Of a stretch of DNA of 34,202 nucleotides, positions 1 through 34,202 are shown one piece after another. The notes below the pieces were generated by a model that was not told the origin of the DNA, made no database searches, and saw only the letters and a list, made by a program, of their open reading frames with translations. This DNA comes from Clostridiales bacterium (lineage in GTDB: Bacteria > Bacillota > Clostridia > Lachnospirales > WRAX01). The stretch is taken from positions 1-34,202 of the forward strand of contig JAITMQ010000017.1 in NCBI GenBank assembly GCA_031277225.1, in the 5' to 3' direction. Numbering within the stretch: the first letter of the stretch is position 1; every line of letters starts with the position of its first letter. The translations under genes were made by a program, and so were the position numbers.

Positions 1-97
1 GGGCGCGAAAAAATTGACAGACTATACAAATTCTCAACTCTTCACAATTTTCATTTAGAACTTGGAATAAACTAGAAAAGTTCCTTGCAACGCAATT

Positions 98-123
98 AAA
101 GGGCGGCCTTAAGGCCGCCCTTT
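98..123 (-). terminator. Terminator-like perfect palindrome behind the giant surface-protein gene
   Basis: A perfect 26-bp palindrome (13-bp arms, AAAGGGCGGCCTT and its complement) lies 17 bp beyond the stop codon of the giant minus-strand gene. Read on the minus strand it is a very GC-rich hairpin ending in TTTAATT, so the U-tract is short. It is symmetrical and could act in both directions. The bases before it (1-97) show no gene. Confidence 0.7.
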
Positions 124-140
124 GCGATGAAAAACTATTC

Positions 141-3100
141 TTAATTCTCAAAATGCCAAGTTTCTACGCCGTCTTCCCGCGTGAACATATGGTCAATTGC
201 CGCTTCCATTATGTCATAGAATGCCCGATGCGCCCTGTTTATGTCGCTAAACAACATTCTGTCGCCAAGATATGCGTCGATATAATAGCTATTCGGAATC
301 CGCCCCGTAAAGTGGTTTATAAGCGTTATCGCCTGCGCCCTTATTATGGGCGCGTCGGGGTCAAATTCAAAGTCTTCGCCAAAATATGCAAACCATCCCG
401 TGTCAAAGGCCAGCTTGATATATCCGGCGGCCCAATGCTGCTCCGTTCCCGGCACAAAGCCATTGCCGACAACAATTTCCGCCAGATTAAACAGCCTCGA
501 CACAAATGTCGCAAATTCGGCATTTGTGATATAGTCATTCGGCCTGAAAGTTCCGCCGGGGTCGCCAATTAGTATCTCCTGCACGGCGAAATAGCTTATG
601 GCCGTAAAATACCAACCATCCGCGCCAACATCGCTAAAGCCGTCGAATCTAAAGTTGCGCTTATAGGGATGCTCGCTGAGGTTAAAGAACAGCTGCGCCA
701 TTTGCGCCCGCGTTGTGAAACCATCGGCCTGCACCGTTCCATCCGGGAAGCCCAGGACATAAAGCGCGTGCAATTCCGGCTCTAAAACTTCGGGCAAATC
801 GATTGGTTCGGGGCGTTCGGGTCTTACAATGGCGGGAGGTTCTGTTGCGCCATTGCCGCCATTGCCGCCCTCTCCGGGGCCGTCTATCCTGCGGATGACT
901 GCTACGGCGTGAACATGCACATTGTCTATAAACTTGATAAAGCTGGTCGGGCTATATCCGCCTCTGTCAAATATTTCGCCGCGCCTCTCCATTTCCAGCC
1001 AATCCACGTCATTTATTTCCCAACGAACAAATTCGTAAAGATTGGCGTTAAACGGGCTTATATCGGGCGTGCTGCCATCAAAGGCGGCCACGGCGGAAAG
1101 CACCTCTTCAAACCTAAAGTTAAATCTAACCGCCCTGCCTCTACCATGCACAGTCCATATAAAGTCGTCTCCCCAGCTTTCTATGGCTTCAAGTTGGTCG
1201 CGCGGAATTGTTTCACCCGTAACGGTTGCTATGGTGGTTCCGTCAAAATTATATCGCGCCGTGCTGTCCGCACCCCTAACGCTCAGCATTACCAGGCTTT
1301 GTTGCGGTTGCGCCAAATGGAAATCTATATGGGTATCACCCGTGATTGCCCATTGCACAACATTCGAGCCTTCGGGCGAACGCATCCAACCGCCGTTTAC
1401 TCGCCAGCCGGCAAAAGTATTGTCGCCATTTGGCGCAACGGCAAATGTTATCACCGTTCCCGAATTCACCATTTGACCCGACACAACCGGGCCTACAAAG
1501 CTACTTGCGGATACAGAGCCCAATCCGTCGGGGGTAACCCCGAATGTAACCCGATATTGAATTCCGGGAATTATGGGAATTTCCTCGAAAACGGCAACCA
1601 TGCTTAAATCGTCCGTAACCGTTCTTTGTTGAGTAGTTCCGCCGACAAGCGTTGCGGCATTGTTAATGCGCCAGCCCAGGAATACAAAGCCAACGGAAGG
1701 CGTGGCTGTGAAGTCGAGAATTTCGCCATGCGCAACGGTTTCGCCCGAGGTCATATTGGGGAAAACGGAAACGCTTCCGGTGTTTGCGGGGCTTGCCGCA
1801 AAGGTTACGGTGTGCATAATCCTCTCGAATTCGGCAACTACTTCTAAATTCGCCGTAATCGTCCTTTGCAGGCTTGCTCCCTCGACAAGTTCCGCCGCGT
1901 TGTTGACGCGCCAGCCAAGGAATCTATAGCCCGTGTTGGCTTCGGCTTCAAATGTTAATATTGTGCCATTAACAACAGTTCCACCAGAGGCCATGTCATT
2001 GCTTACGGAAATAGTTCCGCCCGTGTCGGGGTTGGCCGAGAAGATTACAACATACTGCCCCGGCGGAATCAGCTCGAATACGGCGACAACATTCAGATTG
2101 GCCGTAACCACGCGCGTAAGCGGATTTTCGCCCGGCTCGACTCGAACATTGTTAACCATCCAATGCGCCAGCATATGGCCGGTATTTGCCGTGGCTGTGA
2201 AGGTAACCGGGGTGTTATGGTCAACCAGTGCGCCGTTTTCTACGGTTGCGGTCAAAACTCCCTGTCCTTGGTGGCTAAATGTTACGGTGTGCTGTCGCAC
2301 AAATTCTGCCACAACATTCAAATCACTCGTTACGGTTCTTTGTAAGCTCGCTCCGGTTATAAGCACCGCCGCATTATTCACGCGCCAGCCTAGGAATCTA
2401 TAGCCTGTGTTGGTCGTGGTTGTAAATGTCAACGTCGTACCATTGGGGACAGTTCCGCCCGAAATCATGCCATTGCTTACGGAAACAGTTCCGCCAGAAG
2501 CGGGGCTGGCCGAGAAGGTAACAACATGCATAATTCTTTCGAATACGGCCACAACATTCAAATTCGCCGTAACCACGCGCGTTAGCGTATTGCCGACCGC
2601 CGCCACGGAAGTTCCGTTAACCGTCCAGCCTGTAAGCCTATATCCGCTATTGGCCGTGGCGGTAAATGTCAATGTCGTGCCATTAACAACAGTTCCACCC
2701 GAAGCCATGCCATTACTTGCGGCGACAGTTCCACCCGAAGCGGGACTGGCCACAAAGGTTACAACATGCTGCCCCGGCGGAATCGGCTCAAACACGGCGA
2801 CAACATCCAAATCGGCCGTAACCGTCCACTCAAGCGGATTTTCGCTTGCCGCGACTTGAGTGCCGTTAACCAGCCAATGCGCCAGCCTATGGCCGGTGTT
2901 TGCCGTGGCTGTGAAGCTTACATCGGTGTTAGGGTCAACAAACGCGCCATACACTACGTCGGCCGCCACGCTGCCCTGCCCTATTGCGTAGAATGTAACT
3001 CTATGCTGTCTAACAAATTCTGCTATAACATTCAAATCGTTTGTTATGGTTCTTTGCAGAGTTGCGCCGGTTATAAGCGTATTATCCACGCGCCAGCCGA

Positions 3101-6100
3101 GGAATCTATAGCCCGTGTTGGCGGTTGCGGTGAAGGTAATGCTCGTATTATTATCTACACGGCTTCCGCTCGCAATTCCGAGATTATTCGTAACGCTTCC
3201 ACCTGAAGCGGGCGAACTTGCGAAGGTAACCGCATGAGTGCTAATAAGCACGGCCACAACATTCAAACTACCACTAACGGCCGCCCTGGTAATCGTATTT
3301 CCGGTTTCGGGCGCAGCCACTCCATTGACCTCCCAGCGCAAAAGCCTGTGATTCGCGCCCGGAGTTACGGTAAAGGCAATATTTCCGCCACTTACAACCG
3401 TTGAGCCGCTCATCACATAGGGAATGGTGCTTATGCTTCCCGGCCCGCCCTCAACGCTATAGGTTACAACTGTTTCGCTTCCGGCTACAGGCAGGAATAC
3501 AAAGCGCATAACCGCCGCCGCCGTAACGGGCATAATAAAGTCATTGGGGTCTACTGTCTGCTCCTCGTCGCCTATATACCATCTGTCGAAACGATAACCA
3601 TCTCCGGCATCTACGGCGAAGCCCGTAATATCCGCGCCGCCGACTGCATAATGCCCATCAACAACATCTTCCAAGCCCGCGGCCATTTCGCCGCCCATTA
3701 TTTCAACAGAACCAAGGCCTTGTATAACCGTGGTCATCGCCACAAATGGCGTCCAATTCGCCCTAAGCGCGACGCTTCTAAGTGCCGGCCAGGTGAAATA
3801 GATATTTCTGCCATATGGCCCGTGGGTCATGTACGCGCCCGGCACATCTTCGATATTAATTTCGGCTGGCGCAACGACGGGCATTACATCACCGGCATTA
3901 TTTTCGGTGAAATTATCCGGCCTATGTGTAACCTCGTGCAAAGTCCATCCGTCAAATCTATGGTTATCTCTGCTTCCCGCCTCAATTCTGCGTTCGTCAA
4001 CCGTATGTCCGTTCCAGAAGAATTGCACCGAACCGTCGGGTTGCCCCGGTCTGTCTAGGACATAGACATGATAGAATCTGCCTAATTGCGCCGTTATGGT
4101 TACATCTTCTTCAGGCATTGTAAATCTATACCATTGCGAAGGCACGCCCGCCATCACGGGATTCGCTGCAGGGTTTTGCGCCCAATCGCGCACGAACCAG
4201 AAATGCGAATGCCAGCGTTGTTGTGGTCTTGCCACTCCGGTTGGTTCGGGAGTTTCATGCTCCAAATAGTCATGGAAAAGGAAACGCTCATTCCCGGCGG
4301 GGCTTGAAACATTCGGGCGAATTGTCTGCACCGTGCCCTGCTCAACAAGTGGGTCAAGCTCCATTTCTACCCTTGCAAATGGCGAATCCGTTGTCGCCGC
4401 GTCGGGGTCATTCGGCACGACTATAAGGGTTACAAGATGCTCCTCCTCCGGCGGGGTTACCGTAAATGTAACATTAAATGGATTTATCGGCTCGCCGTTG
4501 TTGCGGGTAATATCAACTTGTGCTGTGTAGGCTTGGTTTGAAACGGGGGTGGTGCTATGGTTCGCAAGCAAACCAACCACAGGCCAGATTCTGAAGACTG
4601 CCGTTTGCCCTGCGGGAATAGTTCCTGCGAATTCGCTTGCTCCGGGGGGCAATGGCCATGTGCCGTCATCCTCAGGTTGCGGAGGCAATTCGTCCGCATC
4701 AGCTGTCGCAATAATCCAGCCGCGCAATATAAAGTTCGCGCCCGCGTCAACTGCCAAATTGTCGATGGCAACGCCCAAAGTATTCTCCAGCCTAAACACG
4801 CCATAATTATTATCCCTCACAAGCACGTCGGAATAGCCTTCCTGTGCATAGCCCAAATCAATATCGGGGCCTGTGTGTGGCGGAACAATTTCGGGGGTAA
4901 TCTCGTCTTCATCGGTCGCCCAAGTTCCCGTAATTTCTACAGGCTCACTTGGCATTACAAACGTAATTGTCGCCGCAGAGCTTGTAATGCTAATTTCTTG
5001 CGATTCCCAACCGGTGAATAGATAACCCACCCGCGTTCCGGCGGTTATTCCAACATTATTCCCCGGCTCAACACCAAATGTGCCGCTATATGGGCGATTT
5101 GTTATAATTGGTGTATTCCCATCCAAAACGGAATAAACCGCGCCAAGGCCATGGTTTACAAGCGTAACGCCATATTGCAGCGCAACGACTTCAAATACAA
5201 CATCAAATGTCCAATATACCGCGCCCGTGTCCACAAAGCGAACTTGAACGGTTGTTCTATATTGCCCGACCGCAAGGTCTGTCCTTGACGGCATAAAGTC
5301 TATAAACAGCGCGCCATTTGCGGGAATTACGTCCATTGGAATATGCGAGGCATCCCTAAGCACGACATCAAGCCAATCTACATGGCCCGGAATGTCAACT
5401 TCAATTCGCATGGGCTGCGCCGCCCCAAATAACATGCGGCTTTCCCTATGCGCATTAATTGTATAACGCCCGACAATGCCGCGTCCAAGGTCAACACGGT
5501 CTTGCCCCGGAATTGGCGGCGGCGGCCATGCGCGGTCTTCGACTTTAAAGATTACGTGGAAAATATGCATCGAATTGTCGTCAAAGGTTGCGGTTACAGT
5601 CGCTTCATAGTTTCCGACGGGCAAATTGCCGTCTATTGGCCTAAATACGATTGAATGATTTCCGATGTATTCAAAACTAAGCCATCCCGCGCCTGTGTCG
5701 TCAATTTCAACGCTTGCGGCGTCGGCTAAGGGGCGGGTTTGCGTATGGTCATCCTCGATATTCGCCCCATATTGTGATACCAGGCCTATGCCGAGGTCGA
5801 CTTGCTCATTGGCTGATGGCGGTAGCGTTGGCGGCCAGGGCGGTTCGATAATTGGTGGCCATGGTGGGTCTATTTCGCTGGCATCCCAATTCGCCGTAAG
5901 CGTTACATGGTGGCTTGGCATCAAGAAGTTGATATTTGCCGTGTCTGCAACGCTAAAGGCGGGAGTGTTCGGATTCGTGCTGACTGTCCAGCCCGCGAAT
6001 TCGAAATCGGGGCGTGTTCCCGCGTTTACTTCGACATTTTCCAGCCCGGCAATAAATGGATGCGGCGGGTTATAAGGCCCAAGCGCGCCCTGAAGCCCGA

Positions 6101-9100
6101 TTTGAGCGTTGTCGCCCACATTTTCAAGGACAACCAAGAACCAAGGCTGGCTCGGCGCGGAAATCACTCTAAACACCACTTCTCCGCCGGAAATCAAGAG
6201 GTTTTCGCCTGTGATTGTGAAGGTTGAGAAATAATATCCCACGCGGAGGTCATCACTTGCGGGGCGGACTCGTAGGTAAACATAGCCGCCGTCTTCTTCT
6301 ATTTCGTATGCAAAATAGTTTGAGTTTAAGCCGCTTACTACAATGCCGCTCGTGTCCGCTACGGCTCTTATGCGGACGGATTCGATATGGTCGTCTGCGT
6401 CATATACACCAAATACGCCCTCTCCAAGGTCAAGGCGAGTAACCCCCGGCGGCACGGGTGGCGGTTCGGGTGGAATCCAGCCGCCGCCGTCTTCATCGGG
6501 TATCCATGTTGCCCACAGCCAGACGTTGCCGTAGGGCATTTCAAACGTAATCGATTCGTTGCCTAAGTTCACGCTGCCCCAACTTCCGCCCGGGCCTATG
6601 CCGATATTTTGTTCGAGAGAATTGACCGGGTCAAAATTAACCTGCAAACGCCATCCGTCAAACCTAAAGCCCGTAGGAGCATCCCCTGCATCTACGGTTA
6701 TGCTCACGCCCGGCTCATATCCGAATTGGGGAATATGCGGCGCGGTTATAGTATGATTTGGCGCGTCAATTACCACTACGGAATACATCAACTCGACAAC
6801 CCTAAAGGATACGGTATAGTTAAAGACTTCTGTGCCGTCAACTTGAATTTGAACCCGCCCGGCATATCGCTCAATGCCAAGCCCTGCCGGTGCTTCAATC
6901 GCCACACGGAATTGCCCATTTGCGGGAACTTGCCCATCCGTAATTTCAATGTCCGAAATATCATAAAGCCTAACAACAGGTGTCCAGCTTGGGGCATCGT
7001 TTTCCGTAATATTTACAGCAATCGCCGCACCCGGCGTTTGCCCCGTTATACGACCCTCTTCCCCGTCCCATCTATGGTTTTCGGGCAAATAGCGGCCTAC
7101 AGTACCAACCCCAAGGTCAATATCCCCAAGATTCTCCGACGGCGGCTGCCACGGCCCGCCGGGGTCAACAATTGGCGGAACGGGGGGTAAAACAGGAATT
7201 GTCGGCGGCTCAAACGGCGTTGCCGTAAATTCAAGCCTAATTCTGTCTTCGGCTCTGCTTACTAAAGAAACATCGCCATGGAACAGCTCTACATAGCCCA
7301 CATATACGCCATGCGCAAGGCCGCTGACCAAAGTAATTGCGCGCAAAACCTCCTCAAAAGTGTCGCCTCCCGTGTCGTCAAATGCTTCAATATCAAATTG
7401 TTCGGAAGGGGTCGTAAAGACCGTACCCGCAAACGCCACGCCATTATGGGTTATGTCCACAATGCGCAAATTCAAGCGGTCAATCTCTTGCGTATGGGTG
7501 CTTCTTACATGCGCATCCTCGTTTTGTTCCGCATAGAGAATCTCCTCCGCCGTTTCAAACACGATATTTCCGGGATATAGCCAAATTACGGGGTCAATTT
7601 CATTCGGGCCGGGGTCAAGGCCGCCGCCCGTAAGGTCAACCCAAAGCGCCGTTAAGGTTACGGGTTCTGCGGGCATGGTAAATGTGATAACTTCGTCATA
7701 TATCGTGCCGACTTCAAGCACAAGGGTTTGGTCATTATTTTCGCCAAGGTCGCTTGGAAGCACCCATTCTTTAAATGCCCAGCCGTCCACGGCCTCGCCA
7801 AGCGTAACCGTAACCGTTGAACCTTCGGTTATGTCTTCTTCGATTATGTCTTCGGTGCTGTAAACGACAACATTAAATGCCGCAAACAGGGGTGCAACCC
7901 ACGAAATGTCCGCATCTATCGTCATTCCGACCGGATTGTCATTATCCGCGCCGCGATTGCGCACAATTACGTCGGATTCTTCGAGTATCACCTCATAAAC
8001 CTCAAAGAACACCCAGAAGAAGGAGTTATCGCTTACGCGCTCCCATTCGCCGGGTTGCCCCGGAACGGGCATATACATCCAAACGCGGCGTTGATAGCCT
8101 TGTACGGGTAGGCCTTCGAATGCGCTAACGTTAAACGTGGCAGAATTGTCTGTGGGGTCTGCGGGGATTGTTAGTTCAATAAATTGCGCATAATTGTCTG
8201 TTCCGAATTCGTCGGCTCTAAGCCTAAACGGCACAGCCGGGTCAAGGCCTATTCCCTCCTCAATCACAAATCGCAACGAAATCTCGCGCCCGCTTGTGTT
8301 GTGGACAATAACATCTTCGTTATGGTTTATGGCTTGATACACGCCAAGCTCTCCGCGCCCCAAATTGCGATTCGGTAAAGAACCGATGTCCGGGCCCGGC
8401 GGCACTTCGGGGTCAACAATTTCGGGGTCTGTTGTGTCGGGGTTAACCTCGAAATATACCCAAATGAAAGATTCGCTTGTTTCAAAGTCCATTGGGTCGC
8501 CTTCGGTATCCGTAAAAGTATTACCGCCGTCTGTAGTTTCAAGCACATGCACCCGCCGCATATAAAACCCAAGCGGCAAGTCTGCTATTGCGCTGAGGTT
8601 AAGCGTTTCTACGCCGGGTTCTTGCAAATCGTCGCCGATAAATGTTCCCGCAGGGACAGTAATATCAATTTGCGTAAGGTCGCCACTAGGCAATGCCCAA
8701 GGCGGGTTTTGCAACCTAAACGGCTGCGAACCAGTATTTCCGGCTTGGATAATAAGACGCAAATGCCTCTCTCTATTGGTCAGATTCTCAATCCGAAAAT
8801 CCCTCTGATGGTCTGACAGGATATAAGTTCCAAAGGCAGAACCGAGATTAACGGGATTTGGTATAATTCTAAGCCCGTCAAATTGGCCGCCCTCTTCGGG
8901 CCCCGGCCCCGGAGGAAGTTCGGGGTCAATCGGCGGTTCTATCGTGATTTCGTCCTCAAGCACAGTCCAAAATACCCTAACAGTCAAAGCACTATTGGGC
9001 ATATCAAAGCCGGTTAGAAGCCTTTCGTCCGTAATCACCAAATCAGCCCCGGCATCGCCCATTCCGGGAACAATCATCCTAACAAATATCAAGTTCGACC

Positions 9101-12100
9101 CTGCGTCTGCCGCCGGGGGATTCGGCACGGCAATCACTTCATTTATGGCCGTACCAAACTCCCTCGCCAATGCGGGGTCTGTATGGAAGGGCTGCAAATT
9201 CACAAGGTCGGCATCCCTTTGCATGAAATGTTGTATGGTCATATTATGCTCTATAGGCCTAAATACGGCCGTTAAATCAAACCCTCTTGCCGGGAATGGC
9301 AGTTCAAGCACTGCAAGATGCGGGCTTGCGGTATTGGGAATTGTAATTACGCCATCCGGCAGCGACTCGCCCGGAAGCGGGTGCGGCGGAACGATTTCCC
9401 AATTCGTTTCCGTAAGCGGATTTAATTTTGTCCAGCCCGCAAATCTATAGCCATATGGCGGAATTGGGGTTGTTGTGCCGAATTCGAGGGCGTTTAAATT
9501 CTGCGTGTCGTTATAGGCCATTGTGAAGGTTTGGTGGGTGAGGCCGCTGCCGTCTTCGATAAGGAAGTCTTCGGCATGATTTGGGTCGGCCTCCGCATCC
9601 CAATCCGCGCGTAGGCGGAATCTGTAGAGGTTTACGGTATATAAGGCGCGGGAATATTCCGCTGTGATTGTAGCGTCGTTATTCGCCGGCATGGCGAAAT
9701 AACGATAATCGCCCGTGCCTTGCGTGGGTGTTATTGGCTCGTCTGTCGTGTTATTTCTGACAGTCCAGCCCATGAAATTATGCGCGTAAAGCTCGTCGGT
9801 ATCATCCAAAATGCCGTCTGTTTGCCTTGGGAAGAAGTCGAGGTCGGTTGGCGGGTCGTCGCCATCTTGCCATGGTCTATCCCAAATCCTTACAACCGCA
9901 TTATTTACAACACCAACCATCTCCGGCGAATCCGCCAAATGCTCCAATTCGCCCCCATAGCGGCGCATATGCTCTATGGTTAAATTATTATCTCCCCAAT
10001 CAGGCGCGATTACGATTTCGCTTATGGTCGCGGGCGTGTCTTCGGGAACTTGGATTACAACTCTCCAATAATGCTCCTCATTAAGTTCGCCAATGCGCTC
10101 TTGGCTGACGATAATCTCCTCAAGCCTTTCAGCATGAATCCCGCTTCCATCTTCATGCCAATCTTCGGGAAGGATAATATCCCACAGAGGCAAATTATAA
10201 GTTGCCGGGTCTGCGGAATTTGTACCCAACGGCAAAGGCCCGCGAATTGAGAATGTTTCCGTTTGGCCGCGGCGCATACTTGGCGAAAATGCTTCGAAGT
10301 CAGTACCAATTTCATTAATTGAGCTGACCGGCGTTCCGAGCATTGCGCCATGGCGCGCATTTGCCACGGTAAACCTCAGCGAAGGCGCGTAATGAATTTC
10401 CAACACGGCATGTTCGCCGGGCATACGGAAATTAACCAGTCCTTGCAGGAGGGCAGGCATCGAAGCGGCCGCAAAGCCTGCTATGCCGGGGGTTGGGGTT
10501 GGGTCTGGGTTTCTGTAAATTAATGCAAAGCCTATTTCGGTTGTGTCGAATGTTATGTCTAGGTTTGCAATATGGTCGCCCCAGGGGATAGTGCCGTCTA
10601 CAAGCCCGACAATTATGCGGAATTGCCCGCCTTCCGGTACATGTGTAATGGGGTCTTCGTTGTCCATACCCACAAATGCGAAGGTGAATATATTATTCGG
10701 GATAGGATTGCCCTCTTCGTTCAAAAGAACAAGCTCATATTCCAATTCATCCCCTACAACACCACCGCCTAGGGTTCTAATGTGGCGATTTTCCGTTATG
10801 TCCGTAAGGTCGATAATATTTGCGCTAACCTGCGTTACATTCCACCAAAGGTCATCCTGCCTAAATATACCGCTGGCTTGCTCAACTCTTGGCCCGGGCT
10901 GTGCATATGTGCGTAGCACAAAACTATAAGGCCTAAACTCCAAATCTCGCAAATCGGCATTATTCTCAAACACAAAGTCGCCCGGCGCAAAAGGCCAAAC
11001 CTGCGGGAAATCCCAGGTTTCTATATTGAATGGCAGTTCTAAGGATGTTTGGTGGTAGATATTGCGGTCGCCATCTTCAAGCAAAGGCACGACATGCCAC
11101 ACATCCAAAGTCTGCTCAGCCGCGAAGATTTCCACATCCACTTGAACAACCCAACGCCCTTCCCCATCCGTGATGGCGCTAAGCGGCATAAACCCGCCAA
11201 AACCAAACCCTGCTCCGGGGTCGGGGTCTGGGTAGGGGTCGGTGGGGTCTTCGGGGGTGTAGGGGACATATTCGCCCTCAAGCCCGTCTGTCCATGTAAA
11301 TCTATATTCGCGGCGCGGCTCGCCATAATCCGTATTTATTCCATGAAAGAGAATTTCGACCGTATGTCCGTTGACGCTAAAGCCATCCTCGGAAATTTCC
11401 GTGCCATAGGCCGCCAAAACGCGCATAATAAGCTCGCTGACATCTTCTCTAACGCCATCTTCATTTAGGTCTGCAAGCGTAATCCAATCGTTTCCGCCAT
11501 CAATGCTAAATTGAACGTCGGATTCCGGCGCGTCATTGAGATGGGTTACATTTACAACAAAATCAAAATCGCGCAAATTCCGCACATTCATGTCAAGGCG
11601 CACATGCCAAAGCGTTGTGCCGTCGGTGTCATAACCATCCATGCCCGTAAAGCGCAAAAGCTCTCTATATCGCCTTTGGTCGCCATCTGCGGGAATCATG
11701 GGGTTTCTTGCGTCAAATTCCCCCGTGGTCGGCTCGTTCATATTGGCATTTGTAAGGCCATGCGGGGCGGCTATTGTGATTTCGACACTATAACCCGGCG
11801 CAAATGGCTCGATTCTGCCTGTGCTATTAAAATGTGCGGTTATATCATTTCTTTCTGTTCCGCCAAAATTGACAAGCCAAATGCTAACGATTTCAAAGCG
11901 CGCGCCGCCCGACACAGGCTGATTGTCGATTCCGACAATATCCAGCATAAGCGGCGGCGTATTTACATGCGAACCCACAGCAGCATTAAGCGGCCTTGTG
12001 AGGTTTACGCCGTGGTAATTTCTAATTGTGAATGTCCGCACATGGAAATTGTCGCGGTCGGCTTCGCTATATCCCTCCACCGCCTGCCCAAAATGCAGCA

Positions 12101-15100
12101 CATTCAAATTGCCGCAAAGGCAGCTGAAGTCGTAATAATTCTGCCCTTCATTCGTTTCCGGTCTGGCATTTATATGAACAAGCTCGCTACGATTAATGCT
12201 CTCATTCACAAAACGCACCCAATTCGCCGTAAGCTCTACGCTTTGGTTTGGCATATTAAATCTAAGCTCGCGTTGTTGCAAGCGGTCGCTATCCGGATGA
12301 ATCTGCTCACCAAGCGCAAGCATCCACGCCTCATGATTCCAATGCGAAAACACATGCCCCTCGCGAGAACCCGCGTTTACCGTGGTGTCTTCGCCAAAAT
12401 ATGTTCCGCCTCTTATTTCAGCCCCCGATATATGCGGCGGGCGGACTTCTCCGGGTCGTTCGGGGTCGGGTTCGTAATTCGGCGAGTTGGAAATAATCAC
12501 GCCATGGCTAATATAGATAAATTGCAGCTCAACCTCGCGTGGCTCGTCAATCGCAGTCATGGTTAAGCTATCGCCTCTAAAGTAGCCATATTCGGGATTA
12601 GTTGAGCCAAAAATCAGTTCGCCATCTTCATCAACCCTTACTACAACGTCATCAACATACCATCTGCGAACTTCGGCAAATGGTTCAACGACTGCCTGAA
12701 TGGTTATATTTTGGCCAACGGTTACATTGCGATAATGCGTTGTCGCTCCTGCGGCTGTGCCAACTGATGTATGAACCATCGCGTCATCAACATAGAGGCG
12801 GAAATCGCCGCCACGAATCGTTGAATTCATAGTCGGAATACTTACTTCAAATCGATGCGGATTCGGCTCAAAAACTACGTTAAGAACCAAGCCACCTGCG
12901 CCGATTGTGAAGGTACGCACTACTTCTTGATTATTTGGTTGCGCCGAAGTAATATCCGGCGCGTCTGTAATGGCTTCTTCGGAAGTATTCCTTGCATTCC
13001 ATGAATAGACATGGAATCCCCGCGCGGGTTCTGCAACCGTTACGATTGTTGCGCCAACATTGACGCGTGTGCCATCCACGGTTACGCTTGTTCCCGGCAA
13101 AATGCGGTTTCCATCGTTGGCCATATCGCCACGCGAACCAAGCCACGCCACAACAGTTCCACCATCCATTTGCGCATTATAATGCACCCCAAACTCCTCA
13201 AGCGGCACAATATTCGCCGTGGCAACCAAAATGGCCAGCGCGCCGTCCCAGCGGCTTGCTAAAACTCCGGCGGAATTATATTGGTTGAAATATTGGAAAA
13301 TTTCAATATTCCCTGTGGAAACGTGGCCGGGTTCGGTAAATGTACGCGCCTGCACACGCAAATCATAGCTTGTGCCGGCGAGAATTTCTTCATTGCGGAA
13401 AATTCTGAAATTGCCAATATCTATATGGGATAGAGGCGTTCCGCCGGTGCCCGGCTCGACATTACCTTCATAGAAGGTACGAATCTGCCCGCCATGCCTA
13501 AACATCAACCCACCTTCCGGAATATCCCGATTACCAAGGCTTGTAAGCCTCATTGTGCGGGTGCGCAAATAGCCTTCGTCGCTAAAGCCCACCTCGATAT
13601 TTCCAAAATGCAAATTAACCGTATCAAAACGCCCCGGCGGAATTTGCACATTCATTGGCGTTATGTCAAGCATTGTTGCGGAAAAGCCGCCAATTCCCAC
13701 CGTGGGCGGCGCGTCCGGCCTTAAAATAACCTCGCCAAAGTCCACATTATCGGGCTCGGCAATTAAACCAAGCCATCTCGCAATAACTTCTACGGGTTGG
13801 TTTGGCATGGACGCAATTTGTGCGCGTCTAAAGTCCAAATTTCGGACATCAACGCCGTCTGTCAAAGATTCCCATCTATGGAAATGTATTCTTTCGTTTA
13901 TAACGCCCGCAGGTGGCTGAAGCTGTATAATTTCTTCGCCAACCTCCATAGTCGCCTCCGGCGAAAAGCTTACGGTAGTGCCAAATTGCGCGGGAATAGT
14001 CCGCGTTCCGCCATATTCATGAACGGTTACCACATGCGCGCTTCGCTCCCATTGCGCCGTAAAGGTGATATTGCGGCTTCCCTGGCTTACATTATTCTGC
14101 TGATTTCCGCCGAAAATTTCGACCTGCATACGGCCGGGATGGTTCTCAAGTGGCACGGGATGCGGATGATGGCCGCGAACCTCATTTCCGTCAACGCTTC
14201 CCCATGAATCGTTATTAAAAGCCCAACCTGCGGTTACAGTCCAGCCGGTGAAATTCCAGCCGGGTCTAACTCCCGCGTCGAAGAAGCTTGTGCGTTGGCC
14301 ATAAAGTATGCCTGTGCGCTCATTATTTGTCGAACCGGCAGTCGGCCCAAAATTCGCCACAATTACATTATAAGTGTTCCGCGTCCAACGCGCCGTAAGA
14401 ATCGGGCCGGGTGGCACAATTACGGTATTGCTTTCATCAACAAATACATGGCTCATCAAGCCGCCGCCCGTATCGGTTGAACCATGCACCGCCGTGGGCA
14501 GTCGCATTGTAATTTGACCTGTGGTGCTGCCCTCTGCAACCGCTGCACTTGAAATGCCAAAGTCCGCATATGTTACAAGCCTCGGTTGCCCGTCTGTCCC
14601 GCGAATTCGGGTGTTATTATGCTCAAAATGCCAGCCCGCAAAAGTATGACCGCGCCGCCAGCCAGCGTTTATATTCAAATCATCCACGCCCAAAGTGGCT
14701 TGCATGGTGGGATTGCCGTTTGGTGGTTGATTGGGGTCAACAAAAGTTGCAGCACCCGTTCCGACCCAATGGCGTTGCTCTGTAATTAATCCCCAATGCT
14801 CCCTCGATTTATCAAGCGGCAGAGTTGCGTCGTTTGGAAGATTGTGGAAAGCATTGCGAATATTTACGGAAGCCACGTCTGCGCGCCACATGCCTCTAAC
14901 GCTGATATTTCGCGCGGGCATTAGGAAGTCAACGCTATATGTTCCATCCCAGCTTGAGTCTTCATTGCTGCCCGGCTGATAGGATTGCAAGGGGTGAATA
15001 TCATCTCCGCCGCCTTCAAGGAAGTTCCAGCCGATAAAATACCAATCTTCCGCAGGGTATCTCTGTTGTGTGCGAAGTTGGATTCTCTCTCCGGCAATAT

Positions 15101-18100
15101 GATAAGTCGCCCCGCTTGGGGTTTGCCCATCATCCGGATTTATAACCGCCCTAAATTGCTCATTCCACGCGCCCGTAAATGTAACCCCATTCGCCGGGAA
15201 ATTTGTTATGCGATAAGACACATTATCCCCCACGCCCGGTGTATTCGTCAAATTGGCCGTGGCCGTATGTCCCAATGCTCCCGCTTCCGACGTCCATGTA
15301 GCAGGCCGCGCCCATCTAAAGCCAAGATGGTCAGCCGTGGCGGGTCTGCCGGCAAAAATTATGTCAACCTGCCTATCGTGCATAACAATTGCGCGTCTTT
15401 GCCCTTCGGGGTCTGTACCTCGAATTATAGTGTCGTCAAATTGCCCCGCGATAACACCGCCTTGGTCATTCACTCTTTGTGTGCGCACGGTTACATTGCC
15501 ATCATGCCCCGGATGGACATAGAGGAAGAATTGCGCCTGTGAGCGGATATTATTATTATCGAAAAGATTTACTCCAATCGGGGTGTTTATCGGCCCGCCG
15601 TTGTTGGCATGAAGCATCTCCCACATGGGATAAGAAACCAACGTGCCGCCATTGGCCGTGTTGCCGCTTATATTTACGCCATTTGCAATTTCTCTGAAAT
15701 TTGCAATGGTAGAGGTTGCATAATTAAAATTAGCCGGATTCCAGCTTATGCCACCGCCGTGGGTTTGCGCCGTGTTGCCCGTAATATTGCCCGCCGTAAG
15801 CGTGATAAACGCATTAACTTGAACGTCAAGCCCGCCGCCATGGCTATGATGGTTTTGATTGTTGCGAATATACGCAGTTGCGCTATTCATGATAAAATCG
15901 CCATTCGCGCCAATATGCACGGCCGCAGCACCGTCATTTGTTCTTCTGCCCACGCCATTGCCCACATCAAAGCCGCTGTTTTGGTTCGTGTTATTATTCT
16001 CAACAATGGCATTGCCTCGCATTTCCATATCGCCATGCACAACTATAGTCGCCCAGCCCGTGTTATGCCCCACAATCGTTCCGCCAAGCATATTAAAACG
16101 GGCGCGCTGTGTTGCCACGGTAGTATTATCCACGCGAACGGCCGCGCCCCATTGCTCGGCTTGATTGCCGCGAAGCTCGCCGCCATGCATGATGAAATGC
16201 CCGCCCCATGCGCCATTTGAGCCGGGAGCAAGATAAACGCCCGCGCTGTCGTTATTTACGCGGTTATTATTAATTTGTCCGCTACGCATGGTTAAAACGG
16301 GGTGATTACTTCCCCCGGCCATGCTATTGCCGCCTTGAACCCAAACGCCGCCGCCGCGCGTGTGCGCGCGGTTATTGTTAATATTCACGGCATAGGTCTG
16401 CCCGTCTGCGCCCATATTAAGCCGCGCGCCCGGATCCATCCAAACGCCACCGCCCTGCCATGCGAAATTATTGCGAACCTCGCTTGTGCCCTGCATATTC
16501 ACGGTGGCATTGCCAATCCAAAGGCCGCCGCCCGTGCCATTCATCCCAACGCCTGTTGTGATATTGCTTGGCGCAGCACCATTATTCCTAATTTGCGAAT
16601 TTCCTATCATATGAAGTGTTGCGCCGTCCGTAATACGAACGCCCGCGCCCTGCGTGTTGGCCGTCAAATTATTTTCGCGAACAACGCCGGAATTCATATT
16701 CACAACCGTGCCTGAACCAACAATTGCCAATCCCCCGCCATGGGATGATTGATTATTGTGAATATCGGCCCAAACACCGCTTGTATGCCCCGCGCCAATG
16801 CTGTGAGTTCCCCCAGCAATCCGCACACCGCCGCCGCCTTGCCCGCCTGCGCTATTATTGTGTATATGCCCGCGCGTCAAGGTAAAAGTTCCGCCAACGA
16901 CATTAACACCGCCGCCGCCGCTATTGCCGCCGCTTGCGGTATTATTGCGGATGCTGTTGCCGGCCTCGGTTACATCCATGGTGAAATTTCCGCCCGTCAT
17001 ATGAACGCCGCCGCCCATGCCGCCATTTGTGCGGTTATGAAGGATAGAGCCGCTCGTCATGCTAAATGTTCCGCCCGTCATATGAACGCCGCCGCCGTGA
17101 TTATTATCGCCGGAGTTTGTGCGGTTTGAAAGGTCAACATTTGTGTGGTTTAGCGCAAGGTGGTCGCCGATATTGCCGCCGCTTAAATTGAATGTGCCGC
17201 CGCTTATATGAACGCCGCCGCCTTGGTTGGCTATATTATTGCGAATATTTCCGCCCGACATATTAATTGTTCCGTTAACAAGCGCAATTCCGCCGCCCAA
17301 ATTGGCGTTGCCGCGCGCCGCGGCATTATTGCCCACATTGCCGCCCGCATAGCCGATATTTGTGTTGCTAAGCGTGATTGTGCCGCCATTTACGAAAAGG
17401 CCGCCGCCGCTTCCGCCCGCTGTGTTGCCGTGGATATTGCCGCCGCTAAGCGTGGCAGTCCCGCCTTGAATAAAGATGCCGCCGCCATCGCCCGTGGCGC
17501 GGTTAAAGGGCTGGCCGGTTGTGCCTAGGCCGTTGTGCCAGCCTATATCTCCCTGGCGCAAATAGAATGTTGTGCCTGTGCCGTATAAGGCAATGCCCGC
17601 GCCATTTCTTGCGGTATTGTCAAAGACTTGCTGATGACCCGCAGTTCCGCCCGTCATAAAGTCGACAACACGCGTCGCATTGCCCGGCAAAACGGCAATT
17701 CCGCCGCCGTCAAGCGTCGCTCTGTTGCTGCGGATTGTGGCGTTTTGGCGCACATTAAGCCTGGCATTGGCCACATTATTCAGCGCAATCGCGCCGCCAT
17801 GCTCGCCCGCCGTATTATTCAAGAAATTCGCATTTCCCGTAGAACCCGGCCGCGCAGACCAATCGCCCCAAAGGTCAACGGTTATGCCCGTATTGATAAA
17901 CAGACCGCCGCCACTTCCCCGCGTTGCGTGATTGTTATTAAGCGTTATGGTTCCGTGCAAATTCAAAGCTCTTTCGGTGAAAATTCCGCCGCCATGTTGC
18001 AGGCCTGTTCCGCCCACTATACCCGCTCTATTATTCGAGATTGTTCCGCCGTTAATTTGGGACGTTACGCCCGCAAGGGCCGACAAGAAAATTCCGCCCG

Positions 18101-21100
18101 CATTGCTTCCGGCTGTATTCCCATCTATTGTGCCGCCCGACATGGTAAACGCGCCGCGCGCCACAATGCCGCCGCCCGTGAAATTGGCGGTATTGCTGTT
18201 AATCTGAACATTTCCGCTGACGGTAACCGCGCCCAGCGCATGAATTCCGCCGCCGTCGTGGCCGTGGTTATTATTAATTTGCCCGCCCGAAACAGTCAGA
18301 GTTGTTCCCGCAACCGAACGAATTGCGCCGCCGCCCGCCCAGCTTGCCGCCGAACGCGCCACATTGCCGTTAATTTGCCCGCCGCTAACGGTGAAATTTG
18401 CATTGCCCGAAAGCATAACACCGCCGCCATTTGACGCGCTGTTTCGGTCAATTTGCCCGCCTGTCATGGCGTGTATTCCATTGCCCAGCCACAAACCGCC
18501 GCCATCGCCCGCGCCCGCCGCTTGACCGCCCACTATTTGGCCATTCGCATTATGAGTGCCGCCCAAAACATTGTTATTTATATGCCCGCCTTCATTCCTA
18601 AAGTTCGCGCCATTGGCCATGGCAATGCCCGCGCCCTGGCTTCCTCCCGCCGGGCTTGTGCCGCCAAGATTATTCGTATGAATATCCGCGCCGGCGCGCA
18701 AAGTTAGGGCGCGATGCGAACGAATTCCGCCGCCCAAACTTCCGCCCTGTGGCGCGCTATTTCCTGTAATAACCGTGCTTTGAATTGTGGCAGAATTGCC
18801 CGTGCCAAGGAAAATTCCCGCGCCTTGACCCGTCATTGTCGCGCGAAGCTGGTTATTATTAACCGTTCCGCCATTCATGGCGAAATTCCCCGCGCCATTG
18901 TTAATAAAGATTCCGCCGCCGTCGCGCGCTCTATTATTATTTACCCGCGCCGTTGTAATTGTAAGCGTACGTCCGGACCAAATTCCGCCGCCATTCCCAT
19001 TTCCGTTTGCATTGCCATGATTGTGATTGGCATCCGTAGAAACCCAGTTTCCGCTAATTTCGCCGCTTGTCTGATTTATGGTTACGGCAGGGCCCGTGGC
19101 ATGAATCCAAATGCCGCCGCCCTCCGGATTGGCACTAATCGCTCTATTGCCCGAAATTTGCGCAGCACCATTTATATTAAAGCCCGCATTATTATCTATA
19201 CGAATTCCGCCGCCCTGCCCGCTAAGAGAGCTATTGCCTTCAATTCGCGGCGTTCCGCCTTGCGAATGTAAATCAAAACGCCCCGAACGCATGTCAACGC
19301 CGCCGCCCCATCCATATGCGGTATTATTATGGATAGAACCCAAGCGCATGGTGAACAAATTATTCCCATTGCCCTCCGAATACACGCCGCCGCCATCGCT
19401 TGCGGTATTATTATGAATTTGGCCATTATTCATGGCAAATGTGCCATGGCTTATGCGAACGCCGCCGCCTTGTCTGTTCGCGCCCGCCGTTGTCGCCGCG
19501 GTATTGTTGCGGATTATGCCATTACTCATGGTAAACGAGCCGCCGCCCGACAAATATACACCGGCGCCGCCGTCTGTGCCGCGGTTTTGTTGTATAATTG
19601 TATTATTATTCATGGTTAATGTGCCGCCGTTTACGGCAACGCCGCCGCCACGAAGTGCTGTGTTTCTCCAAAGGTCTGTTCTGCGGTCATGATGGTCCCC
19701 GCCCAGGCGCGCTTCAGAACCCGCGCCGACAAAAATTCCGCCGCCATGCCTATTTGCGATATTTTCATGAATTTCGGCAATGGTATTAAAATTCGCATTC
19801 AAATTGCCGCCGATAAGGGCAATTCCCGCGCCGTCGCGCGCCGCTGTATTGCTGTGTATATTGCCGCCGCGCATGTCAAACCAGCCATTTGCAACGGCAA
19901 CGCCGCCGCCATCGTTTCTGGCGTGATTATTGCGAATTGTTCCGCCCGTCTGTTGTGGCGAAGTGGCCGCTGTTCCCGAAATATGAATACCGCCGCCAAA
20001 TTCTGCAGTATTGCCGACAATTTCTCCGCCGCTGATGGTAAATGTTCCACCGGTGCGGCGGATTCCGCCGCCGTTTCCGGTGCTTGTGTTGCTGTTTATA
20101 GAGCCGCCGTGCATATTGAATGTTCCGCCGCTTACTACAACGCCGGAATTATTGTTTGAATGAATCGAGCCGTTGCGCATATCAACCGTGCCGCCTTGAA
20201 TAACAAGGCCATGATGCACATTTCCGCTTATATGCCCTGTCCAGCCCGCAAGCAATTCTGCCGTGCCGCCTGTAATGCGCACGCTTGAGCCGTCAAATGC
20301 TTCGATGCCCGTTATGCGGGCATTGCCGTTCATTGTAAATCTTCCTTGGGAATCCACGGCGCGTCCTCTATGCCGAATATTTCTAATATGGGCATTGCCC
20401 CACATATGGAATTCGCCGTTGCCAAACACGCGAACAGCCGCTTGTGATGATTGGGTGCTTTCTATAACGGCAGAGCCGGACATATTGAACACGCCGTTAA
20501 CCTGACTAAGATATATATTCGTAAAGAAATTTCTAATTGTGCCGCCGGTCATATCGAATCTGCCGCCCGCTTCTATATGAAACGCGCGCGAAAAGCCCGT
20601 GCCGGAATTTTGCAAAATTCCGCCGGTCATATTAACCCTGCCGTTGTTATGAACGGTGAAAACCCGATTTTCGTGCCACGCGCCAATGCTTTCCCTGGTT
20701 ATTGTGCCGCCGGTTAAATTTAAAGTGCCGTGGACATTAAAACCGGTTACGCTGTTAACAATCAATAATTGGTTGCCGGTTACGGTAAGGGTTCGCCCGG
20801 CGGGGATGTTAATTACCGCGCCTGTTTGGCCGTTGCCGTTTACGGTCAAATGAACGCCGCTTGTATTTTGATTGTTTAAAAAGGTATTGATGTGATCCCA
20901 ATTAAGGACTTCCCAAACCCACATACCGGAGTGTTGAAGGAAAAAGTTGTCTGTCTGTCCTGTGCTCGCGCCAAGTGTAACCGGTATATCTCGATAAGGC
21001 ACAATCCCAATCGGCGTAATTTCTGCAACAACTTCGGTTGTTCCGACAATTTCGCCATCTTGTCTAAGCTCGATTGTGGCTGTGTTTATGCCGGGGAAGA

Positions 21101-22304
21101 TGTATTCGGATATAGCCAGCTCGAATTCTATTTGCCCGCCCGCTTCTATGTCAAAAAGGGTTGCGTTTTGCGGCAGGGTGAAGGGTTGGTAGTCAAAATC
21201 CACATAGTCCGGGATTATTAGGGCTTCGCCGTCAAGTTGGGGGTTAACAATATGCAAAGAAAGCCCGTAATTATTTTCGGGCGCGCCGCCAAGCACCGCT
21301 ATTATTTGCGGCGCAATTTCGTTCGGGTCAAAGCCCGCTTCAATACTGCCAAAATCAATAAATTCGGGATAGAGCGCAAGCTCCCGCTCCTCGCTTGGGG
21401 GTGTTGCGGGGGGCAGGATTTCTGCTGTAATATTGGCCATGGCTATAAGCTCGCCATATTGCCTAAGCTCGATTGCGGCCGTGTTTAGGCCGGGTAGAAT
21501 ATATTCGGACAGGCTAAGCTCAAATTCGGCATGGCCGCCCGCTTCTATATAGAAGAATTCCGCCTGCGGCGGCAAAACAAAGCCCGCCTCGGCAGGCTCG
21601 CCGTCAAGTTGGGGGTTGACTATATGCAAAGAAAGCCCAAAGCTGTATTCAAGCGCGTCGCCAATCACCGTCAACGTCTGCTGTGCGTCGCCCGCCTCTA
21701 TACTGCCAAAATCTATGAATTCGGGATAAAGCGCAAGCCCCGCGCCGGGCAAGGCCGGGGGAAGTGTCGGGGGCGTTTCCTCCACAGGCGGATATGTCGC
21801 CGGTGGGTCGTATGTATCCTCTTCGTCCTTGTCTTCATCTTCGTCAATAATCGGGTCATCAATCGGGTCGCCTGTTGGGTCGTCTGTCGTTGGGTCGTCG
21901 GTTGTCGGGTCGTCCGTGGTCGGGTCGTCGATTATTGGGTCGTCCACGATTGGGTCATCCACTATTGGGTCGTCGACTACAGGGTCGTCGATGATTGGGT
22001 CGTCGATTGGCATGTCCTCAAATGGCGCGATTTCCACCTCTAGCTCGATTTCCGCTTCAATCGGCGCGAATTCGGGCGGAATTTCAGCCACAAATTCGGG
22101 AGGGATTTGTGGCGGCGATTCAGCCGCTGCGAATTCGGGCTGCGATTCCCACTCCAAGATGTTTTCGAAAATGTCCTGCGTAATTGTCGGCGTCATAGGC
22201 GCGCCGAAGGCGAACACGCTGTCAATCGTGTGCGAACCAAGCATCACAAAGACAAGCAAAAAAGCCACTAAGCGTGAGTAAAATCTCTTAAATGCTGAAC
22301 TCAT
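141..22304 (-). CDS. Giant SLH-anchored surface protein (7387 aa) with beta-helix and InlB-type repeats
   Basis: A single uninterrupted frame encodes a very large secreted surface protein, probably an adhesin or cell-wall matrix protein; the ligand is unknown. Residues 1-32 are a signal peptide (basic FKRFYSR, hydrophobic core, VFA cleavage site). Residues ~100-150 are 11 DDPxx-type repeats in an acidic, Pro-rich stalk. Two Ig-like domains start with [14 protein letters not shown] near residues 189 and 308. About residues 460-2275 form a right-handed beta-helix of TGGxI, NNxA and GGG[IVL] coils (over 30 GGG[IVL] motifs). After that come InlB/Flg_new-type domains alternating with Ig-like domains opening with (D/N)LGxGxxGxY or xDFGxxxxG. 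Roughly ten divergent InlB repeats of ~80 aa end near residue 6990. Three SLH repeats (from ~residue 7178; [20 protein letters not shown]) would bind wall polysaccharide. The ATG follows an AGGGGGT ribosome site by 6 nt. Opposite-strand frames are shadows of its GGC-rich code. Confidence 0.93.
1575..3237 (-). repeat. Higher-order tandem repeat: InlB-type units in A-B-A' order, 714-bp period
   Basis: This part of the giant gene encodes seven InlB-type units of ~80 aa in the order A-B-A', A-B-A', A. Type A units end in FVRQ, type B in (P/L)IPPGQ and type A' in FERIM. Three anchor codons recur exactly 714 bp apart: the Gln of FVRQ (3006 and 2292), the Gln of IPPGQ (2769 and 2055) and the Met of FERIM (2529 and 1815). 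That equals 238 codons, so a whole three-unit block was duplicated. Confidence 0.85.
15480..20930 (-). repeat. Beta-helix coding repeats (GGG[IVL] coils)
   Basis: This 5.4-kb part of the giant gene encodes degenerate coils of about 20-25 residues. Each has an Asn ladder (NNTA, NRA or similar), a GGGI, GGGV or GGGL turn and a Thr/Ser-Gly-Gly turn (TGGTF, SGGNI). This pattern is typical of right-handed parallel beta-helices in polymorphic outer-membrane-like proteins and adhesins. Repeated Gly codons make the plus strand a run of gccgcc blocks, which explains the many open frames on the other strand. The longest near-identical neighbours are the GGGVHMTGG coils around 17000-17110, which suggests recent coil duplication. 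Confidence 0.85.
21853..22003 (-). repeat. 12/15-bp tandem repeats encoding a DDPxx stalk
   Basis: Eleven gggtc-containing units are spaced 15 bp apart (12 bp for two of them) and encode [15 protein letters not shown] or DDPTT near residues 100-150 of the giant protein. The region is acidic and Pro-rich, so it is probably an extended linker between the signal peptide and the first Ig-like domain. Tandem units of this kind vary in number between strains by slippage. Confidence 0.88.
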
Positions 22305-22310
22305 AGTTCT

Positions 22311-22317
22311 ACCCCCT
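22311..22317 (-). promoter_or_regulatory. Ribosome binding site of the giant gene
   Basis: On the minus strand AGGGGGT stands 6 nt before the ATG at 22304. It fits the anti-Shine-Dalgarno sequence with one change and supports this start, which also gives a proper signal peptide. Confidence 0.7.
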
Positions 22318-22357
22318 AAAATTCTTAAAATTTGAAGTTTTGCATTGCCAATCCGGT

Positions 22358-22620
22358 CATAATTCCCGGTTCAAAGGTCATTCCCGGTTCACCCGTCATT
22401 CCCGGTTCACCCGTCATTCCCGCGAAAGCGGGAATCCCCTGCTACTATGGGGGATTGCGGGTCAAGCCCGCAATGACGGCATAACCCAACCCGTCATTCC
22501 CGCTTCACCCGTCATTCCCGCGAAAGCGGGAATCCCCTGCTACTATGGGGGGATTGCGGGTCAAGCCCGCAATGACGGCATGACGCATTGCCCGTCATTC
22601 CCGCGAAAGCGGGAATCCCC
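22358..22620. repeat. Composite palindromic repeats, cluster 1 (two full copies and one half)
   Basis: Two full ~70-bp units lie at 22411-22479 and 22509-22578. Each starts CCGTCATT and ends AATGACGG (inverted ends). Inside are two palindromic arms, TTCCCGC-GAAA-GCGGGAA and TTGCGGG-TCAAG-CCCGCAA, joined by a CCCC...GGGG spacer. A half unit with only the first arm lies at 22592-22620. Upstream, about three tandem 18-bp pieces (GTCATTCCCGGTTCACCC) at ~22368-22421 look like partial units. The form suggests a non-coding REP- or MITE-like family. No transposase is present. Confidence 0.88.
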
Positions 22621-22671
22621 CGCCACCGCAATTCCAGCATCACAATCACCTTTGATTCACATCGCTATTAA

Positions 22672-22701
22672 ATTATACGTATGGGTCGTTTTGAATGTTA
22701 A
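22672..22701 (-). promoter_or_regulatory. Probable promoter of the giant gene
   Basis: On the minus strand a TTAACA box (22701-22696) and a perfect TATAAT (22677-22672) are separated by 18 bp in an A+T-rich stretch. Transcription would start near 22665, giving a leader of about 360 nt that contains the palindromic repeat cluster. The rest of this intergenic stretch, to about 22960, shows A+T-rich sequence with small imperfect inverted repeats (for example around gctagcc...ggctaac at 22846-22868) and no gene. Confidence 0.5.
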
Positions 22702-22986
22702 ACTTGCTGATGAATTTTTAACAACAATCATTTTACCATAATAATCCCGCAATTGCAAGCTTTTTTTGCCAAATTAGAAATAATTTTCAATAAACAATCA
22801 GTACCCCCAAGAAATCGCTGTGCACTCAAAGTGAGCAATTCCTGCTAGCCAAATTGCTTGCTGGCTAACAATTTCATATTTTCCCCAAAAACTATTATTA
22901 CCCACAATATATAATGGCTAACAAAATGCACCCAAACACCAAAAAAACAGGACATTGCAAAAGCAATGCCCCGTCAATAACAGGGG

Positions 22987-23092
22987 ATGCCGGGTCAAGC
23001 CCGGCATGACGGCGCAACCCAACCCGTCATTCTCGCGAAAGCGGGAATCCCCGACAATAACAGGGGATGCCGGGTCAAGCCCGGCATGACGG
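22987..23092. repeat. Composite palindromic repeats, cluster 2 (one half and one full copy)
   Basis: A half unit (22987-23012) and a full unit (23024-23092) share the layout of cluster 1: CCGTCAT outer ends, a TCGCGAAAGCGGGAAT first arm and a second arm. Here the second arm is TGCCGGG-TCAAG-CCCGGCA instead of TTGCGGG-TCAAG-CCCGCAA, so both sides have changed together and pairing is kept. The full unit begins 20 bp beyond the stop codon of the LRR/SLH gene and may stabilise or end its transcript. Confidence 0.88.
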
Positions 23093-23111
23093 CGCAACCC
23101 GGACACAACAA

Positions 23112-24500
23112 TCAATCAATAGTATCATACAACCGCAATATAGTAATAATACTCTGCTCCCGCGTATAATCCCCGCGCGGCGCAAATTGATTATCGCCCA
23201 CGCCGCCCATTATCCCATTGGCCTGCATCTGCCCAACAGCGTCAAAAGCCCATGCCGCAATCTCGTCGGCATCCGCAAAAGTCGCCGCCTCTTGCGACAA
23301 TGGACTGCCCATAACATTCGCAAGCCTGGCAAGCATAGTCGCGGCCTGCTCCCGCGTCAGCGGATTATCGGGCGCAAAATTATTTTCCCCCACGCCCGAA
23401 ACAACGCCCAAATACGCCATTTTCTGCACATTCACGTCATTTGTGTCCGCAAATTCCACGCGCCCCGCAATTTCCGCGCCCATAACCGCTTCATACAAAG
23501 CCACGGCAAGCGCGGCAAATTCGGCGCGGGTTGTGGCCTGTGTATATGCGCCCTGCAAAGCGGCCGGCACAAGCCCCGCAACAAACGCCGCATTAATGCC
23601 CTCATGCGCCCAAGTGCTTGCGGCGGAAATATTCGGCGCTTCGGTTGGGGCGGCGGGTGCTGCCGCTTGCGCCGCAGTCGCCACAAAGGGTATGCCATGC
23701 CGCCTTGCCCAAGTTTCCGCATAAGAACCCACCTCGCCGCGGACTGTCAAATTGGGGGGCGGGTATCTGTCTTCGGATTCTATCCACGTTTCCCGCCCGT
23801 CGGGGTTTCTTCCCATAACAATAGTTTCAAGAAAAAACGCATGTTCGCCAATATATGTAACACTCGGAGGGATTGTTATGCTTGCTAGGCTTGGATTATG
23901 CATAAACGCCCCCGCCCCAATCCTCGTTACATTGTAGGGCAAAATTAGGGTTGTAAAATTTAAATCGCGGTGAATACGCGCCAAGTGAGCATCCATCCAA
24001 GTAAATGCATTCTCTCTAATTTCAAATTCGTCATGCCGGGTTACATTAAATGGAATATCAAACACGCCCATTGAAATAAATTGCGCCACTCTATCGGTGC
24101 CGACATTAAACCCCTCCAAAACACCAATAGTTCTACCATCAAGTGTTCGGCTTGAAGTGCGAAAAATCGGCGGCGGCGGGGGCGGCGGCTCGCCCTCAAA
24201 ACGCGCGATTAGCTCGCGCGGGCGCGTTACGGTGAAGGTATAGCTGCTTTCTGTGGACACTATTCGATACGCGCCCGGGGCTGTTCTTTCGCGCCAGTCC
24301 ACAAAAACAAATCCCCTGCTTGGTGTTGCAATAACCGTGATTGTGCTGCCTGCGGCGTGAAGGCCGTCGCCCGTAAGGCTGCCAATTCCCGCATCGCTGC
24401 GTAGAGCAATTTCGAATAAATCAACGGCGAATACCTTCAGCGGCGCAAATGTAAAAATCAGCACCAACGTTATCGCAACAAATAAAATCCTCTTTCTCAT
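23112..24500 (-). CDS. Secreted protein with InlB-type repeat, BspA-like LRR and SLH repeats (462 aa)
   Basis: This is a predicted cell-wall surface protein; its ligand is unknown. A signal peptide (MRKRILFVAITLVLIFTF, then APLKVFA) is followed by one InlB/Flg_new-type repeat (GSLTGDGLHAAGSTITVIA...FVFVDW), a run of seven prolines, and a BspA-type leucine-rich section (TTLILPYNVTRIGAGAFMHN, ITIPPSVTYIGEHAF). The last ~170 residues hold about three SLH repeats (ATTRAEFAALA, NNFAPDNPLTREQAATML, NQFAPRGDYTREQSI). The second of two possible ATGs is preferred because it lies 8 nt from AAGGAG, while the first (24506) is too close. The gene follows hflX by 26 bp and is probably co-transcribed with it. 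It shares InlB and SLH modules with the giant protein downstream, so the two may belong to the same surface layer. Confidence 0.9.
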   Translation of the reverse strand: MRKRILFVAITLVLIFTFAPLKVFAVDLFEIALRSDAGIGSLTGDGLHAAGSTITVIATPSRGFVFVDWRERTAPGAYRIVSTESSYTFTVTRPRELIARFEGEPPPPPPPIFRTSSRTLDGRTIGVLEGFNVGTDRVAQFISMGVFDIPFNVTRHDEFEIRENAFTWMDAHLARIHRDLNFTTLILPYNVTRIGAGAFMHNPSLASITIPPSVTYIGEHAFFLETIVMGRNPDGRETWIESEDRYPPPNLTVRGEVGSYAETWARRHGIPFVATAAQAAAPAAPTEAPNISAASTWAHEGINAAFVAGLVPAALQGAYTQATTRAEFAALAVALYEAVMGAEIAGRVEFADTNDVNVQKMAYLGVVSGVGENNFAPDNPLTREQAATMLARLANVMGSPLSQEAATFADADEIAAWAFDAVGQMQANGIMGGVGDNQFAPRGDYTREQSIITILRLYDTID

Positions 24501-24526
24501 AAACATTCTCCTTTCAATTCCATTGA

Positions 24527-25792
24527 TTACACCATAACAACCCGAAACTTCGCAAGGCGATTTTTGGCCTCGTCGTCGACAATCAGCTCGAAAAAATCTC
24601 CCTGCTCCTCGTGGCTATGGCTTAAAATTTCGCAATTTTCGTGAATATAGGCCGCGATTCGGCTTTCGCTATAGGGAATCAGCACAGACATTTGTGTGCG
24701 CCCGCTATTATAGGCTTCTTCAATGGCCGACAAAAGGTAATCCTTGCCTTCGCCCGTGCGCGCGGACATTTCAATAACCGTTCCCAATTGCGGATGCGCG
24801 GGCAGCGGCAAATCTATGTCTAAGTCCATCTTATTATAGACGGTGATGGTCTTTTTTTCGGACAGGTTCAAATCGGCCAGCGTTTTCAGAACAACGTCCC
24901 TATGCTGCTCCCTCTGCGGATGCGACGCGTCGATTACGAAGATTAGCACATCGGCATGGCTTAATTCCTCAAGCGTGGCTTTAAAGGCCTGAATCAGGTG
25001 ATGGGGCAGCTTTTCAATAAAGCCAACGGTGTCGGACAGGAGGATTTCCGCCCCGCCCGGCAGACGGCAACGGCGCATGGTTGTGTCCAGCGTCGCAAAA
25101 AGTTTGTCCGCCACATAAACCTCGTCGCCGCCCGCCACAAGGTTTAAAATGCTGGATTTGCCCGCATTTGTATAGCCCACAAGCGCCGCCACAAATGCGC
25201 CGCTGCGCTCGCGGCGTTTGCGCATGGTGTCGCGGTTTTGGCGAATTTCCTTCAGCTCGGCGCGCAAATTGTCAACCCTGCGGCGAATATGCCGCCTGTC
25301 GGTTTCAAGTTTGGTCTCACCCGGGCCGCGCGTGCCAATGCCGCCGCCAAGGCGACTTAGCATTTTGCCAAGGCCGGACAGGCGCGAAAGCCTGTAATTC
25401 AGCTGTGCCAGCTCAACCTGCAGCTTGCCCTCGGCCGAATGGGCCCCCGCCGCAAAAATATCCAGAATTAAAATGCTTCTGTCGATGATATTGCAGTCGA
25501 ATCTATCGGATAAATTGCGGAATTGCGCGGGCGACAATTCGTCGTTAAAAATCAAAATATTCGGCGTAATTTCGGCAAATTCAAGCATTTCGGCCAATTC
25601 GTCCAGCTTGCCCTTGCCCAAATATGTGGCCGGATGAGGATTGCTCCGCTTTTGCGTCAAAACGCCGCAGACGCATGTGTCCGCCGTGCGCGCAAGCTCG
25701 GCCAGCTCCGCCATAGACAATTCAATATCCTCCTGCCCCGTGTCAATCCCTACCAGAATCGCCAAGGCCTGCTCTTTTTTTAAGTCGTGCAT
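24527..25792 (-). CDS. hflX: Ribosome-associated GTPase HflX (421 aa)
   Basis: HflX is a cytoplasmic GTPase of the Obg-HflX class that binds the large ribosomal subunit and rescues stalled or stressed ribosomes. Visible here are the N-terminal HflX domain (GVLTQKRSNPHPATYLGKGK), the conserved linker GGGIGTRGPGETKLETDRR, then the G domain with G1 GYTNAGKSS, the switch region LFATLDTTMRR, G3 DTVGF and G4 NKMD. The length is normal for the family. The chosen ATG lies about 8 nt after GGAGG; an upstream in-frame start at 25825 would overlap the promoter. It is divergent from the SDH_sah protease gene and is followed closely by the LRR/SLH gene, an unusual partner for hflX. Confidence 0.96.
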   Translation of the reverse strand: MHDLKKEQALAILVGIDTGQEDIELSMAELAELARTADTCVCGVLTQKRSNPHPATYLGKGKLDELAEMLEFAEITPNILIFNDELSPAQFRNLSDRFDCNIIDRSILILDIFAAGAHSAEGKLQVELAQLNYRLSRLSGLGKMLSRLGGGIGTRGPGETKLETDRRHIRRRVDNLRAELKEIRQNRDTMRKRRERSGAFVAALVGYTNAGKSSILNLVAGGDEVYVADKLFATLDTTMRRCRLPGGAEILLSDTVGFIEKLPHHLIQAFKATLEELSHADVLIFVIDASHPQREQHRDVVLKTLADLNLSEKKTITVYNKMDLDIDLPLPAHPQLGTVIEMSARTGEGKDYLLSAIEEAYNSGRTQMSVLIPYSESRIAAYIHENCEILSHSHEEQGDFFELIVDDEAKNRLAKFRVVMV

Positions 25793-25813
25793 AAAACCAC
25801 CTCCTAGCCCCTT

Positions 25814-25822
25814 ATTATACCA
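25814..25822 (-). promoter_or_regulatory. Promoter of hflX (extended -10)
   Basis: On the minus strand TGGTATAAT is an extended -10 element with a perfect TATAAT (25819-25814). The -35 region 16 bp upstream (TTGTGG) is weak, as is common with extended -10 promoters. It lies about 22 bp before the hflX start codon, leaving a short leader that contains the GGAGG site. Confidence 0.65.
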
Positions 25823-25877
25823 CAATATTCAAATACCACAAGTCATATTTTTTCTGACAGCGACCGCGGAAAGCGCC

Positions 25878-25906
25878 TTGACATTTTTGGACATCTTGTG
25901 TATAAT
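25878..25906 (+). promoter_or_regulatory. Consensus sigma-A promoter of the SDH_sah protease operon
   Basis: TTGACA (25878-25883) and TATAAT (25901-25906) are separated by exactly 17 bp, the ideal housekeeping-sigma arrangement. The short leader contains a tandem 10-bp repeat (ttgtagttt twice, 25912-25930) directly before the GGAGG site. High expression is predicted. Confidence 0.9.
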
Positions 25907-25945
25907 GGATATTGTAGTTTCTTGTAGTTTGGAGGATGATGCTGA

Positions 25946-26805
25946 TTGAGTTATCTTATGAATGTGGTGGATGGGCTTCAGAAGCAAAAAATAGACTTTG
26001 TAGAAAACCTTTTGGATTCAGACATTATGGTTTACAGCGGGTCTTTGGATGATAGTGCAATTTATCCTTTCATTCACCTTTTGGAGAGGCGGGATAAGAA
26101 GCGCGAAAAGCTGTCAATCATTTTGACCACCAATGGCGGTAGTGCTACCGTTGTGGAGCGTATGGTTTATGCTATACGACATCACTACAACGAAGTAGAG
26201 TTCTATATTCCGGACTATGCCTACAGTGCAGGTACGATTTTCTGCATGAGTGGCGACAAAATACATATGACTTATAGTAGTGCACTTGGGCCAATAGACC
26301 CTCAAGTCAAAAACAAAGATGGCAGATGGGTTCCCGCCCTTGGGTATTTGGACAAATTTGCAGAATTAATCGGTTTGGCAAGGTCGGGAAAAATAAGCGA
26401 AGCAGAGTTTCTTATTTTGCGGGAATTTGATATGGCTGAAATCCATGCCTATGAGAAAGCGCGAGACTTAACGGTTGACCTTCTAAAAAATGGCTTGTGG
26501 AATATAAATTTAAACCTTGGAAAGTTCATTCACAAACAGGAAAGGAGGTTACGCCGGAAACGAAGTCCAAAAGGGCCGAGGAAATCGCTAAAAAATTGGG
26601 TGATACTAATATTTGGCTTTCTCACTCGCGCCCCATTAACATACAGCGCTTAAGGGAGGAATTGCGCTTGCAAATTGAGGATTACAGCCAAAACCGTGAG
26701 GTGTACGCAGAGATACAAGGTTATTATCAAATGTTGCGGGATTATATTTCGCAAAATAAGATAAAGATATATATGCACACGGTAAATGGGAGGGTTAGCT
26801 TATGA
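25946..26805 (+). CDS. SDH_sah-type (ClpP/SppA-fold) serine protease, split by a -1 frame change
   Basis: The product resembles the serine dehydrogenase proteinase family (Pfam SDH_sah), cytosolic relatives of SppA and ClpP; the substrate is unknown. Fold motifs are visible: TTNGGSATVVERMVYAI (oxyanion-side Gly-Gly), YAYSAGTIFCMSGD with the likely nucleophile Ser, and SSALGPIDPQV. The start is a TTG at 25946, 10 nt after GGAGG. The first frame leaves family-like sequence after VDLLK and stops at 26653. The family-like C-terminus (WLVEYKFKPW, AEEIAKKLGDTNIWLSHSRP) continues in the -1 frame to 26805. The switch falls on six A's at 26485-26490. A joined product would be about 286 aa. It may be a true broken gene, a slippage-dependent gene or a sequence error. 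The end overlaps the next start by 4 nt. Confidence 0.8.
26485..26491 (+). other. Slippery heptamer A AAA AAT at the frame change
   Basis: In the protease zero frame the codons are CTA AAA AAT GGC. The heptamer A AAA AAT fits the X XXY YYZ rule for -1 ribosomal slippage, and slipping gives AAA AAA TGG, which enters the frame carrying the conserved C-terminus. The new frame is closed upstream by a TGA at 26476-26478, so the switch must lie in 26479-26491. I see no strong downstream hairpin. A one-base deletion from an A7 run explains it equally well. Confidence 0.55.
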
Positions 26806-27005
26806 CCACTTTGCATGACGAAGTTATGGCTATAAGGGAAAATACGCCAATTTTGCCATTGTTTGAGGAGCAAAGCCTTATAGAAGGATATGAGAATTTA
26901 CTTGCGAAAGGGCTGGTGAAACCACGAGGTTTTACCCTTCAAACGATTGATGAGATGCAGAGAGATGCTCTCGATGCAAAGATAGTTTATGCTGAATTTC
27001 GGTAA
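26802..27005 (+). CDS. Small hypothetical protein (67 aa) coupled to the SDH_sah protease
   Basis: I do not recognise this protein. It is a mostly charged 67-aa soluble chain (…ILPLFEEQSLIEGYENLLAK…, …RGFTLQTIDEMQRDALDAKI…) with no signal peptide, membrane segment or Cys/His metal motif. Its ATG overlaps the protease stop codon (ATGA, 4 nt), which indicates translational coupling, and a terminator follows it. It is therefore the second gene of a two-gene operon and may be a partner or regulator of the protease. Base use is A+T-rich like the protease and unlike the neighbouring hflX. Confidence 0.75.
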   Translation: MTTLHDEVMAIRENTPILPLFEEQSLIEGYENLLAKGLVKPRGFTLQTIDEMQRDALDAKIVYAEFR

Positions 27006-27010
27006 CTTAT

Positions 27011-27031
27011 AAACCCCCTTTAGGGGGTTTT
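27011..27031 (+). terminator. Rho-independent terminator of the protease operon
   Basis: The stem AACCCCC / GGGGGTT with a CTTTA-type loop is followed by TTTT. It lies 6 bp after the stop of the 67-aa gene and separates this operon from the amidase. Confidence 0.88.
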
Positions 27032-27074
27032 GCATTTTGCAAAATTCTCAATGGCCAATTGAAAAATTTGCACT

Positions 27075-27102
27075 TTGAAAGCATGAAATTTTATGTTATA
27101 AT
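27075..27102 (+). promoter_or_regulatory. Promoter of the amidase gene, implying a leaderless mRNA
   Basis: TTGAAA (27075-27080) and TATAAT (27097-27102) are 16 bp apart. The -10 box ends only 6 bp before the amidase ATG at 27109, so transcription would begin at or next to the start codon. No Shine-Dalgarno sequence lies before that ATG. Confidence 0.7.
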
Positions 27103-27108
27103 GTTAGA

Positions 27109-28080
27109 ATGAATAATCGACAAAAAATTAGGCGCAGACGGCGCAGGCTGAATAAGGGATTCCGCAGATTTTTAGGCCTTATGGCCTTTTTGGTGCTGGG
27201 CGCGGTTTTGTATTTCGCAATTTCGGCGGCGCTCGGCGGGGAGGACGCGCCGCCTGCGGGCGGAAGCGTTGCGACCGGCGTTGATGTCGGCAATTTGCGC
27301 ATTTATCACGACCACGCCGCGCTAAATTACGCAATTCATTATAATGACCCGAATCAGACCTTTAGAATTTTTGACCCGGAAGGATTCGTGAACGACACGA
27401 TTTTTAACCCGCGCAATCGCACCATAAGCCTACATACCGATTTACCTATAATTGTGGATATTCGCAACGGCGAAGGTGATTATACGCATGTCCATGTGAT
27501 TAGCCCGCGAGAATTTTATGACAGGATTATAGTTATAGACCCCGGCCACGGCGGTGCAGACCAAGGCGCGCCCGCACCCGGCGGTGCGCTGGAATCCCAA
27601 ATTGTGTTGGAAATTTCCCTGCTCCTTTATGACCTCTTCGAGCAGTCAAACAGCGGAATTAGGGCATTTATGACCCGCTTCGACGACGATTTTGTTACGC
27701 TTGCGCGCCGCTCTCGTTTTGCAAATGGCGTGGGGCATTTGTTTGTTTCCATACATACAAATACATATGCAGACCCCGCAGTCGCAGGCACGGAAACGCT
27801 CTATAACCCGGCCTCAAACCCCCTAAACGCCGCCTTTGCGCAAATTATTCAAGACGGCCTTGTTGCAGAGCTTGGCACGCGCGACCGCGGCATAATCAAT
27901 CGTCAAGACCTCTATGTCCTAAACACGACAACAATTCCCGCCGCCGTGGTGGAAGTCGACTTTAAAACCAATCCGCAGGCTCTAATTAATTTGCAAAATC
28001 GGGAATATCAGCAGAGAGTGGCCGAAGCCCTTTACCAAGCCATAGTCGAGGCCGCAGCACGGCTTGATATTTCGCAATAA
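27109..28080 (+). CDS. Membrane-anchored N-acetylmuramoyl-L-alanine amidase (Amidase_3, 323 aa)
   Basis: This zinc enzyme cuts the bond between N-acetylmuramic acid and the stem peptide in peptidoglycan. A very basic N-terminus (RRRRRR) precedes one membrane segment at about residues 22-43, placing the enzyme outside the cell. Residues ~60-135 form a small extracellular domain without a clear name. The Amidase_3 domain follows with VIDPGHGGADQG (zinc His), a Glu in GALESQIVLEISLLL, FVSIHTN (zinc His) and the catalytic Glu region VVEVDFKTNPQAL. The length fits the family. The start has no ribosome site and sits just after a -10 box; the next in-frame ATG (27181) also lacks one and would cut into the membrane segment. 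It is monocistronic and probably acts in cell separation or wall turnover. Confidence 0.93.
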   Translation: MNNRQKIRRRRRRLNKGFRRFLGLMAFLVLGAVLYFAISAALGGEDAPPAGGSVATGVDVGNLRIYHDHAALNYAIHYNDPNQTFRIFDPEGFVNDTIFNPRNRTISLHTDLPIIVDIRNGEGDYTHVHVISPREFYDRIIVIDPGHGGADQGAPAPGGALESQIVLEISLLLYDLFEQSNSGIRAFMTRFDDDFVTLARRSRFANGVGHLFVSIHTNTYADPAVAGTETLYNPASNPLNAAFAQIIQDGLVAELGTRDRGIINRQDLYVLNTTTIPAAVVEVDFKTNPQALINLQNREYQQRVAEALYQAIVEAAARLDISQ

Positions 28081-28111
28081 ATGTGCTAAAATATAATCGG
28101 AGGTGTTGATT

Positions 28112-28384
28112 ATGTTAAGAAAAATCGAAAATCGGGAGATTATGACCCTAAGAGAAGCGAGGGAAAAGTACAGCAATAATTGGTTTTTCATGGTTACCAC
28201 ACAGGAAGTGGACACAGCGTATGAAGATTTGGGATATGTCGTTTACATTGGCGATTCTCAAGATGACTTGTCAACAATTGACAGAGAAGAATTTTTCGCA
28301 CAAGGCAAGGACGTTTGCACCGCCTTTGGTCGCAATGTGGATTGGCCGCCATATGGTTCGGGGAGGGTAGTATACTATGATTAA
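28112..28384 (+). CDS. Small hypothetical protein (90 aa), first gene of the retropepsin cassette
   Basis: I do not recognise a named family. The protein is soluble and mixed alpha/beta in appearance (MTLREAREKYSNNWFFMVTT, then a negatively charged centre and a Pro/Gly end, WPPYGSGRVVYYD). There is no signal peptide. The ATG at 28112 lies 8 nt after GGAGG; GTG and TTG codons just upstream (28103, 28106) are within or too close to that site. Its 3' end overlaps the retropepsin-like gene by 8 nt, so the two are probably translated together and may interact. Composition is A+T-rich compared with the amidase gene just before it, which suggests the cassette arrived separately. Confidence 0.8.
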   Translation: MLRKIENREIMTLREAREKYSNNWFFMVTTQEVDTAYEDLGYVVYIGDSQDDLSTIDREEFFAQGKDVCTAFGRNVDWPPYGSGRVVYYD

Positions 28385-28850
28385 AATCGGATTTGGAGAG
28401 CGCGATAAAGTTTTAGTGCCAATAAAATTTAAGCCGAGGAAATGGGCGGCTCTTGGTGGGAAGGACATATTTTTGGTCGATACCGGCGCAGACTTTTCTG
28501 CAATTTCCAAAAATACGCTTTATAAGCTCGGTTATGACTATAATTGGATAAAAGATAATCTAATTCGGGTAGAGGGGCGCGTTGGTACGGCAATCCACAG
28601 ATATGGTGAGGAAGGAATAGAGGCTCCTTATATCCAATTGCCCTTGATTAAGGTTTTGGGACGGGAAATTAGGAATTTTCCTTTCAGGCTCATAGAGAGC
28701 AAAGAGGCGGATTTTAACAATCTTTTGGGCAGGGATTTATTGTCCGGCTTCAATTATTGCTTCAACAACGACGAAAAAGCATTTTCAGCCGAACAAACAA
28801 AAAATTTCGCGCCCGCAAGGTCGTTTTGGGGTGGGTTGGAGATATGGTGA
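28377..28850 (+). CDS. Retropepsin-like (clan AA) aspartic protease domain protein (157 aa)
   Basis: The protein carries the signature of a single-domain clan AA aspartic protease. There is a beta-strand FLVDTGADFSAIS with the catalytic Asp-Thr-Gly at residues 35-37, and a later hydrophobic-Gly-Arg-Asp motif, NNLLGRDLLSGFNY, like the ILGRDFL segment of retropepsins. Such enzymes act as dimers, so one DTG per chain is expected. No membrane or signal segment is seen, so it is cytosolic, and the substrate is unknown. GGAGG lies 10 nt before the ATG. The start overlaps the 90-aa gene by 8 nt and the end overlaps the kinase gene by 7 nt, which indicates a tightly coupled unit. Confidence 0.82.
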   Translation: MIKIGFGERDKVLVPIKFKPRKWAALGGKDIFLVDTGADFSAISKNTLYKLGYDYNWIKDNLIRVEGRVGTAIHRYGEEGIEAPYIQLPLIKVLGREIRNFPFRLIESKEADFNNLLGRDLLSGFNYCFNNDEKAFSAEQTKNFAPARSFWGGLEIW

Positions 28851-29407
28851 TTTTGATTGGCGGGGCTTCCCACACGGGCAAAACCCTTATGGCGCAACGC
28901 TTGCTTGAAAAATATAAATATCCCTATCTTTCAATTGACCATCTGAAAATGGGGCTATATCGCGCAAATATCGGCTGCGGTTTTACGCCGCTTGACAGCG
29001 CGGAATTCATAGGGGAAAAGCTATGGCCCGTCCTAAAGGGCATTATTATGACCAATATTGAAAATAATCAAAATATCATAATCGAGGGCTGCTATATTTT
29101 GCCGCAAAAGGTGCTTGAGCTTGAGGATGGCTATCTCAACAGGGTAATTCCGCTATTTTTAGGCTTTTCGCAAGACTATGTCGAGAAGTTTTTTCAAACG
29201 AAAATCCTTCGCCACCGAAACATCATCGAATCGAGGGCCCATGACGATGATATGGCAATAAATGAATATGTAAAAGATAACAAAAAGCAAAAAGAGCATT
29301 GCCTTCTCGCAAATATGCAATATTTCGAGATAACCGCCGACTATGAAGCAGAAATGCGTGATGTATATATTTGGATTGACAAAGAGTTGAGCAAAAGGAG
29401 GTGTTGA
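28844..29407 (+). CDS. P-loop kinase / nucleotide-binding protein (187 aa)
   Basis: The N-terminus is a Walker A motif (LIGGASHTGKT, residues 4-14) on the first beta-strand of a P-loop kinase fold, followed by a YLSIDHLK strand and IIIEGCYILP. This is the layout of small kinases such as 2-phosphoglycerate kinase-like, zeta toxin-like and AAA_33-type proteins. The substrate cannot be told from the sequence. The ATG at 28844 fits the start of the fold. The open frame extends upstream to 28757, but that part only translates the retropepsin gene out of frame. It overlaps that gene by 7 nt and ends one base before the Phd antitoxin start, whose ribosome site lies inside this gene. Confidence 0.83.
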   Translation: MVILIGGASHTGKTLMAQRLLEKYKYPYLSIDHLKMGLYRANIGCGFTPLDSAEFIGEKLWPVLKGIIMTNIENNQNIIIEGCYILPQKVLELEDGYLNRVIPLFLGFSQDYVEKFFQTKILRHRNIIESRAHDDDMAINEYVKDNKKQKEHCLLANMQYFEITADYEAEMRDVYIWIDKELSKRRC

Positions 29408-29408
29408 G

Positions 29409-29702
29409 ATGACTTTGATTAGACCTGTTTCAGATTTAAAAGATAATCTTGCAGAGATTTCGAAAACGGTACATGAAGCGGCTCAACCTGTCTTTCTTAC
29501 CAAAGATGGTTACGGCAATATGGTTGTTTTAAGCATGGAAACTTACCAAAATATGCAATTTGACGCTGCGGTTTACTATAAATTGTTAGAGGCGGAGCGG
29601 GAAATTGAGCAAACGGATAAAAGATATTCGTCCGAGGAGGCGCTTGAGGCCATGCTAAATAGTCCTCAAGTTGCCAATAATTTGGCGCATAAGATAATTT
29701 AA
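29409..29702 (+). CDS. Phd/YefM-family antitoxin (97 aa), without an intact toxin
   Basis: Phd/YefM antitoxins bind DNA with an N-terminal domain to repress their own operon and neutralise a RelE/ParE or Doc toxin with a C-terminal tail. Family features are clear: RPVSDLKDNLAEISKTV, the QPVFLTKDGYGNMVVLSMETY strand and a charged helical tail. Its ribosome site (AGGAGG) lies at the end of the kinase gene and the ATG is one base after that gene's stop. The usual toxin gene should follow directly, but only a fragment of it remains. The antitoxin is therefore an orphan, possibly kept as a repressor or an anti-addiction factor. Confidence 0.92.
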   Translation: MTLIRPVSDLKDNLAEISKTVHEAAQPVFLTKDGYGNMVVLSMETYQNMQFDAAVYYKLLEAEREIEQTDKRYSSEEALEAMLNSPQVANNLAHKII

Positions 29703-29800
29703 AGAACTATATTATGTTTTACTTAATTGATGAAGAAAATAAATTGATAACAATCGCAAGGGTAATCTATTCCCGCCGGGACTATGGAAAGCTTCTGTGA
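29702..29800 (+). pseudogene. C-terminal remnant of a RelE/ParE-type toxin gene
   Basis: Right after the Phd stop, one frame reads KNY-I-MFYLIDEENK, LITIARVIYSRRDYGKLL and then stop. The ending (FY-[DE]EENK, then an I-R-x-Y-[GS]-RRDY-x-x-LL pattern) is characteristic of the last strands of RelE/ParE toxins. The first two thirds of the toxin, about 65-70 residues, are missing, and an in-frame stop lies just upstream (29690-29692). A 28-codon frame from ATG 29714 remains but has no ribosome site. It is best read as a deletion that inactivated the toxin. Confidence 0.78.
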
Positions 29801-29827
29801 TTCATTTCAAGGCCTAGGAGGAAGAAA

Positions 29828-30604
29828 ATGTATTTTGAAACGCATTGTCATTATGATTTTAAGCAGTATAACGACGACAGGCGCGAGGTGTTGGCGGGAT
29901 TGCCTGCTGCCGGGGTTTCTTATGCGCTGAATATCGGCACGACTTTGGCCGGCAGCCGCGCAAGCGTTGCGCTTGCGCGGGAATATGACTATATTTACGC
30001 CACGGTGGGCTTTCATCCGCATAATGCCAAGGAAATGCGCGAAGGCGACATTGACATTCTCGCAGACCTCGCTCTTGACCCCAAAGTCGTGGGCATTGGC
30101 GAAATTGGGCTGGATTTTCATTACGATTTTTCGCCGCGGGATGTGCAGCGCGCGCGTTTTAAGGAGCAATTGCAGCTGGCTTTGGATTTGCAATTGCCGC
30201 TTGTAATCCATTCCCGCGAGGCGGAGGCCGAAACCTTGAAAATCCTCGAAGAAAGCCGCGCAGGCGAGCTTGTCGGCGGAATTATGCATTGCTTTTCCGC
30301 AGGCCCCGCCACCGCCCAAAAATACCTGAATTTGGGCTGGCATATTGGCGTGGGCGGCGTGGTTACTTATAAAAACGCCGCCGCCCTGCGCGAAGTCGTG
30401 GCCATAACCCCGCATAATCGCCTTGTAATCGAAACCGACTGCCCCTATCTCTCCCCCGAGCCAAAACGCGGCAGCCGCAACGATTCCGCCAACCTGCGCT
30501 ATATAGCCGAAAAAATCGCCGAAATTTGGAATGTCCCCCAAGAAGAAGTGGCCAAAATCACCACCGACAACGCCAAAAGGCTATTCGGCATCAATATTTG
30601 CTGA
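29828..30604 (+). CDS. tatD: TatD-family metal-dependent hydrolase/DNase (258 aa)
   Basis: TatD proteins are cytosolic TIM-barrel metallohydrolases with 3'-5' DNase activity, linked to DNA repair and quality control. All expected metal ligands are visible: ETHCHYDF (His6, His8), GIGEIGLDFHYDFSP (Glu), VIHSREAEAET (His), GIMHCFSAG (His) and IETDCPYLSPEP (Asp). Length is normal. AGGAGG stands 6 nt before the ATG. It is more G+C-rich than the cassettes on both sides and looks like part of the core genome, placed between two decayed genes: the toxin remnant before it and the truncated Rpn gene after it. Confidence 0.95.
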   Translation: MYFETHCHYDFKQYNDDRREVLAGLPAAGVSYALNIGTTLAGSRASVALAREYDYIYATVGFHPHNAKEMREGDIDILADLALDPKVVGIGEIGLDFHYDFSPRDVQRARFKEQLQLALDLQLPLVIHSREAEAETLKILEESRAGELVGGIMHCFSAGPATAQKYLNLGWHIGVGGVVTYKNAAALREVVAITPHNRLVIETDCPYLSPEPKRGSRNDSANLRYIAEKIAEIWNVPQEEVAKITTDNAKRLFGINIC

Positions 30605-30636
30605 AAAGGCTTGTTGCTACGCTTTTGAGTATTCTG

Positions 30637-31275
30637 ATGGATGTCGATGGTAAGAAGGTTAATATTGAGATTCAAAATCGCAATGAGGGGAATTTTCCGG
30701 AGAGGGTTTTGTTTCATTGGGCTAAAATCTACTCGGCTTCTCTCCCCGAAGGTGAGAATTATATCAGCCTGCCGCAGACTATAATTATTAGTATACTTGA
30801 TTTTAAGATGTTCGAATGTGAAGAAGTTCATTCGGAATTTAAGTTGCTGGAAACAAAGCGGCACGAATTGCTGTCAAATAAGCAGATTTATCACTTTTTT
30901 GAATTGCAAAAGCTTAAGGATTTGGATCAGCTAGACTTGGAGAGCGAAAAAGACTTGTGGCTGGCATTATTCAATGCTAAAACCGAAGAAGAATTGGAGA
31001 AGTTAGCATTAAATGGAGGTGAAGTCATGGTTCAAGCTGTGGAAGCTTATAAAAGCGTAACCGCAACGGAGGAATTCAGAAATTTAGAATGGCTCAGAAC
31101 GAAGACGGCGCATGACGAGGCTTCGGCGATTGGGAATGCGGAGAGGCGTGGCGCGGAAAGCGAGCGTCGAAAGTGGCAAGGAGTTGTTGCAGAAAAAGAT
31201 ATAGCCCTTGCCAATGAAAGAGCAGAAGTCGAAAAACTCCGCAGGCAACTCGCCGCCCTACAGGCCAGAAATTAG
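30637..31275 (+). pseudogene. Rpn-family PD-(D/E)XK nuclease, 5'-truncated (212 aa left)
   Basis: Rpn proteins (PDDEXK_2 family) are DNA nucleases that promote recombination or act as toxins and defence factors. The retained part includes VNIEIQNRNEGNF (the E-x-Q catalytic strand), the FHWAKIYS helix, IIISILDFKMF, and a coiled-coil tail with MVQAVEAYKS, EWLRTKTAHDEASAIGNAERR and KLRRQLAAL. About 70-80 residues usually found before the first catalytic strand are missing. The position of the first catalytic Asp reads S in LLSILMD, and homology starts only ~25 bp after the tatD stop. The first usable ATG (30637) has no ribosome site. It is probably inactive as a nuclease, although the tail could still be made from an internal start. 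Confidence 0.78.
31015..31029 (+). promoter_or_regulatory. Internal ribosome site and start inside the Rpn gene
   Basis: GGAGGTG (31015-31021) is followed at ideal spacing by an in-frame ATG (31027-31029). It would give a separate 82-aa C-terminal product, MVQAVEAYKS to QARN. In Escherichia coli, Rpn genes make short C-terminal products from internal starts that restrain the long form. The same site and start are copied ahead of the next gene. Confidence 0.68.
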
Positions 31276-31285
31276 GGGTGAAATT

Positions 31286-31519
31286 ATGGTTCAGGCTGTG
31301 GAAGCTTATAAAAGTGTACCCGCTACAGAGGCATTTAGAAACCTTGAATGGCTAAGGATGAAAACGGCGCATGATGAGGCTTCGGCGATTGGGAATGCGG
31401 AGAGGCGGGGGGAAGCACGGGCGAATGAGAGATGGCGGGGCGTGGCGGTTGAAAATGAGAAGCTTCTCGAAGAAAACGAAAAGCTTCGTAAGCAACTCGC
31501 CGCCCTGCAAGGCAGATAA
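31286..31519 (+). CDS. Stand-alone Rpn C-terminal tail protein (77 aa), tandem duplicate
   Basis: This small gene is a duplicate of the last ~82 codons of the Rpn gene. MVQAVEAYKS, FRNLEWLR, KTAHDEASAIGNAERR and the ending KQLAALQ match nearly residue for residue, while the coiled-coil middle has diverged (ENEKLLEENEKLRK). The duplicated DNA begins at the ribosome site: copy 1 has GGAGGTGAAGTCATG and copy 2 has AGGGGTGAAATTATG, overlapping the stop of copy 1. The product is a soluble helical, coiled-coil protein without a nuclease core. It may be a free-standing version of the short Rpn product (antitoxin-like), or a leftover of unequal recombination. A strong terminator follows. Confidence 0.75.
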   Translation: MVQAVEAYKSVPATEAFRNLEWLRMKTAHDEASAIGNAERRGEARANERWRGVAVENEKLLEENEKLRKQLAALQGR

Positions 31520-31520
31520 C

Positions 31521-31553
31521 AAAAGCCCGGCGAAGCATCCCGCCGGGCTTTTT
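31521..31553. terminator. Bidirectional terminator between the Rpn tail gene and the kinase gene
   Basis: AAAAGCCCGGCG and CGCCGGGCTTTTT form a 12-bp stem around an 8-nt loop, with A's on one side and T's on the other. It starts 2 bp after the Rpn tail stop and lies about 75 bp beyond the stop of the convergent HipA-like gene, so it can serve both. Confidence 0.93.
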
Positions 31554-31558
31554 AAAAG

Positions 31559-31611
31559 TTCTCCTTGACATCACGCCCACAAAGGGGCATTTTTTAAAAT
31601 TTGCGCCGCCC
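31559..31611 (+). pseudogene. Decayed copy of the 5' end of the MATE transporter gene
   Basis: The 12 bases TTCTCCTTGACA (31559-31570) repeat the -35 region of the MATE promoter (32611-32622). Directly after them, 31573-31611 matches MATE codons at 32772-32810 in 35 of 39 positions without gaps (TPTKGHFLKFAPP versus TPTKGHLLKFALP). The ~150 bp that separate these two pieces in the intact gene are absent here. It is a small relic of a second MATE copy and is not expressed. Confidence 0.72.
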
Positions 31612-31626
31612 TAGCTATTTCGTAAG

Positions 31627-32556
31627 TTATACACAAGCCGACAAGTATCCCAGCCGCAATTCTAAAAGCCGGATATAAAACTGCTTTTGAATTGCGGGCA
31701 TGACCGCCAAATTGCCGTGGGTTTCCGGAATTTTTTGGATTAGTTCTTTTATTGCCTTCAGATTGACGGCATTTAAAAAGCGCAAAAGAGCGGCCTTGCA
31801 GTCGGGGTCATTGGTGTTTTTGATATAGTCGAAAGGGTTTATTTTAATGCCTTCGTTGTCAATACCTTTATACTTATACACACAAAGTTGCGTCTTATAT
31901 GCGTCTTCTTCCATTGCAACAGAATCAGCCAACCGCTTTTCCATTTGCGCAAGGCTTCTTTTGTTAAAAAATGCGTTTCCGTTGTCGTAAATCGGTGCTA
32001 GTTTCTTTCCGCTAAAAGGCTCCAGCAATAGACCCCAGTTTTCGTTATTACGGTCATTATTACCTATAAAAGCGTCAACGACAAACATATCCCAAAACCG
32101 TTCCAAAACCCCCGGAATACTACTTAAAGTTGCTTCGCCCTTCACCGTGGCAAGCACTTCATCCAAAAAAGTTTCAGAACCTGTTCCTGAAAAATTGTCA
32201 AGGTCGCTCGCCATGAAGCTGTTCTTTAAATTATGAAAATGTATCAAAAAAAAATTTTGGACCATGAGATTCGTCATGTCATACCTTAAAAAATCTTTAC
32301 AAGCAACAACCACTTTACCCTGACGCACACCAAGCAAGGTTTCATGAACCGGAATCCCTAGTGTTTCATAAACCTTAGAGCCTATAAATTCACTTAAAGG
32401 GCTTGTTGTATACGACATCTGCGGATTTTTCATATCCCTTGTCGTTTTCGGATATTTTAGCATCCAAACAGCGTCGTCATAAAGCACGGCTTCCTTTGCG
32501 CCCGCATTTCCGCCATAATAAACAGCCACAATTTTTATTTCATTGAAATCCACCAC
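31627..32556 (-). CDS. HipA/CtkA-like serine-threonine kinase, no HipB partner (309 aa)
   Basis: HipA-type kinases phosphorylate serine or threonine on cytosolic targets; HipA itself is a toxin, and CtkA of Helicobacter is a stand-alone relative. Visible are a Lys on a WMLKYPK strand (residue ~34, ATP contact), the catalytic loop FIGNNDRNNENWG (Asp168, Asn173) and the metal-binding LAPIYDNGNAF (Asp191). It lacks the ~100-residue HipA N-terminal domain, and no helix-turn-helix HipB gene is adjacent. The GTG at 32556, 8 nt after GGAGG, is chosen because an upstream TTG (32577) lies inside the -10 box and an ATG (32571) lies at the expected transcription start. It is more A+T-rich than the MATE gene it diverges from. 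Confidence 0.85.
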   Translation of the reverse strand: MVDFNEIKIVAVYYGGNAGAKEAVLYDDAVWMLKYPKTTRDMKNPQMSYTTSPLSEFIGSKVYETLGIPVHETLLGVRQGKVVVACKDFLRYDMTNLMVQNFFLIHFHNLKNSFMASDLDNFSGTGSETFLDEVLATVKGEATLSSIPGVLERFWDMFVVDAFIGNNDRNNENWGLLLEPFSGKKLAPIYDNGNAFFNKRSLAQMEKRLADSVAMEEDAYKTQLCVYKYKGIDNEGIKINPFDYIKNTNDPDCKAALLRFLNAVNLKAIKELIQKIPETHGNLAVMPAIQKQFYIRLLELRLGYLSACV

Positions 32557-32576
32557 AAAAACCACCTCCATCCCCA

Positions 32577-32605
32577 ATTATACCCAAAATTCCCCCGCTT
32601 GTAAA
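32577..32605 (-). promoter_or_regulatory. Promoter of the HipA-like kinase gene
   Basis: On the minus strand TTTACA (32605-32600) and TATAAT (32582-32577) are 17 bp apart. Transcription would begin near 32570, leaving a leader of about 14 nt with GGAGG before the GTG start. It is arranged back to back with the MATE promoter, the -35 boxes being 11 bp apart. Confidence 0.82.
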
Positions 32606-32616
32606 GAAATTTCTCC

Positions 32617-32645
32617 TTGACACGCCTTTGTTGTTGGTGTATAAT
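32617..32645 (+). promoter_or_regulatory. Consensus promoter of the MATE transporter gene
   Basis: TTGACA (32617-32622), a 17-bp spacer and TATAAT (32640-32645) match the sigma-A consensus perfectly. The leader is about 25 nt and carries AAGGAG before the ATG at 32676. Confidence 0.92.
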
Positions 32646-32675
32646 GCTCCGACACGGTTTTTAAGGAGATTGCAC

Positions 32676-34088
32676 ATGCCCAAGCGTTATTACGGCAAGA
32701 AGGCGAAATATGCGCGGGTTGTTTCGCAGGCGGTTAAGGAAAGCCCAAAGGCCGCCGAAAGCATTGCCCGCACGCCCACAAAAGGGCATCTTTTAAAGTT
32801 TGCGCTGCCCACGGTTTTGTCCATGTTGATAATGTCCACATTCGGCATTGTCGACGGGATTTTTGTTTCGCGCTTAGTAGACCAAGCGGCCCTGGCCGCC
32901 ACAACCATAATTTTCCCCTTCCTCGCCTTCGTTTTGGCCGTCGGCTTCATGCTTGGCGTGGGCGGAAATGCCCTAATCGCCAAAAAAATCGGCGCGGGGC
33001 AAAAAGAAGAAGGGCGGCAAAATTTCAGCCTAATCGTTCTCGTCGCCTTCATTGTGTCCATAATAATCGCAATCGTCGGCATAGCCTTTCCGAGTTTTAT
33101 AATCAACAATATCCTCGGCGCAGACGATTTTATCTATCCCATGGCCCTTACATATCTACAGCCCCTGCTCTATTTCATGCCCGCAATCGTGCTAGGCATG
33201 GTTTTTACGCAATTTTTAATCACGGAAGGCAAGGCGCATATTTCCGCCATTGTGTCGCTGGCCAGCGGCCTCACTTCTGCCGGGCTAAACTATGTATTCA
33301 TCTATCTTATGGACTTAGGTCTGCAGGGTGCTGCCCTTGCCACCAGCATAGGCTATACCCTTCCCGCCATAGTCGGCCTTGCCTATTTCACCTTCATGCG
33401 CGGCGGCAATTTGTATTTTGTGCGCCCCCGGCTTGATTTTCGCGCCCTTGGGCGAACCTGCATAAATGGCGCGTCAGAGATGGTTTCAATGCTTGCCACT
33501 TCGGTTACCGCCACAATCATGAACAATATTTTAATGCGAATTCACGGCTTTGAGGCAGCGGCCGCCGCCGCCATAATTTTTGCGGGCTTTGGCATCTTTA
33601 CCTCGCTGTTTATAGGCTATTCTTCGGGAATTGCGCCCATTGTGAGCTATAACTTCGGTAAAGAAGATGCCGACAATCTAAAGCTTGCCTTTAAAAACAG
33701 CCTGCGAATTTTGGGAATTGTTTCCGTGGCCGCAATTGCTTTGGCCTGGCTTTCTACGGATTTGCTCCTTCGGGTCTATGACATTCCGGCGGCCAGCCCA
33801 ATCCACGAAATGACCACGCAGGGCCTGCGAATAATTTCAGTCGGCTTCGTTTTTATGGCGCTTAACACCTTTGGCTCTATGTTCTTCACCGCCCTAAACA
33901 ATGGCCTTGTTTCCACCACAATTTCATTTTTCGCGGCCTTTGTCTTTGTCGCCGCCGCCTATGCCGTTTTGCCGGCGATTTTTGGCGTTACGGGCGCGTG
34001 GATGTCCATTCCTGCGGCTGAAACTTTGGCTATAGGGGTAACCATTTTCTTCCTGTTGAAAATGCGCAAGCGTTATAATTACGCATAG
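32676..34088 (+). CDS. MATE-family multidrug/cation antiporter (470 aa)
   Basis: MATE proteins sit in the cytoplasmic membrane and expel drugs or other small molecules in exchange for Na+ or H+. The protein has a basic cytosolic N-terminus (MPKRYYGKKAKYARVV), then the family opening TKGHLLKFALPTVLSMLIMS and VDGIFVSRLVD, the GVGGNALIAKKIGAGQ loop, and about twelve hydrophobic segments in two halves; the second half begins near NGASEMVSMLATSVTATIMN. Length is typical. The ATG follows AAGGAG at normal spacing. The open frame extends upstream to 32628, but that start would lie in the promoter. The substrate is unknown. It is monocistronic. Confidence 0.93.
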   Translation: MPKRYYGKKAKYARVVSQAVKESPKAAESIARTPTKGHLLKFALPTVLSMLIMSTFGIVDGIFVSRLVDQAALAATTIIFPFLAFVLAVGFMLGVGGNALIAKKIGAGQKEEGRQNFSLIVLVAFIVSIIIAIVGIAFPSFIINNILGADDFIYPMALTYLQPLLYFMPAIVLGMVFTQFLITEGKAHISAIVSLASGLTSAGLNYVFIYLMDLGLQGAALATSIGYTLPAIVGLAYFTFMRGGNLYFVRPRLDFRALGRTCINGASEMVSMLATSVTATIMNNILMRIHGFEAAAAAAIIFAGFGIFTSLFIGYSSGIAPIVSYNFGKEDADNLKLAFKNSLRILGIVSVAAIALAWLSTDLLLRVYDIPAASPIHEMTTQGLRIISVGFVFMALNTFGSMFFTALNNGLVSTTISFFAAFVFVAAAYAVLPAIFGVTGAWMSIPAAETLAIGVTIFFLLKMRKRYNYA

Positions 34089-34103
34089 GAAGAATTAAAA
34101 AAC

Positions 34104-34124
34104 GCCGGCTAAAACCGGCTAAAA
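34104..34124 (+). terminator. Weak hairpin / 10-bp tandem repeat after the MATE gene
   Basis: GCCGG (34104-34108) can pair with CCGGC (34115-34119) around CTAAAA. The same bases are also two tandem copies of CCGGCTAAAA. There is no T-tract, so terminator function is uncertain, and the sequence degenerates into a G-run soon after. Confidence 0.3.
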
Positions 34125-34134
34125 TAGCGCTTGC

Positions 34135-34202
<68 letters not shown>

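Follow-up and report, generated by a model that had tools for sequence, protein, structure and literature searches.

Four short genes that follow one another on one strand of a Clostridiales contig raise the question of whether all of them act together or whether only some belong to a functional unit. The window (i.e. the whole 34,202-nt stretch of DNA that was analysed) is contig 48 of a fragmented metagenome-assembled genome (MAG) of 2.16 Mb in 177 contigs, with 94.6% completeness and 1.9% contamination. The source genome is that of a gut bacterium and is a Defluviitaleaceae-type MAG, the closest named relatives found being Defluviitaleaceae MAGs (i.e. the Co191 and Lab288 bins), which we take from their bin names to be termite-gut MAGs. 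Gene neighbourhoods were inferred from open reading frames, mechanically and by eye. The four genes were found where the first-pass annotation had placed them, with overlaps of 8 nt between the 90-aa and retropepsin genes and 7 nt between the retropepsin and kinase genes, and with a 1-nt gap between the kinase and Phd genes (Table 1). Shine-Dalgarno-like sequences are present 5' of the starts, three of them within the preceding gene as had been described; that the products are made in fixed proportion, as was also stated, is not established by overlap in itself. The cassette is indeed more A+T-rich than the flanking amidase and tatD genes (GC of 0.39-0.43 versus 0.51-0.54; i.e. 0.425, 0.424, 0.415 and 0.391 for the four genes in order, 0.512 for the amidase and 0.537 for tatD). 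An empty-site comparison of the amidase-tatD junction found relatives to be without an amidase before tatD. The promoter-like sequence in front of the first gene is compatible with, and no proof of, a promoter serving the first two genes. The reading favoured here, with moderate confidence, is that the functional unit is a two-gene pair (28112-28850), one of 18 diverged and dispersed copies and a divergent relative of the PDC-M08 candidate system, in which the small partner would regulate the protease.

Table 1. Coordinates of features in the window and the basis of their assignment
Feature	Position	Strand	Basis and details
Promoter-like sequence, TTGATA-17-TAAAAT	28064..28092	+	Consensus scan, 10/12 matches, TG extension; 19 bases 5' of first pair gene
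Small partner protein, 90 aa, PDC-M08A-like	28112..28384	+	ORF, profile hits, hhalign to PDC-M08A
Single-domain retropepsin-like aspartic protease, 157 aa	28377..28850	+	PF13650/PF13975; DTGAD at residue 35, LLGRD at 116-120
P-loop kinase, 187 aa, bystander	28844..29407	+	Single copy in genome; homologues away from pair
Phd/YefM antitoxin, 97 aa, bystander	29409..29702	+	PF02604, E 4e-10; sole copy in genome
ParE/RelE toxin C-terminal remnant	29702..29800	+	PF05016 positions 63-89 of 89, E 0.0024; ATG 29714, stop 29798-29800
ORF of 7387 aa	141..22304	-	Many divergent InlB B-repeats (PF18998); S-layer homology domain near C-terminal end
ClpP-like SDH-type serine protease	25946..26805	+	PF01972; runs into overlapping ORF in another frame (26497-26805)
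PD-(D/E)XK transposase-family nuclease	30607..31519	+	PF12784; C-terminal segment repeated in ORF directly downstream
HipA-like kinase	31627..32577	-	PF07804, E 1.7e-7

Association of the protease with a small upstream gene was examined across the source genome and its relatives. A protease profile search identified 18 retropepsins in the source genome, and each of them (18/18) has a small same-strand gene of 74-102 codons directly upstream, in most cases overlapping the protease gene by 4-32 nt. The small-protein profile gave 12 matches besides the 90-aa protein, and seven further diverged small partners were located beside other retropepsins; two pairs missed by the automatic overlap rule (L015 and L016) were read by eye. 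Protease matches in relatives were paired in 17 of 19 cases, the exceptions being one fragment and one 376-aa protein, and all ten loci in named Defluviitaleaceae genomes were paired. In one MAG, contigs WQSR01000045 and WQSR01000036 (L060 and L061) share what seems to be the same 6.4-kb stretch, representing either a recent duplication or assembly redundancy.

None of the 18 retropepsins stands alone, whereas two small genes do so (C163 and C166, i.e. on contigs 163 and 166); beside these no retropepsin remnant was detected. At two further loci of the source genome (L149 and L153, on contigs 105 and 138) there are two small-partner genes in tandem ahead of one retropepsin gene. An asymmetry of this kind would be predicted for a small protein that restrains its protease. 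Divergence among the copies is high, identity to the window protein being 19-51%, and the small partners form subfamilies matching those of the proteases. Distance matrices for partners and proteases were correlated over the 18 paralogous pairs (Mantel r 0.87, p 1e-4), indicating that partners are not freely swapped; this co-divergence is a mark of co-inheritance and not of binding, as the same result is obtained when two genes duplicate together and their products do not interact physically.

Profile searches place the window protease among the clan AA retropepsins. Its match to PF13650 was above the cutoff (24.9 bits versus 24.3), in keeping with its first description as a single-domain aspartic protease with a DTGAD motif, while the match to PF13975 was just below (28.1 versus 28.2), and profile matches in the PDB were obtained to APRc/ApRick, Ddi1 and FIV protease. 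The single-domain form is shared with other clan AA proteases (i.e. APRc/RC1339, the ApRick protease; Ddi1; RimB; RloA). All 18 proteases retain the D[T/S]G and hydrophobic-hydrophobic-Gly motifs in a single domain of ~100 residues, and no membrane-length hydrophobic segment was detected in any of them or in the partner proteins; with the catalytic motifs kept and no membrane segment, the proteases look active and cytosolic. The AlphaFold monomer model of the window retropepsin was poor (pLDDT 40). The 90-aa protein exhibited no significant match in Pfam, NCBIfam or the PDB but gave a confident model of a compact alpha/beta protein (pLDDT 86, pTM 0.77), for which a fold search retrieved nothing from the PDB or a viral library at E 0.001.

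A related gene pair is listed in PADLOC-DB 2.0.0 as the phage defence candidate PDC-M08, consisting of a small protein (PDC-M08A) and a retropepsin (PDC-M08B). PDCs are unvalidated PADLOC candidates, which PMC12988326 traces to the guilt-by-embedding screen of Payne et al. 2024. A search for PDC-M08 by name found no paper among those covered, and its role in defence is therefore that of an unproven candidate. The PDC-M08B models matched the window protease weakly (E 0.0063, PDLC04402) and several of the source-genome paralogues strongly (down to 3e-10). The PDC-M08A model gave no direct match to the window 90-aa protein and weak matches to single members of the source-genome family (E 0.039, 0.0055 and 0.0088). 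Alignment of the small family with PDC-M08A by hhalign produced a probability of 91.6% and a score of 35.4 over the first ~50 residues, whereas none of 200 column-shuffled profiles scored above 20.8 and a reversed profile reached a probability of 0.4%. Two bridging partners (L152 and L154) were matched by both the small-family and PDC-M08A profiles. On profile evidence, the small family of the source genome is homologous to PDC-M08A.

The gene arrangement is likewise that of PDC-M08, in which a small ~85-aa protein comes first and a single-domain retropepsin second with a short overlap; the A-then-B order, adjacent on one strand, holds for 18/18 pairs in the source genome. The window pair differs in the divergence of its small protein, which is so great that PDC-M08A does not match it directly, and in its protease, which carries a C-terminal tail and is longer (157 versus about 125 aa); the source genome differs in having 18 copies. 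PDC-M08A was present in 33 of 398 genomes of the phylum. Under an automatic rule, a retropepsin gene comes right after 16 of 29 PDC-M08A genes, the usual overlap being 4 nt; among the remaining genes are some at contig ends, some fragments and at least one true pair that the rule missed (L089, recognised by eye). That some PDC-M08A genes are alone or fragmentary counts against the favoured explanation, as do the weak scores of the window pair itself on the PDC-M08 models. PDC-M08 pairs were also found on an Alicyclobacillus plasmid and in the Clostridioides phage phiCDIF1296T. More distantly related small proteins, resembling DUF5678 (PF18929), precede retropepsins in the same order, with a 4-nt overlap or near-abutment, in a genome of the same phylum (G231; L043 and L065) and on cyanobacterial plasmids (L081, L082, L084 and L085). 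Assignment of the 90-aa protein to DUF5678 was rejected as, unlike these proteins, nothing in the source genome matched PF18929 even at E 10; the comparison of DUF5678 with the small-family profile was weak (21%), though one distant pair forms a bridge to DUF5678.

The strict pairing and co-inheritance of protease and partner point to a relation of regulator and protease. The small alpha/beta protein would be translated first, as the cognate partner of the protease, and may bind it, with the flap or the dimer interface as conceivable sites, keeping it inactive or setting its target. Phage infection, stress or a similar trigger would free the protease dimer, which could then cleave intracellular proteins and elicit a toxin-antitoxin-like or abortive-infection response. 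The gene arrangement is that of a toxin-antitoxin module (i.e. a leading small gene overlapped by the gene for an effector that, in the source genome, does not occur without it). An antitoxin-toxin pattern is suggested by the leading position of the partner, the occurrence of lone partners only, the tandem partners and the plausible harmfulness of a free cytosolic endopeptidase. Physical binding, inhibition, toxicity and defence are properties that we infer for the pair from this pattern, and phage defence, addiction and stress control would look alike in the sequence. The more specific proposal of a toxin-antitoxin or abortive-infection system, with the retropepsin as a toxin held by its small partner and the 18 possibly partner-specific versions forming an insulated protease arsenal, is tentative.

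The distribution and composition of the pairs bear on their mobility. The pairs are dispersed among housekeeping genes (i.e. pyrH and frr, ksgA, recR, folD and prfB, with names read from translations); recognisable defence islands were not seen around them, which counts against the favoured explanation. For 17 of the 18 pairs the GC content is lower than in the flanking sequence (mean -6.6 points). The small-protein profile had matches in 5 of 58 relatives and in 3 of the 398 genomes sampled from the phylum, and the protease profile in 9 of 58 relatives. Patchy, multiple, low-GC pairs fit horizontal acquisition, and from these features the pair module was probably acquired horizontally, low GC alone being insufficient as proof. 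Scans of viral contigs for the window's own pair subfamily detected no relatives, a further point against the favoured explanation, and a plasmid search with the 90-aa small protein produced no match. The earlier suggestion of a mobile stress or defence module is hence retained for the two-gene pair, which is patchy, multi-copy, low in GC and related to PDC-M08, and not for the four-gene set.

The dispersed copies, low GC and lone small genes, together with related pairs on plasmids and in phage, would also be produced by a multi-copy module that is selfish or accessory and has no role in defence, e.g. an addiction element kept on plasmids and phages that has accumulated in this lineage. The combination of high divergence between copies and retention of active-site motifs argues instead that function has long been under selection and that the spread is not recent, making a purely selfish module rather unlikely. 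The chief rival to regulation by the small partner is that the retropepsin has a housekeeping role in processing, comparable to that of RimB, which trims C-terminal glutamates, and that the small protein is a substrate or adaptor and not an inhibitor. Precedents exist in RimB and RloA, bacterial retropepsins of known function that are described in the available text of PMC12239564 as regulatory processing enzymes in operons, and the retention of the catalytic motif in all copies would accord with such a role. The same text places RimB in a rim operon with RimK and assigns signal peptides to RloA proteases, and in that portion mentions no small PDC-M08A-like partner for either; no RimK-type gene was seen beside the window pair. 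A housekeeping enzyme is a poor fit to absence from most relatives and low GC, and the 18 diverged copies and patchy distribution make this role less likely, though not impossible; we judge it unlikely overall.

Joint action of protease, kinase and antitoxin in a single four-gene stress or defence system, as the first-pass annotation had proposed, would account for the contiguity, overlaps, shared strand and common low GC of the cassette. The neighbourhood survey speaks against this proposal, as a kinase or Phd gene was found beside 0/17 other pairs in the source genome and 0/10 in named Defluviitaleaceae genomes. Fifteen kinase homologues were identified in 14 of 96 relatives, and in the 14 loci that were read the neighbourhoods were unrelated and no pair was present. 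At the other loci surveyed, homologues of the pair never adjoin the kinase or an antitoxin, an outcome that the annotation itself had named as contrary to its proposal; its alternative of chance stacking of modules proved to be right. This lack of co-occurrence in the source genome and relatives refutes a conserved four-gene system, and joint action of the four genes at this locus is very improbable.

The kinase and the Phd gene with its toxin remnant are bystanders outside the two-gene module. The kinase has matches to both of the types to which it had been likened, each of them below the cutoff (2-phosphoglycerate kinase, E 4e-4; zeta toxin PF06414, E 0.011, 15.6 bits versus a cutoff of 22.3). 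A zeta-epsilon toxin-antitoxin assignment was rejected on the basis of this sub-cutoff match, the lack of an epsilon-type antitoxin gene beside the kinase, and the neighbours of the kinase in relatives, which are unrelated or GNAT genes. Several kinase homologues adjoin a GNAT acetyltransferase gene and one is fused to such a domain in a 336-aa protein (L068 in G040, L070, L071 and L074), a linkage that hints at modification of small molecules by the kinase and not at toxin activity. The only toxin-antitoxin-like neighbour noticed among the homologues was a RelB/RelE-like pair, read from translations, just upstream of the kinase at L079 (952-1433 of the oriented locus).

The fourth gene is the Phd antitoxin that had been reported, and the annotation had missed the toxin remnant downstream of it (29702-29797). 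Only the last ~28 residues of this toxin survive, about the first two thirds being missing, and no intact toxin gene lies next to Phd. As a ParE/RelE C-terminus directly follows, Phd is the half that survives from a type II toxin-antitoxin locus whose toxin gene has decayed. The locus resembles Phd/YefM-ParE/RelE systems in gene order but differs from them in the truncation of the toxin; it is unrelated to the two-gene pair, and a toxin of its own for Phd is a further point against a four-gene system. The HipA-like kinase gene of the window is near this decayed locus and the transposase-family gene. Elsewhere in the window, the 7387-aa ORF is by its domains a giant surface protein, and the overlap at the PF01972 ORF suggests a frameshift or sequencing error. 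Finally, their shortness and lack of Pfam matches might imply that the small genes are spurious, or that they adjoin real proteases by chance; this reading is refuted and verges on the impossible given their conservation across 13 copies and several genomes, the confident AlphaFold model, the profile homology to PDC-M08A and the co-divergence with the protease.

Retropepsins of this class are widespread and little characterised in bacteria, and cytosolic representatives of known function are few. The rule of one small upstream partner for each retropepsin leads to the testable idea that the partner is a cognate inhibitor or specificity factor. The PDC-M08 candidate pair was known before; the pair described here is a variant that is strikingly expanded (18 copies in one genome) and extends this unvalidated defence candidate to diverged forms that are missed by current HMMs. 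The source genome thereby supplies 18 natural variants with which partner specificity may be tested.

Follow-up and report, generated by a model that had tools for sequence, protein, structure and literature searches.

The window, that is, the whole 34,202-nucleotide stretch analyzed here, probably carries an rpn-type toxin-antitoxin locus, now decayed, that belongs to the published RpnL/RpnS system. It is the entire contig C48 of a 2.16-Mb genome in 177 contigs, and we identified in it an Rpn nuclease gene truncated at the end of tatD, an internal start for its C-terminal tail, and a free-standing copy of that tail directly downstream. An intact twin of the locus lies on contig C3 of the same genome. 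The features of the window locus are the following:

29828 to 30604, plus strand: tatD (PF01026, E 1.9e-84), with the Rpn remnant fused into its end
30587 to 31275, plus strand: truncated Rpn gene (PF12784, PD-(D/E)XK), 5' end overlapping the tatD end, without N-terminus and Asp
30628 to 30640, plus strand: junction of an in-frame deletion of approximately 30 codons (ATT joined to CTGATGGAT), from comparison with C3
31015 to 31021, plus strand: internal ribosome binding site GGAGGTG, anti-SD energy -10.6, conserved in relatives
31027 to 31275, plus strand: tail 1 (t1), 82-aa C-terminal product predicted from the internal start, RpnS-like and with 84% identity to the C3 tail
31274 to 31281, plus strand: solo-tail ribosome site AGGGGTGA, overlapping the tail 1 stop TAG (31273 to 31275), anti-SD energy -6.5
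31286 to 31519, plus strand: tail 2 (t2), predicted free-standing RpnS-like gene, 77 aa, with its own ATG at 31286, tandem copy of tail 1
31521 to 31552, plus strand: terminator-like hairpin directly 3' of tail 2 (12-pair stem, -22.4 kcal/mol, z -5.1)

The long frame of the window (30604 to 31275) aligned to PF12784 only at positions 63 to 228 of 229 (E 2.7e-34) and also matched TIGR01784; the N-terminus of the window Rpn is therefore missing, as the preliminary description had stated. That description had also placed a ribosome site and start inside the gene, and both were located: GGAGGTG at 31015 to 31021, with an in-frame ATG just 3' of it at 31027. Its further claim, of a duplication beginning at this site and yielding a separate 77-aa gene, agrees with the tandem repeat that we found between 31011-31199 and 31270-31458 (77% identity over 189 nt), with the 3' ends of the 2 tail units sharing a further 80% identity over 46 nt. 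From the length and identity of the repeat, for which a chance level was not calculated, there is no real doubt that the duplication is real. Upstream of the ATGs at 31027 and 31286, identity was 7/10 and 6/10 in the first 2 tens and then fell to 1-3/10, so the ribosome site marks the start of the repeat. The remnant itself has possible starts at 30526, 30625, and 30637, with anti-SD energies of 0.1, -3.2, and -2.2. A consensus promoter scan of the plus strand from 29700 to 31700 identified no promoter-like site, and tatD is a possible source of read-through transcription into the Rpn tails; the hairpin at 31521 to 31552 was not among the sites of the consensus scan.

In E. coli, RpnS is produced from internal starts in rpn genes and blocks RpnL, internal initiation was also demonstrated for a gene from C. 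difficile introduced into E. coli, and in some strains RpnS additionally comes from a separate downstream gene (rpnES, which is ypaA, and rpnCS) that arose by independent duplications (Zhong et al. 2023, preprint, PMC10327210). The window and C3 resemble this system (COG5464) in having a PD-(D/E)XK nuclease gene with an internal ribosome site and start for its C-terminal tail, as read here from sequence, together with a hypervariable helical interface, with tail-helix repeats that vary after approximately residue 42. The window further has a separate downstream rpnS of the ypaA type, a local duplicate copied from the internal site with its own SD and start. The earlier proposal, in which the tail resembles an internal product of the RpnS type and its ribosome site is where the copy was taken, appears sound, but its novelty does not stand: the arrangement, including a separate downstream rpnS, is already known from that preprint and from E. 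coli rpnE-ypaA. Our literature search for separate or duplicated rpnS genes, of limited depth, found Zhong et al. 2023 (PMC10327210) as the sole report.

In E. coli K-12, we found that ypaA begins 12 nt after rpnE and is an 84% identical tail copy with homology from the internal SD; rpnE is annotated as inactive and ypaA as a pseudogene, and the ypaA product was detected by tagging (Zhong et al. 2023, PMC10327210). As in the window, a presumably inactive long form is followed by a tail copy beginning at the internal SD. In contrast, rpnE belongs to another Rpn subfamily and is full length, whereas the long form of the window is truncated and C3 has 2 downstream tails. The window tails are also longer than RpnAS (77 to 82 aa versus approximately 49 aa, estimated from its stated mass of 5.4 kDa) and, unlike the published tail, extend into the Pfam nuclease model. 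RpnAS forms a compact three-helix bundle dimer (PDB 7TH0; PMC10327210), whereas the AlphaFold monomer model of tail 2 predicts a short helix (residues 2 to 9) and one long helix (15 to 76; mean pLDDT 85.5, pTM 0.40). The three-helix bundle is a feature of E. coli RpnA and no stated requirement of the RpnL/RpnS system.

Contig C3 encodes a full-length Rpn of 281 aa (5407 to 4562, minus strand) with the same internal site as the window, matching PF12784 at positions 3 to 228 (E 4.4e-42). The C3 copy fits a PD-(D/E)XK Rpn nuclease as the long form, whereas the window remnant, without the Asp, does not. Two further tails start downstream of it, at 4551 (t2) and 4297 (t3); the ribosome site of C3 t2 has an anti-SD energy of -6.5, equal to that of window tail 2, and t3 is degenerate, without a stretch present in other tails and ending out of frame. 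The tail-tail junction AGAAATTAGGGGTGAA is identical in the window and C3 arrays, and GEARAN[EK]RW is common to both second tails and absent from both first tails, so that one duplication most likely took place before the array split. Since C3 has this duplication and junction with an intact nuclease, the duplication predates the loss of the window nuclease, and the earlier proposal that the free gene arose as its toxin died finds no support. By these comparisons, the tail duplication most likely came first, the copying of the locus next, and the cut in the window nuclease last.

Homology between the window and C3 starts in the last tatD codons, from approximately 30586, where both read CGGCATCAATATTTGCTGAAAAGG. 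The tatD product ends in RLFGINIC in the window and in RLFGIN, RLFGIK, and RLFNF in the relatives G010, G009, and G006, each directly before the stop, and a short stretch common to both sides was likely present at the tatD/Rpn junction. Across the internal deletion, at approximately 30634, C3 reads SIELES...FCRLDIMMDVDG and the window SILMDVDG. The approximately 30 deleted residues include the Asp of RLD, invariant in the 16-row alignment A4, in line with the earlier claim that the long form had lost its catalytic Asp. The window remnant keeps the ExQ motif, whose E and Q are likewise invariant in A4; in this family, the Asp and this E and Q are taken to be the catalytic residues. In the remaining 130 nuclease codons, 28 synonymous changes between window and C3 stand against 6 nonsynonymous ones (dN/dS 0.04), so the nuclease stayed under constraint through most of the time since the two copies separated and was broken recently.

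So short a time since truncation also suits another explanation, in which the window tails are passive debris, a pseudogene left by the tatD fusion whose open frames persist since the loss is recent. We consider this possible, and on balance lean against it. The degenerate C3 t3 would fit it as well, but the solo tail predates the truncation and was under constraint as a gene in its own right, and both window tails retain start, SD, and stop, with a terminator-like hairpin behind. This constraint was found between the second tails of window and C3, where 8.0 synonymous changes stand against 2.0 nonsynonymous ones in the first 42 codons (Fisher p 8e-5); by this measure, the solo tail is constrained in coding over its first 42 residues. 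Over the whole second tail there were 31.2 synonymous and 30.8 nonsynonymous changes, in an uncertain alignment. Tail 1 of window and C3 differ by 15.2 synonymous and 19.8 nonsynonymous changes over 82 codons (dN/dS 0.32) and are less constrained than the nuclease remnant.

We compared tail cores more widely over 38 codons, each against the nearest intact tail. Pooled dN/dS was 0.097 in 61 intact loci, 0.139 in 33 broken-nuclease loci (some of which begin near a contig end: G224:C43, G037:C112, L170, and L209), 0.132 in 8 contig-cut loci, and 0.217 in 4 tandem copies. Tails below 60 aa were excluded except for these 4 hand-chosen tandem copies, and C3 t3, G212:C167 t2, and the G197 copies were left aside. 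Relative to intact loci, constraint on the core is somewhat relaxed in broken loci and relaxed further in tandem copies, which speaks against a decayed RpnL/RpnS locus with still functional tails, as does the weaker SD of the solo tail (-6.5) compared with the internal SD (-10.6).

Among the matches listed, hand reading of broken nuclease-first loci, contig-end cuts excluded, identified an intact tail frame in 7 of 11: the window, G006:C73, G208:C149, G082:C10, G178:C5, G006:C281, and G203:C22. The tail was broken in G067:C191, G197:C204, and G033:C75, and no tail stood behind the broken nuclease of G212:C110; G197:C265, whose tail is broken and which a contig end partly truncates, was excluded from the count. 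Seven intact tails are attainable by chance, through neutral decay of a shorter target, as passive debris would also yield, and do not establish selective tail retention after nuclease loss; the same holds for the earlier suggestion of a tail that outlives its toxin. Further, 13 of 14 nuclease fragments without a tail match, picked by eye among the matches listed, run off a contig end; an intact nuclease lacking a tail did not turn up among these 14, although the assemblies are fragmented.

The first 42 residues are nearly invariant among t1, t2, and t3, and the C3 tail core is nearly identical to that of the window, whereas the coiled-coil half varies in sequence and length. In window t2 this half is unlike those of t1 and C3 t1, and GERRGEARGEAR in C3 t2 is an example of the variation after approximately residue 42. 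The solo tails could accordingly be specificity variants that keep the docking part, change the coiled coil, and neutralize other Rpn nucleases or no present one. In E. coli RpnC, the repeat number sets specificity, and one extra repeat abolished inhibition (Zhong et al. 2023, PMC10327210), and t2 may therefore be a poor match for the nuclease of C3. However, no partner for t2 was found: a search of the own genome with the tail, at E up to 10, matched C48 and C3 only, and the other 2 PF12784 proteins of the genome (on C155 and C167) have tails unrelated to the window tails. We regard such variants as rather doubtful.

The internal start of Rpn tails is conserved in the sequences compared. An anti-SD energy of -8 or lower was found at 32 of 38 tails versus 11 of 213 other internal Met codons in the same frames (p 1e-19, overstated since the rows are related). 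These 38 tails are all those of the order sample whose frame is open for 100 residues or more upstream; they include the window and some genes that are broken or cut by a contig end. A set of named loci, partly repeating this sample, held 46 distinct tails in full-length genes, 42 of which start with Met, all reaching -8, and 4 with Leu. It could be argued that the SD and ATG follow from amino-acid constraint, the tail being merely a domain of the long protein, and per-gene synonymous shuffles seldom reached significance, with p 0.05 or less in 8 of 38 genes. Residues alone favour an SD, however, which accounts for these weak per-gene results; the site was stronger than the shuffle mean in 31 of 38 and no stronger in 7, of which 4 are G212 paralogues. 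GGRGG moreover occurs in 2 codon phases, as GGx (GGE/GGA) and as LEV, MEV, MGV, or GEV, and with different residues in each it is the nucleotides, not the residues, that are kept. Since amino-acid constraint does not explain this, nor why so few other internal Met codons are as strong, nor why tails occur as free genes, we consider it highly improbable, the more so as internal initiation was demonstrated for the E. coli genes and the C. difficile gene (PMC10327210).

A tail protein search gave matches in 11 of 96 genomes and a tail profile search in 34 of 392, own genome included in both, the latter with some weak matches to the coiled coil only. We examined 83 of the 89 profile rows, the 6 dropped being either further segments of a gene already listed or weak G323 and G333 matches. 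In related genomes, tails were repeatedly found apart from a full nuclease. The nuclease model was built on 32 long genes of the order sample, a few of which lie too near a contig end to show tail copies; such copies stand behind 4 of the 32: C3, G212:C167 (a broken copy), G264:C344 (intact, 97 aa), and G197:C217 (2 copies without SD). Copies also follow the incomplete long genes of the window, G212:C105, and G006:C281, and tails with a broken or missing nuclease were identified in G006:C217, G086:C150, G178:C5, G082:C10, G228:C166, and G143:C199. In L065 (G006:C217), at 2606 to 2986, a nuclease deletion joins the Rpn start in frame to the tail, giving a 126-aa frame.

We compared the 60 nt upstream of both starts to place the copy boundaries. 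Homology starts at or within approximately 15 nt of the SD in t1/t2 of the window and C3, C3 t2/t3, G212:C105, and E. coli rpnE/ypaA. In G264:C344 and G212:C167 it starts approximately 20 to 25 nt upstream of the SD, whereas G006:C281 shows it more than 60 nt upstream and G197:C217 only from within the tail; these 4 loci refute the notion that the ribosome site is always where a tail copy starts. In the last locus (L127), on the reverse strand at 1464 to 1972, an intact Rpn is followed by the 2 copies, which start within the tail (MSTAKAADEQYKYL) and have no evident ribosome site.

Among named relatives, 80 loci were kept from 101, with 17 labeled Defluviitaleaceae (7 among the first 10) and others labeled Oscillospiraceae, Lachnospiraceae, further clostridial groups, Synergistaceae, Treponema, and Candidatus Adiutrix. 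Many of the isolate names presumably stem from termite-gut projects. Tails of many relatives contain seven-residue units such as ADKDAAL, and similar tail cores carry different C-terminal modules, either a coiled coil (for example, L150 and L153) or a helical module such as EIARKLLKRNRPVDEIVEDTGLTYEEIKNLR (for example, L224). Rpn genes of the window subfamily were also identified on IMG/VR contigs (L147 to L151); L147 to L149 are like other loci, and L150 has a tail with a broken nuclease.

Under the preferred reading of a decayed RpnL/RpnS locus, the ancestor would have been a full Rpn nuclease gene with an internal start for its C-terminal tail, this RpnS pairing with the tail of the long form and, by analogy with E. 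coli, blocking the nuclease. Tandem duplication from the internal ribosome site would have added free-standing rpnS genes downstream, and the array would then have been copied to a second genomic place. On C3, the nuclease would have stayed intact with 2 downstream tails, the last degenerating; in the window, the 5' part would have been lost recently, through the junction in the tatD end and the internal deletion. The 2 leftover tail genes could be translated from transcripts through tatD, and their products most likely still dimerize with Rpn tails, dampening the C3 nuclease in trans. Action on an Rpn protein encoded elsewhere, as had been suggested, is possible given the intact Rpn of C3 and its near-identical tail core.

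Orphan antitoxins, or anti-addiction modules, are a general concept. The window resembles them in having an antitoxin without adjacent toxin and a cognate toxin elsewhere in the genome, but differs in that its putative antitoxin would derive by duplication of a nested gene. More broadly, the Rpn internal antitoxin might be a module of its own, repeatedly copied out, often at the ribosome site, forming arrays of up to 3 tails with the docking part kept and the coiled coil changed, and persisting in trans after nearby nucleases die. We consider this unlikely; if true, the genome-wide stock of Rpn inhibitors would set which Rpn nucleases a cell tolerates or acquires. Apart from this reading, the locus shows that an intragenic antitoxin can be copied out, as in E. 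coli, in a distant lineage as well (the named relatives are mostly clostridial) and in a different Rpn subfamily, several of the copies beginning at one and the same functional boundary. Since one genome has both an intact toxin and a candidate orphan antitoxin array, trans inhibition is directly testable.

Neither window tail matched DUF4351 (PF14261) at E up to 1, and tail 2 matched the HALZ leucine zipper weakly, below cut-off (E 0.0042). Against PDB sequences, the tail profile gave 3 matches only (E 0.41 to 0.64) and the sequence profiles likewise identified no convincing relative. A PDB structure search with the AlphaFold model of the full-length relative L154 (mean pLDDT 73.5, poor at 131 to 160) had no match at E 0.001 or better.

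The window contains further genes of related interest around the locus. A Phd_YefM antitoxin (PF02604) lies at 29409 to 29702, with no recognized toxin between it and tatD, and just upstream, at 28829 to 29404, is a P-loop protein with weak likeness to Zeta toxin (E 0.0095, below cut-off). At the contig end (34135 to 34200) there is a homopolymer-like run, poly-proline when read on the minus strand. A HipA_C kinase-like protein (PF07804) is encoded on the minus strand at 31627 to 32577, converging on the Rpn tails.
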